A stretch of DNA of 64,000 bases from Actinocatenispora sera (GTDB lineage Bacteria > Actinomycetota > Actinomycetes > Mycobacteriales > Micromonosporaceae), in the NCBI RefSeq assembly GCF_018324685.1, contig NZ_AP023354.1:4712001-4776000 (forward strand), given 5' to 3'. The notes beneath the pieces are model-generated. The model ran no database searches and was not told the origin of the DNA. It saw only the letters and a list, made by a program, of their open reading frames with translations. A program made the position numbers and the translations under genes. Shown one piece after another: positions 1 to 64,000 of this stretch (its first letter is position 1; every line of letters starts with the position of its first letter).

Positions 1-33
1 CCCGTCGGACGCGGTCACCCTCTGGCCGGTCGA

Positions 34-594
34 TCAGTAGTTGTAGCCGCCGCCGTTCTGCGACGACGGGCTGCTCGCCGGCTTGCCGGACAGCCGGATC
101 ACATGCCAGGTCAGCTTCGTCCCCCCGAAGCTGTCCTTGGTCCCGTCCCCGGTGACCGAGCCGGCACCCTGGTCGGCCGAGAACCGGTACAACGGGTGCC
201 CGTTGTACGTCAGCTGGGTCTTGCCGTCGGACCGGTGCAGGGTGCCGAGCGTGCCGCTCGCGCCCGGCACCGTACTGGGCACCGTGCCGGACGCGGTGGC
301 CACCGGCCAGATCGCCGTGCAAGCCGCCGAGTCGCACATCAGGTGCGTGGTGGTCTCGCCCGCCGGGCTGTACAGCGCGTGGCCGGCCGAGTCGACCAGT
401 ACCTTGCCCTGCCCGGTACTGCGCGCGCTCACCGGTGCCGACGAGCCGGCCGAGTGGTTCGTCGAACCCCCGGACGACCCGGTCGAGCTGGACGAGCCGG
501 CGCTGCAGCCGGCCGCGATCAGCGGCGCGGCGGCCGCCGGTGCCAGCCACCACAGCCGGCGGGATCGACGCTGTGACAACGAAAGCCGAGACAT
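34..594 (-). CDS. Secreted-repeat lipoprotein (COG4315 type)
   Basis: A 186-residue exported lipoprotein. The basic N-terminus and hydrophobic stretch end in a lipobox (LIAAGC) with the lipidated cysteine at residue 30, followed by a Ser/Gly linker to about residue 60. The rest holds two copies of the repeat seen in COG4315/PF03640 proteins: one with GHALYSP and a Cys pair (MCDSAACTAIWP), the other with GHPLYRFSAD. The family is of unknown biochemical function and sits on the outer face of the membrane. It lies 61 nt downstream of the anti-sigma gene on the same strand, so it is probably co-transcribed with the sigma/anti-sigma pair. Family call is firm, role unknown. Confidence 0.85.
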   Translation of the reverse strand: MSRLSLSQRRSRRLWWLAPAAAAPLIAAGCSAGSSSSTGSSGGSTNHSAGSSAPVSARSTGQGKVLVDSAGHALYSPAGETTTHLMCDSAACTAIWPVATASGTVPSTVPGASGTLGTLHRSDGKTQLTYNGHPLYRFSADQGAGSVTGDGTKDSFGGTKLTWHVIRLSGKPASSPSSQNGGGYNY

Positions 595-655
595 CGTGGC
601 TACCCCCTGTTGTTGGGTTTCTCGTTGTCGGACACGGCCGTGGGCGCCGGATCGT

Positions 656-1354
656 TCAGGGGGTGAGCGACAACACCGGGGTGCCGTCGCTGGTGCGTAC
701 CTGGATCGCGCGGATCTGCGCCGGCCGGGTGGCGGTGGTGCCGCTCAGCACCATCGTCTTGTCCGGTACCACCGACCAGCTGGAGATCTGCTCGGTGTGG
801 CCGCCGGTGTCGACCACCACCAGCGTGTAGCCGATCGGGTAGTTCGCGGGGCCGTGGTAGCGGCACCGCACGGTGACGTCGGTACCCCACGGATGGGTGG
901 CGAGTGCCGCGGTCGCGGTGACCGGCGCCGGCACCAGCGCGGTCATCGCCTGCGCCGGCGGAGGCTGGGTACTCGTGGCTCCCTGGCCCGGCCCGAACGC
1001 CAGCAGCAGCGCGAGGACCAGGCAGACGGCCGCGGCGACCGCGCCGCTCGCGACCGTGACGAACCGGCGCCGACGGCGTACCCGGCGGGCCGCGACGAAC
1101 AGGTTGTCGGCCAGCGCCGGCGGCGCCGCCACCGGCTCGGCGGTGACCTGCTCGACCGGTACCCGCGACAGGAGTCCGGGCAGACCGGCCAGCTCCTGCA
1201 CCGACTCCCGGCACCGATCACAGCCGGCGAGGTGCTGCTCGTACCGGTGCCGGTCGGCGGGGGAGAGGGCACCGAGCACGTACGCGGCGTCGTCGTGGTG
1301 GATGTCGGCGTCCGAGTCGTCACCGCGAAGCGTCCGGTCGAACGGTGTCGTCAT
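656..1354 (-). CDS. Anti-sigma factor, RskA/zinc-finger type
   Basis: A 232-residue membrane anti-sigma factor. Near residues 40-50 is the H-x3-C-x2-C zinc-binding anti-sigma motif (HLAGCDRC) within a helical N-terminal domain that would bind the sigma factor. One transmembrane segment follows a basic RRRRRF stretch at about 95-120, then an extracytoplasmic domain with a beta-rich C-terminus as in RskA-like proteins. Its ATG begins 1 nt after the sigma stop codon, which implies translational coupling and equal dosage. It should hold the upstream ECF sigma factor inactive until an outside signal triggers proteolysis. The signal cannot be read from sequence. Confidence 0.88.
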   Translation of the reverse strand: MTTPFDRTLRGDDSDADIHHDDAAYVLGALSPADRHRYEQHLAGCDRCRESVQELAGLPGLLSRVPVEQVTAEPVAAPPALADNLFVAARRVRRRRRFVTVASGAVAAAVCLVLALLLAFGPGQGATSTQPPPAQAMTALVPAPVTATAALATHPWGTDVTVRCRYHGPANYPIGYTLVVVDTGGHTEQISSWSVVPDKTMVLSGTTATRPAQIRAIQVRTSDGTPVLSLTP

Positions 1355-1355
1355 C

Positions 1356-1856
1356 TCACACCACCCCCATCTCTTGCAACGTCAGCCGCAGCGCCCGCAA
1401 CGCGTAGTGCAGCCGGGACTTGACCGTGCCGGCCGGTACGCCGATGCGTTGCGCCGCCTCCGGTACCGATCGTCCCTGGTAGTAACACTCCACCAACACC
1501 TCACGGTGCGCCGGCGACAGCCGCTGTAGCGCCTCGGCCACCAGCCAGGACTGCATCGCCTCGTCGGTACCGTCGGCCACGCCACGCTCCGGTGGGTCGG
1601 CGAACGACACCTCCGGGCGTACCTTGCGGGCCCGCCACTGGTCGATCACCAGGTGCCGGGCGACGGTGTGCAGCCAGCCGCGGACCGGCCTGCCGTCCGC
1701 GGCGAGCGGGTGCTGCCACGCCCGCAGCAGCACCTCCTGCACGATGTCCTGCGCCCAGCCCCGGTCGCCGGTGAGGGTCAGCACGTACCCGTACAGCGGG
1801 CCGGCGTGCTCCTGGTAGAGCGAGCGCATCAGCTCGTCATCGGCCGAGGCGGGCAC
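1356..1856 (-). CDS. ECF RNA polymerase sigma factor
   Basis: A sigma-70 of the extracytoplasmic-function class, about 166 residues. Region 2 is visible as LYQEHAGPLYGYVLTLTGD followed by AQDIVQEVLLRAWQ; region 4 as LSPAHREVLVECYYQG with the helix-turn-helix VPEAAQRIGVPAGTVKSRL. The frame stays open to 2147, but residues upstream of about 1859 read like the shadow of the neighbouring membrane gene. The start taken is the GTG at 1856, four bases after a GGAGG; GTG 1859 and ATG 1829 are alternatives. The gene overlaps the end of the upstream gene by about 20 nt and precedes its anti-sigma factor directly. SigK/SigL-like assignment is only a guess. Confidence 0.87.
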   Translation of the reverse strand: MPASADDELMRSLYQEHAGPLYGYVLTLTGDRGWAQDIVQEVLLRAWQHPLAADGRPVRGWLHTVARHLVIDQWRARKVRPEVSFADPPERGVADGTDEAMQSWLVAEALQRLSPAHREVLVECYYQGRSVPEAAQRIGVPAGTVKSRLHYALRALRLTLQEMGVV

Positions 1857-2553
1857 CACGCCTCCAGCCGTGCCCGGTCCGGGCACCGTGCTTCGTCGCG
1901 CGCCCGGATCTGCCTCCGTCCTCGGCGTCCAGCGCTGCCGAGGACGACCGGGCGCCGTCGGCATCGGCCGTACCGGCCTCGATCGGTGTGTCGTGTTCGG
2001 TGGCCGGCGCGTCCCGGTTGCCGGGTGGCCGCGAGGCGCTCGGGTCCGCGCCGGCCGGCAGCCCGCCCCGCCCGGTGCGCTCCGCCAGGTCGCCGTGCTC
2101 GCCGCCGGCCGGCAGCACCGCCCTTTTGGTGCGGTGTGGCAGCTCACCCTGGCCGAGGCGGGGCGGCAGGGTGGCCAGAAGGACCCCGCCGACGATCGCG
2201 ACCGACTCCGCGACCACCGACAGCCGCTCCGGCGCTCCGGACAAACTCTCCTGGACGCCGTACAGCCCGGTCGTCGCGGCCACCGTGAACGCCGCCAGGG
2301 TCGCCGCGCCGAAGAGCGCCGCGGCGAGCGCGACCAGCCGGTAGCGGCCCACGAGCAGCGCGATGCCCAGCACCAGCCCGCCGGCCGTGTTGAGCAGGAA
2401 CAGCGGACCGATCACCGGGATGTTGCGAAACCCGGTGGCCCACATCTCCAGATGGATGTCGGCGGACAGCAGCACCGCCGCCGCCGTGAGTGCTCGCAGT
2501 ACCGCCATTCCGACGGTTCCTGTCATGGCCCGCCAGCCGGTCCGGTCGACCAT
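1837..2553 (-). CDS. Four-TM integral membrane protein with hydrophilic tail
   Basis: About 238 residues from the ATG at 2553, which has GGGAGG eight bases upstream. The first half has four hydrophobic helices (starting VLRALTAAAVLLSADIH, then a NIPVIGPLFLLNTAGGLVLG segment), the pattern of small DoxX/DUF-type actinobacterial membrane proteins. The last 100 or so residues are charged, low-complexity and probably disordered. The 3' end overlaps the sigma factor start by about 20 nt, so expression of the two is likely linked. No catalytic residues are recognisable and no function is assigned. Confidence 0.7.
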   Translation of the reverse strand: MVDRTGWRAMTGTVGMAVLRALTAAAVLLSADIHLEMWATGFRNIPVIGPLFLLNTAGGLVLGIALLVGRYRLVALAAALFGAATLAAFTVAATTGLYGVQESLSGAPERLSVVAESVAIVGGVLLATLPPRLGQGELPHRTKRAVLPAGGEHGDLAERTGRGGLPAGADPSASRPPGNRDAPATEHDTPIEAGTADADGARSSSAALDAEDGGRSGRATKHGARTGHGWRRGARLGR

Positions 2554-2678
2554 CGTCACCACCTCCCGCCCCACTGGCACGGATGCGTGGCGGCCGATGG
2601 TTCAATCCTGCGCCGGACCGGCGCCGGATGTGGCGTACGGCACCGGCCCGTGCCGGACCGGTGCCGTCCTGCCCTGGT

Positions 2679-3931
2679 TCAGCGCCCCGCGATCAGCTGG
2701 TCCGCCACCGAATGGGCGGTACCGGACGGGATGGCGAAGCCCAGCCCGATGCTGCCGGAGCTTCCCTCGTTGGCGGTGTTGATCCCGACGACCTGCCCGG
2801 CCGTGTTGACCAGCGGCCCGCCCGAGTTGCCGGAGTTGAGCGCCGCGTCGGTCTGGATCATGTTGGTGTACCGCGTGGCCCGGCTGCCGTCGCTCTCACC
2901 GGCCGAGATGGTCCGGTGCAGGGCGCTGACGATGCCCTCGGTGACCGTGCCGGTCAGCCCCAGCGGGCTGCCCAGCGCGTACACGGTGTCGCCGACCCGC
3001 ACCGAGGACGAGCTGGCGAAGGTCGCCACCGGCAGCGGCGAGTCGACCGACACCTGGACGACCGCGAGGTCGTGCGTCGGGTCGGTGCCGATCACCGTGG
3101 CGCGGTGTCGGCTGCCGTCGGCGAGCGTGACGGTGACGCTTCCGGGGCGGTCGCCCAGCACGTGCGCGTTGGTGAGGATCATCCCGTCCGAGCGGATCAG
3201 CACCCCGGAGCCCTCGCTGCCGCTGCCGTCGGTGCCCGCGACCTGGATGTCCACCACCGTGCGCTGCACGTTCGACACCAGGTCGGCCGCCGAGGTCCGG
3301 CTGGACGCGGTGCTCGCCGCGATGCTGCTCGGCGTGGGCTCGGGCCCGGTGAGCGCCCGCACCGCGTACGCGCCGCCGGCGCCGCCGCCGACGACCAGGA
3401 CCAGCGCCGCGACGCCGGCCGCCGCGCCCCGCCGCCAGCGCCGCGGCGGCCGGGGCGGTGGCCCCGCCGCCCAGCCACCGGGGGCACCGCGCCGGGCGGC
3501 ACCGCACCGCCCTGTGGCGGCACGCCACCGGGCGGTGGCACCGCGCCCCGTGCCGGTACCACGCCGGGCGGCGGCACCGCTGCGGATGCCGGCACCCCGC
3601 CGGGGGGCCAGTGCCCACCGGCCGGGTCGTACCGGGCGGGCCACTGCGGGCCGCCGGTCGTCACCGGCGCCGGCTGCGGTCCGGACGGCGCGGCCGACCC
3701 CTGCGGGGTGTCAGCCGCCTGCCGGGCCTTCGCGGGTGCGGCCGGCCCCTGCTGCCAGGCGTCGGCGGGCCGGGTCGGCTCCGGAGGTACGGCGCCGGCC
3801 GGCGGGGTCGGCTCCGCAGTCACGGCGGCGGCCGGTGCGGCCGGCTTCGGGTCGGCTGCGGGCGAGGCGGCGGGTTCGGTGCCGGTCGGCCGCGGCTCGT
3901 TTTCGAGGTGAATGCGCGGATCGGTACTCAT
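2679..3931 (-). CDS. Membrane-anchored S1C trypsin-like serine protease (HtrA-type), frameshifted
   Basis: Reads as one gene only if a frame change is allowed. The first part, from ATG 3931, is a Pro/Ala-rich cytoplasmic region (starts MSTDPRIHLENE). After the G5 run at 3480-3484 the sense frame changes, giving a basic stretch, a single TM helix (AAAGVAALVLVVGGGAGGAYAV) and a trypsin-fold domain with the triad His in LTNAHVLGD, Asp in THDLAVVQV and Ser in NSGNSGGPL. No PDZ domain follows. One extra base in the run would give 417 residues, normal for these actinobacterial proteases. Either a sequence error or a recent null mutation. The protease would act on the outer face of the membrane. Confidence 0.85.
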
Positions 3932-4123
3932 GCATCGAGCGTGCGTCGGTGCACTGCGGCCCGGCTGGCCGGTAACTGGGAGCTTGCGGGGAGTACCGGC
4001 CGTTGCTGTGCTGAGCCTGGGTCACCGCCCGCACCGGGTCCGCGCCGAACGCGGTCGGGCGCCCCGCGACGGCCCGCGCGTCGGCCCGGTCGACGGCCCG
4101 GTCGACGGCCCCGATGCGGCCGA

Positions 4124-5173
4124 TCACCGGGCTCGTTCCGTCGCCGGTTCGGCCGGTGCGGGGTCGGGTACCAGCACCGCGGCGCCCTCGACCCGGTCGC
4201 CGGCCAGGTCGGCGAGGGCTCGGTCGGCCTGCGCCAGCGGGTACGGCGTGGTCGTCACGTGCAGGTGGTGCCGGCCGGCCAGGTCGAGAAAGCGGCGGCC
4301 GTCGTCCCGGGTGTTGGCCGTGACGCTGCGCAGGGTGCGTTCGCGAAACAGGTGCCGCTGGTAGTTCAGCGGCGGGATGTCGCTGAGGTGGATGCCGGCC
4401 ACCGACAGGGTGCCGCCGGCGTCCAGCGCTGCCAGCGCCACCGGTACCAGGGTGCCCACCGGGGCGAACAGGATCGCCGCGTCCAGCGGTTCGGGCGGTG
4501 CCGCGTCGGCCGGCCCGGCGGACGCGGCACCGAGCTCCAGCGCCAGCTGCCGGGCCGCGGCGGCCCGGGTCAGTACGTGCACCGTGGCTCCCTGCGCGAT
4601 GGCGAGCTGGGCGGTGAGGTGGGCGGAGGCGCCGAACCCGTAGATGCCGAGCCGGCCGCCGGCCGGCAACTCGGCGCGCAGCAGTGCCCGATACCCGATG
4701 ATCCCGGCGCACAGCAGCGGGGCCAGCTCGACGTCGGAGTACCCGGCGGGCAGCCGGTAGGCGTAGCCGGCCGGCACGGTGGCGTACTGCGCGTACCCGC
4801 CGTCGGCGTCCCACCCGGTGTACCGCGACGCCAGGCACAGGTTCTCCGCGCCGGCCCGGCAGTACCGGCAGCGTCCGCAGGTGTGCCGCAGCCAGGCGAC
4901 GCCGGCCCGCTCGCCGACCGCCCAGCCGGTCACCTCGGCGCCGACCGCGACGACGCGCCCGACCACCTCGTGCCCGGGCACCACGGCGGGCCGGTGCACC
5001 GGCAGGTCGCCCTCCGCGACGTGCAGGTCGGTCCGGCACACCCCGCACGCCAGCACCCGCACCAGCAACTCGTCCGCCGCCGGGGTCGGCACCGGCAGCG
5101 TCGCCGCCCGCAGCGGCCGGCGCGCCATCGGTGCCGGTTCGACCACCTGCCAGGCGCTCATCGTCTCGGGCAT
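4124..5173 (-). CDS. Zinc-dependent alcohol dehydrogenase (MDR family)
   Basis: About 349 residues from ATG 5173, preceded by GGAGG at six bases. Catalytic zinc ligands appear in CGVCRTDLH and PGHEVVGRV, and the structural zinc site in [15 protein letters not shown] (four Cys). The NAD(P) Rossmann loop reads YGFGASAHL. The family oxidises primary or branched alcohols, or reduces the aldehydes, in the cytoplasm; the substrate is not predictable. The single-gene unit lies downstream of the secreted propeller gene but a strong hairpin at 5230-5270 separates them. The shared strand therefore need not mean shared function. Confidence 0.9.
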
Positions 5174-5229
5174 CGCGTACCTCCGGCTCGACGGTAGGCG
5201 ATCGGCGACCGTCCCGGGGCAGCGACGGC

Positions 5230-5270
5230 CGCGCGCCCGGGTCCGGGGGTGCCCCGCCCCCGGGCGCGCG
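5230..5270 (-). terminator. GC-rich hairpin, transcription end of the propeller gene
   Basis: The 12 bases at 5230-5241 are a perfect inverted match to 5259-5270, and a G4/C4 pair lies inside the loop. It sits 11 nt past the stop of the minus-strand propeller gene and upstream of the dehydrogenase. There is no long U tract, as is usual in high-GC actinobacteria. Confidence 0.6.
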
Positions 5271-5281
5271 CGGGACACCCT

Positions 5282-7798
5282 TTACGGCACCAGGCGGTGC
5301 AGCCGGTACCCGTCCTGGACGTAGTACAGGTTGCCGTAGCGGTCGGCGGTCAACCCCTCCACGGTGCCCTCGCGCAGCACCGTGGCGTGCATCGTCCGCG
5401 GGTCGAGCCGGAACACGTACCGGCCGTGGATGGTGCCGTAGATGGCGCCGTCCGCGCCGGTGAGCAGGTACGCGTCGTGCGCGTCGATCAGGTCGGCGCC
5501 GGGCACGTCCAGTTCCGGGAAGATCCGCTGGTCCGCGACGAACCGCCCGCTGGACGGGTCGTACACCAGCACGTGGTCCTCGGCGATCATCCAGAGCCGG
5601 TGGTCGGGGCCGACGGTGAGCCCGAGCACGGTACGCAGCCCGCGGCTGGGCAGCGCGATCTCGTGGTGCGCGCCGGTCTTCGGGTCGTACGCGAGCAGCA
5701 CCGCCTCCTGCTGCGACGGCTCGACCCCGAGCCCGCCCCAGATCGACGTCCCGCCGTACACCATGCCGTCCAGGTAGGCCAGGCTCGCCACGGTGCGGTC
5801 GTGCGCGATGTCCGGATGCGTCACGCAGGAGCCGGTCGCCGGGTCGTAGACGGCGAGCGCGCCGGTGAGCTTGCCGTACCCGGCCTCGGTGCCGATGACG
5901 AGCGTGCCGCCGGCGTTCACCATCCCGTACGGGCGATCCTGGTCCTGGTCGGTCAGCGAGCAGACCTTGACCGGGTTGGTGCCGGACTTCCACGGCTGGG
6001 ACGGCCGGTAGGCGTAGATGTTGGCGCCGGGGTAGCCGCCGAAGTACATCGTGTCGCCGATGACGGCGGCGCCCTCGACCTGCGGTACCCCGGTGTACTG
6101 GACGTCGGCGTCGGAGCGCATCGGGGTGTACACGCCGGTACCGCCGCTCAGGAAGCCGGAGGTGTAGATCTTGCCGTCCGGGCCGAGCAGCGGGGTCTGC
6201 AGGTTGGTCGGCGCCGCCGGTACGCCGGCCGGGCGCTGCGAGCTCACCTCGCCGCTTGCGGTGTCGACGCGCATCACCACCGGGCCCGTGGAGGTGTTGC
6301 CGGCGGCCTCCAGTACCGGTGCCGGGCCGCTGGTGTCCACGCTCCAGGACCGGCCGGCGGCCGGCAGGCCGCTCGCCACCGCGGCCGACGTGCCGGCCGC
6401 CAGGTCGTAGCGCATCAGCTTGGAGCCGCTCAGGTAGTACACGCCGCCGTCGACCACCGGGGACGCACCGGGGTAGCGCACCTTGGGGATGTCGGTGACC
6501 TTCGTGGCGGTCACGGTGTCGCCGCTGGCGGTCACCTTCATGATCAGCAGGTGCCCGTCGCCGGTGTCCGACAGGTTCGCGAACACGTAGCCGCCGCCGG
6601 CCTCCAGCGAGTAGGTGAACTCCTCCGCGGCGTACTCGGCGGGCAGGATGTCGGTGCAATGCGTGCCGCCGCCGGGGCAGGCCATCAGGTGCGCGTGCGA
6701 GCCGATCCCGGCGTACATCACGTCGTTGGTCGGGTCGTACGCGACGCTGCGCACGTACTGCTCGGGCGCGATCACCGGCCGGTCGCCGACCTGCCGGAAC
6801 CCGTCGGCCGGTGAGTAGCGGAAGGCGCCGCCGGACGGGTAGGTGCCGCCGTACACGCTGCCGTCCGGTCCGGCGGTGACGTCCCAGACGAACGTGTCGC
6901 CCTCGATCGGCTGCCCCAGGTCCTGCACCGATGCGGCGCCCGGTACGTACCGGTAGAGCCGGCCGTTCTTCGTGGTGTCGTCGAAGTTGTAGCTGCCGAC
7001 GTAGATCGACCCGTCGGTGGCGGTGGTGGCGTTCCACGCGCCGGTGGCGCCGGTCAACGGCAGGTCGACGCTGACCTCCCCGGTGGCCTCGGTGATTCCG
7101 ACCAGGTGGGCGTCCCAGTTGCTCGCGCCGGTGACCACCAGGTACGCGGTGCGCACGCCGGCGCCGTCCACCCCGAACGTCGTCGCGTTGATGGACGCCT
7201 TGCCCACCTGCGAGCCGAGATCGGTGTCGGTCGCCGTGATCAGCGCGTCGTCGGCCCACACCGTCGCCTTGGCGACGTCGAGGCGCACCGCGACCGTCGC
7301 GGTACCGGTGGGCGCGGTCGCGGCGGCAGACACGGTCGACCAGGCGGCGCCCGCGCTGCTGGCCGGGCCGCCGGACACGTCGAGCACGGTGCCGTCCGCG
7401 GCGGCGAACACCAACCGCAGCCGGGTACTGGCCTGCGGACCCGAGACCTGCAGGAACGCGTGGTACGTCGTACCGGCGTGCGCGTCGACGGGGTCGGCGA
7501 CGGCGGCCGGGGCGGGGCAGTCCGCGGCGGGGGAGAGCCGCAGGCTGGCCGCGCCGTCGGTGTGCCGGTCGGTCACGGTGGTGCCGTGGCAGGCGGGATC
7601 CGGCCGCGGGATGCCCTTTCCGGCTCGGCCGAAAGTCCACCCGTCGGTACCGGACTCGAAGCTGTGGTTGCCGATGAGCAGGTCGCCGGGGTCGGCCGGC
7701 GCGGCCCGGGCGGCGCCCTGCGCGGGGCCGACGAGGGCACAGACCGCCAGTACGGCGGCGGCGAGGAGGGGAGCGGTACGAACACGCCGAGCAGACAC
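5282..7798 (-). CDS. Secreted beta-propeller protein with N-terminal carbohydrate-binding-like domain
   Basis: About 838 residues from GTG 7798 (AGGG about eight bases upstream), which places a clean signal peptide at the N-terminus: basic ARRVR, hydrophobic core, and an AxA site near residues 28-33. Residues about 40-190 (NHSFESGTDGWTF start) resemble a CBM4/9-type jelly-roll domain. The remainder carries repeated propeller blades with motifs such as GSIYVGSYN, GSVYGGTYPSGG, GKIYTSGF and GNLYYVQDG, typical of NHL/SMP-30/PQQ-like repeats. Exported; ligand unknown, a polysaccharide or cell-surface glycan is plausible. Earlier in-frame starts exist up to 7918 but spoil the signal peptide. Confidence 0.78.
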   Translation of the reverse strand: MSARRVRTAPLLAAAVLAVCALVGPAQGAARAAPADPGDLLIGNHSFESGTDGWTFGRAGKGIPRPDPACHGTTVTDRHTDGAASLRLSPAADCPAPAAVADPVDAHAGTTYHAFLQVSGPQASTRLRLVFAAADGTVLDVSGGPASSAGAAWSTVSAAATAPTGTATVAVRLDVAKATVWADDALITATDTDLGSQVGKASINATTFGVDGAGVRTAYLVVTGASNWDAHLVGITEATGEVSVDLPLTGATGAWNATTATDGSIYVGSYNFDDTTKNGRLYRYVPGAASVQDLGQPIEGDTFVWDVTAGPDGSVYGGTYPSGGAFRYSPADGFRQVGDRPVIAPEQYVRSVAYDPTNDVMYAGIGSHAHLMACPGGGTHCTDILPAEYAAEEFTYSLEAGGGYVFANLSDTGDGHLLIMKVTASGDTVTATKVTDIPKVRYPGASPVVDGGVYYLSGSKLMRYDLAAGTSAAVASGLPAAGRSWSVDTSGPAPVLEAAGNTSTGPVVMRVDTASGEVSSQRPAGVPAAPTNLQTPLLGPDGKIYTSGFLSGGTGVYTPMRSDADVQYTGVPQVEGAAVIGDTMYFGGYPGANIYAYRPSQPWKSGTNPVKVCSLTDQDQDRPYGMVNAGGTLVIGTEAGYGKLTGALAVYDPATGSCVTHPDIAHDRTVASLAYLDGMVYGGTSIWGGLGVEPSQQEAVLLAYDPKTGAHHEIALPSRGLRTVLGLTVGPDHRLWMIAEDHVLVYDPSSGRFVADQRIFPELDVPGADLIDAHDAYLLTGADGAIYGTIHGRYVFRLDPRTMHATVLREGTVEGLTADRYGNLYYVQDGYRLHRLVP

Positions 7799-8037
7799 GA
7801 GGGCCACCCTTTCGGGATGTCGGGGAGCTGCCACCCTGTTTGAGGCCATGACCGTAATGAAGTACGTAGCAAAGGTCAATGGCGGTCGCGCCTGGTGGGA
7901 TGGCCGCCGGGCCGCCACCGATCGCGGTGCCAGGCGTGGCTAATTGCACATCTCTTGCAGGAACCAAGACTGCGGCTTTAGGGTCTGGACGTGCCGACAC
8001 TTCATCGCGACGCGCCGGGTCACCGCCGGAGGGCGTC

Positions 8038-9153
8038 ATGACCGGTTCGTCATCTGCAGCGCCGACCCGCACCCGCCGCCGGCTGTCCGCCGGCGAGCGC
8101 CGGCGGTTGATCGGCATGGGACTGTTCGTGCTGGCCCTGCACGTCGTCGGCTGGGGACTGCTGGTCACCCTGGTGGCGCCCGCGCAGTACCGGGTCGGCG
8201 GCCAGATCTTCGGCATCGGCCTCGGCGTCACCGCGTACACGCTGGGCATGCGGCACGCGTTCGACGCCGACCACATCGCCGCGATCGACAACACCACCCG
8301 CAAGCTGATGGGTGACGGGCAGCGACCGGTGTCGGTCGGGTTCTGGTTCTCGCTCGGCCACTCCTCGGTGGTGTTCGGGCTGTGCGCGCTGCTCGGGTTC
8401 GGCGTGCGTACCCTCGCCGGCCAGGTGGAGAACGACTCGTCCACCCTGCAGACCGTCACCGGCCTGATCGGCACGCTGGTCTCCGGCGTGTTCCTGGTGA
8501 TCATCGCGGTGCTCAACCTGGCCGTGCTGACCCGCATCGCGAAGGTGTTCCGCCGGATGCGCTCCGGCCACTTCGACGAGGCGGAGCTGGAGGAGCAGCT
8601 CGACAAGCGCGGCTTCGTCAACCGGATCCTCGGCGGCGCCACCCGGGCGGTCCGCAAGCCGTGGCACATGTACCCGATCGGGCTGCTGTTCGGGCTGGGC
8701 TTCGACACCGCGACCGAGGTCTCGCTGCTGGTGCTCGCCGGTGGCGCGGCGGCGTTCGCGCTGCCCTGGTACGCGATCCTGACGCTGCCGATCCTGTTCG
8801 CCGCGGGCATGTCCCTGCTGGACTCGATCGACGGCTCGTTCATGAACTTCGCGTACGGCTGGGCGTTCGCCAAGCCGGTGCGCAAGGTCTACTACAACCT
8901 CACGATCACCGCGCTGTCGGTGGCGGTGGCGCTGATCATCGGCGTCATCGAGCTGCTGTCGGTACTGGCCGAGAAGCTGTCGATATCGACCGGCCCGCTG
9001 GCCTGGATCGCCGGGCTGGACCTCAACTACGTCGGGTTCGTGATCGTCGGGCTGTTCGTGGTGATCTGGGGCATCGCTCTGCTGACCTGGCGGTTCGGTC
9101 GGATCGAGCAACGCTGGAACGCCCGGCTGCGCACCGAGACCGTCGACGACTGA
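8038..9153 (+). CDS. Nickel/cobalt permease, NiCoT (HoxN/NixA) family
   Basis: A 371-residue polytopic membrane protein that imports Ni2+ or Co2+. The family signature RHAFDADHI is at residues 72-80, followed by IDN in the same helix; the second conserved region (LGFDTATEVSLL) and the third (AGMSLLDSIDGSFM) are also present, so the metal-binding set is complete. Start ATG 8038 has GGAGGG at four bases. The upstream 240 bp are less GC-rich than the surroundings and contain a TTGCA direct repeat near 7945-7965 that could serve metal-dependent control. No urease or hydrogenase genes lie nearby, so nickel versus cobalt cannot be decided. Confidence 0.93.
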   Translation: MTGSSSAAPTRTRRRLSAGERRRLIGMGLFVLALHVVGWGLLVTLVAPAQYRVGGQIFGIGLGVTAYTLGMRHAFDADHIAAIDNTTRKLMGDGQRPVSVGFWFSLGHSSVVFGLCALLGFGVRTLAGQVENDSSTLQTVTGLIGTLVSGVFLVIIAVLNLAVLTRIAKVFRRMRSGHFDEAELEEQLDKRGFVNRILGGATRAVRKPWHMYPIGLLFGLGFDTATEVSLLVLAGGAAAFALPWYAILTLPILFAAGMSLLDSIDGSFMNFAYGWAFAKPVRKVYYNLTITALSVAVALIIGVIELLSVLAEKLSISTGPLAWIAGLDLNYVGFVIVGLFVVIWGIALLTWRFGRIEQRWNARLRTETVDD

Positions 9154-9264
9154 CCGCTGCCGGCGCGACTCCGTTCCCCCCGACCCGCCGGGGCCCGGCC
9201 GGTACGGTGTCCGCCGCCCGCTCGCCCCTAGCCTGTAACAGGCGGGTCGGGCGAGGGGGAGCGG

Positions 9265-10311
9265 ATGGCGCAGAGCACGTCACGGGCCGGTTGGTGGCAG
9301 GCGGCGCGGCCGGTTCGGGCGCTCGGCCTGGTCCGGGCGCTGGACGGCGGCCGCAACATGCAGCTGATGGTGCTGGCCGGCATCGTCACCGTGCTGGTGA
9401 CCCGGCTGTACCTGGCCGCCACCGGGTACCCGCAGATCGGCGGCGGCAGCCTGCACATCGCGCACGCGCTGTGGGGCGGGCTGCTGATGCTGATCGGCCT
9501 GGTCGTCGCGCTGCTGTTCGCCGACCGGACTGCCCGGCTGGTGACGGCGCTGGCCGGCGGCGTCGGGCTCGGGCTGTTCGTCGACGAGGTCGGCAAGTTC
9601 ATCACCCGGACCAACAACTACTTCTTCGCCCCGGCCGCCGGCGTGATGTACCTGCTGTTCGCCGCCCTGGTGCTGCTGGTGCTGAAGGTACGCACCCGGC
9701 GGCGCGGCGGGCCCGCCGCCGACGCCGCGGCGGCCGCGGTGCTCGCCGCCGGCGGGTTGACCGGCGGGCTGACGGTACGGCAGCGCAGCGAGGCGATGCG
9801 ACTGGTCGCCGATCGCGAGGACGCCGCGGCGCTCGGGGTCCGGTACCTGATCGCGGCGGCACCGTCGCGATCGGAACTGCGCCCCGCGGCGAGTCGGCTC
9901 GACCCGCTGCGCCGCTTCGTCCGGCGCGTGGTGAACTGGCGGTTCCTGCCGCCGGTCCTGATCGGCGTGCTGAGCGTGTCGCGGGTCGTCGTGGCGGTGG
10001 TGTTCGTGGTGCAGGCCATCGTGGCGCTGGCCAACGACGACCAGTCGCTGCTCGGCCGGGAGTTCGGGGCGGTGCTCGCGAGCGCGCTGACCCGCACCGC
10101 CGAGGCGGTGCTGAGCGTGATCGGCGCGCTGCGCTGGCGCCGGAACCGGGCCTCCGGCTACCGGTGGCTGATCGCCGCGCTGTACGTGAACCTGTTCGTC
10201 ACCCAGCTGTTCAACTTCACCGACAGCCAGTTCGGCGCGCTCGCCGATCTCCCCAGCGTGCTGGTGATGCTGGGCCTGCTGACCTACTGGCGGCGCCGCG
10301 ACGCGGCCTGA
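9265..10311 (+). CDS. Polytopic membrane protein of unknown function
   Basis: A 348-residue protein starting at ATG 9265 after GGGGGAGCGG. Hydrophobic segments lie near residues 35-55, 72-90, 98-115, 128-145, 235-265 and 310-335, with a soluble basic segment between. There is a conserved-looking GLFVDEVGKFIT motif before a loop rich in Asn/Tyr/Phe. No enzyme motif was recognised. The 3' end overlaps the convergent tetR gene by 28 nt. An 11-base palindrome (CCTGTAACAGG, 9233-9243) lies in the leader and may be regulatory. Confidence 0.75.
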   Translation: MAQSTSRAGWWQAARPVRALGLVRALDGGRNMQLMVLAGIVTVLVTRLYLAATGYPQIGGGSLHIAHALWGGLLMLIGLVVALLFADRTARLVTALAGGVGLGLFVDEVGKFITRTNNYFFAPAAGVMYLLFAALVLLVLKVRTRRRGGPAADAAAAAVLAAGGLTGGLTVRQRSEAMRLVADREDAAALGVRYLIAAAPSRSELRPAASRLDPLRRFVRRVVNWRFLPPVLIGVLSVSRVVVAVVFVVQAIVALANDDQSLLGREFGAVLASALTRTAEAVLSVIGALRWRRNRASGYRWLIAALYVNLFVTQLFNFTDSQFGALADLPSVLVMLGLLTYWRRRDAA

Positions 10312-11045
10312 TCGATCAGCACGCCGAGCCCGTCGAGCACCCGGGCCAACCCGAACTCGTACGCCTGCGCCGGGTCGTACGCGCTGCCCCGCTCGGCGCC
10401 GGCCGCGGCGCCGATGCGGACCGCGCGCGGGTAGGCGGACTCGTCGAGGATGCGCGACAGCAGCGGCCCGGCCTGCTGCCACCACTGCCGATCGGTACCG
10501 CCCGCGGCGGCCCCGGCGCGCTCGTCGCGGGCGTTGGCGTACACGAAGCCGAGCAGGTAGCTCAGCGCGTCGTCGCGGGCCACGTCGGGCAGATCGAGCC
10601 CGTCGAAGGCGGCCAGCTCGTGCTCGTACTTGGCCATCAACCCGGGGCCCAGCGGCGGCCGCGCGGTGTAGACGTCGGCCACCCACGGGTGGTCGCGGCA
10701 CAGCTGCCGGTTCTCCGCGGCGATCGCGGTGAGCCGCTCCCGCCAGTGCCGTCCGGTGCTGTCGGTGCGGTCCATCGCCTGGTACGCGGCGTCCAGCATC
10801 AGGTCCAGCAGCTCGGCCTTGCCCGGAACGTAGGTGTAGACGGTCATCGCGGAGACGCCGAGCCGTTCGCCGACCCGCCGGATGGTCAGCCCGGCGAGTC
10901 CGTCGGTGTCGGCGAGCGTGGTGGCAGCGGCGACCACGTCGGCGACGGTGAGGCCGGGACGCGGGCCCCGGCGCCGCGGCGCGACCGCACCCCAGAGCAG
11001 GCGCAGGGTCTTCGCCGCATCGCCACCGCCGGTTCGTTCCGTCAC
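10284..11045 (-). CDS. TetR-family transcriptional regulator
   Basis: About 253 residues from GTG 11045, which has GAGGAT at about eight bases. The N-terminal helix-turn-helix reads LTIRRVGERLGVSAMTVYTYVPGKAELL, typical of TetR, and the C-terminal half is the tetracyclin-repressor-like ligand domain (WRERLTAIAAENRQLCRDHPW). It is divergent from a VOC/glyoxalase-fold gene, and an imperfect palindrome lies between them. This is the classical layout of a repressor controlling a small detoxification gene and itself. The open frame extends to 11090, but that would place the start inside the operator. Confidence 0.88.
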   Translation of the reverse strand: MTERTGGGDAAKTLRLLWGAVAPRRRGPRPGLTVADVVAAATTLADTDGLAGLTIRRVGERLGVSAMTVYTYVPGKAELLDLMLDAAYQAMDRTDSTGRHWRERLTAIAAENRQLCRDHPWVADVYTARPPLGPGLMAKYEHELAAFDGLDLPDVARDDALSYLLGFVYANARDERAGAAAGGTDRQWWQQAGPLLSRILDESAYPRAVRIGAAAGAERGSAYDPAQAYEFGLARVLDGLGVLIDQAASRRRQ

Positions 11046-11078
11046 CGCCCGATCCTCGCAGAGCGCCAGCCGAGGCGT

Positions 11079-11096
11079 TATGCTGTACAACGTATA
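11079..11096. promoter_or_regulatory. Imperfect palindrome, candidate TetR operator
   Basis: TATGC-N8-GTATA with a TGTACAAC centre lies between the divergent tetR and VOC genes, 33 nt upstream of the tetR start and 21 nt upstream of the VOC start. Ten of 18 positions are self-complementary, concentrated at the outer ends. It overlaps a plausible -10 box for the VOC gene (TATAGA). Confidence 0.5.
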
Positions 11097-11117
11097 GAGT
11101 TCTCGGGAGGGGTCTTC

Positions 11118-11495
11118 ATGCAGGTGACCGCGTCGGCGGTGTCATTGACGGTGAACGACGTCGCCGCCTCGAGCGCGTTCTTGTGCCGCCACTTCGGCTT
11201 CGCCGAACAGATGGGGGCGGACGGGTTCGCCTCGCTGGCGCGCTCCGATGTCGGGATGAACGTGATCTTCCTGCGCCGCGGGCTGCCGACGCTGCCGGCC
11301 GACCAGCGCGACGAGCACGCCGCCGGGCTCATTCTCGCCCTCACCGTGGCCGACCTGGACGCCGAGTTGGCCAGGCTACGAGCCGAGGGCGTGCCGATCA
11401 CCATGCCGCTGACGGTGGAGGAGTGGGGCGAGCGCGCCTTCCAGGTGCGCGACCCGAACGGCGTCATCGTCCAGCTCGTCGACTGGAACGGCTGA
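11118..11495 (+). CDS. VOC-superfamily (glyoxalase/bleomycin-resistance fold) protein
   Basis: A 125-residue single-domain protein; start ATG 11118 follows GGGAGGGG by six bases. Recognisable by the paired beta-alpha-beta motifs of the fold: SLTVNDVAASSAFLCRHFGF at the N-terminus and AFQVRDPNGVIVQLVDW at the C-terminus. The latter carries the usual metal-ligand Glu position replaced by Gln (VQLVDW), so metal-dependent catalysis is doubtful and a binding or sequestration role is possible. Likely controlled by the divergent TetR regulator. Confidence 0.87.
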   Translation: MQVTASAVSLTVNDVAASSAFLCRHFGFAEQMGADGFASLARSDVGMNVIFLRRGLPTLPADQRDEHAAGLILALTVADLDAELARLRAEGVPITMPLTVEEWGERAFQVRDPNGVIVQLVDWNG

Positions 11496-11635
11496 CCGCA
11501 GCGACCCGCCGGCGCGGGGTCGACGAGATCGCCACCTGGCCGGGCAGCGAGCTACGTCGCCGGAGGCCGGCGGGCGACGAGCTCAGTGCCGAGAACCGGC
11601 GGGCCACGACCGCCGCACGGCGTCCCGGCGGGGCG

Positions 11636-11740
11636 AAGCGAGGTCAGCGCCGGACCCGGGCGAGCGAACTCAGCGCCGGGTCCGGCGAGCGATCAGCGCC
11701 GGGTCCCCGCGAGCGGGTTCAGCGTCGGGTCCCGGCGCCC
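11636..11740. repeat. Imperfect tandem repeat of about 25 bp
   Basis: The core tcagcgccggg recurs at 11644, 11670, 11693 and 11719 (spacings 26, 23, 26) with gcgagcg between copies. The array covers the intergenic DNA and the last codons of the minus-strand gene that ends at 11670. Confidence 0.6.
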
Positions 11741-12416
11741 GGCAGGCGCACCGCGCGACGGGCCGGCACCCGGGGCGACGGCTCGGCGCCGGCCCCGCCA
11801 GCGCCGCGGTGATCTCGATCGACCCGGCGAGCAGCTCGTACAGCATCGGGTCCGGGTCGGCGATGCAGGCGGTGGCCACGCCGTCGACCGCCCCGGTCAC
11901 CGTGGCCGGCGCCGCATAGCGGCGGAACGCCTTGGCCGAGGGGGAGAACCCGGGGCTGAACTCGCGGGCCCAGCGCCACGCGTGCGGCACCCCGGACAGC
12001 GCCGCCCGGCTCGCCTCGTCGAGGTACTCCTCCGGCCGGTCGTCGAGCGCGTTGGTGAGCCGGTTCGCCGACAGGACGGCGACCGCGAGGCCGCGCTGGC
12101 GTTCGGCGGCGACGACCGGCAGCGCGGTGATCGCGCAGTGCAGCGCGATGCCCACCTCGATCCGGATGTCGTCGCCGGTCAACCCGATCACCGACGGGAT
12201 CAGCGCGGCGAGCCGGGCCCGGCCGGCGTCGCTGATCCGGTCGTTGACCTGGCGGGCGGTCGCGGCCAGCAGCGGATGGGTGCAGGCCGGGTGGTCGCTC
12301 CAGCGCTCGCCGGCCAGGTAGGACGCCATCTCCATGAAGCAGGCGCCGCGCCGCGGGTTGCGGTGCCGGCCGCGCGACAGCACGGGGACCAGGTCGGGCG
12401 TACGGGTCATGGACAT
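11670..12416 (-). CDS. Conserved hypothetical actinobacterial protein
   Basis: About 248 residues from ATG 12416, which has GAGGGGG five bases upstream; ATG 12410 is a near alternative. The N-terminal part contains GACFMEMASYLAGERWSDHP, a block found in many actinobacterial proteins of unknown function, followed by a helical domain. The last 25 residues are Arg/Pro-rich and coincide with the tandem repeat at the 3' end, so the natural C-terminus may have been extended by repeat expansion. No catalytic motif recognised. Confidence 0.75.
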   Translation of the reverse strand: MSMTRTPDLVPVLSRGRHRNPRRGACFMEMASYLAGERWSDHPACTHPLLAATARQVNDRISDAGRARLAALIPSVIGLTGDDIRIEVGIALHCAITALPVVAAERQRGLAVAVLSANRLTNALDDRPEEYLDEASRAALSGVPHAWRWAREFSPGFSPSAKAFRRYAAPATVTGAVDGVATACIADPDPMLYELLAGSIEITAALAGPAPSRRPGCRPVARCACRAPGPDAEPARGDPALIARRTRR

Positions 12417-12540
12417 CGTTGCCCCCTCGGGCGGATCAGTACCCGTTCGACCCCAGTCTGCGCCACCCGGTCGGCCACGTCGAGGCGATCTGCCCGGCCG
12501 GAACCACGCGGGTGACCCTGCGGTACCCCGACGCGGGGTC

Positions 12541-12566
12541 GTTTCGGCGCGGCGGCGAGCGGGTAC
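12541..12566 (+). promoter_or_regulatory. SigB/SigF-class promoter
   Basis: GTTTCG at 12541-12546, a 14-base spacer and GGGTAC at 12561-12566 match the actinobacterial stress-sigma promoter consensus GTTT-N14-16-GGGTAY. It lies about 108 bp upstream of a sigma factor of exactly that class, suggesting positive autoregulation. Confidence 0.7.
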
Positions 12567-12673
12567 GGACAAAACACCCACCGCACCGGCGGCAGCGGGG
12601 CCATCATGGGAGGACGGGCAGCGTCGCGCCAGCCGCAGCGGATGGCCGACGACATCCGGGGGGTGGATGGCTC

Positions 12674-13603
12674 GTGCCGTACCAGAACGACCCGTCGTTT
12701 CGGCAGGCGGACGAACAGCTCACGGTGATGCGGTCGTGTCCGGTGGGCGATCCGCGACGGGCCGCGGCCCGTTCCGCGGCGGTCCTCGGCTACCTGCCGG
12801 TCGCCGACCGCATCGCCCGACGGTACGCGCAGCGGGGCGAGCGGCTCGACGATCTGACCCAGGTGGCCCGGCTCGGCCTGATCAAGGCGGTGGACGGCTT
12901 CGACCCGGAGCTCGGCCCGTTCCTCGGCTATGCGGTGCCCACCGTCGCGGGCGAGTTGAAGCGGTACTTCCGGGACGCGTGCTGGAACGTGCGGGTGCCG
13001 CGCCGGCTGCAGGAGCTGCGGTTGGCGGCGGCCGCGGCCGCCGAACGGATGGCGCAGCGTACCGGCCGGGAACCCGGCACCGTCGAACTCGCCGCCGAGC
13101 TGGGTGTCGCCACCCGTGAGCTGACCGCCGCGCTGGCCACGGCCAGCGCGTACACGCCGGTGTCGCTGGACGCGCCGGTGTCGCTGGACGCGCCGGGCGG
13201 CGGCGACGGGATCGAGCTCGTCGAGCGGCTCGGTGAACCGGACGAGCGGGTCGAGCAGGTACCCGACCGGGTGTCGTTGCGGCCCGCGCTGCGGCGGCTG
13301 CCGGAGCGGGAGCGCCGGGTGCTTGCGATGCGGTTCTTCGAGCAGCGCACGCAGGCCGAGATCGGCGCCGCGGTGGGGCTGTCCCAGATGCACGTGTCCC
13401 GGCTGATCGCGCGGACGCTGGTCGGGCTGCGCGACTGGATCGACGGCGACGCCAGCCGGGTCGAGGTGTGCCGGCCCCGCCGCCGTCCGGCCCGGCGCCC
13501 GGTGGAGGGGCGCTCGGCCACGACCGGGCGTCCGACCGCCGCGCCGGAGCGGTCGCGGGCGCCGCGGCTCGCGGCGGCGAAGTCGTCGGCGCGAGCGGCA
13601 TGA
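12674..13603 (+). CDS. SigB/SigF-family RNA polymerase sigma factor
   Basis: A 309-residue alternative sigma factor. Region 2 reads AVLGYLPVADRIARRYAQRG with DDLTQVARLGLIKAVDGFDP; the signature VPTVAGELKRYFRD and VRVPRRLQELR mark region 2.4-3 of SigB/F/G-type factors. Region 4 is LPERERRVLAMRFFEQRTQAEIGAAVGLSQMHVSRL. Start taken as GTG 12674 after a G-rich GGTGG box; ATG 12728 is a weaker alternative. The C-terminal 60 residues are Arg/Pro-rich and lie beyond the sigma fold. No anti-sigma (RsbW-like) gene is adjacent, and the promoter at 12541-12566 points to autoregulation. Confidence 0.92.
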   Translation: MPYQNDPSFRQADEQLTVMRSCPVGDPRRAAARSAAVLGYLPVADRIARRYAQRGERLDDLTQVARLGLIKAVDGFDPELGPFLGYAVPTVAGELKRYFRDACWNVRVPRRLQELRLAAAAAAERMAQRTGREPGTVELAAELGVATRELTAALATASAYTPVSLDAPVSLDAPGGGDGIELVERLGEPDERVEQVPDRVSLRPALRRLPERERRVLAMRFFEQRTQAEIGAAVGLSQMHVSRLIARTLVGLRDWIDGDASRVEVCRPRRRPARRPVEGRSATTGRPTAAPERSRAPRLAAAKSSARAA

Positions 13604-13622
13604 CCACCCGAACGGACATGGC

Positions 13623-13661
13623 TCGCCCCGGGCGGGCCCCACCGAGCCCGGCGCGGGGCGA
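13623..13661 (+). terminator. Weak GC hairpin after the sigma factor gene
   Basis: TCGCCCC at 13623-13629 can pair with GGGGCGA at 13655-13661, with an inner CGGGC/GCCCG stem. It lies 20 nt past the sigma stop and just before the hydrolase ribosome-binding site. Confidence 0.35.
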
Positions 13662-13690
13662 TGATGGGGGAACGGCGTAGGGAGGATCCG

Positions 13691-14359
13691 ATGGCGACCT
13701 TCGTGCTGATCGCCGGCGCCTGCCACGGCGGCTGGTGGTACGCCCCGCTGGCGCACCGGCTGCGCGAGTACGGCCACCGGGTCTTCACGCCGACGCTGAC
13801 CGGCCTGGGGGAGCGGGCGCACCTGCTGTCCGGCACCGTCAACCTCGACACCCACATCGAGGACGTGCTGGCGGTGTTCGCGGCCGAGCAGCTGCGCGAG
13901 ACGATCCTGGTCGGGCACAGCTACGGCGGGATGGTCGTCAGCGGCGTGGCCGACCGGGCACCGGAGTCGGTGGACGCGCTGGTCTACCTGGACGCGTTCG
14001 TACCCGACGACGGCGACTCCTGCTGGCGGCTGACCACCGAGGAGCAGCGCAGCTGGTACCTGGATGTCGGGGAGACCGGCTTCGCGGTGCCGCCGCTGCC
14101 GTTCTACGACCGCCGGGCCACCCCGCACCCGCTCGCCTCGCTGCTGCAACGCGTCCGGCTGACCCGCGACCTGTCCGCGTTCCGCCGGCGCGACTACGCC
14201 TACGCGCTGCGCTGGCCCACGGCGTCGCCGTTCGAGCCGACCTGGCGCCGGCTGCGTACCGACCCGGAGTGGACGGTGCACGAGCTCGACAGCGAGCACG
14301 ACCTGCTGCGCGACGCACCCGACCAGGTCCTCAAGATCCTCCTCGACGCAGCCGCCTGA
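13691..14359 (+). CDS. Alpha/beta hydrolase
   Basis: A 222-residue single-domain hydrolase of the esterase/methylesterase branch; start ATG 13691 follows GGGAGG. The oxyanion-hole region is LIAGACHGGWWY, the nucleophile Ser77 lies in VGHSYGG, a catalytic acid candidate is in the YLDAFVPDD strand, and the His is in DSEHDLL near the C-terminus. Substrate unknown; the fold's relatives cleave small esters or act as hydroxynitrile lyases. It ends 29 nt inside the convergent MFS gene. Confidence 0.88.
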   Translation: MATFVLIAGACHGGWWYAPLAHRLREYGHRVFTPTLTGLGERAHLLSGTVNLDTHIEDVLAVFAAEQLRETILVGHSYGGMVVSGVADRAPESVDALVYLDAFVPDDGDSCWRLTTEEQRSWYLDVGETGFAVPPLPFYDRRATPHPLASLLQRVRLTRDLSAFRRRDYAYALRWPTASPFEPTWRRLRTDPEWTVHELDSEHDLLRDAPDQVLKILLDAAA

Positions 14360-15581
14360 CCGGTTCGGGCATCAGGATCCGGACCGCGACGGCGGTCGCG
14401 ACCGTGGCCAGGGCGAACAGGTTGAGGGCGACGGGCAGTCCGGTGAGTGCGACCGCGGCCGGTGCGACGAGCGAACCGGCCACCAGACCGAGCGCGTCGG
14501 CGGCGGAGAAGGCGGCGCGGGCCCGGCCGAGTACCGCGTTGGGGGTCTCGACCTGCAGCCGGTGTTGCGTGGCAACCAGCATCGTGGCGCCGGGTGCGCC
14601 GGCCAGCGCGGTACCGATCGTCGCCACGAGCAGCGTCGGCGCGTCCACCATCACCAGATACCCCGCCCCGATCGCCAGGTAGCAGACCGCGAGCACGGTA
14701 CGGGTGGGGTAGCGCGCGACGATGCGCCGGCTGATCGCGGCGCCGGCGAGGTATCCCACCCCGAGCCCGCCGAGCAGGTACCCGACGTCCGAGCCCGGGT
14801 TGCCGAGCCGCACCGCGACCAGCGGTACGAGCAGGGCGGTCAGCGCGGCGTTCGCGGTGCCGAAGACCAGTGCGGTGCCGAGCATCCCGCGCAGCAGCCG
14901 GCTGCGGGCCACCAGCCGTACCCCTTCGCGCAGGTCACCGGACAGCCGCCGGCCGGATGCCGGCGGCCCGGTCGGTGCGCGCCGCAGGGCCGCCGACAGC
15001 GCCGCGGAGACCAGGTAGCTGGCCAGGTCGATCGCGACGACGGCGGTGGGGCCGAACGCGGACAGCAGGACGGTGCCGGCGGGCGGGCCGCCCAGCCGCA
15101 CGGCCCCGCCGACGAACGCGAGCGCCGCGTTCGCCCGGACCAGACCCGGACCGGTGCCGGCGACGATCGGCAGTACCGCGGTGATCGCCGGGGTGAAGAA
15201 GCAGGTCGCGGCGCTCTCCACGAACAGCCCGAGGTAGAGCAGCGGCAGCCGCTGCGGCGTGGTCGCGAAGAGCATCAGCGCCACGCCGGCGGCGGCGCCG
15301 AGGTCGGCGGCGACGAGGATCGTCCGCCGGTCGATCCGGTCGGCCACCGCACCGGCGACCGGCCCGACCAGCAGCGGCGGCGCGGCCTGCAGCAGCAGCG
15401 TCAGGCTGGTGGCCAGGGTCGACCCGGTGATCCGGAAGACCTGGTAGGGCACCGCCACGACGAGCAGCCAGGAGCCGACGAGCGACACGGTACGGCCGGT
15501 CAGCAGCAGCCGCAGGTCGCGCTGGCCACCGCCGGCCCACCGGGCGAGGGGGATCCACATGGCGCGGCAGTCTATTTTCAC
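14331..15581 (-). CDS. MFS exporter (MFS_3/EntS-like)
   Basis: A 416-residue transporter with twelve predicted membrane helices. The family loop between helices 2 and 3 reads GPVAGAVADRIDRR, the usual MFS signature. This subgroup exports siderophores or drugs. Two starts are possible: GTG 15581, which lies in an inverted repeat just after a TATGAT box and would give a leaderless mRNA, or ATG 15560. It is divergent from an XRE regulator sharing the same inverted repeat, so it is probably repressed by that regulator. Substrate not predictable. Confidence 0.88.
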   Translation of the reverse strand: MKIDCRAMWIPLARWAGGGQRDLRLLLTGRTVSLVGSWLLVVAVPYQVFRITGSTLATSLTLLLQAAPPLLVGPVAGAVADRIDRRTILVAADLGAAAGVALMLFATTPQRLPLLYLGLFVESAATCFFTPAITAVLPIVAGTGPGLVRANAALAFVGGAVRLGGPPAGTVLLSAFGPTAVVAIDLASYLVSAALSAALRRAPTGPPASGRRLSGDLREGVRLVARSRLLRGMLGTALVFGTANAALTALLVPLVAVRLGNPGSDVGYLLGGLGVGYLAGAAISRRIVARYPTRTVLAVCYLAIGAGYLVMVDAPTLLVATIGTALAGAPGATMLVATQHRLQVETPNAVLGRARAAFSAADALGLVAGSLVAPAAVALTGLPVALNLFALATVATAVAVRILMPEPVRRLRRGGS

Positions 15582-15619
15582 AGAACATCATATGGCAAGA
15601 TAACTTCTGTGGAGATAGA
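15571..15619. promoter_or_regulatory. 15-bp inverted repeat spanning both start codons of the MFS/XRE pair
   Basis: TCTATTTTCACAGAA (15571-15585) and TTCTGTGGAGATAGA (15605-15619) are inverted copies matching at 13 of 15 positions, 19 bases apart. Each arm contains the GTG start codon of the gene reading outward from it (15581 minus, 15609 plus). A TATGAT -10-like box (minus strand, 15592-15587) ends five bases before the MFS start. Likely the binding site of the XRE protein, blocking both leaderless promoters. Confidence 0.7.
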
Positions 15620-16058
15620 AGATCTCGGTCGGCAGCTGCGCGCCCGCCGCCTCGCTCACGACGCCACCCTCGCCGCGGTCGCCGAACGCGCCGGCCTGTC
15701 GGTGCCCTACATCGCCAACCTGGAGAACGGGCGCGGCAACCCGACCCTCGCCGCCCTCGACCGGCTCGTCGCGGCGCTCGGCGCCCGGCTGGTCGTCGTC
15801 CTCGCCGAGCCCGACGCCGCGCCCGGCGACGACGCCGCCGGCCCGCCGGCGAGCCTCACCCGGTTCGCCCAGTCGACCCGCTTCCGCGCCACCGCCCGCC
15901 GCCTCGCCGAGCACACCGGCCGTGCCGAACCGGCGGTACGCGAGCTGCTGATCGAGGCGATGACCAGACTCGGCACGCTCGCCCCGGACGGCGGTGCCAC
16001 CGACCGCGACTGGCAGCGCGTGCTGGACGCGGCCACCCTCGTCGCCACCGCGGACTGA
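15609..16058 (+). CDS. XRE-family (helix-turn-helix) transcriptional regulator
   Basis: A 149-residue regulator with an N-terminal HTH of the lambda-repressor type: LGRQLRARRLAHDATLAAVAERAGLSVPYIANLENGRGNPTL is the recognisable stretch at residues 5-47. The C-terminal part is alpha-helical without a known ligand domain. The GTG start at 15609 lies in the right arm of the inverted repeat and has no Shine-Dalgarno box, fitting a leaderless transcript. It most likely controls its own gene and the divergent exporter. Confidence 0.85.
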   Translation: MEIEDLGRQLRARRLAHDATLAAVAERAGLSVPYIANLENGRGNPTLAALDRLVAALGARLVVVLAEPDAAPGDDAAGPPASLTRFAQSTRFRATARRLAEHTGRAEPAVRELLIEAMTRLGTLAPDGGATDRDWQRVLDAATLVATAD

Positions 16059-16070
16059 CCGCGACCAGGC

Positions 16071-17174
16071 TCAATGCAGGTCGGACTGGCGGGCGATGGT
16101 CGCGGCGGCGCGGCGCACCGCACCCGGCGGCGCCGAGGGGACCACGCCGTCCAGGAACGCGTACCGCCGGCGCAGCGACGCGTGGTAGGCGTCGGTGCTG
16201 CCGCAGTCGCGTACCGCGTGCCACCAGTCGGCGAGGTCGCCCCAGCCCGGTGCGGCGAGCGAACCGCCGAACTGCTGCACCGACAGCGCCGAGCAGGCGC
16301 CGGCGAACGCCAGCCGGTCGTCGAGCGGCCAGCCGGCGAGCGTACCGAGGACCATGCCGGCGCCGAACACGTCGCCGGCGCCGGTCGCGTCCAGCGCATC
16401 CACCCGGGGTGCCGGTACCCGGGCCTCCTCGCCGGTGGTGGAGTCGATGGCCAGGGCGCCGTTCGCGCCGTCGGTGACCACCGCGAGCGGTACCAGGTCG
16501 GCCAGCGCCCACAGCGCGTCCTGGGCGCTGTCGGTACGGGTGTAGGCCATCGCCTCGGTCGCGTTGGGCACGAACGCGTGGCAGCGCGACAGCCGGTCCA
16601 GCACCTGCCGGTCCCAGCTGCCGCTCGCGTCCCAGCCCACGTCGGCGAACACCAGCGCGCCGGCGTCGACCATCGGATCGGCCCAGCCGGTCGTGCCGGC
16701 CTGGCCGAACCCGTCCTCGTTGGACAGGTCGACGAAGATCGTCGCGGACCTCGGTGGGGTGCCGACGATCCGTGCCGCCGGCACCGGCGCGTCGTGCCCG
16801 TGGGTGACCATCGACCGGTCGCCGTGGCAGGCCATCGACACCGTCACCGGCGAATGCCAACCCTCGAACCGGCGCGACCGCGACAGGTCGACGCCCTCCT
16901 GCTCGTTCAGCGTGCGCCAGCAGAAGTCGCCGTAGTCGTCGGAGCTGAACGCCGCCGCGAGCGAGGTGCGCAGTCCCAGCCGGGACGCGGCGATCGCGAG
17001 GTTCGCGATGCCGCCGGGGCACGAGCCCATGCCCTCGGCCCACACCTCGGTACCCGAGCCCGGCGGCTGGGCGAGCCCGGTGAACACGATGTCCAGGAAC
17101 ACGGTGCCGTAGACGAACAGGTCGAACTGTGGGCCGTCCGCGGTCCGCGTCGCCGCCAGTGGATCGAACGCCAC
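16071..17174 (-). CDS. PfkB-family carbohydrate kinase
   Basis: About 367 residues from GTG 17174 with GAGGGCGGA upstream. PfkB signatures are both present: GSCPGGIANLAIAASRLG near the N-terminus and DATGAGDVFGAGM, in which Asp268 of GAGD is the catalytic base. The family phosphorylates ribose, fructose, nucleosides or similar sugars with ATP. It follows a GH65 phosphorylase and a beta-PGM-like HAD on the same strand, which supports a sugar substrate, but a hairpin at 17300-17331 separates it from the GH65 gene. Substrate not assigned. Confidence 0.87.
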   Translation of the reverse strand: MAFDPLAATRTADGPQFDLFVYGTVFLDIVFTGLAQPPGSGTEVWAEGMGSCPGGIANLAIAASRLGLRTSLAAAFSSDDYGDFCWRTLNEQEGVDLSRSRRFEGWHSPVTVSMACHGDRSMVTHGHDAPVPAARIVGTPPRSATIFVDLSNEDGFGQAGTTGWADPMVDAGALVFADVGWDASGSWDRQVLDRLSRCHAFVPNATEAMAYTRTDSAQDALWALADLVPLAVVTDGANGALAIDSTTGEEARVPAPRVDALDATGAGDVFGAGMVLGTLAGWPLDDRLAFAGACSALSVQQFGGSLAAPGWGDLADWWHAVRDCGSTDAYHASLRRRYAFLDGVVPSAPPGAVRRAAATIARQSDLH

Positions 17175-17299
17175 GATCCGCCCTCGCTTCCCGTTCGTGC
17201 CGAACGCCCCGCGCCGCACCGGTCGCCCGTCACCCGCGGCCGTACGGCCGGGCCGCGGCGCACGAACGGCCGTGGCGCCAGGCTAATCCGCGGCGCCGT

Positions 17300-17331
17300 G
17301 CCGCCGCCCGGGTTCGGACCGGGACGGCGGC
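17300..17331 (-). terminator. Hairpin between the GH65 and PfkB genes
   Basis: A 12-bp GC stem (17300-17311 with 17319-17331, one bulged A) and a seven-base loop lie just beyond the stop of the minus-strand GH65 gene. It probably ends or attenuates the sugar-phosphorylase transcript before the kinase. Confidence 0.5.
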
Positions 17332-17341
17332 CGCGGGTACC

Positions 17342-19696
17342 TCAGGGCTCCCGGCGCCGGGGTGCCCGCCCCGGCGGCTGCAGCGGAGCCGGCCAGTTCG
17401 GCGCCGGCGGGATCGACCGGGTCACCGGATCGCCGGGAGCGAGCATCATCTGCTCACCGTGGTGGCTGATCGGGATCGCCGGACCGTCGGTGAGCGAGTA
17501 CGTGGCCGTCTCGCCGGTCACCTCCACCCGCAGGTGATGGCCGCGGATCAGCATCCGGAACGCCACCCGGGACAGCCCCCGCGGCAGCCGCGGTGCGAAC
17601 GCCAGCCCCTCCTCGGAGTCGCGCAGCCCGCCGAACCCGGCCACCAGCGCCAGGCACGCCCCGCCCAGCGAGGCCATGTGCAGCCCGTCCTTGGTGTTGG
17701 CGTGCAGGTCGTCCAGGTCGGTCAGGGCCGCCTCGGCGAGGTAGTCCAGTGCCAGGTCCAGGTGGCCGCACTCGGCGGCGATCACCGCCTGGCTGCACGC
17801 CGACAGCGACGAGTCCCGTACCGTGATCGGCTCGTAGTAGGCGAAGTTGCGCGCCTTCTGCTCCGGAGTGAACGCCTCCCCGCAGGTCTGCATCGCAAGC
17901 ACCAGGTCGGCCTGCTTGACCACCTGCTTGCGGTAGATGTCGAAGTACGGGAAGTTCAGCATCAACGGGTACCGGCTGCCGGTGGCGGCGAAGTCCCAGT
18001 GCTCGTGGCTGGTGAATCCCTCCGACTGCGGATGCACGCCGAGCGTCTCGTCGTACGGGATGGTCATCGCCTTCGCCGCGTCCCGCCAGGACGCCATCTC
18101 CTCGACGTTGACCGAGAGCTCGTTCGCCTGCGCCGGATAGCGTTCGGCCACGTCGGCCGCCGCGATCAGGTTCCGCCGCGCCATCAGGTTGGTGTAGACG
18201 TTGTTGTCGGAGATCGCCGAGTACTCGTCCGGCCCGGTCACCCCGTCGATGCGGAACTGGCCGTGCGTGTCGTGGTGGCCCAGCGAGCGCCACATCCGCG
18301 CCGTCTCCACCAGCAGCTCCAGCCCCACCTCGCGCTCGAAGTCGCGGTCGTCGGTGGCCTGCACGTACCGCACCACAGCGTGCGCGATGCCGGCGCCGAG
18401 GTGGAACGCGGCGGTTCCGGCCGGCCAGTAGCCGGAACACTCCTCGCCGCGGATGGTGCGCCACGGGAACACCGCGCCCGCCAGCCCCAGTTGCTGGGCC
18501 CGGTCCCGCGCCATCGGCAGCGTGTTGTGCCGCCAGCGCAGCGCCTGCTCCACGGCCTGCGGCACGCTGTAGGTCAGTACCGGCAGCACGAAGATCTCGG
18601 TGTCCCAGAACGAGTGCCCGTCGTAGCCGGGACCGGTCAACCCCTTGGCCGGGATCGCCCGCTGCTCGGCCCGGGCACTGGCCTGCAGGACGTGGAACAG
18701 CGCGAACCGGATCGCCTGCTCGATCTCGGTGTCGCCGTCGACCTCGACCGAGGCACCCTGCCAGAACTCGTCGAGGTACTTGCGCTGCTCGGCGAGCAGC
18801 CCGTTCCAGCCGGTGAACCGGGCCGCCGACAGGGCGGCGGCGACCTGGTCGCGCACCGCCGGCACCGACCGGTACGAGGACCAGCCGTAGGCGAGGAACT
18901 TGACCAGCCGCAGCTTCTGCCCGGGGCGCAGCACGGTGGCGATGGTGGTCCGGGCCAGGTCGTCGAACGACTCGGTCGCCACGTGCAGGTTGACCTCTTC
19001 GGGCACCGTGATCCGGTGGTCCATCCCGGCCGCCACCCGCAGCCCGGAGCGCGCCGTCTGGTGGATCAGGATCGCGCCCCGCTCGCCGGACACGCCGTTG
19101 TGCTCGGCCCGCAGCGGCGCCTCCAGTACCGCGGCGGCGCGCGGGTCACCGGACTGCTCGGGCAGCTGCTCGTTGGCCACCAGCTCGGACTGCAGCACCA
19201 CCCGGGCCGGGCCGTCGACCGGCTCCACCTCGTAGCAGATCGCCGCGATCGCCCGCTGGGTGAACGAGACCAGCCGGGTCGAGGTCACCTGCACGGTACG
19301 GCCGGCCGGCGAGGTCCAGGTGACGTCGCGGCGCAGCACGCCGTCGCGGAAGTCCAGGTTGCGCTCGTGCGCGCGCAGCGTGCCGTACCGCAGGTCGAAC
19401 GGCTCGTCGTCGACCATCAACCGGATCAGCTTGCCGTTGGTGACGTTGATGACCGTCTGCCCGGACTCCGGATAGCCGTACCCGGCCTCGGCGTACGGCA
19501 GCGGGCGCAGCTCGAACACGCCGTTGAGGTACGTGCCCGGCAACCCGTGCGGCTCGCCCTCGTCCAGGTTGGCCCGCAGCCCGATGTGCCCGTTGGACAG
19601 CGCGAACACCGACTCCGACTGGGCTATCCGGTCCAGGTCGAGGCTCAGTTCGCGCAGGCACCAGGGCTCCACGGTGAACGCCCGGCCAGTAGTCAT
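17342..19696 (-). CDS. Glycoside hydrolase family 65 disaccharide phosphorylase
   Basis: A 784-residue cytoplasmic enzyme of the trehalose/maltose/kojibiose phosphorylase family, which splits an alpha-glucosyl disaccharide with phosphate to beta-glucose 1-phosphate and a sugar. The N-terminal beta-sandwich (FALSNGHIGLRAN, GLPGTYLNGVFE) is followed by the (alpha/alpha)6 barrel with GHSFWDTEIF and the general acid Glu491 in VTGPDEYS; the phosphate-binding region reads TKDGLHMASLGG. Start ATG 19696 follows CGGGGAACC; an earlier start at 19744 lacks support. The beta-phosphoglucomutase-like HAD gene lies 150 nt upstream, the usual partner converting the product to glucose 6-phosphate. Confidence 0.93.
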   Translation of the reverse strand: MTTGRAFTVEPWCLRELSLDLDRIAQSESVFALSNGHIGLRANLDEGEPHGLPGTYLNGVFELRPLPYAEAGYGYPESGQTVINVTNGKLIRLMVDDEPFDLRYGTLRAHERNLDFRDGVLRRDVTWTSPAGRTVQVTSTRLVSFTQRAIAAICYEVEPVDGPARVVLQSELVANEQLPEQSGDPRAAAVLEAPLRAEHNGVSGERGAILIHQTARSGLRVAAGMDHRITVPEEVNLHVATESFDDLARTTIATVLRPGQKLRLVKFLAYGWSSYRSVPAVRDQVAAALSAARFTGWNGLLAEQRKYLDEFWQGASVEVDGDTEIEQAIRFALFHVLQASARAEQRAIPAKGLTGPGYDGHSFWDTEIFVLPVLTYSVPQAVEQALRWRHNTLPMARDRAQQLGLAGAVFPWRTIRGEECSGYWPAGTAAFHLGAGIAHAVVRYVQATDDRDFEREVGLELLVETARMWRSLGHHDTHGQFRIDGVTGPDEYSAISDNNVYTNLMARRNLIAAADVAERYPAQANELSVNVEEMASWRDAAKAMTIPYDETLGVHPQSEGFTSHEHWDFAATGSRYPLMLNFPYFDIYRKQVVKQADLVLAMQTCGEAFTPEQKARNFAYYEPITVRDSSLSACSQAVIAAECGHLDLALDYLAEAALTDLDDLHANTKDGLHMASLGGACLALVAGFGGLRDSEEGLAFAPRLPRGLSRVAFRMLIRGHHLRVEVTGETATYSLTDGPAIPISHHGEQMMLAPGDPVTRSIPPAPNWPAPLQPPGRAPRRREP

Positions 19697-19846
19697 GGTT
19701 CCCCGATCTTCATGGTTCGTGGTGTACGCCGGCGCCGGCGCCATTCGACGCCGTTACGGCAAGCATGGGTGATGGTGTGGTTGTCCGGTGGCCGGTCCGC
19801 CCGGTGTCACCGGATCGCCGACGGCGCCCGGGTGCTGCGGTCCGGG

Positions 19847-20620
19847 TCAGTGCCGCGCGGTATGCGGCTCTGCCTCGGGGATGTCGGCGTCGATGAGCTC
19901 GGCGAGGTCGCCGACGACCAGGTCGGCGCCGTGCTCGCGCAGCGCGTCGGCCTGGCCGGACCGGTCGACCCCGATGACCAGGCCGAACCTGCCGGCCCGG
20001 CCGGCCGCGACGCCGGACAGCGCGTCCTCGAACACGGCCGCCTCGCCGGGCGCCACGCCCAGGGTGCGGGCCGCGGCGAGGAACGTGTCCGGTGCCGGCT
20101 TGCCGGCCAGGCCGTCGCGCGCGGCGACGACCCCGTCCACGATCTCCTCGAACAGGTCCTGGATGCCGGCCGCCGCCAGCACGTCGCGGCAGTTCGCGCT
20201 GGAGGACACCACGGCCCGGCGCAGGCCGGCCCGGCGCGCGGCCAGCACGTACCGCACCGAGCCGGGGTAGGCGTCCACGCCCTGGTCGTGGATCAGCCGC
20301 AGCACCAGCTCGTTCTTCCGGTTGCCCAGGCCGCGCACGGTCTCGGCGCTCGGCGGGTCGTCGGGCGAGCCCTCCGGCAGGGTGATGCCGCGGGAAGCGA
20401 GGAACGAACGGGTCCCGTCCTGCCGCGGCTTCCCGTCGACGTACCGGTCGTAGTCGCTCTGTGTGAAGGGCTGCGCGATGGCATGCTCACGGCGCGCACG
20501 CTCTTCGAGGTACGCGTCGAACATCTGCCGCCACGCCTCGGCATGCACCACGGCGGTGCGGGTGAGCACACCGTCAAGATCGAACAGGCAGGCGCGGACG
20601 CCGTTCGGAAGCCCCAACAC
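19847..20620 (-). CDS. HAD-family beta-phosphoglucomutase-like protein
   Basis: About 257 residues from GTG 20620. The HAD nucleophile motif is LFDLDGVLT (Asp14 and Asp16), motif II is [12 protein letters not shown], the conserved Lys is in [11 protein letters not shown], and the acidic motif is VFEDALSGV. These, with the large helical cap carrying [13 protein letters not shown], match beta-phosphoglucomutase, which interconverts beta-glucose 1-phosphate and glucose 6-phosphate. It lies directly upstream of the GH65 phosphorylase on the same strand and should act on its product. The exact start is uncertain because no strong Shine-Dalgarno box is visible. Confidence 0.9.
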
Positions 20621-21081
20621 GGCACCGATAGTAACGGCGAACAGGGGGATTGGAACGTCGTGGCGCGGCGCGCCGTGCGCCGTGGCCTCCCCGTGATCTA
20701 GCCGTCCGCCGGTTCGGGGAGGTGGCCATCGCCCGATCTCGGCCCCGTCGCGGTCGCCCGACCTGCACCGGGGGCGATCTTGCATGGCGTGACGAGCATG
20801 AGTCAGTTACCTAGGAAGCAATGCGGAGCGTGGCGCAGCTCACGCGACCGAGCACGAAGCAGGACCAATCACACATCCGGCACTGCCGTCGACGGCAACC
20901 GGCTCGCAACCACCACGAAGGGTGCCGCCGGAGGCGCGGGAGCGTGCGGGACGGTGGGCCGCGGGAGGCGCCCTCACCGGCACGGACCAGCGGGCGTGAC
21001 GGGGAGGCGCGGTTCAGCGCCGCGGGAGGGGCATGTGCGGCTCAGCGCGCGGGAGGGGGAGGCGCGGTTCAGCGGCGCGGT
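20621..21081. other. Intergenic region with G-rich imperfect repeats
   Basis: No convincing gene on either strand. The right part (about 21002-21081) contains three to four irregular copies of a G-rich unit (gcgcgggaggg followed by gcggttcagcg) running up to the stop codon of the next minus-strand gene. The left part would hold the promoter of the HAD-GH65 unit but no clear box was found. Confidence 0.5.
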
Positions 21082-22266
21082 TCAGCGGAAGGCGGGGACG
21101 CCGGTGAGCGCCTGGCCGAGCACCAGGGTGTGCACCTCGCTGGTGCCTTCGTAGGTCAGCACCGATTCGAGGTTGTTGGCGTGCCGCAGCGGGGAGAAGT
21201 CCAGCGTGATGCCGGCGGCGGCGAGGATGGTGCGGCACTCGCGGGCGATCGTGAGCGCCTCCCGGACGTTGTTCAGCTTGCCCAGGCTGATCTGCTCGCT
21301 GCGCAGCGAGCCGGCGTCCTTGCGCCGGCCCAGGTGCAGCGCGAGCAGCGTCGCCTTGCCCAGCTCCAGCGTCATGTCCACCAGCTTCTGCTGGGTCAGC
21401 TGGAAACCGGCGACCGGCCGGTCGAACGCCTGCCGGTCGACCGCCCAGGCGATCGTGGTCTCCAGGCAGTCGCGGGCGGCGCCGGTGGCGCCGAACACGA
21501 TGCCGAACCGCGCCTCGTCCAGGCAACTGAGCGGGGCGCGCAGGCCGCGCGCGTCCGGCAGCATCGCCTCGGCGGGCAGCCGCACGTCGTCGAAGGCGAG
21601 CTCGGCGGTGACCGAGGCGCGCAGCGACAGCTTGCGGGTGATCTCGGTGGCGGTGAATCCGGGCGTACCCGCCGGCACCAGGAAGCCGCGCACCCCGTCG
21701 TCGGTGCGGGCCCAGACCACCGCGACGTCGGCGACCGTACCGTTGGTGATCCACATCTTGCTGCCGGACAGCACCCAGTCGTCGCCGTCACGCCGGGCCC
21801 GGGTGCGCATCCCGCCCGGGTTTGAGCCGAAGTCCGGCTCGGTCAGGCCGAAGCAGCCGATCGCCCGGCCGGCCGCCAGCTCCGGCAGCCAGCGCTGCTT
21901 CTGCGCCTCCGACCCGAACGCGTGGATCGCGTACATGGCCAGCGACCCCTGCACCGAGACCAGGCTGCGCAGCCCCGAGTCGGCCGCCTCCAGCTCGGCG
22001 CACGCCAGCCCGTAGCTGACCGCGTTGGTACCGGCGCAGCCGTAGCCGGTCAGGTGCATGCCCAGCACGCCGAGCTTGCCCAGCTCCACGGCGAGTTCGC
22101 GGGCCGGCACGTGGCCCGCCTCGTACCACTCTGCGAGCTGCGGCCGGACCCGGTCGGCGACGAACGCGCGCACCGTGTCCCGGATCTCCCGCTCGTCGTC
22201 GGTCAGCAGCTCCTCGACCCCGAACAGGGCGAGCGGGTGCTGGGCTGCGGGTGGCGTGCTCGCCAT
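21082..22266 (-). CDS. gcdH: Acyl-CoA dehydrogenase, glutaryl-CoA dehydrogenase type
   Basis: A 394-residue flavoenzyme; ATG 22266 follows GAGGAG. The FAD/substrate loop CFGLTEPDFGSNPGGM and the catalytic Glu in TYEGTSEVHTL fit the family, and SGLRSLVSVQGSLAM with YEGTSEVHTLVLGQALTG is the pattern of glutaryl-CoA dehydrogenases, which oxidise and decarboxylate glutaryl-CoA to crotonyl-CoA at the end of lysine/tryptophan breakdown. It stands alone, without the electron-transfer flavoprotein genes. The neighbouring KAL-type lysine cluster at 33-41 kb would also end in crotonyl-CoA. Specificity is inferred from motif similarity only. Confidence 0.8.
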   Translation of the reverse strand: MASTPPAAQHPLALFGVEELLTDDEREIRDTVRAFVADRVRPQLAEWYEAGHVPARELAVELGKLGVLGMHLTGYGCAGTNAVSYGLACAELEAADSGLRSLVSVQGSLAMYAIHAFGSEAQKQRWLPELAAGRAIGCFGLTEPDFGSNPGGMRTRARRDGDDWVLSGSKMWITNGTVADVAVVWARTDDGVRGFLVPAGTPGFTATEITRKLSLRASVTAELAFDDVRLPAEAMLPDARGLRAPLSCLDEARFGIVFGATGAARDCLETTIAWAVDRQAFDRPVAGFQLTQQKLVDMTLELGKATLLALHLGRRKDAGSLRSEQISLGKLNNVREALTIARECRTILAAAGITLDFSPLRHANNLESVLTYEGTSEVHTLVLGQALTGVPAFR

Positions 22267-22468
22267 GCGGTGCTCCTCGGGCGGTGGCTGTCGGCCGACC
22301 CTCGTACCGTACGGCCGGCGCAGCGTCGGCGCGCCGCCAGCCCGCGATCACGTCCGCCCGCACCCCGAAGCGTACGTGCCTCGACGCATCGCACACATCG
22401 GCGGCGATGATGATCTTTGCGACCCCCCTCGCCGGCACACTGGCCGTACCGGCGAGAGGGAGGCGGCG

Positions 22469-23461
22469 ATGGCGAACATGGTGTGGCTGGGTGGCGGCTG
22501 CGGGGCGGGCAAGACCACCCTGGCGCGGCGCCTGGCCTACCGGTACGACCTGCGGTTGTGGCCGGTGGACGCCTACAGCTACGCGCACCAGCGGCGGGCG
22601 ACGATCGAACCCGGCTGGCCGGTCGTACGGGCCGCGGCCGGCCTGGACTTCACCGAGCGCTGGCTGGCGCCGTCGCCACACGACCAGCTGGCGCGCTTCC
22701 TCGGGTACGCTGCCGAGCAGTTCGCGATGCTCGCCGACGACCTCGCGGCGCTGCCCGACCGGACGCTGACGATCGTGGAGGGGCCACAGCTGCTCCCGGC
22801 GCAGGTCGCCGCGAGCGGCGGCGCCGCGCTCTGGCTGATCCCGACGCCGGCTCGGATCCGCCGCTCACGCCGGCAGCGCGGCGTCGCCGGCCCGGCCGAC
22901 GAGGCCACCCAGCGCCGGGTGCTGGACACGCTGATCGACCGCGACGTGCTGCTCGCCGAGCATCTGGGCACGCAGGTCCGGGCGATCGGCGGCGATTGCG
23001 TCGAGGTCGACGAGGACGCCGACTGGGACCGCCTCACCGACCTGGTCGCCGAACACTTCGGCCTTCCCCCCACACCCACAGCCACCGGCGCCGACGGCAT
23101 CGCCGGCCGCACCGACGGTGCTGGGAGCGCCGGCGCGGCCGACGGTGCCGGTCCGGTCGGCGCGGCCGACGGTGCCGGTCCGGTCGGCGCGGCCGACGGT
23201 GCCGGTCCGGTCGGCGCGGCCGACGGTGCCGGTCCGGTCGGCGCGGCCGACGGGGACACCCGGCAGCGGTTGCGGCAGGCCGAGAACGCGGCGGTGCTGG
23301 CGAACCTGACCGCACATCGAGACTGGATCGGGGCGACGAAGCCGCTCGCCGGGCCGTTCGTATGCGAGTGCACCCGGCTCGGTTGTGCGGTCGAGGCCAG
23401 GATCGACATCGAGGACTACCGGGCCCGCGCCGACCCGCTGGTGCTCTGCGGGGATGCGTGA
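22469..23461 (+). CDS. P-loop kinase-like protein with repeat linker and C-terminal Cys domain
   Basis: A 330-residue protein; ATG 22469 has GGGAGG upstream. The N-terminal domain has Walker A GGGCGAGKTT at residues 8-17 and looks like a small-molecule or zeta-type P-loop kinase. A 45-residue linker of AGPVGAADG repeats (residues about 218-262) joins it to a C-terminal domain with AVLANLTAHRDWI and the pattern FVCECTRLGC, a small domain seen alone in other actinobacterial proteins. The substrate is unknown. The linker is encoded by a 27-bp minisatellite and probably varies in length between strains. Confidence 0.78.
   Translation: MANMVWLGGGCGAGKTTLARRLAYRYDLRLWPVDAYSYAHQRRATIEPGWPVVRAAAGLDFTERWLAPSPHDQLARFLGYAAEQFAMLADDLAALPDRTLTIVEGPQLLPAQVAASGGAALWLIPTPARIRRSRRQRGVAGPADEATQRRVLDTLIDRDVLLAEHLGTQVRAIGGDCVEVDEDADWDRLTDLVAEHFGLPPTPTATGADGIAGRTDGAGSAGAADGAGPVGAADGAGPVGAADGAGPVGAADGAGPVGAADGDTRQRLRQAENAAVLANLTAHRDWIGATKPLAGPFVCECTRLGCAVEARIDIEDYRARADPLVLCGDA
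23120..23254. repeat. 27-bp in-frame minisatellite, four near-identical copies plus one degenerate
   Basis: Copies begin at 23147, 23174, 23201 and 23228; the last differs only in its final base. A diverged copy occupies 23120-23146. Each unit encodes AGPVGAADG, so copy-number changes keep the reading frame of the kinase-like gene. Confidence 0.93.
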
Positions 23462-23464
23462 CCG

Positions 23465-24382
23465 CTACGCCGATGCGGTCTCCGCCAGCGCGTCGGTGAG
23501 CCGGGTCAGCGGGCTCGCCAGGTTCCACCGCTCGGCGAGCGCCAGCAGCTGCCGCTCGTCGGCCGGGACGGCCGGCAGCGCGGTGTCGACCGGCGGGACC
23601 TGAGCCTCCGCGCCGGCCGCGACCACCCGGGGCGCCACCGCGAGGTAGTCGCGGGCCGCGGCGAGCTTGCGGGCCTGCGCGGGGCGCACCGCCGGGTCGG
23701 CGGCGTCGACGGCGGCGAGCAGCGCGTCGAGCGTCTGGTACCGGGCGATCAGGCCGGCCGCGGTCTTGTCACCGATGCCCGCCACACCGGGCAGCCCGTC
23801 GGACGGGTCGCCGCGCAGCACCGCGAAGTCGACGTACTGGGCCGGGTGCACGCCGTAGCGGCCGTGCAGGGCGGCGTCGTCGTAGACCTCCAGCTTGGCC
23901 ACGCCGCGGCCGCAGTAGAGCACCCGGACCTGCCGGTCGTCGTCGATGACCTGGAACAGGTCACGGTCGCCGGTGGCCACCTCGATCGGGCCCGGCTCGC
24001 GGGCGGCGAGCGCACCGATGATGTCGTCGGCCTCGCAGCCGGGTGCGCCGAGGGTGGCGATGCCGACCGCCCGCAGCGCATCCAGGATGATCGGCACCTG
24101 CGGGCTCAGCGCGTCGGGCACCTCCTCACCGCCGTCGGCGGCGACCCGGTGCGCCTTGTACGACCCGATCAGCGCGACCCGCCAGGCCGGCCGCCAGTCT
24201 GCGTCCAGGCAGCAGACCATCCGGTCCGGCCGGCGGGTGCGGATGAGCTGGGCGAGCATGTCGAGGAAGCCGCGGACCGCGTTGACGGGGCTGCCGTCGG
24301 GTGCGGTGATCGAGGCGGGGATGCCGTGGAAGGCGCGGAAGTACAGGCTCGCGGCGTCGACGAGCAGCAGCGGTCGGCTCAC
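23465..24382 (-). CDS. 5'-3' exonuclease (DNA polymerase I N-domain type)
   Basis: About 305 residues from GTG 24382. It matches the free-standing 5'-3' exonuclease/flap endonuclease found beside PolA in actinobacteria: metal-binding Asp in LLLVDAASLYFRAFHG, CEADDIIGALA, TGDRDLFQVI, and the helix-hairpin-helix region GDPSDGLPGVAGIGDKTA. It would remove 5' flaps or RNA primers during repair and replication. The gene ends 3 nt from the convergent kinase-like gene. The region just upstream of the start is filled by a short tandem repeat. Confidence 0.92.
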   Translation of the reverse strand: MSRPLLLVDAASLYFRAFHGIPASITAPDGSPVNAVRGFLDMLAQLIRTRRPDRMVCCLDADWRPAWRVALIGSYKAHRVAADGGEEVPDALSPQVPIILDALRAVGIATLGAPGCEADDIIGALAAREPGPIEVATGDRDLFQVIDDDRQVRVLYCGRGVAKLEVYDDAALHGRYGVHPAQYVDFAVLRGDPSDGLPGVAGIGDKTAAGLIARYQTLDALLAAVDAADPAVRPAQARKLAAARDYLAVAPRVVAAGAEAQVPPVDTALPAVPADERQLLALAERWNLASPLTRLTDALAETASA

Positions 24383-24400
24383 CCGTGCCAGCCTGCCATG

Positions 24401-24520
24401 CCGGTACGACAACCGCTGCGCGTCCGTGCCGGACGACGAGCGCTGCGTGTCCGTTCACCACGACGAGCGCTGCGCGTTCGTGCCCGACAAGCGCTGCGCG
24501 TTCGTGCCCGACGAGCGCGG
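24401..24520. repeat. Tandem repeat of 24-27 bp upstream of the exonuclease gene
   Basis: The core cgctgcg recurs at 24414, 24441, 24468 and 24492 with gacgagcg before and tccgtgcc/ttcgtgcc after, at spacings 27, 27 and 24; a fifth copy fades out near 24517. It fills the gap between the exonuclease start and the end of the next minus-strand gene. Confidence 0.75.
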
Positions 24521-24524
24521 CAGG

Positions 24525-25445
24525 TCACGGCACGATGACCAGCTTGCCGTGGGTGTGGCCGCCGCGGCTGGCGTCGAACGCCGCGCCGACCTCGGTCAGC
24601 GGGTAGCTGGCCTGCACCGGTACCGTCAGCCGGCCCGCGTCGGCGAGCTGTGCGAGTTCGGCGAGCCCGGGGCCGTCCGGCCGGACCCAGACCCAGGCTC
24701 CGCCGTGCCCCTCGACGGTAGGGTCCGCGATCGAGACGTGCCGCCCGCCCTCGGCCAGTACCGCGGTGGTGGTGGGCAGCTGCCCGCCGACCAGGTCCAG
24801 GACGACGGTCACGCCGTCCGGGGTGAGGTCGCGGACCCGTTCGGCCAGGCCGTCGCCGTACTCGATCGGGGTGGCGCCGAGCGCCCGCACGGCGTCGTGG
24901 CTGGCCGCCGACGCGGTGCCGAGGACCCGGGCGCCGCGGGCCGCGGCGAGCTGGACGGCGAGGGTGCCGACCCCGCCGGCCGCGCCGTGGACCAGGACGA
25001 CGTCGCCGGCGTGCACGTCGGTGCGGTCCAGGCAGCGCTTCGCGGTCAGCCCGGCGAGGGGCAGGCCGCCGGCCTGGGGCCAGTCGAGCGTGGCCGGCCG
25101 CGCCGCCACGGCGGGGGCCGAGACCGCGACGTACTGGGCGAACGTGCCGGCGCTGATCGCTTCCTTGCGGGCGTAGGCCATGACCTCGTCGCCGGGCGCG
25201 AACTCGGGTGTGTCCGGGCCGCGGTCGACCACCACGCCGGCGACGTCCCAGCCGGGGACGACCGGGAACACGGTGTCGATCATCGGGTCCAGACCGCCGG
25301 CCAGGACCTTCCAGTCGACCGGGTTGACGCCGGCGGCCCGCACCTCGATGAGCACCTGACCGGGGCCGACCTTCGGGTCGGGCAGCTCGCCCACCCGTAG
25401 CGTCGAGTTGTCGTCGGCGAAGGACTCGTAGTAGACGGCGCGCAC
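24525..25445 (-). CDS. NADP-dependent quinone oxidoreductase-like MDR protein
   Basis: About 306 residues from GTG 25445, preceded by GAGGAGA at seven bases. A zinc-less medium-chain reductase: the N-terminal GroES-like domain has AAGVNPVDWKVLAG and PGWDVAGVV, and the cofactor domain has VLVHGAAGGVGTLAVQLA, the loop typical of NADPH quinone/alkenal reductases. No zinc ligands are present. It likely reduces quinones or enones. The longer frame to 25601 is Arg-rich and unlikely to be translated. Confidence 0.9.
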   Translation of the reverse strand: MRAVYYESFADDNSTLRVGELPDPKVGPGQVLIEVRAAGVNPVDWKVLAGGLDPMIDTVFPVVPGWDVAGVVVDRGPDTPEFAPGDEVMAYARKEAISAGTFAQYVAVSAPAVAARPATLDWPQAGGLPLAGLTAKRCLDRTDVHAGDVVLVHGAAGGVGTLAVQLAAARGARVLGTASAASHDAVRALGATPIEYGDGLAERVRDLTPDGVTVVLDLVGGQLPTTTAVLAEGGRHVSIADPTVEGHGGAWVWVRPDGPGLAELAQLADAGRLTVPVQASYPLTEVGAAFDASRGGHTHGKLVIVP

Positions 25446-25615
25446 CAGTGTCTCCTCGTGATCGTGCGGTCGGGCCAGCTGCGACCGTACGCGTCGGGCG
25501 CCGTTCCGCGGCCCCGAATCGGTGCAGTGCGGCCGTGACCCGCCGCGCGGCCCGGGTCGGCGGCGTGCGTGCTCGGATGCCGAACGCCTCCTCGGTTCCA
25601 CCTACCCGCTCGGGT

Positions 25616-26443
25616 TCAGCGGCGTGGACGGTAGCCGGCGACGGTGACCGCGGCGGTGGCGGCGGTGGACTCGGGCAGCGTGGCGATGCGCTCGGCGAGC
25701 GTGGCGGGCGGCAGGTGATGGGCGCTGGGGCCCATCCCGACGACGGCGGCGACCTCGTCGTGGTCGAGCCGAAGGCCGAAGCGCACCGTCTCGGCGCCCG
25801 CCGGTACGAAGTCGGCCAGGGTGGTGGCGAGCCGGTCGGGTTTGGCCGCGTCCACGCCGACCAGGCCGAGCGTCGCGACGAGCTCGCCCAGGTGGTCGGC
25901 GGCCGGGGTGACGACCAGCAGCAGCCCGTCGGGGGTCAGCACCCGGGCGATCTCGGCGGCGTTGCGCGGCGCGAACACGTTGAGGACCAGCCCGATGCAG
26001 CCGGTGCGTACCGGCAGGGGCTGCCAGGCGTCGGCGCCGATCGCGGCGATGCGCGGATGGGCGCGGGCGGCCCGGCGCAACGCGTAGCCGGACAGGTCGA
26101 CCGCGAGGCCGACGCGGTCGGGCTGGGCGGTGAGCAGCTGCGCGAGGTAGTGGCCGGTGCCGGCGCCCAGGTCGAGTACCGGCTCGGTGCCCGCCGGCGC
26201 CGCGGTCCGGATCGCGTCGCTGATGGGGGAGTAGTGGCCGGCGGCGAGGAACCGTTGCCGGGCGGCGACCATCTCGGCGGTGTCGCCGGTACCAGGGCCG
26301 GCGCCGCCGGCGCGCAGGGTCAGGTAGCCGTGCCGGGCGACGTCGAAGCTGTGGCCGTGCGGGCACCGCACCCGCCTGTCGTCCAGAGTGAGGGCGCCGG
26401 CGCAGTTCGGGCAGCGCAGGTAGTCGATGGCGTCGCTGAGCAC
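25616..26443 (-). CDS. 23S rRNA guanine-N1 methyltransferase-like (RlmA/TlrB) protein
   Basis: About 275 residues from GTG 26443; TTG 26467 is an alternative nearer a TAGAAT box. The N-terminal zinc site is CPNC followed by CPHGHSFDVARHGYL, the hallmark of the RlmA family, which methylates G745 or G748 in 23S rRNA helix 35. The SAM-binding motif is VLDLGAGTGHYLAQLL, and LNVFAPRNAAEIARVL follows as in the family. Some members give macrolide resistance, for example in tylosin producers; that role here is speculative. Confidence 0.87.
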   Translation of the reverse strand: MLSDAIDYLRCPNCAGALTLDDRRVRCPHGHSFDVARHGYLTLRAGGAGPGTGDTAEMVAARQRFLAAGHYSPISDAIRTAAPAGTEPVLDLGAGTGHYLAQLLTAQPDRVGLAVDLSGYALRRAARAHPRIAAIGADAWQPLPVRTGCIGLVLNVFAPRNAAEIARVLTPDGLLLVVTPAADHLGELVATLGLVGVDAAKPDRLATTLADFVPAGAETVRFGLRLDHDEVAAVVGMGPSAHHLPPATLAERIATLPESTAATAAVTVAGYRPRR

Positions 26444-26475
26444 CTCCCGATCATCCCCGATCCCCAATATTCTAG

Positions 26476-26487
26476 CTTCCTAGGAAG
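26476..26487. promoter_or_regulatory. Perfect 12-bp palindrome in a divergent promoter region
   Basis: CTTCCTAGGAAG lies between the RlmA-like gene (minus) and an acyl-CoA dehydrogenase gene (plus). On the minus strand it is followed by TAGAAT, a good -10 box, so it could be an operator. Confidence 0.4.
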
Positions 26488-26609
26488 GACTAGGCGGCGT
26501 CACCGCCGCCACCCAAACCCAAACCGGAGCTTCGCCAACTCCCCAAGCGACCCGAACGAGCGTTAAGCTGCCGCCAGTTGTGGCAGGACAGGAACCTCGG
26601 GAGGGAATC

Positions 26610-27779
26610 ATGGGCGAGTCCGGCGCCGGCCCGGTCAGTGCGGTGCAGCGGCTGCTGCCGACCGACGAGGCCGAGGCGCTGCTGGAGTTGACGGCCGACA
26701 TCGCGGACCGTGAACTTGCCCCGCGCGCGGCCGGCTTCGAGGCGCGAGGGGAGTTCCCGCGTACGGTGTTCGCCACGCTGGGGCGGGCCGGGCTGCTGAG
26801 CCTGCCCTACCCCGAGGAGTACGGCGGGGGAGCCCAGCCGTACGAGGTGTACCTGCAGGTGGTGGAGGAGCTGGCGCGGCGCTGGCTGTCGGTGGCGCTC
26901 GGGGTCAGCGTGCACACGCTGGCGTGCTTCCCGGTCGCCGAGTTCGGCAGCGAGCAGCAGCGCAAGCGGTACCTGCCGGACATGCTCGGCGGCGACCAGA
27001 TCGGCGCGTACTGCCTGTCCGAGCCGGCGGGCGGGTCCGACGCGGCCGCGCTGACCACCCGCGCCCGCCTCGACGGCGAGTCGTACCGGGTGACCGGGAC
27101 GAAGGCGTGGGTGTCGCACGCCGGCGTGGCCGACTTCTACAACGTGTTCGCGCGCACCGGCGGACCCGGGCCCAACGGCATCTCCTGCCTGCTGGTGGAT
27201 CCGGCCACCGCGGGAGTGGTGCCGCAGCGGCCGGAGCGCAAGATGGGGCTGTCCGCTGAGGTGACCGCCCAGATCGTGTTCGACGACGCGGTGGTGCCGG
27301 CGGAACGGCTGGTCGGCGGCGAGGGTGCCGGTTTTCGGATCGCGATGCAGGCGCTGGACTCCGGCCGGCTGGGGATCGCAGCGTGTGCGATCGGCGTGGC
27401 GCAGGCGGCGCTGGACTACGCGTGCGGGTATGCCGCCGAGCGGGAGCAGTTCGGCCGGCCGATCGCGCAGTTCCAGGGGGTCGGATTCATGCTGGCGGAT
27501 GCGGCGACGCAGGTCGCTGCGGCGCGGGCGTTGCTGCTGACCGCGGCGCGGTTGAGGGATGCGGGCCGGCCGTACACGGTGGAGGCGGCGAAGGCGAAGC
27601 TGTTCGCCACCGACACCGCGATGCGGGTGACCACCGACATGGTGCAGGTGCTCGGCGGGTACGGGTACGTGGCCGACCATCCGGTCGAGCGGTACTTCCG
27701 GGAGGCGAAGGTGCTGCAGATCGTGGAGGGGACCAACCAGATCCAGCGGCTGGTGATCTCGCGTGCGCTGACGTCGTGA
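26610..27779 (+). CDS. Acyl-CoA dehydrogenase
   Basis: A 389-residue flavoprotein; ATG 26610 follows GGGAGGGA. The FAD loop is AYCLSEPAGGSDAAAL, and the C-terminal block QVLGGYGYVADHPVERYFREAK with IVEGTNQIQRL carries the catalytic Glu (EGTNQ) of short/medium-chain acyl-CoA dehydrogenases. It would introduce a 2,3-double bond in a short acyl-CoA, passing electrons to ETF. An Lrp regulator gene begins 33 nt downstream, which hints at amino-acid-linked control. Chain length cannot be read from sequence. Confidence 0.92.
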   Translation: MGESGAGPVSAVQRLLPTDEAEALLELTADIADRELAPRAAGFEARGEFPRTVFATLGRAGLLSLPYPEEYGGGAQPYEVYLQVVEELARRWLSVALGVSVHTLACFPVAEFGSEQQRKRYLPDMLGGDQIGAYCLSEPAGGSDAAALTTRARLDGESYRVTGTKAWVSHAGVADFYNVFARTGGPGPNGISCLLVDPATAGVVPQRPERKMGLSAEVTAQIVFDDAVVPAERLVGGEGAGFRIAMQALDSGRLGIAACAIGVAQAALDYACGYAAEREQFGRPIAQFQGVGFMLADAATQVAAARALLLTAARLRDAGRPYTVEAAKAKLFATDTAMRVTTDMVQVLGGYGYVADHPVERYFREAKVLQIVEGTNQIQRLVISRALTS

Positions 27780-27811
27780 GGCGGTCGCGACCGGCGGTGT
27801 AGCGTTTCCGC

Positions 27812-28276
27812 GTGGAGCAGATCGATCGGGCCATCGTGGCCGCGTTGTCGGCCGACGGCCGGTTGTCGTTCACCGATCTCGCCGAGCGGGTGGGCCTGTC
27901 GGTGTCGGCGGTGCACCAGCGGGTGCGGCGGTTGGAGCAGCGCGGCGTGATCCGCGGGTACGCGGCGGTGGTCGACTACGAGGCGCTGGGGTTGCCGTTG
28001 ACGGCGTTCGTGGCGATCCGGCCGACCGATCCGGCGGCGCCGGACGATGCGCCGGAGCGGTTGGCGCACCTGCCGGAGATCGAGTCGTGCTATTCGGTGG
28101 CCGGTGAGGATTTCTACCTGTTGAAGGTGCGGGTGGCCTCGCCGGTGGATCTGGAGGGTCTGCTGCAGCGGATCCGGTCGATGGCCGGGGTCACGCATCG
28201 CACCACGATCGTGTTGTCCACGCCGTACGAGGGGCGTCCGGCGCGGCCGCCGGTCCCGCCGGCGGACACCGACTGA
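27812..28276 (+). CDS. Lrp/AsnC-family transcriptional regulator
   Basis: A 154-residue regulator with the family's N-terminal HTH (RLSFTDLAERVGLSVSAVHQRVRRLEQRGVI) and C-terminal RAM ligand-binding domain (CYSVAGEDFYLLKVRV). A TAGCGT box ends six bases before the GTG start and no Shine-Dalgarno box is seen, so the mRNA may be leaderless. It probably responds to an amino acid and may control the preceding acyl-CoA dehydrogenase gene or the lysine cluster; the second is speculation. Confidence 0.9.
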   Translation: MEQIDRAIVAALSADGRLSFTDLAERVGLSVSAVHQRVRRLEQRGVIRGYAAVVDYEALGLPLTAFVAIRPTDPAAPDDAPERLAHLPEIESCYSVAGEDFYLLKVRVASPVDLEGLLQRIRSMAGVTHRTTIVLSTPYEGRPARPPVPPADTD

Positions 28277-28277
28277 C

Positions 28278-28307
28278 CGGTCCGGGGCCCAACAGGGCCC
28301 CGGACCG
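28278..28307. terminator. Perfect 13-bp hairpin between convergent genes
   Basis: CGGTCCGGGGCCC, an AACA loop and its exact complement lie right after the lrp stop and five bases from the GH89 stop on the other strand. A bidirectional terminator. Confidence 0.8.
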
Positions 28308-28312
28308 TGGGT

Positions 28313-31300
28313 TCAGTGGACGCTGACGGTGTCGAAGGTGGCGAGGCCGGTGGCGCCGGAGCCGCCGTTGGCGGCGGTCATGAAGATCCCGACCTCGGGG
28401 GTGGCGGCGAGGCCGGTGGGGCGCACGGTGCCGAGGGTGTTCCAGGTGGTGCCGTCGGGGGAGTAGGCGGCGGTGAGGCTGTCGCCGGCGCGGGTGAGGC
28501 GCAGGGTGACGGGTGCGACGGGTCCGGCGGCGGAGGTGACCTTGTTGAGCCGGCCGTCGTTGTTGTCGTCGACCGACAGGGCGCAGCCGTGTTGCGGGGT
28601 GACGGCGAGGTTGGCGTAGCCGAGCGATCCGTTGGTGGCGAGCGAGTTGCGTACGACCAGGCCGGCGCGGGCCCAGGGGCCGGTGGGGTCCTGGAGCACG
28701 ACGCGGACGGTGGCGGTGGCGCCGTCGGGGAGCCCGCCGGGTAGCACGATGGCGGCGAACTGGTTGGTGCTTCCCCACATGTCCCGGCCGCCGCCGAAGA
28801 TGCCGAAGCCGGTTCCGGCGGCGGCGAAGGTGGCGTCGTTGAAGTTGACGGTGGTGTAGGGGGCGGTGATCGGGGCGCCGGCGAGTACCCGGGCGGTTCC
28901 GGTGGCGTGGCCGGTGGTGCGGCCGGCACGGTAGTCGGCTCGTACGGTCAGGGTGGCGGTGGGTTGGTCGGTGTGCCAGTCGGTGGGTGCGGTGATGCGC
29001 CAGCGGACGGTGGCGCTGGCGCCGCCGCCGAGGGTGGTGCTGCCGGTGGGGTCGAGTGCGGTGGCGGTGGCGCCGTCGGGTACGGCGGGGGTGAGGGTGG
29101 CGGCGTGGACGTCGGACAGGCCGCTGGCGTTGGTGATGCGGGCGGTCAGGGTGGTGGCGGCGCCGGCGACGAGGACGGCGGGGTCGGCGGTGACGGCGAC
29201 CGGTACCTGGTGGGTGTCGGCGGTGAGCACCCGGTGCACGGCGGTGGCGAGGGCGTGTTCGTCGCCGGTGGGGTGGCTGCGGTAGGTGTTGGTGCGGCGG
29301 GTCCAGGCGTCGGTGAGGGCGTACCAGTCGATCGGGGTGGGTGCGCGGCCGGTGGCGAGGGCGGTGCGCAGGCTGTCGAAGTAGCGGCGCCAGCGGTCGA
29401 GGTAGACGTCGCCGATCAGGCCGTGCCATTCGCGGTTGGCGTAGTCGTGCAGGCCGCCGACCTGGCTGGCGTTGCGGTCGCCCCAGACGGTGAGGATGGT
29501 GCGCTGGTCGTACTCGCCGGCGTCGCCGGCGGTGCGGCGGGCGGTGGTGAGGGCGGGGCCGAGCAGGAATTCGCCTCGGCTGGCGACGAGTTGTTCCAGG
29601 AGCCGCATCCAGTCCAGCCACAGGGCGGTGAGTTCGTCGAAGGTGGCGGTGTCGCCGGCGTGGTAGGCGGCGGCGATCTGGGGCAGCAGGATGCGGCTGC
29701 GGTTGGTGAGGGTCTGGCGGGCGACGTCGACCAGGTCGTAGCGGTAGGCGTCGGTGTGGCGCAGGGTGGGGTGGGCGGCGAGCAGCAGTGGCAGCGCCTG
29801 GTCGAAGGTGGCGCCGTCGTACTGCATGGTGTCGGGTGACCAGCCGGCGCCGGAGGTGGCGGACAGGCTGGGTTGGGCGGCGAACAGGCTGTCCTGCGGT
29901 TCGCCCTTTACGGTGCCGTCCAGGGCGTACGCGGTGGCGCGCAGGGTCTGCCAGGCGGCGGTGGCGTGCCGGTCGGGTCGGCCGTAGCGGCGGGTGGCGT
30001 AGTCGGTGTAGAAGTCGCGGGCGTCGATGGTGTGGTCGGTCCAGGCGAGCGAGGCGAACAGGTCGAGTGCGGCGGCGTTGTTGTCGCCGGCTTCGGGCAT
30101 CAGGGCGATGCCGGACAGTGCGCCGCCCGGTTTGTCGCGCCACTGCCGGTACTTGCCGAGCCAGGCGGCGCCGGCTGCGCCGAGGGTGGACTTGCCGCCG
30201 TAGTTGAAGATCGTGCCGAACGCGTACGGGGTGTGCGACCAGTCGGTGTCGCGGTCGGTCTTGTCGGCGTGTTCGGACAGCCCGTCGACGATGAGCATGC
30301 GGCTGGTGTCGACGGCGGCGATGGTGTCCTTCTTGGGGTTGTCCTGCCAGCCGAGGATGACCCAGGTGGCGTCGGGGTGCGCGGTGCGCAGCGCGGTCTC
30401 GACGGCCTTCGAGGCGGGGCCGACGGGGACGTCGCCGGCGGTGCCGCCCTCGTGCAGCAGGTCCATCTTGTACATGGTGGTGTTGCCGTAGCGGGTGGCC
30501 GAGTGGCGGTAGAAGGCGGCGGCGAGGCGGGTGAAGTGGTCGTCGCGGGGGTCGAGCCAGCCGGGGCGGGTGAAGCCGCACCAGCTGCCCTGGGGTACGA
30601 CGTGGGCGCCGGTGTTGCGGTCGGCGAAGTCGGGTGGGACGGTGCCGAAGTAGCCGGGCAGGACGGGGGTCATGCCGAGGGCGCGGATGTGGTCGATCAG
30701 GGCGGCGGCGGTGTTCGCGCGGTGCTCGATGAGGTCGGCGGCGACGGGGCTGCCGAAGCCGGACATGTTCTGCAGCAGCCACCAGGGTTGGTGGGCGGGT
30801 GCCGGGATCCAGGCGCGGACCTCGTCGTCGGGGTAGCCGAACTCGCGCAGGGTGTCGCGGTAGACGGCGTCGGCGCCGAGGTAGACGAGGATCTCGTTGA
30901 AGCCGTGCAGTGCGAGGATGTCGACCTCGCGGCGCCAGCGGTCGAGGTCCCAGTAGGGGCCGGTGTAGCCGTCGTTGGTGTCGTTGAGCGCGAACCGGTG
31001 AGGTACGTCGGCGCGGCCGGTGATCGGGGCGGCGGGTGCGGGTAGCCGGGCGGGCAGGTGGTCGAGGTTGGTGCCGGCCCACCAGATCCCGGCGTGCAGG
31101 GTGTCACCGAGGTAGCGGCGGAAGCCGGTGAGGATGGTCGCCGGGGTGGTGGCCTGGATGTGCAGCCGTCCGCCGGCGCCGGAGACCTGGTAGGTGTCGG
31201 TGTCGCCGCGGGGGGTGAGGCTGAGGTCGAGTTGGTCGGCGCGGCGGCCGATGAGGCGGCGGAGCGCGGCGCGGGCGGGTTCGACGGCGTCCTGGGCGGC

Positions 31301-31378
31301 GGCAGGGCCGGCGAGGCCGGTGGCGGCCAGGCCGGCGCCTGCGGCGCCTGCGGCGAGGACTGTTCTGCGTCGCGTCAT
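28313..31378 (-). CDS. Secreted GH89 alpha-N-acetylglucosaminidase
   Basis: A 1021-residue exported enzyme. The start at ATG 31378 (GGAGG upstream) gives a Tat-type signal (MTRRRTVLAAG...). The GH89 order follows: N-terminal alpha/beta domain (GTNLDHLPARLP), the barrel with WWLLQNMSGFG and SWCGFTRPGWLDPRD, catalytic Glu candidates in LLHEGG (about residue 309) and LMPEAGDN (about 429), then the all-helical domain. After about residue 720 come an Ig/NEW3-like domain and a beta-sandwich domain (DPTGPWARAGLVVRNSL) of the glycan-binding sort. It would remove terminal alpha-GlcNAc from glycans outside the cell, such as mucin or host glycosaminoglycan pieces. Confidence 0.92.
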   Translation of the reverse strand: MTRRRTVLAAGAAGAGLAATGLAGPAAAQDAVEPARAALRRLIGRRADQLDLSLTPRGDTDTYQVSGAGGRLHIQATTPATILTGFRRYLGDTLHAGIWWAGTNLDHLPARLPAPAAPITGRADVPHRFALNDTNDGYTGPYWDLDRWRREVDILALHGFNEILVYLGADAVYRDTLREFGYPDDEVRAWIPAPAHQPWWLLQNMSGFGSPVAADLIEHRANTAAALIDHIRALGMTPVLPGYFGTVPPDFADRNTGAHVVPQGSWCGFTRPGWLDPRDDHFTRLAAAFYRHSATRYGNTTMYKMDLLHEGGTAGDVPVGPASKAVETALRTAHPDATWVILGWQDNPKKDTIAAVDTSRMLIVDGLSEHADKTDRDTDWSHTPYAFGTIFNYGGKSTLGAAGAAWLGKYRQWRDKPGGALSGIALMPEAGDNNAAALDLFASLAWTDHTIDARDFYTDYATRRYGRPDRHATAAWQTLRATAYALDGTVKGEPQDSLFAAQPSLSATSGAGWSPDTMQYDGATFDQALPLLLAAHPTLRHTDAYRYDLVDVARQTLTNRSRILLPQIAAAYHAGDTATFDELTALWLDWMRLLEQLVASRGEFLLGPALTTARRTAGDAGEYDQRTILTVWGDRNASQVGGLHDYANREWHGLIGDVYLDRWRRYFDSLRTALATGRAPTPIDWYALTDAWTRRTNTYRSHPTGDEHALATAVHRVLTADTHQVPVAVTADPAVLVAGAATTLTARITNASGLSDVHAATLTPAVPDGATATALDPTGSTTLGGGASATVRWRITAPTDWHTDQPTATLTVRADYRAGRTTGHATGTARVLAGAPITAPYTTVNFNDATFAAAGTGFGIFGGGRDMWGSTNQFAAIVLPGGLPDGATATVRVVLQDPTGPWARAGLVVRNSLATNGSLGYANLAVTPQHGCALSVDDNNDGRLNKVTSAAGPVAPVTLRLTRAGDSLTAAYSPDGTTWNTLGTVRPTGLAATPEVGIFMTAANGGSGATGLATFDTVSVH

Positions 31379-31581
31379 GGGGACCTCCGGCCGGGGGCGA
31401 TCGGGTCGCAGGCAGCCTATGGTGCGTGAAGTTGGTCGACAAGTGCTGTTGGGCGACAAGTTTGCGCATCGCGGTCGAGGGGGTCGGTGTCCGGTCACGT
31501 TTGCCGCCGGCGGTCCGTCATGGTGACAGGCCGCCGGCTCGGTGGTCGAGCGTGGTCGAGTGGTGGAGGGACGTGCCGGCG

Positions 31582-32016
31582 ATGGATTCCTGGGGCACGG
31601 CGCGGCCGGTGGTGTACTGGCTGGCGACCGGGATCGTGGCGGCCGAGCTGGCGGTCGGCGGGGCGTGGGACCTCGCCCGGTTGTCGTTCGTCGCCGACGT
31701 GGTCGCGCACCTGGGCTACCCGGGGTACTTCCTGGTGTTGCTGGGGTGCTGGAAGGTGGCGGGTGCGGCGGCGTTGCTTCTGCCGCGGTGGCCGCTGGTG
31801 AAGGAGTGGGCGTACGCGGGGGCGTTCTTCGTCTACACCGGCGCGATCGTCTCGCACCTGAGCTCGGCGTACGGGGCGGGTGAGGTCGTGGTGCTCACCG
31901 GCTTGGCGGCGCTGACGGTGCTGTCGTGGGCCCTGCGGCCGGTGTCGCGGCGGCTGCGGGCGCCGCGTCGGGCCGGCGGCGCGGTGATGGCGCCGCGGCC
32001 CGGTAGCCGGGTCTGA
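31582..32016 (+). CDS. DoxX-like four-TM membrane protein
   Basis: About 144 residues from ATG 31582; GTG 31573 is closer to the GGAGGG box and is possible. Four hydrophobic helices with the family pattern VAHLGYPGYFLVLLGCWKVAGAAALLLPRWPLVKEWAYAGAFF, cut by short loops, match DoxX-like proteins (PF13564). Function unknown, often redox or lipid related. Divergent from the GH89 gene and convergent with the histidine phosphatase gene. Confidence 0.85.
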   Translation: MDSWGTARPVVYWLATGIVAAELAVGGAWDLARLSFVADVVAHLGYPGYFLVLLGCWKVAGAAALLLPRWPLVKEWAYAGAFFVYTGAIVSHLSSAYGAGEVVVLTGLAALTVLSWALRPVSRRLRAPRRAGGAVMAPRPGSRV

Positions 32017-32087
32017 GCCCGGTGCCGACGTGCCCGTGGCCGACGTGGCGGTCGCTGTGCGGTGTGGCTGTCGCGGGGGTGCAGCGC

Positions 32088-32663
32088 TCAGCCGGTGACG
32101 GTGGCGTTCCAGCTGGTGATGACCGGGCGGCCGTGTTCGAAGCCGAGGGTGGACAGGGTGCCGGTGTCGAGCTTGAGCAGGCCGCCGCATGAGGCGGCCA
32201 GGCCGATCCAGCGGGCGCCGGCGACCCGCAGCGCGTGGCCGTGCGCGACCAGCGCGACGTCGCCGTCGCAGAGCTGCTCGCGGGCGCGCTGCAGCACCCG
32301 GTCGAGCCGGGCGCCGACCTCGGCGGGTTTCTCGCCGCCGGGGGCGCCGTCGGTCCACAGGTCCCAGTCGGGCACCTCGGTGTGGATGTCGGCGGTGGTG
32401 CGGCCCTCGTAGTCGCCGTAGTTCCATTCGGCGAGGTCGTCGTCGAGCGTGGTGACCGCCAGCCCGGCCAGCTGCGCGGTGCGCTGGGCGCGGATGCGCG
32501 GCGAGCTGTACACGGCGGTGAACCGGCGCCGGGCGAGGGTGGTGGCCAGGTCGCTCGCCTGCCGTTCACCGCGTTCGGTGAGCGGCAGGTCGGTGACGGA
32601 GGTGTGCTGGCCGCTGGCCGACCAGGCGGTTTCGCCGTGCCGGATCAGGACGATCTCTGCCAT
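32088..32663 (-). CDS. Histidine phosphatase superfamily protein
   Basis: A 191-residue phosphatase from ATG 32663. The phospho-His motif LIRHGETAWS is at the N-terminus, a catalytic Glu lies in LAEWNYGDYEG, and the second His in VALVAHGHALR. These bacterial members dephosphorylate sugar phosphates or small phosphoesters; substrate unknown. It lies downstream of kamA on the same strand, but a 14-bp hairpin separates the two. Confidence 0.9.
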   Translation of the reverse strand: MAEIVLIRHGETAWSASGQHTSVTDLPLTERGERQASDLATTLARRRFTAVYSSPRIRAQRTAQLAGLAVTTLDDDLAEWNYGDYEGRTTADIHTEVPDWDLWTDGAPGGEKPAEVGARLDRVLQRAREQLCDGDVALVAHGHALRVAGARWIGLAASCGGLLKLDTGTLSTLGFEHGRPVITSWNATVTG

Positions 32664-32743
32664 GGCCACAGTCTTCCCGATCGGCTCCAGCGGTACGCGG
32701 GGTTCCCGGTGCGGTGTCGGACGCGCCACCCACCGGGAAGGCA

Positions 32744-32777
32744 CCGCCGCACCCGACGCCGTTGTCGGGTGCGGCGG
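32744..32777 (-). terminator. Perfect 14-bp hairpin downstream of kamA
   Basis: Bases 32744-32757 are an exact inverted match to 32764-32777 with a six-base loop. It lies 19 nt past the kamA stop codon on the minus strand, so kamA is probably a single-gene transcript. Confidence 0.75.
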
Positions 32778-32795
32778 AGACGCAGCGCCGGGTGG

Positions 32796-34298
32796 TCAGG
32801 CGTGTACGGCGTCGCGTTCGGCCGCCGCGCGGGACGCCGCCGCGGCATCGGCGGCGGCCGCGGTGTCCGGCGGGAAGTTCTCCCGCCACCACTGCTGGCC
32901 GGCCTCGGGCAGGGTGTAGATCGGGTCGTAGAACGGGTACCGGCGCTCCAGCGCGTCGGGGTCGTCGAGCTCGATGCCGGTGCGGTAGTTCTTCGTCCAG
33001 TAGGAGATGCCGCGCTCGCGGTCGTAGTCGGCGAGCATGTGCACCCAGCGTTTGCCGACGAACGGCACGTCGCACACGATGCGCGGGGTGGCGTAGCCGG
33101 GCAGGTAGCCCATGATGGCGTGCTGCAGGTGCTGGGCCTCGGCGACCGAGACCCGCCAGTGTTCGGCGTTGGGGATCATGTCGCACATGTAGAAGTAGTA
33201 CGGCAGGATGTTGGCCTCGCCCTGCAGCCCGAAGCACAGGTCGAGCAGGTCGGTGTCGGTGGCGTTGACGCCGCGCATCAGCACGCCCTGGTTGCGCACG
33301 TCGCGCACGCCGACGTCCAGTGCGGTGCGGGCGGCCTCGGCGACCAGCGGGGTCAGCGAGTTCACGTAGTTGACGTGGGTGTGGATGGCGAGGTTGACGC
33401 CGCGCCGGTGCGCGGTGCGGGCGACCCGTTCCAGCCCCTCGACCACGTCGGGGGCCAGCCAGTGCTGCGGCATGCCCATCAGTGCCTTGGTGGCGAGCCG
33501 GATGTCGCGGATGGTGTCGATGGCCAGCAGCCGCATCAGGAACGCTTCGAGGTTCTTCCACGGCACGTTGGCCACGTCGCCGCCGGAGACCACCACGTCA
33601 CGCACCTCGGGGTGCTGCTGCAGGTAGGTGATGATCGCGTCGTACCGGTCGACCGGCTTGCCGGACAGCCGCAGCTTGTCGATGGTGGGGGTGGAGTTGC
33701 CGACCAGGTCCATCCGGGTGCAGTGCCCGCAGTACTGCGGGCAGGTCGACAGCAGCTCGGCGAGCACCTTCGTCGGGTACCGGTGGGTCAGGCCCTCTGC
33801 CACCCACATGTCGTGCTCGTGCAGCGAGTCGCGGGTGGCGTGCGGGTGGCTGGGCCAGTCGGCGCGCCGGTCGGAGGCGACCGGCAGCATGTACCGGCGG
33901 ACCGGGTCGGCGTAGAACGTGTCGGTGTCGGGCACCTCGCGAGGCACGATGGTGTTGAGCATCTGCGGCGGGAGCAGCATCGACATGGTCGCGTGCTGTT
34001 TCTGGTCGGCGGCGAGGTCGTCGTAGAACTTCTCGTCGAGCAGATCGCCCATCAGCTGCCGCAGCTGTTTGATGTTCTTGACGCAGTGCGCGCGCTGCCA
34101 CTGCGCGGAGCGCCACTGGGCGGCGGTGACGTCGGCGAAACCGGGCAGCCGGGTCCAGTCGGGTTCGACCAGCTCCACCCGGCGGTACTCGTACGGCTGG
34201 CCGCCGGTGTCGTCGCTGTGCGCCACGGTGCTCTCGACCTGCTCCGCCGCTGTGTCGCTGGCGTGCTCCGCCCCTGTACCGCTGCCGTGCTCCGCCAC
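32796..34298 (-). CDS. kamA: Lysine 2,3-aminomutase (radical SAM, PLP)
   Basis: A 500-residue enzyme converting L-lysine to beta-lysine, using SAM, a [4Fe-4S] cluster and PLP. Start GTG 34298 follows GAGGAGG at seven bases. The cluster ligands are Cys186, Cys190 and Cys193 (CPQYCGHC). The substrate-amino-binding Asp residues correspond to Asp373 (MCDMIP) and Asp410 (VCDVPF), and the PLP lysine to Lys416 (FVGKRWVH), although the classical Gly-rich PGGGGK is replaced. The first 35 residues are a loose repeat of A-E-H/Q segments and look disordered. It is divergent from kdd and begins the pathway encoded next door. The altered PLP loop makes an unusual subfamily, but the substrate residues argue for lysine. 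Confidence 0.88.
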   Translation of the reverse strand: MAEHGSGTGAEHASDTAAEQVESTVAHSDDTGGQPYEYRRVELVEPDWTRLPGFADVTAAQWRSAQWQRAHCVKNIKQLRQLMGDLLDEKFYDDLAADQKQHATMSMLLPPQMLNTIVPREVPDTDTFYADPVRRYMLPVASDRRADWPSHPHATRDSLHEHDMWVAEGLTHRYPTKVLAELLSTCPQYCGHCTRMDLVGNSTPTIDKLRLSGKPVDRYDAIITYLQQHPEVRDVVVSGGDVANVPWKNLEAFLMRLLAIDTIRDIRLATKALMGMPQHWLAPDVVEGLERVARTAHRRGVNLAIHTHVNYVNSLTPLVAEAARTALDVGVRDVRNQGVLMRGVNATDTDLLDLCFGLQGEANILPYYFYMCDMIPNAEHWRVSVAEAQHLQHAIMGYLPGYATPRIVCDVPFVGKRWVHMLADYDRERGISYWTKNYRTGIELDDPDALERRYPFYDPIYTLPEAGQQWWRENFPPDTAAAADAAAASRAAAERDAVHA

Positions 34299-34348
34299 GG
34301 TGTCGCCTCCTCGCTTGCCGGTGCCGCGTGCTCCGGTACCTTAGCGCA

Positions 34349-34384
34349 AGGATAGTGGAATTCTTGCGGGTGAGTAATTATCCT
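34349..34384. promoter_or_regulatory. Mirrored TATCCT boxes between kamA and kdd
   Basis: AGGATA (34349-34354) and TATCCT (34379-34384) are inverted copies 24 bases apart. Read outward on each strand each gives TATCCT, a TANNNT -10 box, placing transcription starts about 40-45 nt before kamA and about 35 nt before kdd. The A+T-rich DNA between them would be a natural site for a shared regulator. Confidence 0.45.
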
Positions 34385-34425
34385 GCCGAAGGATTTCCGG
34401 CGGTGGCACGGATGTGGAGGGGCGC

Positions 34426-35490
34426 ATGGGCGGGGTCGCGGAACGCAGCGAGGTGACGGCGACCGAATCGCCGGTCGGCCTGCATCGGGTGCTGAGCCCC
34501 GCCGGGGTGCTGCCGCAGGCGGCGGAGCGCCTGGACACCAGCCCCGACATCCGGCCCGGTGAGGTACGCATCATCCTGGAACGGCTCAACCTGGACGCGG
34601 CGAGCTACCGGCAGCTGGCCACCAAGCACCACGGCGACGGCGACGCGATCCGCGCCGAGGTCCTGGAGATCATCACCAGCCGCGGCAAGATGCACAATCC
34701 GGTCACCGGCTCCGGCGGCATGCTGATCGGCACCGTCGAGGCGGTCGGCGACAAGTCGCCGCTGGGCCTGCGGGTCGGCCAGCGGGTCGCCACGCTGGTG
34801 TCGCTGACGCTGACCCCGCTTTCGGTCACCGACGGGCTCGCCGGCTGGGACGGCCGTGGCGAGCAGGTGCCCGCCGCCGGCCACGCCATCCTGTTCGCCC
34901 GCTCGATCGCCGCGGTGCTGCCCGACGACGAGGACCCCGAACTGTCGCTTGCGGTACTGGACGTGTGCGGCGCCCCGGCGCTGACCGCCCGGGTGGTCGA
35001 GGCCGCCGCCGCCCGGCTCGGCGGCGCGCCGCGGGTCGCGGTACTCGGCGGCGCCGGCAAGTCCGGCAGCCTGTCGCTGGCCGCCGCCCGCCGGGCCGGC
35101 GCGAGCACCGTCGGGGTGGTACCCACCCGGGTCGAGGCCGACCGGCTCGCCGCCGCCGGACTCGCCGACACCGTGGTGATCGCCGACGCCACCGACCCGG
35201 TCGCCCTGTCGAGTGCGGTGGGCACCGGCGCCGACGTGACCGTCGTGTGTGTCGACGTACCCGGCTGCGAGCACGGCGCGATCCTCGCCACCGCCGAGGG
35301 CGGCACGGTGATCTTCTTCTCCATGGCCACCTCGTTCGCCGCCGCCGCGCTGGGCGCCGAGGGCCTCGCCGCCGACGTCACGATGCTGGTGGGCAACGGC
35401 TACGTGCCCGGCCACGCCGCGTTCGCGCTGGAGCTGCTGCGCACCGAACCCGGCGTCCGGGAGCTGTTCGGCGCCCGGCTCGCGGGCTGA
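34426..35490 (+). CDS. kdd: L-erythro-3,5-diaminohexanoate dehydrogenase
   Basis: A 354-residue NAD-dependent enzyme of lysine fermentation, deaminating 3,5-diaminohexanoate to 5-amino-3-oxohexanoate. Recognisable features: the N-terminal block HRVLSPAGVLPQAAERLD, RGKMHNPVTGSGGMLIGTV, and the cofactor loop VAVLGGAGKSGSLSL, followed by GNGYVPGHAAFALELLR near the end. ATG 34426 has GGAGG five bases upstream; GTG 34414 is the other option. First gene of the plus-strand cluster and divergent from kamA. Confidence 0.93.
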   Translation: MGGVAERSEVTATESPVGLHRVLSPAGVLPQAAERLDTSPDIRPGEVRIILERLNLDAASYRQLATKHHGDGDAIRAEVLEIITSRGKMHNPVTGSGGMLIGTVEAVGDKSPLGLRVGQRVATLVSLTLTPLSVTDGLAGWDGRGEQVPAAGHAILFARSIAAVLPDDEDPELSLAVLDVCGAPALTARVVEAAAARLGGAPRVAVLGGAGKSGSLSLAAARRAGASTVGVVPTRVEADRLAAAGLADTVVIADATDPVALSSAVGTGADVTVVCVDVPGCEHGAILATAEGGTVIFFSMATSFAAAALGAEGLAADVTMLVGNGYVPGHAAFALELLRTEPGVRELFGARLAG

Positions 35491-35528
35491 CCGGCGCGCC
35501 GGCGGGCACGCGGGGAAGACTGGAGGGC

Positions 35529-37055
35529 ATGGTGCGAACCCTGTATCGCGGCGGCCGGGTGTACAGCCCGGCCGACCCGCACGCCACAGCCCTTGCCGTC
35601 GACGGCGACCGGATCAGCTGGGTCGGTACGGACGACGACGCCCCCACCGCCGAGATCACCGTCGAGCTTTCCGGGGCCCTGGTGGCGCCCGCGTTCGTCG
35701 ACGCGCACGCCCACCTGACCAACACCGGCCTGACCATGACGTTGCTGGACGTCTCGCCGGTGCGGTCGGCCGCCCAGCTGCTCGACGCGCTCGCCGCGCA
35801 CGCCGCCACGCTGCCGTCCGGCGCGCTGGTGTACGCGCGCGGCTACGACCAGTCGACCTGGCCGGATGCCACGTTGCCGCACCGCACCGAGCTGGAGTCC
35901 GCGGTCGGCGGGCGGCCCTGCTACGTCTCGCACGTCAGCGGGCATGCCGCCCTGGCCACCGGCGCGCTGTGCGCCGCGGTGCCGGGGGTGACCGGCATGC
36001 CCGGCTACGACGCCGACGGCCGGCACACCCTGGAGGCGGTCGACGCGCTGTACGCCGCCGCGCTCGCCCAGCTGGACGCGGCGACCCGGCACCGGGCGCA
36101 GCAGCTGGCGCTGGCCACCGCCGCGTCGGTCGGCATCGGCTGCGTGCACGAGTGCGGCGGGCCCACCACCAGCTCCGAGATCGACTTCACCGAGCTGCTC
36201 GCCGCCTCCGCCGAACAACCCGTACCGCAGGTCATCGGGTACTGGGGGGAGCTGGGCGCGGCGAGCAAGGCGCGGGAGCTGGGTGCCGCCGGCGCCGCCG
36301 GCGACCTGTACGCCGACGGCGCGCTCGGGTCCACCGACGCGCACCTGAGCGTCCCGTACGCCGACGCCGGGGGCTGCGGGCACGCCCTGCTGAGCGCCGA
36401 GCAGGTCGCCGCGCACATCGTCGACTGCACCGGGCACGGCATGCAGGGCGGCATGCACGCCATCGGCGACGCGGCGGTCGAGACGGTACTGGCCGGGTTC
36501 GCCGCCGCCGCCGAGGTGGTCGGCATCGAGCGGCTGCGCGCGGCCCGGCACCGGGTCGAGCACGCCGAGATCCTCACCAAGACGCTGATCGCCGGGCTGG
36601 TGGAGTTCGGGTTGACCGCGAGCGTACAGCCGGCGTTCGACCGGCTGTGGGGTGGCGCCGGCCAGATGTACGAGACGCGGCTGGGGCTGGACCGTTCGCT
36701 TGCCTCCAACCCGTTCGGGTCGCTGTCGGGGGTGGGTGTGCCGCTGGCGTTCGGGTCCGACTCGCCGGTCACCCCGCTCGACCCGTGGGGCGGGGTGCGG
36801 GCCGCGGTGCACCACCACAACCCGGCGCAGCGCCTCAGCGTGCGCACCGCGTTCGCGGCGCACACCCGCGGTGGATGGCGGGCCGCCCGCTACGACGAGG
36901 CCGGCTACCTCGCCCCGGGGGCGCCGGCGACGCTCGCGGTGTGGGACTGCCCGGCCGGGCTGGACGAGCACGGCCTGCCGCTGCTCGACGACCCGGACGC
37001 CACCCCGCGCTGCCTGCGCACCGTGCGCGACGGGGTCACGATCCACACGGCCTGA
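35529..37055 (+). CDS. Amidohydrolase (Amidohydro_3) inside the lysine cluster
   Basis: A 508-residue metal-dependent hydrolase. Metal ligands show as VDAHAHL (His60 and His62), the downstream His residues in GGMHAIGDAA and RVEHAEIL, and the catalytic Asp in FGSDSPV. The start is ATG 35529, two bases after GGAGG; GTG 35532 has better spacing. It lies 38 nt after kdd and 171 nt before kamD, so it is likely co-transcribed. It is not a known step of lysine fermentation; it might hydrolyse a cyclised or N-acylated intermediate such as a lactam of 3,5-diaminohexanoate. That is an inference from context. Confidence 0.85.
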   Translation: MVRTLYRGGRVYSPADPHATALAVDGDRISWVGTDDDAPTAEITVELSGALVAPAFVDAHAHLTNTGLTMTLLDVSPVRSAAQLLDALAAHAATLPSGALVYARGYDQSTWPDATLPHRTELESAVGGRPCYVSHVSGHAALATGALCAAVPGVTGMPGYDADGRHTLEAVDALYAAALAQLDAATRHRAQQLALATAASVGIGCVHECGGPTTSSEIDFTELLAASAEQPVPQVIGYWGELGAASKARELGAAGAAGDLYADGALGSTDAHLSVPYADAGGCGHALLSAEQVAAHIVDCTGHGMQGGMHAIGDAAVETVLAGFAAAAEVVGIERLRAARHRVEHAEILTKTLIAGLVEFGLTASVQPAFDRLWGGAGQMYETRLGLDRSLASNPFGSLSGVGVPLAFGSDSPVTPLDPWGGVRAAVHHHNPAQRLSVRTAFAAHTRGGWRAARYDEAGYLAPGAPATLAVWDCPAGLDEHGLPLLDDPDATPRCLRTVRDGVTIHTA

Positions 37056-37095
37056 CCGCGACGGCGCGGCCCGGCCCACAACCCGCCCACCGGCG

Positions 37096-37181
37096 GCACA
37101 GAGAGCACCACCGCCCGGCGGGCGCAACGAGAACACCGCCCGCCGGGTGGCACGAGCAGCACCGCCCGCCGGCGGCACGAG
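37096..37181. repeat. Tandem repeat of about 26 bp before kamD
   Basis: Units starting gcaacga/gcacga occur at 37096, 37124, 37150 and 37175 (spacings 28, 26, 25), each with a self-complementary accgcccgccggg segment able to fold into a hairpin. It fills most of the gap between the amidohydrolase and kamD and may tune read-through. Confidence 0.65.
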
Positions 37182-37226
37182 CCATGGCCGCCCCGGCGGT
37201 ACGCACACGAGCAGGAGGTCATCGAG

Positions 37227-38834
37227 GTGGCAGCAACGGCGCGGCCCCGACGCGGTCGCAAGCTGGACCTGGATCCGGCGCTGGTACGCCGGGCCCGGAC
37301 GCTGGCCCGCCGGGCCGGCCGGCCGGTGGTGAAGCTGGCCCGCGAGCACACCACCGTGTCGGTGGAGCGCGCCGTGCTGCGGCTGGCCGGCATGCACGGC
37401 GCCGACCCGGACGGCATCCCGTGGGTCAACCGGCTGGTCGACGCCGTGGTCGCCGACGTCGGGCTGACCGCCGGCGCCGCCCTGCCGGTGTTCCACGCGC
37501 TGACCGAACTGGGCCTGGCCGGCCGCGACGTACCGGTCGGCGACGCGCTGGTGGCGCTGGCGCAGAAGGCCGGCGCCGGCTCGGTGCGCTTCGAGGTACC
37601 GGAGGGCAAGCAGGCCACCGCCGCCCGCCGGGCCGCCCGCCGCGCCGCCGCCGCCGGGGTACGGCGGATGGACGCCGCCCGGGTCGCCCGCGAGCGGCTG
37701 GTGCGCCGGCTGGGTGACCCGCCGCAGCGGCCCTGGGTGTACCTGATCGTCGCGACCGGCGACATCTACGAGGACATCCCGCAGGCGCAGGCCGCCGCCC
37801 GGGAGGGCGCCGACATCATCGCGGTGATCCGCTCCACCGGCCAGTCGCTGCTGGACTACGTGCCCGAGGGCGCCACCCGGGAAGGGTTCGCCGGCACGTA
37901 CGCCACCCAGGAGAACTTCCGGCTGATGCGCGCCGCGCTGGACGAGACCTCCAAGGAGGTGGGCCGCTACATCCGGCTCACCAACTACGCGTCCGGGCTG
38001 TGCATGCCGGAGATCGCGGCGTTGGCCGGGATGGAACGCCTGGACATGATGCTCAACGACTCGATGTACGGGATCCTGTTTCGCGACATCAACCCGATCC
38101 GCACGTTCGTCGACCAGCGGTTCTCCCGGCAGGTGCACGCCCGCGCCGGGATCATCATCAACACCGGCGAGGACAACTACCTCACCACCGCCGACGCGGT
38201 CGACGAGGCGCACACCGTCACCGTCTCCCAGCTGCTCAACGAGTACTTCGGCAAGGAGGCCGGGCTGGCCGACTGGCAGCTGGGGCTGGGGCACGCGTTC
38301 GAGATCAACCCCGATCTGCCCGACTCGTTCCGGCTGGAGCTCTCGCACGCGCTGCTGGCCCGGGAGCTGTTCCCGAACGCGCCGCTGAAGTGGATGCCGC
38401 CGACCAAGCACATGACCGGTGACGTGTTCCGCGGCAACCTGCTCGACGGGTTCTTCAACCTCGCCGGCACCATGACCGGCCAGTCGATCCTGCTGGTCGG
38501 CATGATGACCGAGGCCGTCGTCACCCCCTGGCTGTCGGACCGCGACATCGCCCTGGCCAACGTGCGGTACGTGCTCGGTGCCGCCGGCAACCTGCACGAG
38601 GACTTCGTGCCCGCCCCCGGCGGGTTCATCCAGCAGCGCGCCAACCAGGTCCTGTCCGAGGCGCTGGACCTGCTGGACCGCATCGGCGAGCAGGGGCTGC
38701 TGGACGCGATCGGCGCCGGCACCTTCGGCATCATGAAACGCCCGCCGGACGGCGGGAAGGGCCTGTCCGGGGTGGCCCGCAAGGACACCGCCTACTACAA
38801 CCCGGCCACCGACATCCTGGAGGCGGACGCATGA
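37227..38834 (+). CDS. kamD: Lysine 5,6-aminomutase alpha subunit
   Basis: A 535-residue subunit of the adenosylcobalamin and PLP enzyme that converts beta-lysine to 3,5-diaminohexanoate. GTG 37227 has AGGAGG at eight bases. Diagnostic stretches are RPWVYLIVATGDIYEDIPQA, IIAVIRSTGQSLLDYVPEGAT, RYIRLTNYASGLCMPEIAALAG and INTGEDNYLTTADAV, together forming the TIM barrel that holds both cofactors. The basic N-terminus (RPRRGRK) is a little longer than in clostridial enzymes. The stop overlaps the kamE start by four bases (ATGA), giving coupled translation of the two subunits. Confidence 0.96.
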   Translation: MAATARPRRGRKLDLDPALVRRARTLARRAGRPVVKLAREHTTVSVERAVLRLAGMHGADPDGIPWVNRLVDAVVADVGLTAGAALPVFHALTELGLAGRDVPVGDALVALAQKAGAGSVRFEVPEGKQATAARRAARRAAAAGVRRMDAARVARERLVRRLGDPPQRPWVYLIVATGDIYEDIPQAQAAAREGADIIAVIRSTGQSLLDYVPEGATREGFAGTYATQENFRLMRAALDETSKEVGRYIRLTNYASGLCMPEIAALAGMERLDMMLNDSMYGILFRDINPIRTFVDQRFSRQVHARAGIIINTGEDNYLTTADAVDEAHTVTVSQLLNEYFGKEAGLADWQLGLGHAFEINPDLPDSFRLELSHALLARELFPNAPLKWMPPTKHMTGDVFRGNLLDGFFNLAGTMTGQSILLVGMMTEAVVTPWLSDRDIALANVRYVLGAAGNLHEDFVPAPGGFIQQRANQVLSEALDLLDRIGEQGLLDAIGAGTFGIMKRPPDGGKGLSGVARKDTAYYNPATDILEADA

Positions 38835-39598
38835 GCGAGCACCAGATCGTCCGCCCCTACGGCGACACCACCGGCGACGGGATGGTGCAGCTGTCGTTCA
38901 CCCTGCCGATCCCGCACGACAAGCGCGCCGAGGGCGCCGCGCTGCAGCTCGCCGCCAAGATGGGCATGGACCCGGCGATGCTGGTACACGCCAAGGCGAT
39001 GGGGCCGGACTTCACGTTCTTCGTCGTGTACGGCACCGTCAACCACCTGGTCGACGTGTCCACGGTGCGGGTCGTCGAGCGCGATTTCCCCGAGCTGAGC
39101 GCCGCCGCGGTCAACCAGACCATCCGCAAGAAGCTGCGCCGCAAGCTGGTCGTGATCGGTGCCTGCATCGGCACCGACGCGCACACCGTCGGCATCGACG
39201 CCATCCTCAACATCAAGGGCACCGCCGGCCACAAGGGCCTGGAGTACTACCGGGAGATGCGGGTGGTCAACCTCGGTGCCCAGGTCGCCGTGCCCGACCT
39301 GGTCGAGGCCGCGCGCGCCGAACGCGCCGACGCGGTGCTGATCTCCCAGGTCGTCACGCAACGCGACGCGCACCTGCACAACACCCGGGAGGCGTCCGCG
39401 GCGTTCCGGGAGGCGTTCGGCGCCGACAAGCGGCCGCTGCTGGTCGCCGGCGGCCCCCGGTTCGACGAACTGATGGCCGCCGAACTCGGCGTCGACCGCA
39501 TCTTCGGCCGCAGTACCACCCCCGGCGAGGTCGCCTCCTACCTCGTCGACGCCCTGATCACCCGCCGCGAGCGCGCGAAGGAGACCGTGCATGCCTGA
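38831..39598 (+). CDS. kamE: Lysine 5,6-aminomutase beta subunit
   Basis: A 255-residue B12-binding subunit. The cobalamin motif D-x-H-x-x-G is DAHTVG, with His118 as the lower cobalt ligand. Lys129 in NIKG, eleven residues further on, corresponds to the lysine that holds PLP in the resting open state of the clostridial enzyme. The N-terminal dimerisation domain (GDGMVQLSFTLPIP) and the Rossmann domain (ADAVLISQVVTQRDAHLHN) are complete. Overlaps kamD by four bases and kal by eight, so the set is translated as a block. Confidence 0.96.
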   Translation: MSEHQIVRPYGDTTGDGMVQLSFTLPIPHDKRAEGAALQLAAKMGMDPAMLVHAKAMGPDFTFFVVYGTVNHLVDVSTVRVVERDFPELSAAAVNQTIRKKLRRKLVVIGACIGTDAHTVGIDAILNIKGTAGHKGLEYYREMRVVNLGAQVAVPDLVEAARAERADAVLISQVVTQRDAHLHNTREASAAFREAFGADKRPLLVAGGPRFDELMAAELGVDRIFGRSTTPGEVASYLVDALITRRERAKETVHA

Positions 39599-39983
39599 AC
39601 CGCTGGCACCGGCCGACCAGGTCACCGTCGTCCACCGCCGGTACGTGCCGGCCAGCCACGCCCACTACGCCGGCAACCTGGTCGACGGGGCGTACTCGCT
39701 GGGCCTGTTCGGCGACGCCGCCACCGAGCTGTGCATCCGTACCGACGGCGACGAGGGGCTGTTCGCCTCCTACGACGACGTGCAGTTCCGCGCCCCGGTA
39801 CGGGCCGGCGACGTGCTGGAGGTCACCGCCACCCTGGTGGCGCGGGGCCGCCGCTCGCGCCGCATCGAGTTCGCCTCGCGGGTGGTGTGCCGGGGCCGGC
39901 CGGACCGGGGCGCATCGGCCGCCGAGGCGCTGGCCGAACCGGTCGTCGCGGTCACCGCCACCGGCACCGTCGTCGTTCCGTGA
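39591..39983 (+). CDS. kal: 3-aminobutyryl-CoA ammonia lyase
   Basis: A 130-residue hotdog-fold protein that removes ammonia from 3-aminobutyryl-CoA to give crotonyl-CoA. HAHYAGNLVDGAYSLGLFGDAATEL at residues 23-47 and YDDVQFRAPVRAGDVLEV are the family blocks. The ATG overlaps the kamE end by eight bases, and its stop overlaps the next start (GTGA), so expression is tightly tied to the mutase. Length and order are as in known lysine fermentation clusters. Confidence 0.93.
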   Translation: MPEPLAPADQVTVVHRRYVPASHAHYAGNLVDGAYSLGLFGDAATELCIRTDGDEGLFASYDDVQFRAPVRAGDVLEVTATLVARGRRSRRIEFASRVVCRGRPDRGASAAEALAEPVVAVTATGTVVVP

Positions 39984-41512
39984 CCCCACCCCGCCGCCCC
40001 ACGCCCGCCGCCGGACGGGGGACCGGTGCCGCCGACGCGACCCCCGGACCCCGGCGGGGCGGCGGCGGCGAAACGATCGGGCCCCGACCGGGCGGCGCGA
40101 AGACGACCGGGCACCGGCCGAGTGGCGCCGAGACGGCCGGCCGGGCGGTCGCGGTGTGCGGCGACGTCGGCTCCACCTACACCAAGCTGCTCGCGGTCGA
40201 CCTGGCCACCGGTACGGTCGCCGGCAGCGCCGAGCACCGCACCACCGTCGAGGTCGACGTGCTGCGCGGCTACGACGCCTGCCTGGCCGCGCTGGCCGAG
40301 CAGCTGCCCGGCGTCGACCTGTCGGCGCAGTACGTGTGCTCGTCGGCCGGGGGAGGGCTGCGGCTGGCCGTGGTGGGCTACGAACCGCTGGTGACCGCCG
40401 ACGCCGGGCACCGGGTCGGGCTGTCGGCCGGCGCCCGGGTCGTGCACGTCGCCGCCGGCCCGCTCGACACCGCCGGCGTGCGCGCGCTGCGCGCCGCGAA
40501 GCCCGACGTGGTGCTGCTGGTCGGCGGCACCGACGGCGGCGACGCCGCGGTGCTGACCCACAACGCGGCCAGGCTTGCCGGGACGAGGCTGCGGGTACCG
40601 GTGGTGGCCGCCGGCAACGCCGACGCCGCCGCGGCCGTCGCGCAACGCCTCGCCGACGCCGGGGTACCGGTCACCGTCACCGACAACGTGCTGCCCCGCA
40701 TCGGGCAGCTCAACCCGGCGCCGGCGCGCGCGGCGATCCGGCAGGTGTTCCTGTCGCACGTGATCGGCGGCAAGAAGCTGTCCCGCGGCGCCCGGTTCCC
40801 GCGGCTGGTGCGGGCCGCCACCCCCGACGCGGTACTGGCCGGCGTCGAACTGCTCGCCGACGGCGCCGGAGAGATCCCCGGCGCGGGCGAGATCCTCGCC
40901 GTCGACGTCGGTGGCGCCACCACCGACGTGTACTCGGTGCTGGTCCCCGACGCCGAGCGCGACGGGCCGCGCCGCGAGGTCGCCGGCACCCTGTGGCGCT
41001 CCCGTACCGTCGAGGGGGATCTCGGGATGCGCTGGAACGCCCCCGGCATCCTCGCCGCCGCCCGGGACGAACGGCTGCTGACCGACGACGAGGTCGCGGC
41101 CCTGGCCGGCGACGCCGACCGGCGCGCCGCGCAACCCGGCCTGCTGCCGGACAGCGACGCCGACCGCGACGTCGACCGACGGCTCGCCGGCCTCGCCCTG
41201 CACGTCGCGCTGCGCCGGCACGCCCGCGGCCAACGCCGCGCCGACGGCAGCCGCGGACCCGGCCGAGACCTGCGCCAGGTGCGGCTGGTCGTCGGCTCCG
41301 GCGGTGTGCTGCGGCACGACGAGAACGCCGCGACCGTCCTGTCCGCGGCGCTGACCGACCACGCCGGCGGCTACCCGCTGCCGACCCGCGCGGCGAGCGT
41401 CGTCGACCACCGGTACGTACTCGCCGCGGTCGGGCTGCTCGCCACCGACGCGCCGACCACCGCCGCCCGGCTCGCCGCGCACCACCTCACCGACCTCGCC
41501 GTCACCCGCTGA
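39980..41512 (+). CDS. MutL-family ATPase, likely aminomutase reactivase
   Basis: A 510-residue actin-like ATPase of the GlmL/MutL family (PF13941). The phosphate-1 loop is GDVGSTYTKLLAVDL, then LLVGGTDGGDAAVLTHNA, a second phosphate loop AVDVGGATTDVYSV and the C-terminal VGSGGVLRHDENAA. The first 55 residues are Pro/Gly-rich. GTG 39980 overlaps the kal stop. Relatives accompany B12 mutases and reactivate enzyme with damaged cobalamin, so this should serve KamDE. The MutS-like partner often found with it is not in the window. Confidence 0.88.
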   Translation: MTPPRRPTPAAGRGTGAADATPGPRRGGGGETIGPRPGGAKTTGHRPSGAETAGRAVAVCGDVGSTYTKLLAVDLATGTVAGSAEHRTTVEVDVLRGYDACLAALAEQLPGVDLSAQYVCSSAGGGLRLAVVGYEPLVTADAGHRVGLSAGARVVHVAAGPLDTAGVRALRAAKPDVVLLVGGTDGGDAAVLTHNAARLAGTRLRVPVVAAGNADAAAAVAQRLADAGVPVTVTDNVLPRIGQLNPAPARAAIRQVFLSHVIGGKKLSRGARFPRLVRAATPDAVLAGVELLADGAGEIPGAGEILAVDVGGATTDVYSVLVPDAERDGPRREVAGTLWRSRTVEGDLGMRWNAPGILAAARDERLLTDDEVAALAGDADRRAAQPGLLPDSDADRDVDRRLAGLALHVALRRHARGQRRADGSRGPGRDLRQVRLVVGSGGVLRHDENAATVLSAALTDHAGGYPLPTRAASVVDHRYVLAAVGLLATDAPTTAARLAAHHLTDLAVTR

Positions 41513-41672
41513 CCCGCCTTGAACCGGACCCGGCAGGGCGACTGCGGCGAGCCGCACGCGCCGCATCGGCACCCGCTGGATCGCCGCCTGCCGGGCCGGG
41601 AGTCGCACCGTACTCGCCGGCGTTGCGGCGAGTCGCGCCCCGCCGGTCCGGCGCGGCCGACCGCACGTGGCC

Positions 41673-41841
41673 CTAGGGTCTGTTTCGGAGCCCCCGGCCG
41701 AGCGAGGCGAGTCCCGTTTGTCTGCTCGCAAGGCGGAGGGCAGTTCGTGTGCCGGGCTTGCACACGAGCTGTCCGACAACGCCGCGAGCGGGCAAACCGG
41801 GCCGCCGCAGCCGGCACGCGGAACCCCGAAACAGACCCTAG
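41673..41841. mobile_element. 169-bp palindromic (MITE/REP-like) element
   Basis: The ends CTAGGGTCTGTTTCGG (41673-41688) and CCGAAACAGACCCTAG (41826-41841) are perfect 16-bp inverted repeats. Inside, CCCGTTTGTCTGCTCGC pairs with a 14 of 17 inverted match near 41788-41805, and GTTCGTGTGC with GCACACGAGC around a seven-base loop at 41753-41759. The element's centre is the loop, so the whole unit folds as one long imperfect hairpin. It lies between convergent genes, and its right end supplies the TAG stop of the YrdB-like gene. No coding capacity; non-autonomous insertion or terminator-like element. Confidence 0.75.
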
Positions 41842-42212
41842 CCGCGGGCGCGCTGCACGGCCTGCCGGTGCTGGCCCAGCGCGTACGTGACGGTCAGGCT
41901 GGCCGCCGCGACCACGGCCAGCACCACCCCCGGCAGCACCCAGCCGGTGGCGACCAACGCCACCGCCGCACCGCCGAACAGTCCGACCTCGCAGACCAGC
42001 CGGCCCGCCGCGGTCGTGAACCGCGCCTTGGGCGAGGCGAACAACCCCCAGCACGACGCCGCCGCGAGCGGCAGCAGCACCCCGGCCAGCAATCGCACCG
42101 GCCAGGCCGCGTCCAGCCGCAGCCCCCACGCCACCAGCGATGCCAGGCTCGCCAGCTCCAGCAGGAACCGCACGCCGAGATTGACCCCGCCCACCACCCG
42201 TCGCGTCGTCAC
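41838..42212 (-). CDS. YrdB-like (DUF2568) small membrane protein
   Basis: About 124 residues from GTG 42212; GTG 42284 in frame is an alternative. Four hydrophobic helices with VNLGVRFLLELASLASLVAWG, LLAGVLLPLAAASCWGLFASPKA and a C-terminal helix before a basic tail fit the YrdB/DUF2568 family of unknown function. The stop codon lies in the terminal repeat of the palindromic element, so the original 3' end may have been replaced. Confidence 0.8.
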   Translation of the reverse strand: MTTRRVVGGVNLGVRFLLELASLASLVAWGLRLDAAWPVRLLAGVLLPLAAASCWGLFASPKARFTTAAGRLVCEVGLFGGAAVALVATGWVLPGVVLAVVAAASLTVTYALGQHRQAVQRARG

Positions 42213-42337
42213 CAGGGCAGTCTCGCAAGGCCGGCCCGGCCGCGCCCATCCGCCGAACAGCCCGACACACCCGGGGGCCGACACGCCGAGGCAAGGTGGA
42301 CTTCCGGGTCGGCTCCGGGCGGATTCACCGGTACCGG

Positions 42338-42368
42338 TTGACAGCGTCGGGGGGCGGGTGCGTACCGT
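42338..42368 (+). promoter_or_regulatory. TTGACA/TACCGT promoter for the candidate RNA
   Basis: A consensus -35 TTGACA at 42338-42343, a 19-base spacer and TACCGT at 42363-42368. Transcription would start near 42374-42376, with no open gene following before lnt. Confidence 0.55.
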
Positions 42369-42679
42369 GCTTGACGTCCTACCTCGGGGGGCGGCTCGGC
42401 TTCACTTCGTCCCCCCACCCACGGGCAAGTTGGCGGCAGGTCGCGCCGCTACGCGGCCAGGTTACGTGGGCGGGGGTCGGCGGGGCGGGCGAACCGGTCG
42501 CCGTACCGACACGGGCCAGGGGGAAACAGCCGGCCAGTAGACAACGGCAACGGATGGGCATCCAGTCCACACCGGGTCGGTCCGAAGGTCTGTTGGAACG
42601 TCTGAGCACGTGCCGGCCGGGAAGGGCCTGGGAGCGCGGGGCGCGGCAGATGCCGCGCCCCTCTTCCGTCCCCAGGCCC
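42367..42679 (+). ncRNA. Candidate structured noncoding RNA upstream of lnt
   Basis: The 490 bp before lnt carry no plausible gene. Bases 42367-42377 can pair with 42598-42609 in an 11-bp helix with one bulge, closing a domain of about 240 nt that contains G- and C-rich hairpins (for instance the G6 at 42385-42390 with the C6 at 42411-42416). Beyond it, GGGCCTGGG (42624-42632) pairs with 42671-42679 around a perfect 10-bp inner hairpin (42638-42661), a strong end structure. Promoter, closed domain and terminator suggest an RNA of about 290-310 nt, or a riboswitch-type leader of lnt. Size and ends-paired form recall 6S-like actinobacterial Ms1, but no sequence match is claimed. Confidence 0.45.
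42624..42679 (+). terminator. Two-tier GC hairpin in the lnt leader
   Basis: An outer 9-bp stem (42624-42632 with 42671-42679) encloses a perfect 10-bp stem with an AGAT loop (42638-42661). It lies 96 nt before the lnt start and would end transcripts entering from upstream. Confidence 0.6.
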
Positions 42680-42774
42680 CCATCCTGGCCACAAAACCGC
42701 ACGAAGCCGGCAGTCGTACCGTCGCGGCGGCCGCGCACCGGGCGCCGGCCGCGCGGTGCGGCACAATCGAGCGC

Positions 42775-44388
42775 GTGACCGCATCCGAGCAGCTGACCGG
42801 CGAGACGACCAGCCCGCCAGACGAGACGCCGGCCGTCGATGCGCCCCGCCGCCTGCCGCTGCCGGCCGCGCTCGCCGCCGCCCTGGTCGCCGGGTTCGCG
42901 CTGCTGCTCGCCTTCCCCCCGTACGGGATGTGGTGGGCCGCGCCGATCGGGGTGGCCCTGCTCGCGGTCGCCTGCCACCGCCGCCGCGCCCGCGGCGGCG
43001 CGCTCGCCGGGCTGGTCACCGGTGCCGCGCTGTTCATCCCGCTGCTGAGCTGGACCAGCATCGTCATCGGGCACTGGCCGTGGCCGATCGTGCTGGCCCT
43101 GGTCGAGGCCTGCTACCTGGCGCTGATGGGCGCCGCCGCGGCCGCCGCCAGCCGGCTGGTCGACCGGTACCGGTGGATGTGGCCGCTGTTGACCGGTGCG
43201 CTGTGGGTGGCGCAGGAGGCGCTGCGCGGCCGGGCGCCGTGGGGCGGCTTCCCGTGGGGCAGGGTGGCGTTCAGCCAGCAGGACGGGCCGTTCGCCGGGC
43301 TCGCCGCGCTCGGCGGCGCCCCGCTGATCACCTTCGCCGTCGCCGCCTGCGGCGGGCTGCTGGCCACCGCCGCCTGGCGCCGCTGGCGGGCCCGGCGGCC
43401 CGGCACCCTGCCCCGGGCCGCCGCCCTGACCGCGGCGGCCGTCCTGGTCGCGCTCGCCGGCCTGGCCGTGCCGGCCACGGCGCCGCATGGCCGGCAGGTA
43501 CGCATCGCCGTCGTGCAGGGCAACGTGCCGCGGCTGGGCCTGGAGTTCAACGCCCAGCGCCGCGCCGTGCTCGACAACCACGTCGACGCCACCCTGGCGC
43601 TGGCCAAGCAGGTCGACGCCGGTACCAGGGCGCGGCCCGACCTGGTGGTGTGGCCGGAGAACTCCTCCGACATCGACCCGTTCCGCAACCCCGACGCCTA
43701 CCAGCGCATCGACCAGGCCGCCACCGCCATCGGCGCACCGATCCTGGTCGGCGCGGTACTGGAGGGGCCCGGCGACCACGCCCGCAACGCCGGCATCGTC
43801 TGGACCCCGAAGAGCGGGCCGCAGCAGCCGATCTACGTCAAGCAGCACCCGGTGCCGTTCGCCGAGTACATCCCGCTGCGCTCGCTGGCCCGCAAGGTCA
43901 CCAAGAAGGTCGACCTGGTGCGCTCGGACTTCGTCGCAGGCCACCGGACCGGTGCGCTGCGCCTGGGCCCGGCGACGGTCGGCGACGTGATCTGTTTCGA
44001 GGTCGCCTACGACGGGCTGGTGCGCGACACGGTCACGCACGGGGCCGACCTGCTCACGGTGCAGACCAACAATGCCGACTTCGACACCGCCGAGTCCCGC
44101 CAGCAGCTCGCCATGGTGCAGGAGCGGGCCGTCGAGCACGGCCGGCCGGCGCTGATGGCCTCCACCGTCGGGGTGTCGGCGTTCGTCGACGCGGACGGCA
44201 GCGTGCACGACGCCACCCGGTTCAACACCCGCAGCGTCATCGAGACCACCACCCGGCTGGGGGAGGGCACCACGCTTGCCACCCGGCTGGGCGCCATACC
44301 CGAAATGGTGCTCGTCGCCGCTGCGCTGGCCGGCCTGGTCGCCGCGGCCGGGCTACGGTGGAGTGGCCGAACCCGAACCCGGAGGTGA
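42775..44388 (+). CDS. lnt: Apolipoprotein N-acyltransferase
   Basis: A 537-residue membrane enzyme that N-acylates the lipid-modified cysteine of lipoproteins. Start GTG 42775. Six or so helices occupy residues about 20-210, then the nitrilase-like domain with the catalytic triad Glu in VVWPENSSD, Lys in IYVKQHPVPFAEY and Cys in DVICFEVAYDG. The triad is complete. Three bases separate it from fxsA, so the two form an operon. A candidate structured RNA and terminator lie directly upstream. Confidence 0.95.
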   Translation: MTASEQLTGETTSPPDETPAVDAPRRLPLPAALAAALVAGFALLLAFPPYGMWWAAPIGVALLAVACHRRRARGGALAGLVTGAALFIPLLSWTSIVIGHWPWPIVLALVEACYLALMGAAAAAASRLVDRYRWMWPLLTGALWVAQEALRGRAPWGGFPWGRVAFSQQDGPFAGLAALGGAPLITFAVAACGGLLATAAWRRWRARRPGTLPRAAALTAAAVLVALAGLAVPATAPHGRQVRIAVVQGNVPRLGLEFNAQRRAVLDNHVDATLALAKQVDAGTRARPDLVVWPENSSDIDPFRNPDAYQRIDQAATAIGAPILVGAVLEGPGDHARNAGIVWTPKSGPQQPIYVKQHPVPFAEYIPLRSLARKVTKKVDLVRSDFVAGHRTGALRLGPATVGDVICFEVAYDGLVRDTVTHGADLLTVQTNNADFDTAESRQQLAMVQERAVEHGRPALMASTVGVSAFVDADGSVHDATRFNTRSVIETTTRLGEGTTLATRLGAIPEMVLVAAALAGLVAAAGLRWSGRTRTRR

Positions 44389-44391
44389 CCC

Positions 44392-44874
44392 GTGCGGCTC
44401 GTCGCCGTCGCTCTCGTGACGCCGGTGCTGCTGGCTCTCGCCGAGCTCGCCGTGCTGCTGGGCGTCGCTCATTTCCTCGGCCTGGGCTGGGCGCTGCTGA
44501 TCCTGCTCGCCACCTCGGCGGTCGGTGTCGTGCTCGTCAGCCGGGTCGGGCCGCGTGCCTGGCGCCGGTTCCGCGGCGCGCTGAACGAGGGCCGTCCGCC
44601 GGGCGCCGAGGCGACCAACGGGCTGCTGGCGCTGGCCGCCGCCGCGTTGATCGCCTTCCCCGGCTACCTCAGCGACGTGGTGGGCGCGTTGCTGCTGATC
44701 CCGCCGGTGCGTAACCTGGCCGCGCGCGGCATGCAGGCCGCGGCCGAGCGACGGTTGTCGCCCGATGTCGCCGGCCAGGTGTTCGGCCCCCGCACGGTGC
44801 GGGTCCGCCAGCACCGGCACGAGACCGCCGACACCGAGGCGCCGCTGGAAGGCGACATCGTCGAACCCCGCTGA
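44392..44874 (+). CDS. fxsA: FxsA-family membrane protein
   Basis: A 160-residue protein from GTG 44392 with GGAGG upstream. Three membrane segments and the FxsA core (VLLGVAHFLGLGWALLILLATSAVGVVLV and LIAFPGYLSDVVGALLLIPPVR, each interrupted by short loops) are clear; the C-terminal tail is hydrophilic. In E. coli FxsA affects phage exclusion; in actinobacteria its role is unknown but it commonly sits next to lnt, as here. Confidence 0.93.
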   Translation: MRLVAVALVTPVLLALAELAVLLGVAHFLGLGWALLILLATSAVGVVLVSRVGPRAWRRFRGALNEGRPPGAEATNGLLALAAAALIAFPGYLSDVVGALLLIPPVRNLAARGMQAAAERRLSPDVAGQVFGPRTVRVRQHRHETADTEAPLEGDIVEPR

Positions 44875-45044
44875 TCAGGCCGCCGCCCGCGATCACCTGC
44901 CGGGCGACCACGTCGCGCGCCTCGGGTTCGGACCGCCTCCGCACGACGCCGAAGGCGATGTCGTTCCAACAGGATGCCCGGCCCGGTCCGCGGGCCGGGC
45001 CACACGCAGCCTGGCCCGGCCCGGGTCCGGCTAGGCTCGCGGAG

Positions 45045-45992
45045 GTGAGCGAAGCCTCATCCGCACCCGCCACCGAACTGGTCGTCGTCGACGCGCAGAT
45101 CACCGCGCCCGCCGCGCAACCGAGCCCGGCGCAACGGCTCGCCGCGGCGTTCCTGCTGTCGCACCACGGCAACACCCGGGCCGCCTACACCCGCGACCTC
45201 GCACACTTCTTCGACTGGTGCGATACCGAGGGCATCGACGTACTCGCCGCCCGGCGGGTGCACCTGGACGCCTACCGCGCCCACCTGGACGAGCTCGGCG
45301 TCGCACCGGCCACCCTGGTACGCCGGCTCTCCGCGCTGTCCGGCTTCTACGCGTACGGGCAGGACGAGGAGCTGATCGCACGCAACCCGGTGCAGCGCGT
45401 GCGGCGGCCGAAGGTCGGTGACAACGTGCAGTCCACCGGGCTGTCCGCGGACGAGGCGAGCCTGCTGCTGCGCGCCGCCCACCGGCACTCGCCTCGCGCC
45501 GAGGTCGTCGTCACCCTGCTGCTGCTGTGCGGGCTCCGGGTCTCCGAACTGGTCGGCGCCACGGTCGCCGACCTCGGATACGAGCGGGGGCACCGGGTGC
45601 TCACGGTGACCCGCAAGGGTGGCCGCAGTCAGCGGATGGTGGTGCCGCCGCGCGCCGCGGCGATCCTGGACGACTACCTCGCCGGCCGCGACGGCGGGCC
45701 GCTGGTGGTCACCGCCACCGGCCGGGCGCTGGACCGGTACGCGATCTGGCGGCTGCTGCGCACCCTGGCCGCCGACGCGCTGCCGCACCTGGCCGACTCG
45801 CTGCACCCGCACGACCTGCGGCACGCCTGCGCGACGCTGGCCCTCGAGGCCGGCGCCAGCCTGCACGACGTGCAGGATCTGCTCGGGCACGCCGACCCGC
45901 GCACCACCCGCCGCTACGACCGGGCCCGACACAACCTGGACCGCTCGCCCTCCCACCGGTTGGCCATGCTGTTCGCCGACACGGAACGCTGA
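45045..45992 (+). CDS. Tyrosine recombinase (XerC/D-like integrase)
   Basis: A 315-residue site-specific recombinase. The N-terminal SAM-like core-binding domain (HGNTRAAYTRDLAHFFDWC) precedes the catalytic domain with Arg165 (GLRVSELVG), Lys191 (TRKGGR), His256-x-x-Arg259 (HPHDLRH), His282 (LGHADPRTTRRY) and the nucleophile Tyr291, so it should be active. A TAGGCT box ends seven bases before GTG 45045, fitting a leaderless mRNA. It lies among housekeeping genes, with no excisionase or phage genes nearby. It could be a Xer paralogue or a stranded integrase. Confidence 0.92.
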   Translation: MSEASSAPATELVVVDAQITAPAAQPSPAQRLAAAFLLSHHGNTRAAYTRDLAHFFDWCDTEGIDVLAARRVHLDAYRAHLDELGVAPATLVRRLSALSGFYAYGQDEELIARNPVQRVRRPKVGDNVQSTGLSADEASLLLRAAHRHSPRAEVVVTLLLLCGLRVSELVGATVADLGYERGHRVLTVTRKGGRSQRMVVPPRAAAILDDYLAGRDGGPLVVTATGRALDRYAIWRLLRTLAADALPHLADSLHPHDLRHACATLALEAGASLHDVQDLLGHADPRTTRRYDRARHNLDRSPSHRLAMLFADTER

Positions 45993-46043
45993 GCGCGCAG
46001 GCTGACTGGGCGCGGCGCCGAGGGCGCAGGCTGGCAGACTGCG

Positions 46044-46697
46044 GTGGTGAGCCTTCGCCCGCTGTTGCGCGCGCTGCCGGTGTTCGACCGGCCGCTGCCC
46101 ACCTTCGACCCGTCCACCGCGCCGGCCGAGCCCACTGCGCTGTTCCGGGACTGGCTGACCGCGGCGATCGACGCGGGGGAGCCGGAACCGCACGCGATGA
46201 GCATCGCCACCGTCGACGCGTCCGGCCTGCCGGACAGCCGGGTGCTGATTCTCAAGGACCTGACCGCGGACGGGTTCTTCTTCGCCTCCGAGTCCGGCAG
46301 CGCCAAGGGCCGGCAGCTGGCCGCGAACCCGCAGGCCGCACTGGGCTTCCACTGGAAGCTGCCCGCCCGCCAGGTCCGGGTGCGCGGCCGCGTGCACCCC
46401 GCCGACGCCGCCACCAACCGCGCCGACTTCGTCGCCCGGCCGCTCGGGTCACGGGCGGCGAGCCTGCTCGGCCGGCAAAGCGAGGTTCTCGCCGACCCGG
46501 CCGAGCTCGACGAGGCGCTGCGCACCGCCCACCGCGTACTCGACGTCGCGCCCGACACGGTGGCGCCGCAGCACACCGTCTACCTGGTGCGGCCGGTGAC
46601 GGTGGAGTTCTGGCAGGGCGACGCGGCCCGCCGGCACGTCCGGCTGCGGTACCGGCGCGACGGCGACCGGTGGCGCACCGACCTGCTGTGGCCCTGA
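46044..46697 (+). CDS. pdxH: Pyridoxamine 5'-phosphate oxidase
   Basis: A 217-residue FMN enzyme that makes pyridoxal 5'-phosphate, the cofactor needed by several neighbours including KamA and KamD. Family blocks: PHAMSIATVDASGLPDSRVLILK, FFFASESGSAKGRQLAANP, and the C-terminal signature VEFWQGDAARRHVRLRYRRDGDRW, each complete. GTG 46044 and GTG 46047 are both possible starts. Monocistronic; 51 nt separate it from the recombinase gene. Confidence 0.94.
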   Translation: MVSLRPLLRALPVFDRPLPTFDPSTAPAEPTALFRDWLTAAIDAGEPEPHAMSIATVDASGLPDSRVLILKDLTADGFFFASESGSAKGRQLAANPQAALGFHWKLPARQVRVRGRVHPADAATNRADFVARPLGSRAASLLGRQSEVLADPAELDEALRTAHRVLDVAPDTVAPQHTVYLVRPVTVEFWQGDAARRHVRLRYRRDGDRWRTDLLWP

Positions 46698-46736
46698 CCA
46701 ACGCGCCCGGCCGTCGGGGCTGCCGGCGCGGGCCGG

Positions 46737-48467
<1,731 letters not shown>

Positions 48468-48582
48468 GGGTGCAGTGTGCCAGGCCTGGTTACCGACGAG
48501 TAGACCGCACGGCGAACTGACCGGTTTGTGCAGCTGGCGACTAGTCTCGACAGGGTAGGACCGAGACGCCGGAAGGGCCACC

Positions 48583-49641
48583 ATGATCGACGACGCGCAC
48601 TACGCGGACCTGGTACTGGAGGGCGGCGGGGTCAAGGGGATCGGGCTGCTCGGCGCGATCGAGGAACTGGCCGATCAGGGCCTGAGCTTCCCGCGCATCG
48701 CCGGCGCCTCCGCCGGCGCAATCGTCGGCGCGCTGTGCGCCGCCTGCCAGCAGTCCGGCCGGCCGGTCTCGGAGCTGGTCGAGGTGATGGAGACGCTGGA
48801 CTACCGGTCGTTCGCCGACCCGACCGTGCTCGACCGGTTCGGACTGCTCGGCAAGGGCATCGAACTGCTGCTGCACGACGGTGTCTACAAGGGCGACGTG
48901 GCGCTGCACTGGATCGAGCAGCAACTCGCGCAGCGCGGCGTGCGCACCTGGGGTGATCTGCGCATCGACGACGACCCCGGCACCTCGCTGCCGCCGGACC
49001 GCCGGTACCGGCTGGTGGTCGTCGCCTCGGACCTGTCCCGCGGCCAGCTCGTCCGGCTGCCCTGGGACTACCGGCACTACGGCCTGGACGCCGACGAGCA
49101 GCCGGTGGCGCTCGCGGTGCGCGCCTCCATGTCGTACCCGTTCTTCTTCCGCCCGGTGACACTGACCGCCGGGCACGGGCTGGGGGAGTGCACCCTGGTC
49201 GACGGCGGCATGCTGTCGAACTTCCCGATCGACGTGTTCGACCGCACCGACGGCAAGCCGACCCGGTGGCCGACCTACGGGGTGAAGCTGTCCGCCCGCC
49301 CGGCGGCCCGGCAGGTCAGCCACCGCGTGGACGGCCCGATCGACCTCGCGTTCGCCGCGCTGCACACGCTGCTGGACGCGCACGACGCCTACCACCTCGA
49401 CGACGAGGACACCACGGCGCGCACCCTGTTCGTCGACACCGACGGGGTGTCCACCCTCGACTTCGACATCGACCGGGAAACCCAGCAGAAGCTGTACACG
49501 GCCGGTCACGCCGCGGCGCGCAGGTTCCTGGCCCGGCGCACCGCCACCATCCCCAGGTCGCGCACCACCCCGACCGACGACGACGCCACGACGGACGGCG
49601 GGACGCCCGAGCCGGGTGACCGGCAACGGGACGGGGCTTGA
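48583..49641 (+). CDS. Patatin-like phospholipase
   Basis: A 352-residue lipid acyl hydrolase; ATG 48583 follows a GGAAGGG box. The oxyanion glycine loop is EGGGVKGIG (residues 13-21), the nucleophile Ser43 is in GASAG, and the dyad Asp lies in LVDGGMLSNFP. All patatin elements are present, so it should hydrolyse phospholipids or other acyl esters. No signal peptide or secretion partner is visible, so it is probably cytoplasmic. The last 40 residues are low-complexity. Confidence 0.92.
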   Translation: MIDDAHYADLVLEGGGVKGIGLLGAIEELADQGLSFPRIAGASAGAIVGALCAACQQSGRPVSELVEVMETLDYRSFADPTVLDRFGLLGKGIELLLHDGVYKGDVALHWIEQQLAQRGVRTWGDLRIDDDPGTSLPPDRRYRLVVVASDLSRGQLVRLPWDYRHYGLDADEQPVALAVRASMSYPFFFRPVTLTAGHGLGECTLVDGGMLSNFPIDVFDRTDGKPTRWPTYGVKLSARPAARQVSHRVDGPIDLAFAALHTLLDAHDAYHLDDEDTTARTLFVDTDGVSTLDFDIDRETQQKLYTAGHAAARRFLARRTATIPRSRTTPTDDDATTDGGTPEPGDRQRDGA

Positions 49642-49713
49642 GCAACACCGCTCGCCGCTGCCGGCTGCGGCAAGAGGATGCGGGGTCGGTAACCACCGAG
49701 CCCTGGAGCTGAC

Positions 49714-50319
49714 GTGGCCGTGCATGACCCCGTGACCCGCGACGTGCTCGCGATCTTCGAAGCCGTGCGATGCCGGCTGTTCGAGCGCCTCGAGGGCCTG
49801 ACCGACGACGAGTACCTGTGGGAGCCGGTCGGCGACAGCCTCAGCATCCGCCCCGGTGCCGACGGCGTCTTCCGGGTCGCAGAACCGATACCGGAGTCCG
49901 CCCCGGGTGTGCCGGACCCCGTCGCGACGATCGCGTGGCGCAGCTGGCACATCGGCAGCCTCTGCCTGCGCGGCTACGTGCTCAACTGCTTCGACGACGT
50001 CCCCGAGCTCGGGGACCGCCACGCGTGGCCGGGCACCGCGACAGGGGGCGTCCAGGCGCTCGCCGAGGACTGGGAGCGCTTCGTCTCCCGCATCGCGGCT
50101 CTCGGCGACAAGCGCCTGGTGGAACCGATGGGCCGCGGCCCCGGCGGTTGGGCCGACGAGACCTACCTGGCGCTCACGGTGCACGCGCTGGACGAGGTCG
50201 CGCATCACGGCGGCGAGATCGGTCTGCTGCGCGACCTGTACCTGCGCGCCGGTTCGCACCGGGTGGGACCGCAGCAGAGCGCCCTGGTGGCGCCGCCGGT
50301 TCAGCCCAACGGAAGCTGA
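49714..50319 (+). CDS. DinB-superfamily protein
   Basis: A 201-residue four-helix protein; GTG 49714 has GGAG upstream. The metal-binding His residues of the DinB/YfiT fold appear in AWRSWHIGSLCLRGY and in DEVAHHGGEIGLLRDLY. Relatives bind a divalent metal and act as thiol-dependent transferases such as mycothiol S-transferases; that role fits an actinomycete but is not proven here. The 3' end overlaps the convergent thymidine kinase gene by 19 nt. Confidence 0.85.
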   Translation: MAVHDPVTRDVLAIFEAVRCRLFERLEGLTDDEYLWEPVGDSLSIRPGADGVFRVAEPIPESAPGVPDPVATIAWRSWHIGSLCLRGYVLNCFDDVPELGDRHAWPGTATGGVQALAEDWERFVSRIAALGDKRLVEPMGRGPGGWADETYLALTVHALDEVAHHGGEIGLLRDLYLRAGSHRVGPQQSALVAPPVQPNGS

Positions 50320-50996
50320 CCGGCCGCCGGCGCCGACGGACCCAGATCGCCGGAGCGGTAGTGCGCCCGGCACAGCACCTGGTAGTGCACCGGGTCGTCG
50401 CGTCCGGTGTCGCCGGTCAGCACCTGCTCACCCTCGCGTACCACCCGGTTGCCGACCACGCGGGCGTTGAGCTGGCCGCGCCGGCCGCACCAGCACAGCA
50501 CCTCCACCTGCAGCTGGTACACCCCGTCGGCCAGCTCCAGCAGCCGCTTGGTGGCCGGGAACAGCTCGCTGCGGAAGTCGGTCGCCAGCCCGAACGCGTA
50601 CACGTCGACGTCGGCGTGGTCGACCAGATCGGCCATCTGCTCGACCTGATCCAGCGAGAAGAACTGCACCTCGTCGCAGATCAGATAGTCCACCCGCGCG
50701 CCCAGCGCCCACTTGCCGCGCACCAACTCCCGCAGGTCCAGCTCGTCGGTGACCTCGATGGCGCGGCGGTCCAACCCGATCCGGGTCGAGATGCGCGCCG
50801 CGCCGGACCGGTCCAGCCGGGTCAGCAGCAACCCGCGGCGGCCCTGCCGGGCATGGTTGTGGTCCATCTGCAGCGCCAGCGTCGACTTGCCGCAGTCCAT
50901 CGGACCGTGGAAGAACTTCAGCCGGGCCGGCTGGTAGGTGTCGCCCCGCGGTACCGGCCGGGCCAGCGCGCTGAGGTCGTCGAGGTCGGATGTCAC
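50301..50996 (-). CDS. tdk: Thymidine kinase, type II
   Basis: A 231-residue enzyme from GTG 50996, eight bases after a TAAGGT box and without a Shine-Dalgarno box, so possibly leaderless. The P-loop is GPMDCGKST (31-39), Walker B is VDYLICDEVQFFS, and the lasso zinc site is CWCG with CRAH. It phosphorylates thymidine for dTTP salvage. About 20 residues precede the usual start of the fold. No neighbours in nucleotide metabolism. Confidence 0.94.
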   Translation of the reverse strand: MTSDLDDLSALARPVPRGDTYQPARLKFFHGPMDCGKSTLALQMDHNHARQGRRGLLLTRLDRSGAARISTRIGLDRRAIEVTDELDLRELVRGKWALGARVDYLICDEVQFFSLDQVEQMADLVDHADVDVYAFGLATDFRSELFPATKRLLELADGVYQLQVEVLCWCGRRGQLNARVVGNRVVREGEQVLTGDTGRDDPVHYQVLCRAHYRSGDLGPSAPAAGQLPLG

Positions 50997-51046
50997 GAGC
51001 CGCAACCTTATCGGGACTGCTCCAGCGGGCCGATGCGGACTGTCGG

Positions 51047-52402
51047 TCACAGCAGCCGGGGCGGCGTGTTACCGGCCGCGGTGATGGCGCGGCGCATCGG
51101 CACGAACGCCAGCAGGATCAGCCCGGCCACGAAGAAGACCAGCAGCGACACCACGCCCAGCCGGTAGCTACCGGTCAGCTGGAACACCAGCCCGAACAGC
51201 AGCGGGCCCAGCCAGCTGGTGCCCTTGTCGCCGATCTCGTACAGCCCGAAGTACTCCGCCTCCCGGCCGGCCGGCACCAGCTGGGAGTACAGCGAGCGAG
51301 ACAGCGCCTGGCTGCCGCCCATCACCAGTCCGATACCCGAGCCCAGCGCCACGAACAACACCACGTTGTGCGCCGGGACGAAGTACGCGCAGCCGACGAC
51401 CACCACCCACAGCACGAGCGACAGCAGCACCGACTTCCACGCGCCGATCAGCTTCGCCAGCCAGCCCAGCAGCAGCGCCCCACCGAACGCGAGGAACTGG
51501 ATGACCAGGATCGTCGCGGTCAGCGTGTCGGTACCGAGCTTGAGCTCCTCGGTGGCGAACACGCTCGCCTGACTGAGCACCGTCTGGATGCCGTCGTTGT
51601 AGATCAGGTACGCCACCCAGAAGAACAACGTCAACGGGTACGCCCGGAGCCCGGCCAGCGTGTGCCTCAGCTGCCGGAACCCGTCCAGCAGCCCGCCGGA
51701 GCGTCCGGTGTGCGCGGTACCGGGCCGCTCCCGCAGCAGCAGCAGCACCGGCACCGTGGTGAACACCGCCCACCACAGCCCGGCCGACACGATGCACCAG
51801 CGCGCCACCGTCAGGTTGGTGCCGAAGGCGAACACCGCGACCAGGTTGCCGGCCAGAAGCAGCCCGCCGCCCAGGTACCCGATCGCCCAGCCGATCGACG
51901 AGATCGAGTCGCGCTTGTCGGCGCCGGCCAACTGCGGCAGGAACGAGTTGTACACCACCACGCTCGCGCCCAGGCTGATGTTCGCGACCAGAAACAGCGC
52001 CCCGCCGAGCAGGTACCGGCCGCCGCCGACCGTGACCATCCCGATGGTGGCCGCCGCACCGAGGTAGGCGAACACGGCGAGCAGCCGCTTCTTGCGCGCC
52101 GACCGGTCGGCGACCGCACCGACGATCGGCAGTACCACCACGGTCAGGATCACCGACAGCGACACCAGGTAGGCGTAGAACGCGCCCGGCGCGACCGGGA
52201 TGCCCAGCGGGTGCAGCCGCACCCCGGCACAGCTGCCCGAACCGCAGCCGGCCGCCTGCTTGGCGACCGCGGTCAGGAACGGCCCGAGGAACACGGTGAT
52301 CACCGTGGTGGCGAACGCCGAGTTGGCCCAGTCGTAGAAGTACCAGCCGACGCGTTCGCGGCGGCTGCTGGTCAGCTCGCTCGCCGGTGCGGTGGTGCTC
52401 AT
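51047..52402 (-). CDS. UMF1-family MFS transporter
   Basis: A 451-residue transporter from ATG 52402 (GGAGA upstream). The UMF1/Atg22-like signature is VGWYFYDWANSAFATTVITVFLG near the N-terminus, followed by twelve helices, with PIVGAVADRSARKKRLL in the loop between early helices and GLVMGGSQALSRSLYSQLVP later. Substrates of this family are poorly known; amino acid efflux is documented in fungal vacuoles. No regulator is adjacent. Confidence 0.9.
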   Translation of the reverse strand: MSTTAPASELTSSRRERVGWYFYDWANSAFATTVITVFLGPFLTAVAKQAAGCGSGSCAGVRLHPLGIPVAPGAFYAYLVSLSVILTVVVLPIVGAVADRSARKKRLLAVFAYLGAAATIGMVTVGGGRYLLGGALFLVANISLGASVVVYNSFLPQLAGADKRDSISSIGWAIGYLGGGLLLAGNLVAVFAFGTNLTVARWCIVSAGLWWAVFTTVPVLLLLRERPGTAHTGRSGGLLDGFRQLRHTLAGLRAYPLTLFFWVAYLIYNDGIQTVLSQASVFATEELKLGTDTLTATILVIQFLAFGGALLLGWLAKLIGAWKSVLLSLVLWVVVVGCAYFVPAHNVVLFVALGSGIGLVMGGSQALSRSLYSQLVPAGREAEYFGLYEIGDKGTSWLGPLLFGLVFQLTGSYRLGVVSLLVFFVAGLILLAFVPMRRAITAAGNTPPRLL

Positions 52403-52591
52403 GCTCGCCGTCTCCTGCCGTCGGCCCACCCGGGGCTGCCACCGCGGACCCGGGAAGCGGCCCGGAAGTGCCGGACCGGGCCCCTCCCGACAGCCGCTGC
52501 GTCGATCATGCGGGTGCCGTCAAGCCCAGAGACTGGTGGGGGCCTCATGATCGGCTGCGCCGGGCGCGTTCGAAGGCCCCGCACCAGCTTC

Positions 52592-53389
52592 TCAGGCGTC
52601 CCATTGGCCACGAGCGAGTAACACTTCCCGCAGTACCTCGATGCGGTCGGTCATGATCCCGTCGACGCCGAGGTCCAGCAGCCGGTTCATCTCGTCCGGT
52701 TCGTCGATGGTCCACACGTGCACCTGCACCCCGAGCCGGTGCGCGTAGGTGACGAAGCGGCGGTCGACCACCCGCAGCGGCCCCATCCGTACCGGCACCT
52801 GCGCGGCCGGCACGCCCGGGGTCAGCCCGAGCATGCTGCGCCCGGCCACCGACACGGCGCGCAGCCGGGCGATCGCGGACGGGCCGAGCGAGGTCGCCAG
52901 CCGCGGGCCGAGCTCGCGGCGCACCGCGGCGAGCCGCCGGTCGGAGAACGACGCCACCAGCACCCGCTCCACCGAGCCGGTCGCCCGGATCGCCTCGACC
53001 AGCGGCCGCACCGCCGACCACGACTTGACGTCCAGGTTGAACCGCAGCTCCGGCCACGCGTCGAGCACGTCGACCAGCTTCGGGACGGCCTGCTCGCCAC
53101 CGACCCGGATGGTCTCCAGGTCGGCCAGCCGCAGCGTCTCCAGCGCGACGTTGCGGCCGGCGAGGCGGGTCAGGTCGGCGTCGTGGAAGATCACCGGCAC
53201 ACCGTCGGCGGTCGCCCGCACGTCGGTCTCCAGGTACCGGTAGCCGAGGTCGGCGGAGCGCTGGAACGCCGCGGCGGTGTTCTCGTCACCGTCCGCCGCG
53301 CCGCCACGGTGCGCGAACGCCAACGGCGACGGTGCGTCCAGGTACGGGTACCGACCGCTGTGGATTCTGGGCTCCTGCTGGCTGTTCAC
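52592..53389 (-). CDS. Glycerophosphodiester phosphodiesterase
   Basis: A 265-residue enzyme from GTG 53389. The catalytic elements are all present: FAHRGGAADGDENTAAAF with His and Arg-Gly-Gly, ETDVRATADGVPVIFHDADL with Glu, Asp and His ligands, and the C-terminal VHVWTIDEPDEMNRLLDLGVDGIMTDR. It releases glycerol 3-phosphate from glycerophosphodiesters. No signal peptide, so cytoplasmic. Divergent from the Hsp70-like gene across 106 bp. Confidence 0.94.
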   Translation of the reverse strand: MNSQQEPRIHSGRYPYLDAPSPLAFAHRGGAADGDENTAAAFQRSADLGYRYLETDVRATADGVPVIFHDADLTRLAGRNVALETLRLADLETIRVGGEQAVPKLVDVLDAWPELRFNLDVKSWSAVRPLVEAIRATGSVERVLVASFSDRRLAAVRRELGPRLATSLGPSAIARLRAVSVAGRSMLGLTPGVPAAQVPVRMGPLRVVDRRFVTYAHRLGVQVHVWTIDEPDEMNRLLDLGVDGIMTDRIEVLREVLLARGQWDA

Positions 53390-53495
53390 CCGCCGAGTAT
53401 CCCTGTCCGACACCCTCGTTTGTCGACCCGCCCCGCCGGCACACCGGGCACGGGCGCACGGGCAGTATCGTGTCCGGCGAGGAGGGAGATCTTGT

Positions 53496-54935
53496 ATGCG
53501 CGTGCTCGGAATCGACTTCGGCACGTCGAACACGGTGGCCATGCTCCGAATGCCCGATGGGCGGGTTCGGCCACTGTTGTTCGACGGGTCACCGCTGCTG
53601 CCTTCCTCGGTGTACCTGGCCCCCGATGGCCGGATGCTGGTGGGGCGGGACGCGGAGCGTAACGCCCGGGTCGACCCCACCCGGTTCGAGCCGAACCCGA
53701 AGCGCCGCATCGACGACGGCACGGTGTTCCTGGGCGACCAGGAGATCCCGGTGCCGCGGGTGATCGCCTACGTGCTGGAGCAGGTGATCACCGAGGCCCG
53801 CCGGCAGATCGGCGGGATGCCCGAGCAGCTGCGGATGACCCACCCGGCCCGGTGGGGGGAGCGGCGCCGCAGCCTGCTGGTGGAGGGTGCCCGGCTGGCC
53901 GGGCTGCCCCGGCCGCAGCTGATCGCCGAGCCGGTCGGCGCCGCGTCCTACTTCACCGCCGTGCTGGGCACCGCGGTGCCGGTGGGCCGGTCGCTGGCCA
54001 TCTACGACCTGGGCGGCGGCACGTTCGACGCCACCGTGGTGCGGCGCACCCAGTCCGGCTTCGAGGTGCTGGCCGAGGAGGGGCTGCCCGATGTCGGCGG
54101 CCTCGACTTCGACCACGCGATCATCGAGCACCTCGGCAAGACGTACTCGCAGTCGCATCCCGACCTGTGGGCCCGGCTGATCAACCCGCGCGAGTCCGGC
54201 GACCGCCGCTACCGCCGGATGCTGTACGAGGACGTGCGCGGCGCCAAGGAGATGCTCTCGCGCACCTCCAGTTCCGACATCCACCTGCCGGCGCTGGAGG
54301 TGGATGCGCACATCACCCGCGAGGAGCTGGAGTCGCTGATCCGCCCGCACCTGGAGCGGACGGTCGAGTGCCTGCAGCGCACCATCTCCGAGGCCCGGCT
54401 GACGCCCCGGGACCTGGTCGGCATCTTCCTGGTCGGCGGGTCCAGCCGGATCCCGCTGGCCGGCCACCTGGTGCACACCACCCTGGGGGTGGCGCCGACC
54501 GCGCTGGAGCAGCCGGAAACGGTCGTGGTGGAGGGCTCGCTCGCCGTGGGCGGCCCGCCCAACCAGCGGCCGGCGATCCCGCCGCGGCCGGTGCAACCGC
54601 AGCACCGGCCGCCGGTGCGTCCGGCCCCGGCCGGCAACCGGCCACCGGCCCGGCCGGTGATCCCGAGCCCGCCGCGGCCGGCACCGACACCGGCGCCCCG
54701 GCCACCGGTGCAGCAGCCCGGCCCGCGTCCGCCGCAGCCGGCACAGCTGCGACCCGCTGCCGCGCCGATGGCGGCGCCGCAACGGCCGATGCCGGCGGCG
54801 CCCGCCCCGGCCGCGGCCGACGACGGCTCCGGCCGCAACTGGTACCAGGAGCCGGCGGTGGTCGGCACCCTGGTGGTGGCGGTCGTGCTGGTGCTGGCGT
54901 TCGTGGGCCTGCTGGTCTACGCGGTCGCCCGCTGA
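53496..54935 (+). CDS. Tail-anchored Hsp70-family ATPase lacking the substrate-binding domain
   Basis: A 479-residue actin-fold protein; ATG 53496 follows GGAGGGA. Residues 1-350 form an Hsp70 nucleotide-binding domain: phosphate 1 GIDFGTSNTVAM, phosphate 2 IYDLGGGTFDATVV (about 169-182), and the adenosine motif FLVGGSSRIP (311-320). In place of the peptide-binding domain there is a Pro-rich linker (352-440) and one hydrophobic helix at 455-477 that ends three residues from the C-terminus, so the ATPase faces the cytoplasm from a tail anchor. Two dynamin-like genes and a GrpE-like gene lie 4-6 kb away. It may act as a nucleotide switch at the membrane rather than as a folding chaperone. Confidence 0.9.
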   Translation: MRVLGIDFGTSNTVAMLRMPDGRVRPLLFDGSPLLPSSVYLAPDGRMLVGRDAERNARVDPTRFEPNPKRRIDDGTVFLGDQEIPVPRVIAYVLEQVITEARRQIGGMPEQLRMTHPARWGERRRSLLVEGARLAGLPRPQLIAEPVGAASYFTAVLGTAVPVGRSLAIYDLGGGTFDATVVRRTQSGFEVLAEEGLPDVGGLDFDHAIIEHLGKTYSQSHPDLWARLINPRESGDRRYRRMLYEDVRGAKEMLSRTSSSDIHLPALEVDAHITREELESLIRPHLERTVECLQRTISEARLTPRDLVGIFLVGGSSRIPLAGHLVHTTLGVAPTALEQPETVVVEGSLAVGGPPNQRPAIPPRPVQPQHRPPVRPAPAGNRPPARPVIPSPPRPAPTPAPRPPVQQPGPRPPQPAQLRPAAAPMAAPQRPMPAAPAPAAADDGSGRNWYQEPAVVGTLVVAVVLVLAFVGLLVYAVAR

Positions 54936-54948
54936 CCGGACCGGATCA

Positions 54949-54973
54949 CGGTGCCGGCAGCACGCCGGCACCG
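54949..54973. terminator. Perfect 10-bp hairpin between convergent genes
   Basis: CGGTGCCGGC, a five-base loop and its exact complement lie 13 nt after the Hsp70-like stop and 14 nt from the SDR stop on the other strand. Confidence 0.65.
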
Positions 54974-54987
54974 CGACCCTTCCGGCG

Positions 54988-55752
54988 CTACCAGGGCAGC
55001 GGGCCCTCCGCGCTGAAGAACCCGCCGGTCGGGCCGTCCGCACCGAGGGTGGCCAGCCGCACCACTACCGCGGCGCCCTGTTCCGGGGTGAGCACGCCGC
55101 TGTGGCCGTTGATGTCGGTGTCGACGTACCCCGGGGCTGCGGCGTTGACCAGGATGTTCTCCGCACGCAGCTCGTTGGCGTACTGGAGGGTCAGCGCGTT
55201 GAGCGCCGTCTTGGACGGCGAGTAGGCCGCCGACAGCAGGCTCGACATCGGCCCGTCGACCTCGGCGGTCAGCGCCAGCGACGCCGAGTGGCTGGAGACG
55301 TTGACGATCCGGGCGGCGGGGGATCGGCGCAGCAGCGGCAGTACGGCGTTGGTCACCCTGAGCACCGCGAACACGTTGGTGTCGAACACCTCCCGTACCA
55401 GGTCCACGTCGACGGCGCTGGGGACGCGGTCGAGGGCGTCCGGGGGTGCCGCCTGGCCCGACCCGGTGATGCCGGCGTTGTTGACCAGTACGTCCAGCCG
55501 GCCGAGATGCTCGTCGATCCAGCTCGCGGCCGCCCGGACGGTGGCCTGGTCCGTGACGTCCAGCTCGACCGCGTGGGCGTCGCCGCCGACGGCGCGGATC
55601 GCCGCTGCGGCCTCACCACCGCGCCGCGGGTCGCGGGCGCCGACCACGACGCGGAACCCCGCCGCGGCCAGGCCCGTGGCGGCCGCCCGGCCGATCCCCT
55701 TGTTCGCCCCGGTGACCAGTGCCACCCGGCGTTGTTTCGCTTGCTTGTCCAT
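54988..55752 (-). CDS. Short-chain dehydrogenase/reductase
   Basis: A 254-residue classical SDR from ATG 55752. The cofactor loop is TGANKGIG, NNAG follows in VLVNNAGITG, and the catalytic Ser-Tyr-Lys are in NVSSHSAS and YSPSKTALN. The SPSKTALNALT and GYVDTDINGH blocks suggest the carbonyl-reductase-like group. It is the last minus-strand gene before the Hsp70-like gene and lies 266 nt beyond the acidic protein gene, so it may or may not belong to that operon. Substrate unknown. Confidence 0.92.
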   Translation of the reverse strand: MDKQAKQRRVALVTGANKGIGRAAATGLAAAGFRVVVGARDPRRGGEAAAAIRAVGGDAHAVELDVTDQATVRAAASWIDEHLGRLDVLVNNAGITGSGQAAPPDALDRVPSAVDVDLVREVFDTNVFAVLRVTNAVLPLLRRSPAARIVNVSSHSASLALTAEVDGPMSSLLSAAYSPSKTALNALTLQYANELRAENILVNAAAPGYVDTDINGHSGVLTPEQGAAVVVRLATLGADGPTGGFFSAEGPLPW

Positions 55753-56018
55753 GAACTGGATGCCCTTCCGTGCGGCTGACACGTCGCGGGCCGCGATGCC
55801 GGCCCGCGCTCATGCAGATGCCGGTACCGCCGGGCCCGTGACAGCGCAGGCGCGTGGCGCGCGTCACCGAATGGCATCCACCCGGCAGCGGCGTCGCTGA
55901 CCTGGCTCGCGCCGCAGCGACATGCTGGCTCAGCATTCGGAGTGATCGTGATGCACACTCCAGAGCCGGCTCGACTGCGGATGCCGCGGGTGGGCCGGAT
56001 GAGCGTCGGCTGGGCGGG

Positions 56019-56684
56019 TCAGCTGCCGGGGGCCCAGAAGCGGGCCAGCGAGCTCGTCGCCGGATCGTCCGAGCCGGCGAGCGCCTGCCACGGGTCGACG
56101 CCCTCGGGCGCCGACTGGCCGTCGTAGTCGAACAGGTCGTCGGGCGAGCCACTCGGCTGCGCAGCCGCCTCGCCGGGGCCCTGGACGGACAGGTCGTGCT
56201 GCTCGCCGAGCACGGCGGGATCGCTCCACGGGAAGCCGTCCACCGGCTCCGGCGGTTCACCGATCTCCAGCTGCGGGGGGAACACGTCCTCGGCGGCCCA
56301 GTCCGGGTCGTCGCCGACCAGGTCGAGATCCGGGTCGGTGCCGGGCACCGGGTCGGGGTCGAGCGCGGGCGCCTGCTGATCGTCCTCGTCGACGTCGCTG
56401 AACGCGTCGGCTTCGTGCCCGTCGGTCGCGTCGCCGTCGGACAGCTCGCCGTACTCCAACCCGAGGTCGTCGCCGTCGTGCGAGCCGGCGTCGGGATCGA
56501 GGTCCAGTTCGTGCCCGTCGGTGTCGAGGTGCTCGTCGCCGTACCCGTCGTGGTCGCCGAGCCCGTCGCCGTCCAGCCCACCGGTGAGCCCGTCACCGGC
56601 GTCGGTGTGGTCGGCCCCGTACCCGTCGTCGGCGCCGGTGTCGTGGTCGCCGTACTCGTCGATCGGCCCGCCGTGCTCGTCCAT
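56019..56684 (-). CDS. Asp/Gly/His-rich acidic protein, last gene of the dynamin operon
   Basis: A 221-residue protein beginning seven bases after the natural dynamin stop. The first 110 residues are almost only Asp, Gly, Glu, His, Tyr and Thr in DGDG/GDHDG-like runs, then a Pro-rich acidic part with short conserved-looking segments (FPWSDPAVLGE, DDLFDYDG, SSLARFWAPGS). No TM segment or signal peptide. Codon positions are regular, with GAC/GGC throughout, which supports translation. It may be a disordered metal- or protein-binding adaptor for the dynamins; iniB of mycobacteria also encodes a low-complexity partner, but no homology is claimed. Confidence 0.75.
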   Translation of the reverse strand: MDEHGGPIDEYGDHDTGADDGYGADHTDAGDGLTGGLDGDGLGDHDGYGDEHLDTDGHELDLDPDAGSHDGDDLGLEYGELSDGDATDGHEADAFSDVDEDDQQAPALDPDPVPGTDPDLDLVGDDPDWAAEDVFPPQLEIGEPPEPVDGFPWSDPAVLGEQHDLSVQGPGEAAAQPSGSPDDLFDYDGQSAPEGVDPWQALAGSDDPATSSLARFWAPGS

Positions 56685-56690
56685 GGCCGA

Positions 56691-58567
56691 CTATCCCCCT
56701 GCGTGTCCGACGGGGCCGCCGGCGCGATTCCTCGCGCCTTGATCAGCACCTCGTCGAGTTGTTTGATCCGGGCCCGCAGCTGCTCGCGCTCCTTCTGCAG
56801 GTCGGCACGCTTCTTCTGCCGGCTGTTCTTGTCCTCGACCATCGTCTTGTCGATCTCGGCGATCTGCCCGTCGAGTTGCTTGAGCCGCCGCTCGATCGCC
56901 TCGTCCAACGCCAGTGTCAGGGCGTACTGCAAGTCGGTGAAGCGGGTCGCGATCTCGTCCGACAGCGCCGCCCGGGACTCGCCCAGTACCTCGCGCAGCC
57001 ACACCTTCGCCTGCGAGCGGTTGGCCTGCACCTTGCGCCGCCACATCATGAACGCGCCGGCCGCCAGGCCGATGCCGACGCCGACGACCGGCACCACGAT
57101 GCCGCCGGCCAGGGCGGACGCGCCGAGGGTGGCACCGCCGGCGCTGGCCAGCGAGTACAGCCCGCGGCCGGTGCTGAACGCGGACATCACCACGAGCGAC
57201 TGGTCGCCGGAGCCCTCCTTCTGCGGCTTGGCGGTCATCGCGGTGCGCAGCTTGGCGTTGAGCCGGCGCAGCACGTAGTTGAGCTCCTGCGGGCTGAACA
57301 CGCTGGCAAGGATGCGCTGGCCGATGACCCGGAACCGGTGCTCCAGGTCGGCCGACAGCCGGATCGACACCGCGTACAGCGCGCGGTCCACCTCGTACGG
57401 CAGCTTCTTGATGTCGCCGCCGGAGCCCTTCTCGATGGTCTTGCCGAAGTCGTCCTGCAGCTGGGTGATGTACTTGCGCAGCCGAGACTGGGCGTCCACC
57501 CGGGCCCGCTGGGTCTCGGTGTTGAGCGCCAGCGACCACTGTTTGGTCTCCGAGCGCTTGCGCGAGTTGACCTTCTGCCGCTCCTGTTTGAGCCGCTCGA
57601 GCAGCGCCGGGTCCGGGTCGGCGGACTTCATCCGGTCGCCCACCCCCAGGTCGAGCCGGACGAACTCGGTACGCACGGCGCGCAGCGTGTTGGCCGTCTT
57701 GAGCGCGGTGCCCTTGGCGGCCAGGCCGATCAGCCCGTGCTGCAGTTCGGCGACCCGGGACTCCTTGACGATCTCGGCCGCGGCGTCGGCCGGCATCTGC
57801 AGCGCCAGCTCGGCCAGCCTGGACGACACCGGGAAGAACGGCGCCGTGGCGAACCGCGGCGCGTGCGCGCGCAGCAGCGACCGGTCGTCGTCCATGATGG
57901 TCCGCCAGCCCGGGTACGCGTCGACCTTGGTCAGCGCGAACAGCACCATGTTGACCCGCTTGCTGGCCTCGATCAGGAAGTTCAGCTCGGGCCGGGAGAA
58001 CGGCGCGGACGCGTCGACCACGAACAGCAGCGCGGTCGCCCGTTCCACCGCGTCCAGCGCCACCTCGGCGTGCAGCGAGTCCAGGCCGCCGACGCCGGGG
58101 GTGTCCAGCAGCGACGCGTACTGCAGCATCGGTGCGGGGTGGAAGATCTCCAGCCGGCGCGGCGGCCGAACCCCCTCGGGCAGCCGGCCGAGCACCGTGC
58201 CGTAGTCGCGGATGTCCTCGATGCGCACCGGGATCGGGTCCTCCCGGCCCGGGATGTAGGCCTGCGCGGCGGGCTGCGCGCCGTGCACGAACTCCAGGTA
58301 CGAGCTGGTGGCGACGGCGGCGTCGACCGGGGACAGGTTCGGCACCCCGATCAGCGCGTTGGTCAGCGAGCTCTTGCCGCGCTTGGTCTCGCCGACCACC
58401 ACGATGCTGGGCACGGTCTGCTCGCGGCGGCGCAGCACGTCCAGGTCGGACGCGGCGTCGGGGTCGATGCGGCGCAGGTGTGCCAGGCCGGCATCGACGG
58501 CACCGCGCAGCATCTTCTCCAGGGCGGCGGTGTTCGCGGCCTGGTTGGTCTTGGCCGGTGCGCTCAC
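56691..58567 (-). CDS. Membrane-remodelling dynamin-like GTPase (IniA-like), frame broken at the last codons
   Basis: GTG 58567 overlaps the GrpE-like stop (GTGA). The GTPase domain has G1 GETKRGKSS (59-67), G3 LLDTPGVGG and G4 ALTKVDAYPG. A helical stalk follows, then a hydrophobic hairpin (GASALAGGIVVPVVGVGIGLAAGAF, in two parts) for membrane insertion, and a C-terminal coiled coil (KTMVEDKNSRQKKRADLQKERE). The size, near 625 residues, fits bacterial dynamins of the IniA/DynA kind. In the given sequence the frame has no stop here: it would read on to 55613. One more base in the C5 run at 56695-56699 gives a stop at 56691-56693, just before the next start. Confidence 0.88.
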
Positions 58568-59229
58568 TGCCGTCCCTCTTCCTTGTAGACGGTGACCACG
58601 GGGGCGCGCAGCACGACGCCGCGGTCGACGTAGCCGGGTACCTCGACCGCGGCGATGGTGCCGGCCAGCGCCGGGTCGGTGGTGGGGGTGGCGCCGCCGG
58701 CCTCGTGGTGCGCCGGGTCGAACCGCACCCCGACCGGCGCGACGGTGCTGACGCCGACCTCCTGCAGGGAGCGGCCGAGCACGTCGGCGATCGCCTTGCT
58801 GGTGGCACGGTCGCGCACGTACACGCAGGTCTGGATCAGGCTGCCGCGCTCGGTCTCGGCCTGCTCGGCGCGCTGGGCGAGCCCCGGGTCGGCGCCGGCG
58901 GCGGGCGGCGCCGAGGTGACCGTGGCGAGCTTCGCGCCGTCGCGGCGCGCGGCGAGCAGCAGCACCACGGCGACGCCGCCGGCCAGCCCGGCGCCGACGA
59001 AGCCGACCGCGGCGGTCTGCACCGAGAAGCTGGCGTCGCAGGCGGCGCTGCGGCCGATCACCCCGCGGCCGTCGGCGCTGCCCGGCGCGGAGCCGTCGGC
59101 CGGGGTGGTCTGCACCTGCAGGGTGCACGTCCCGGTCTTGGCACCGACCCAGCCGCCGACGAGGCCGGTGAGCACGGCGACTATGGCGGCGACACCGGCG
59201 GCGATGACGCGGAGGTTGCTCGAGGACAT
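58564..59229 (-). CDS. Two-TM protein with GrpE-like cytoplasmic domain
   Basis: A 221-residue protein; ATG 59229 has AAGGAG upstream. Two membrane helices (about 8-30 and 72-94) flank an outside loop with a Cys pair (35 and 64) that could form a disulfide. The C-terminal domain resembles the GrpE head: EVGVSTVAPVGVRFDPAHHEAGG, then PTTDPALAGTI and PGYVDRGVVLRAPVVTVY. This fits the GrpE signature F-D-P-x-x-H-x-A ... G-Y-x3-G-x2-L-R closely. It would be a membrane-bound nucleotide-exchange factor for the Hsp70-like ATPase nearby. It lies between the two dynamin genes and overlaps the second by four bases. Confidence 0.82.
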   Translation of the reverse strand: MSSSNLRVIAAGVAAIVAVLTGLVGGWVGAKTGTCTLQVQTTPADGSAPGSADGRGVIGRSAACDASFSVQTAAVGFVGAGLAGGVAVVLLLAARRDGAKLATVTSAPPAAGADPGLAQRAEQAETERGSLIQTCVYVRDRATSKAIADVLGRSLQEVGVSTVAPVGVRFDPAHHEAGGATPTTDPALAGTIAAVEVPGYVDRGVVLRAPVVTVYKEEGRQ

Positions 59230-59263
59230 GGGGGGCTCCTTTATCCAAAGCGCATCGCGCGAC

Positions 59264-60769
59264 TCAGGCGGGCTGACTCTTTCGCACCTGCTGGGAGAGC
59301 AGGAAGAAGCCGCGGTGGACGACGTGGGCGATCCGGGCCTGGGCGGGGCTGGCGCCGGCGACGGCGAACGCGCGCCACCGGGTCGCCGCCTCCAGCGCGG
59401 CCTTGGCGAGTTGCTCGACGGTGGCGCCGGACATGCCGAGGATCCAGTGCGGGTCGTCGGACAGCGCCAGCCGGGTCAGCTCGTTTTCCATCTCTTCGGG
59501 CAGGGCGACCGAGCCGGTGGTGACCTGCTGGGCGACGTCCAGCATCCGCAGCCGGTGGTACTCGGGCTGTTGCAGCACCCGTTCGACCGCGTCGCGCAGC
59601 AGTTCCCGGTCGGCGGGGCGCTCGGCGTGGCTGGCGATCTTCTCCAGGCTGGTCAGCGCCCAGCCGGCCTTGATCGCATCGGTGCGCCAACGGAAAGCCC
59701 GCTCCAGGGTGGAGCGCGCGCGGGGGAAGCCGGACGCCAGGAACAGCTGCTTGACCAGCTCGCCGGTCGCCAGCTTCGGGTTGGCGACGAACTGGGCGAC
59801 CGCGAACGACACGCCGTAGATGTCCAGCAGCCGCAGCAACCGTTCCCGCTGCGCCTTGGACACCGCGCAGTCGCGCGCGATGAACAGGTCGACGGAGGCC
59901 AGCAGCACCTGCCGTTCGGTGTCGGACATGCTCGCGATGGTGCGCAGCGCCTCGCAGTCGGCGGCGGTCAGCCGGCCGGCCTCGGTGGTCTCGGCGAGCA
60001 GCCCGATCACCGGGACCACGTCGGACACCACCCGGCGCAGCACCTCGCCCTGCTTGGTGGCCAGCGGTTCGGCCACCGGCCACGGGTCGCCGGTACCGGC
60101 GAGCTTGTCGACCTTGTTGAACAGCCCGAGCGAGTTGATCGGGTTGCTCGACAGCTTCGAGGACATCGACTGGAACGACTTGAGCGCCTGCAGGTCGTCC
60201 TCGCGGACCGACTGGGTGAACACGTACACGATCGCCTCGGCGCCGGACAGCGCGCCGGCGGAGTCGTCGTCGATGTCGTCGTCGATGGGCGCCTCGTTGA
60301 ACAGGAACCGGCGCGCCTCGTCGGAGATCGACGAGTTGGTCGACGACAGGCCGGGCGTGTCGACGACGGTGAGGTCCTCGAGCCGGTCGGAGGTGAGCGT
60401 GACGTCGACGAAGGCGACCTCGTCGCGGGGCACGCCCAGCTTCTGCGGGATCATGCCGGACTCGTCCAGCGGCAGGCTGGCCCGCGAGCCGTCCCGGCGT
60501 ACGACGTCGATCCGATCGGTGGTGCCGTACCGGAACTGGGTGACCAGCCGGGTGCACTCGCCGACCTCGGTGGGGGCCACCCGCCGCCCGATGAGCGAGT
60601 TGACCAGCGTCGACTTGCCCGACTTGAGCCGGCCGGCGATCGCCACCCGCAGCGGTTCGCTCAGGCGGCGCGAGATGTCGACCACCGCGGCCTGAGTACT
60701 GCCGGCCAGTCGCGGCCCGCACTCGCCGCACAGCGCCTGGACCCGGGAACTGAGGGGACCCGAACTCAT
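59264..60769 (-). CDS. Dynamin-like GTPase (IniC-like)
   Basis: A 501-residue GTPase; first gene of the operon. G1 is GRLKSGKST (46-54), G2 threonine is in GECTRLVTQF, G3 is VVDTPGLSSTNSSISD, and G4 is LFNKVDKL. The rest is helical stalk without clear TM helices, matching the shorter partner of bacterial dynamin pairs. Short acidic DDDIDDDSAG lies after G3. It probably assembles with the IniA-like protein encoded two genes downstream in membrane fission, repair or stress protection. Confidence 0.9.
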   Translation of the reverse strand: MSSGPLSSRVQALCGECGPRLAGSTQAAVVDISRRLSEPLRVAIAGRLKSGKSTLVNSLIGRRVAPTEVGECTRLVTQFRYGTTDRIDVVRRDGSRASLPLDESGMIPQKLGVPRDEVAFVDVTLTSDRLEDLTVVDTPGLSSTNSSISDEARRFLFNEAPIDDDIDDDSAGALSGAEAIVYVFTQSVREDDLQALKSFQSMSSKLSSNPINSLGLFNKVDKLAGTGDPWPVAEPLATKQGEVLRRVVSDVVPVIGLLAETTEAGRLTAADCEALRTIASMSDTERQVLLASVDLFIARDCAVSKAQRERLLRLLDIYGVSFAVAQFVANPKLATGELVKQLFLASGFPRARSTLERAFRWRTDAIKAGWALTSLEKIASHAERPADRELLRDAVERVLQQPEYHRLRMLDVAQQVTTGSVALPEEMENELTRLALSDDPHWILGMSGATVEQLAKAALEAATRWRAFAVAGASPAQARIAHVVHRGFFLLSQQVRKSQPA

Positions 60770-60981
60770 CGCAACACCCCGGAATCGCCATGTGTGACGA
60801 CTCGAACACGGTGTGCCGCGAAACCCTCGGCGCCGTCCATGTCGGTCATGGCCGGTGGTACCTCCTACTACTCTGGTGGCAGGCCTGGTGTGCGTGGCCG
60901 ACGCCTGCCGGCACTCACACTAGGCATATCCTCACCGACCTAGGATCCCGGATTCGTGCCAGCCCGCGGGGGGAGGCCCAC

Positions 60982-63527
60982 GTGCGTGACGCGACTGCTG
61001 GTCAGACCGGCGCCGACGCGCCGAGACCCGACCAGCGGCCGACCGCGCCCGCACCCGACCCGGTCGCGACGGCGGCCGAGCGGTTGGCCCGGCCGGGACT
61101 GGTGGTGGTCACCGGCTCGCCCGGTGCCGGGCGCAGCAGCGCGCTGCGCGCGGTCGCCGACCGGTTCGGCGGCACCGTGTTCACCGGCGGCGGGCTGGCC
61201 ATCCTGCGCGGCGTGCCCGGCCTCGCGCTGTCTCGCGCGGTGCGGGCCCGGCTGCCGGTCGAAGACGGCGCGCTGACCGCCGAGGCGGTCCGCTCCCGGG
61301 TCCGCGGCGGGCTGCTGGTGCTCGACGACCTGCAGTGGGCCGACCCGCTCACCCTCGTCACCCTGCCAGGGCTCGCGGCGCACTGCCGGGTGCTGGTGTC
61401 GCTGCGGACCCCGCACCGGCTGCCGGCCGCGGCGCTGGCGGCGTTGCGGGCGGCCTGCGACACCTGGCTCGCGCTGCCGCCGCTGACCCCGCAGCAGGCC
61501 ACCGAGCTGGCCCGGCGCATCGCACCCGGGTTGGGTGCGGCCGGCCTGGCCGAGGTGGTGGCCCGCGCCGGTGGCGTACCGCTGGCGGTGGAGACGCTCG
61601 CCCGGCACGCGGTGGCGCACCCGGAGTCGGTGTCGCGGCAGCCGGAGCCCGACGACGCCGGCAGCACCGGCGCGGTGGCGCACGCGGTCGCCGAGGCGCT
61701 GGCCGACCTGACCCGACCGGCCCGGACCGCGATGGCGGCGCTGGGCATGCTGCGCCGGCCGGCGGCACGCACCCTGCTGGGTGCCGGCGTCGCCGAGCTG
61801 GCCGAGGCCGGGCTGGTGGTCGCGCCCCCGACGACGCCGAGGGCTCGCAGGTCGCCGCCGTGTCGCCGTACGTGGCGGAGGTCGCGGCGGGGCTGCTCAG
61901 CCCGGAGGAACGGGCCGGAGTGCACCGCCGGCTGGCCGAGCTGGTCCCCGACGCCGAGGCGGCCCGGCACCTGGCCGCGGCCGGCGACGACCAGCCGGCG
62001 TACGAGCGGGCCGTCGCCGCGACGGCCACCGCCGAAACGGCGGGGGAGCGCGCCGACCTGTTGCTGCTCGCCTGCGGATTGGACGGCGCGCACCCGCGCC
62101 CCGCGGTACGCCGGGACACCGCTGCGGCGGCGCTCGCCGTCGGCCGGCCCCGCGCCGCGCTGCGTGCCCTGGCCGATGCCGCCGACGCCGACAGCGCCGT
62201 GCTGCGCGGTGAGGCGCTGCTGCAGCTGGGCGAGGTGGACGAGGCGGTCGCCGCGGTGACGGTCGTCCCCGACGCCGCGGACCGTCAGGCGGTCGCCGCC
62301 CGCGACCGGGTGTTGCTGCTCGGCGCCCTGGCCCGCGACCGGGCCCGGGCCGCGGAGCTGGCCGAGGCCACCGTCCAGCGCCACGGCCGGCCGCCGGAGC
62401 ACACCGGCCTGCGGGCCGCGCTGGCCGCGGTGGATGCCGCCGCCCGCCACGCCGGCTGGGAGCGCGAGCTGGCCACCGCGGCGGCCGCGGCCGGTGCCGG
62501 CGGTGACGCGCTCGCCGCCCGGTGGAGCGCCTGGCTGCTGGTGGAGACGCTCGCCGCGGACGGCCGGCTGGCCGAGGCGGCGGAGAACGCCCGGCTGGCC
62601 GCCGACGCCTGCGCGAGCGATCTGGCGTACTCGTGGCAGACCCGGTTTCTCGCCGCGGAGTTGTGGTGCACCGCGCTGCGCGGCGAGCAGCTCGACGACG
62701 TGGTGCGCCGCGCGGTGGCGCTGGTCGACCGGACCCTGCCGGCGGTCGCGCACGGCTACGCGACCGCGGCGGCGGCGCTCGCCGAGGCCGACGGTGGGCT
62801 GCTCGCCTCGGCGCGGGCCCGGCTGGGGGACCGACCGGCCCGCCCGGTGGCGAGCGTCGCCGGGCTGCTGGACTGGGTTGCGGCCGAGGCCGCCTGGCTC
62901 GACGGCCAGCCGGAGGCGGCGACGCCGACCCGCCCGGCCGGCCGGGCGCCGCTGCTGACCGGACTGGCGGAGATCACCGGCCGGTGGGTGGCGTACGACG
63001 CCGAGGACGGCCACGGGCTGCCCGCGCTCGACGGCGCCGACCTCGTCGGCCCGGCGCAGGCGACGCTGGCCGCCTGGCAGGCGGTGACGGTCGACCCGGC
63101 GAAGGTCGCCGAGTTCGATCCGGCGGCGACCGCCTGGCACGACGTGGCCCGCCGCGAGGAGGTGCGCTGCCTGCTCGCGCACGGGCTGTACGAGACGGAC
63201 GCGTCCCGCGCGGTGCCGCCGCTGCTGCGCGCCGAGCAGGTCGCCGAGCAGGCCGGGCTGGTGGTGCTGCTGGGCCGCACCCGCCGCGCGCTGCGCCGGC
63301 ACGCGGTGCGCCGCGAGACCCGCGGCCCGCGGGCCGGCATGGACCTGACCGACCGGGAGCGGGAGGTGCTGCGGCTGGTCGCGCAGGGCGAGCCGACCCG
63401 CCGCATCGCCGGGCTGCTGGGCATCTCCCGGGAGACGGTGGAGACGCACATCCGGGCCGGGATGCGCAAGCTCGGTGCGAAGACCCGGACCGAGGCGGCC
63501 GGCCTGGCGTTGGAGCTGCTGCAATGA
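60982..63527 (+). CDS. Large LuxR-family ATPase regulator (LAL-like), frameshifted
   Basis: About 848 residues if one base is added. GTG 60982 follows GGGAGG. The N-terminal P-loop reads VVTGSPGAGRSS, with Arg in place of the Walker A Lys; Walker B is LLVLDDLQWAD. The sense frame changes at the C5 run 61825-61829; the downstream frame continues the helical middle region and ends with a LuxR HTH (LTDREREVLRLVAQGEPTRRIAGLLGISRETVETHI). It diverges from the dynamin operon across 212 bp and is a candidate regulator of it. The Arg substitution suggests altered or lost ATP hydrolysis. Confidence 0.85.
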
Positions 63528-63555
63528 CCGTGACCGGGACGAGAAGGGCACGCCG

Positions 63556-64000
63556 ATGAGCGGGCCGGCACCGCGCTACCTGGTCGCCTCGGCGGCGGAG
63601 GCGACGACCGTGCTGCGCCGGATGGCGCGCTCCGGCTGGCACACCCGGGAGGGGTTCGCGCTGCCGGAGGCGGCCTGGGACGTGGCCGAGCAGCGGCTGA
63701 TGCTGTTCGGCCGGGTACCGGACATGGACACCGCGGCGCTCGCGGTGCTGGCCGCGGCGCGGGGCGCGGCGGTGGTGGTCATCGCCGACGAGCGTTCCGA
63801 GGCGGGCCGGGCGGTACTGGCGGATCTGTCCCGGATCGGGGCGGTGCTGCGCGATCCCAACGTCGACCCGGTCGACGAGGCCGTGGCGCAGGGCGGCGAC
63901 GGGTTGCCGCTGACCGACGAGCAGCGCTCGCTGCTGGACCGGCTGGGTGCGGGGGAGACGATCGCGGCGGCGGCGGAGGCGGAGTTCCTGTCGCTGCGGA
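63556..64000 (+). CDS. Putative regulator, truncated at the window edge
   Basis: The first 148 residues of a gene that runs out of the window; ATG 63556, 28 nt after the LuxR gene and so probably co-transcribed. An N-terminal alpha/beta segment (DTAALAVLAAARGAAVVVIADE) precedes a sequence that looks like the start of a LuxR-type HTH (LTDEQRSLLDRLGAGETIAAAAE). It could be a short helper or response-regulator-like partner of the LuxR protein. Low certainty, as the end is missing. Confidence 0.6.
   Translation, partial: MSGPAPRYLVASAAEATTVLRRMARSGWHTREGFALPEAAWDVAEQRLMLFGRVPDMDTAALAVLAAARGAAVVVIADERSEAGRAVLADLSRIGAVLRDPNVDPVDEAVAQGGDGLPLTDEQRSLLDRLGAGETIAAAAEAEFLSLR

Follow-up and report, generated by a model that had tools for sequence, protein, structure and literature searches.

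An iniBAC-like dynamin locus of Actinocatenispora sera with a tail-anchored Hsp70 and a membrane-bound GrpE-like protein

Judged from its gene content, the window analysed here, a stretch of 64,000 nucleotides from Actinocatenispora sera (contig NZ_AP023354.1), contains an iniBAC-like dynamin locus. The locus is best explained as one for membrane stress, of the iniBAC type, whose IniC-like/IniA-like dynamin pair has an Hsp70-type machine of its own. The five genes that an earlier note had placed at positions 53496-60769 were all found there by open-reading-frame coordinates and Pfam searches (Table 1).

Table 1. Features of the dynamin locus and its surroundings in the window.
Feature	Position	Strand	Remarks
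Hsp70 ATPase domain protein	53496..54935	+	Pfam HSP70 E 9.8e-35, residues 83-348
Short-chain dehydrogenase (SDR)	54988..55782	-	adh_short E 7.7e-47
Asp/Gly-rich acidic protein, conserved C-terminal tail	56019..56684	-	no family match
IniA-like dynamin	56697..58567	-	GTG start at 58567; Dynamin_N E 2.3e-13
GrpE-like protein	58564..59229	-	Pfam GrpE E 8e-7, residues 146-216 only
IniC-like dynamin	59264..60769	-	Dynamin_N E 2.2e-14
IniR-like regulator, AAA ATPase + LuxR-type HTH	about 60924..63527	+	divergent from IniC-like

The genes of the IniC-like dynamin, the GrpE-like protein, the IniA-like dynamin and the Asp/Gly-rich protein follow one another on one strand, with the IniR-like regulator gene divergent from the set and the Hsp70 gene facing it. 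The GrpE-like gene sits between the dynamin genes, and its stop codon overlaps the GTG start of the IniA-like gene (GTGA), in line with the proposed coupling to one dynamin. As the Hsp70 gene is convergent with the dynamin set, it stands here outside the dynamin operon. The divergent regulator belongs to the set; in this assembly its reading frame falls into three pieces, which tblastn with the intact protein of the sister genome places in two frames. The sister-genome protein matches the GerE HTH, with AAA_16 below the cut-off, and the HTH is also matched in the window's own regulator piece. The Asp/Gly-rich protein has no Pfam or NCBIfam match; a homologue follows the IniA-like gene in 13 of the 17 Micromonosporaceae loci L044-L060, and two of the other four loci end at a contig end. 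Between the Hsp70 and dynamin genes lies an SDR gene that the earlier note had missed. It is probably an outsider to the dynamin system, since in L044, L045, L051 and L054 the Hsp70 accompanies the dynamin set and no SDR is matched.

Both predicted dynamin-like GTPases match Dynamin_N above the curated cut-off. Among solved structures, the IniA-like protein best matches mycobacterial IniA (PDB 6j72, E 9.4e-21), which is the third match of the IniC-like protein (E 9e-7). A hydrophobic segment is located at about residues 485-503 of the IniA-like protein; none was found in the IniC-like protein. The IniA-like protein is 98.6% identical to that of the sister genome (L044) over 624 residues, and its frame in the window is open beyond the position of the sister genome's stop.

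The Hsp70 consists of a nucleotide-binding domain (about residues 1-348), a Pro-rich disordered linker and a C-terminal membrane anchor; the last is a single hydrophobic segment at residues 456-474, which bears out the tail anchoring claimed before. Similar to DnaK, it possesses a complete ATPase domain, with a phmmer match to DnaK (PDB 2v7y) over residues 2-353 and a catalytic pentad, DKEDT, that is intact in the alignment. The AlphaFold2 model (seven sequences, mean pLDDT 68) has an actin-like part, pLDDT values below 50 at residues 350-447 and a helix at residues 453-478. Structural similarity search using Foldseek returned Hsp70 entries for all 50 among the matches listed. However, compared to DnaK, the protein has no substrate-binding domain by Pfam or in the model, the disordered linker and the helix being found there instead, and it scores 129 bits against the NCBIfam DnaK model, whose cut-off is 822.55. 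A weak match to an MreB-type family was also seen. DnaK carries a long loop that helps to bind GrpE. At this position nearly all non-DnaK copies, including the window's, have 12 residues, 8-9 fewer than the 20-21 of DnaK.

The GrpE-like protein comprises two hydrophobic segments, in agreement with its supposed membrane attachment, a short helical part and a C-terminal GrpE β-domain. The likeness to the GrpE of DnaK resides in this β-domain and is found by Pfam, by sequence against the PDB and by fold: the Pfam match (29.3 bits, cut-off 25.8) starts at position 96 of the 165-position profile and covers the β-domain, phmmer matches GrpEL1 (PDB 9blt, E 3.2e-5), and the best 12 PDB chains from Foldseek are all GrpE or GrpE-Hsp70 entries. 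By contrast, the 17 matching NCBIfam GrpE models all score far under their cut-offs, and the long paired dimerising helices at the N-terminus are absent from the model (mean pLDDT 71), in which two N-terminal helices in the hydrophobic segments are followed by short helices. A hydrophobic stretch precedes the GrpE domain in 34 of 83 cases (simple hydropathy on stop-to-stop frames); membrane anchoring, as far as such frames tell, is not general among GrpE-like proteins. No relatives were found in viral contigs.

These architectures bear on the alternative that the Hsp70 set gives classical chaperone help, either folding and stabilising unstable dynamins or sorting proteins during membrane remodelling. 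IniC is described as poorly stable after purification (PMC6715688), and protein sorting has been put forward for the DnaK neighbours of cyanobacterial dynamins (PMC5827413); nevertheless, the Hsp70 of the window lacks a peptide-binding domain, and both it and the GrpE-like protein carry membrane anchors, so that this explanation appears improbable.

To follow the linkage across genomes, we collected 60 order-level loci (L064-L123) from the IniC-like profile search, in which the family profile matched 68 of 150 genomes of the order (E 1e-10 or lower), a figure that takes in weak relatives. The window and G011 and G049 (L060 and L059) were taken separately, and the weak or partial matches of G003, G140, G154, G194, G164, G191 and G081, the second matches of G110, G118, G146, G153 and G180, and also G151 and G197 were left out. 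A non-DnaK Hsp70 is encoded in the stretch around the IniC-like gene in 38 of the 60 loci, with L064 (whose stretch stops before an adjoining Hsp70) and L115 (canonical DnaK only) both scored as lacking it, compared to none of 40 control stretches at fixed coordinates in 22 related genomes with large contigs, which are not one per locus. Hsp70 matches in the 7.04-Mb window genome amount to 12 rows, counted as 10 genes; at this density about 3% of random 20-kb stretches would be expected to contain one. Among 61 Micromonosporaceae genomes, 31 have both the Hsp70 and the IniC-like gene, nine the IniC-like gene only, one the Hsp70 only and 20 neither; the IniC-like gene is thus present in 31 of the 32 genomes with this Hsp70, and the Hsp70 orthologue is missing from nine of the 40 with the IniC-like gene (Fisher tests on such counts ignore shared descent). 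On the Hsp70 tree the near-dynamin label is clustered, with 6 changes against 18.1 after shuffling, where "near" took in the canonical DnaK rows of L112, L114, L115 and L063 and "far" was given to two separated orthologues, L255 and L256. The co-occurrence proposed as a check on the earlier idea is therefore clearly positive, and the link between Hsp70 and dynamins is not due to chance.

Elsewhere, across at least six orders, the Hsp70 gene runs in the same direction as dynamin or GrpE-like genes, at gaps of -4 to 94 nt (gene starts were estimated by script). From Hsp70 to IniC-like gene the gaps at ten loci are 6, 39, 94, 70, 14, -4, 42, 60, 51 and 22 nt; L108 and L097 have wider ones, of 679 nt and 5.4 kb, respectively. 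Other arrangements are GrpE-like to Hsp70 at -4 followed by Hsp70 to IniC-like at 83 in L099, IniA-like to Hsp70 at -4 in the Acidimicrobiia locus L140, Hsp70 to IniA-like at 1 in Aeromicrobium L146, IniC-like to Hsp70 at 48 in Corynebacterium L163, and the order Hsp70, Hsp70, GrpE-like, IniA-like in Frankia L147. No fusion of a dynamin with an Hsp70, GrpE or J domain was found in the 143 scanned loci, which leave out 18 weak distant matches (L167-L184) of one 61-locus set. Neighbourhood by descent, as block synteny with no working link, might be suspected in the Micromonosporaceae, where the Hsp70 adjoins GDPD and travels with it and adjoining genes; yet the linkage persists in other lineages although order and strand vary, and six Micromonosporaceae genomes have kept both genes more than 25 kb apart, which makes this reading extremely improbable.

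The dynamin loci of some relatives also encode a membrane protein with a J domain. A J-domain protein is encoded in 11 of the 143 scanned loci and in none of the 40 controls, four more beside canonical dnaK being left uncounted, and in all eight Micromonosporaceae genomes that have it, it lies at the dynamin locus. The window has no J-domain gene, and the membrane J protein has no match in the window genome, whose two J domains lie one beside dnaK and the other, as judged by eye, in a DnaJ of the zinc-finger type. GrpE-like proteins are often missing from dynamin loci, and so are J proteins. Since the co-occurrence is positive and GrpE-like genes take part in it, as J-domain genes do in some lineages, a partnership is well supported, and the Hsp70-type machine very probably works with these dynamins.

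The Hsp70 is present in all 18 Micromonosporaceae genomes with the GrpE-like gene at the locus, compared to 13 of 22 with the IniC-like gene but no GrpE-like gene; two of these 22 (G002 and G057) were scored as lacking the GrpE-like gene from a single search. Within the stretch itself, a full Hsp70 is found at 6 of 17 Micromonosporaceae GrpE-like loci (contig ends truncate several of these stretches); the GrpE-like gene occurs in none of 20 other Micromonosporaceae dynamin loci, of which 10 have the Hsp70. The canonical dnaK-grpE loci L112, L114, L115 and L118 were removed from the GrpE-like counts. In the phylum sample the GrpE-like profile matched 7 of 198 genomes; the six matches outside the order belong, by eye, to the long, canonical type of GrpE and were rejected, so the iterated profile also catches canonical GrpE. 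The GrpE-like protein could instead serve the housekeeping DnaK or have another role, its position between the dynamins being unrelated to the tail-anchored Hsp70: the window genome holds a canonical long-loop DnaK together with canonical GrpE and DnaJ genes, and Pseudonocardiaceae keep the GrpE-like protein mostly with no Hsp70 nearby. Against this stand the 18 of 18 genomes and the GrpE-like and Hsp70 genes that overlap or touch in L099 and L147, and we consider it decidedly improbable; rather, the GrpE-like protein probably acts on the tail-anchored Hsp70.

The catalytic pentad is intact in 39 of 60 dynamin-linked Hsp70 rows, the window's included, and in 25 of 26 rows from GrpE-like loci. 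This association of GrpE-like presence with ATPase integrity rests on one Hsp70 clade, and an independent-pairs test, having no power, showed nothing. In the alignment the mycobacterial dynamin-linked Hsp70s have lost the catalytic residues and look ATPase-dead, yet they still adjoin dynamins. Together with the missing substrate-binding domain, the short GrpE loop and the weak MreB-type match, this would suit an actin-like membrane scaffold that recruits or orders the dynamins without drive from ATP, the GrpE fold serving as docking adaptor. Such a scaffold is rather unlikely, however, as most linked copies retain the pentad and the J-domain and GrpE-like partners imply a nucleotide cycle. A partnership that includes a nucleotide cycle of some kind is somewhat favoured, and the Hsp70 may control how the dynamins assemble instead of playing another part, though we hold this less firmly.

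The earlier note's proposal of a membrane-bound switch that acts on dynamin assembly, with nucleotide exchange by the GrpE-like protein, is plausible. Envelope stress would lead the IniR-like regulator to switch on the dynamin set, and the dynamins would assemble on damaged membrane. The Hsp70, which its membrane helix would tether to the cytosolic side, would bind ATP and contact a dynamin, and its hydrolysis of ATP would alter the assembly state of the dynamin. The membrane GrpE-like protein would then open the nucleotide cleft and reset the Hsp70; in some relatives, the membrane J-domain protein would trigger hydrolysis. The net result would be a cycle, powered by ATP, of loading, restraining or dismantling the dynamin coat. 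Observations that count against this switch are the lack of a substrate-binding domain, the short GrpE loop, the many loci without a GrpE-like gene, the catalytic residues lost in the alignment from the mycobacterial copies and the Pseudonocardiaceae GrpE-like genes that mostly have no Hsp70 nearby.

The locus resembles the mycobacterial iniBAC locus with IniR in its paired IniA-like and IniC-like dynamins and a nearby AAA/LuxR-type regulator (PMC5760070), the likeness to IniR being one of regulator architecture only. It differs in the GrpE-like gene between the dynamins, the Hsp70 with intact ATPase residues, the IniC-like gene coming first and, by family search rather than side-by-side sequence, an Asp/Gly-rich protein instead of IniB. 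In cyanobacteria, DnaK-domain genes lie downstream of "chaperone clade" dynamins, and a 2018 review describes the two activities as linked (PMC5827413); its text contains neither GrpE nor DnaJ. The Nostoc dynamin B2IZD2, described with a C-terminal DnaJ-like domain (PMC6104087), likewise joins part of an Hsp70 machine to a bacterial dynamin. Both cases, known here by description, differ from ours: the former concerns another phylum and other dynamins, the latter a fusion in a cyanobacterium. The claim that a chaperone-type switch for dynamins is undescribed thus holds in part: an Hsp70-dynamin neighbourhood is in print for cyanobacteria, along with slighter hints elsewhere, whereas we found no description of the Hsp70-GrpE-J set that accompanies IniA/IniC-type dynamins in actinobacteria.

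Hsc70 drives the uncoating of clathrin. By analogy, we tentatively suggest, as a possibility more doubtful than the partnership itself, that a membrane-bound Hsp70/J/GrpE machine of their own might drive the dynamins of Actinomycetota, disassembling or reloading their coat; mycobacteria would then keep an ATPase-dead Hsp70 as a regulator, and the cyanobacterial dynamin-DnaK and dynamin-DnaJ cases would represent a second branch built on this principle. IniA is reported to have low scission activity in vitro, its partner IniC having been too unstable to study (PMC6715688). For the control of bacterial dynamins, the conserved Hsp70-type partner set provides concrete candidate components for dynamin assays, and it bears on the envelope-stress loci of actinobacteria.

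The window belongs to a 7.04-Mb chromosome, and the genes of its dynamin locus are listed in the table. The four minus-strand genes from the IniC-like dynamin to the Asp/Gly-rich gene look like a single operon, in which the stop codon of GrpE-like overlaps the IniA-like GTG start, bearing out the earlier note's coupling of GrpE-like to one dynamin gene. The Hsp70 gene lies outside this operon and is oriented toward it. The proposed five-gene set is indeed present, but with a short-chain dehydrogenase (SDR) gene in between that the earlier note does not mention. The regulator is broken into three frame pieces, and the IniA-like frame extends beyond its expected end; both are intact in the sister genome (L044), and either assembly error or genuine change could account for the window's versions.

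Genes of the dynamin locus in the window, and related loci in other genomes
Feature	Position or loci	Strand	Remark
GDPD	leftmost of set, before Hsp70	-	
Hsp70	53496-54935	+	
SDR	between Hsp70 and Asp/Gly-rich gene	-	
Asp/Gly-rich gene	between SDR and IniA-like	-	
IniA-like dynamin	56697-58567, between Asp/Gly-rich and GrpE-like	-	
GrpE-like	between IniA-like and IniC-like	-	
IniC-like dynamin	between GrpE-like and regulator	-	
Regulator, divergent	60924-63527	+	
J-domain loci, directly downstream of dynamins	L049, L050, L053, L055, L059, L060, L071, L126, L127, L202, L204		membrane type in those checked
Hsp70-like beside iniA/iniC	L111-L117, L148-L157		mostly SVDDG; Mycobacterium and kin

In the window Hsp70, the ATPase domain is joined to a membrane helix by a Pro-rich, disordered linker, and the alignment revealed that five positions, which we take to be catalytic, are all intact. 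The GrpE-like protein carries its GrpE β-domain at the C-terminus, has two hydrophobic segments and lacks the long GrpE helices. Structural similarity search using its AlphaFold2 model (18 sequences, mean pLDDT 71, pTM 0.40) returned GrpE entries for all top 12 PDB chains. Both dynamins match the solved IniA, and only the IniA-like one possesses a hydrophobic segment. The intact sister regulator, in which an HTH of LuxR type is accompanied by a weak AAA match, resembles in domain make-up IniR, the iniBAC regulator (PMC5760070).

Among 60 order-level loci picked by IniC-like alone (fetched stretches mostly 20 kb), 38 have a non-DnaK Hsp70 and 40 a GrpE-like gene, compared to none of 40 fixed-coordinate control stretches from 22 related genomes for either profile; a weak dynamin match occurred in one control. 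These counts argue against chance as the source of the Hsp70-dynamin linkage. By family, Hsp70 was found at 10/11 (f4), 5/6 (f3), 7/8 (f8) and 3/4 (f13) IniC-like loci, and at only 3/20 in Pseudonocardiaceae. It occurs in 21 of 43 named loci (GrpE-like in 22), in full length in 6 of 17 Micromonosporaceae loci selected by GrpE-like, and in 10 of 20 further Micromonosporaceae loci, none of which has GrpE-like. Same-strand orders include Hsp70>IniC>GrpE>IniA, IniA>GrpE>Hsp70>IniC and Hsp70>Hsp70>GrpE>IniA..IniC, as well as IniC>IniA>Hsp70, Hsp70>IniA..IniC and IniA>IniC>Hsp70; many gaps in these sets are below 100 nt or overlapping, as judged from estimated starts. Selection for shared function would leave such a trace, neighbours retained across repeated rearrangement.

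In a Saccharothrix sp. locus (L139), IniC-GrpE-IniA adjoins a histidine kinase/response regulator pair in place of the IniR-like regulator, with a sortase gene downstream. Another locus (L061) is a diverged cluster, in which both dynamin genes occur together with GrpE-like and two Hsp70-like genes, and its genome (G034) additionally carries a standard IniC-like locus.

Across 61 Micromonosporaceae genomes, the Hsp70 orthologue is present in 32 and IniC-like in 40 (cut-offs >500 and >600 bits, respectively, chosen once the score gaps were seen). Both occur in 31 and neither in 20 (Fisher 3.7e-8, shared descent uncorrected), so that the expected co-occurrence holds; nine IniC-like genomes without the orthologue count against a partnership. 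In the 26 genomes where the two share a contig, 15 pairs lie within 10 kb, five at 10-25 kb and six farther apart (one distance spans the record start, treated as circular); the remaining five of the 31 have them on separate contigs. Hsp70 is present in all 18 genomes with GrpE-like at the dynamin locus, versus 13 of the 22 IniC-like genomes without it (Fisher 0.002, likewise uncorrected for descent).

Of the 143 loci scanned, 11 have a gene for a J-domain protein downstream of the dynamins, a count that leaves out four J-domain genes adjoining canonical dnaK. Pfam confirmed the domain in all six proteins submitted, and the seven checked have two to four hydrophobic segments. Within Micromonosporaceae it occurs in 8/61 genomes, always at the dynamin locus: in 6/6 with Hsp70 more than 25 kb from IniC-like, in 0/20 with Hsp70 at 25 kb or less, and in two others, one with Hsp70 on a different contig and one lacking the orthologue. 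The family's J-domain loci are those with Hsp70 relocated or absent, and their genomes may form one clade. The window's genome has no match to this type of protein.

Proximity to dynamin genes, mapped as a label onto a quick tree of 84 Hsp70 ATPase domains, required 6 changes, compared to 18.1 when shuffled, and 0/500 shuffles reached 6 or fewer, a clustering favoured by near-copies and by row selection. The f8 Hsp70s cluster with named Mycobacterium loci. Mycobacterial dynamin-linked Hsp70s form one clade, in which the aligned catalytic positions read mostly SVDDG in place of DKEDT, and these SVDDG proteins are predicted to be ATPase-dead. The catalytic positions are intact in 25 of 26 Hsp70 rows from GrpE-like loci and not intact in 20 of 34 from loci without it. 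Because the loss takes just two changes on the tree, this is a hint rather than a test that GrpE-like presence tracks intact ATPase residues.

The window genome holds ten Hsp70-like genes, several in very long open frames, and some Micromonosporaceae relatives have at least 24 matches. A second GrpE-like and Hsp70 pair lies at 304330-305646 of the same genome (L002, L258), with a similar one at L063; no dynamin profile match was found in the examined stretches around them.

A dedicated chaperone-type switch for bacterial dynamins had been considered undescribed, which stands only in part. DnaK-domain genes lie downstream of dynamins of a cyanobacterial "chaperone clade" (PMC5827413), a Nostoc dynamin bears a DnaJ-like domain (PMC6104087), and a dnaK-like gene adjoins iniR in M. 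smegmatis (PMC5760070). No description of a GrpE-like partner, an actinobacterial survey or a mechanism was found in the examined passages of open-licence PMC papers, where absence is not proof. The window locus is placed with the iniBAC/bacterial dynamin kind, as a variant of it.

Three parts of an Hsp70 cycle, an ATPase, an exchange-factor fold and a J domain, are grouped around one dynamin pair. The short loop of this Hsp70 argues that its contact with GrpE-like would differ from the DnaK-GrpE contact. Since the Hsp70 has no substrate-binding domain, it would touch dynamin via its ATPase domain, linker or membrane helix. In the simplest reading, an ATP-driven Hsp70 cycle would run on the cytosolic face and alter dynamin assembly.
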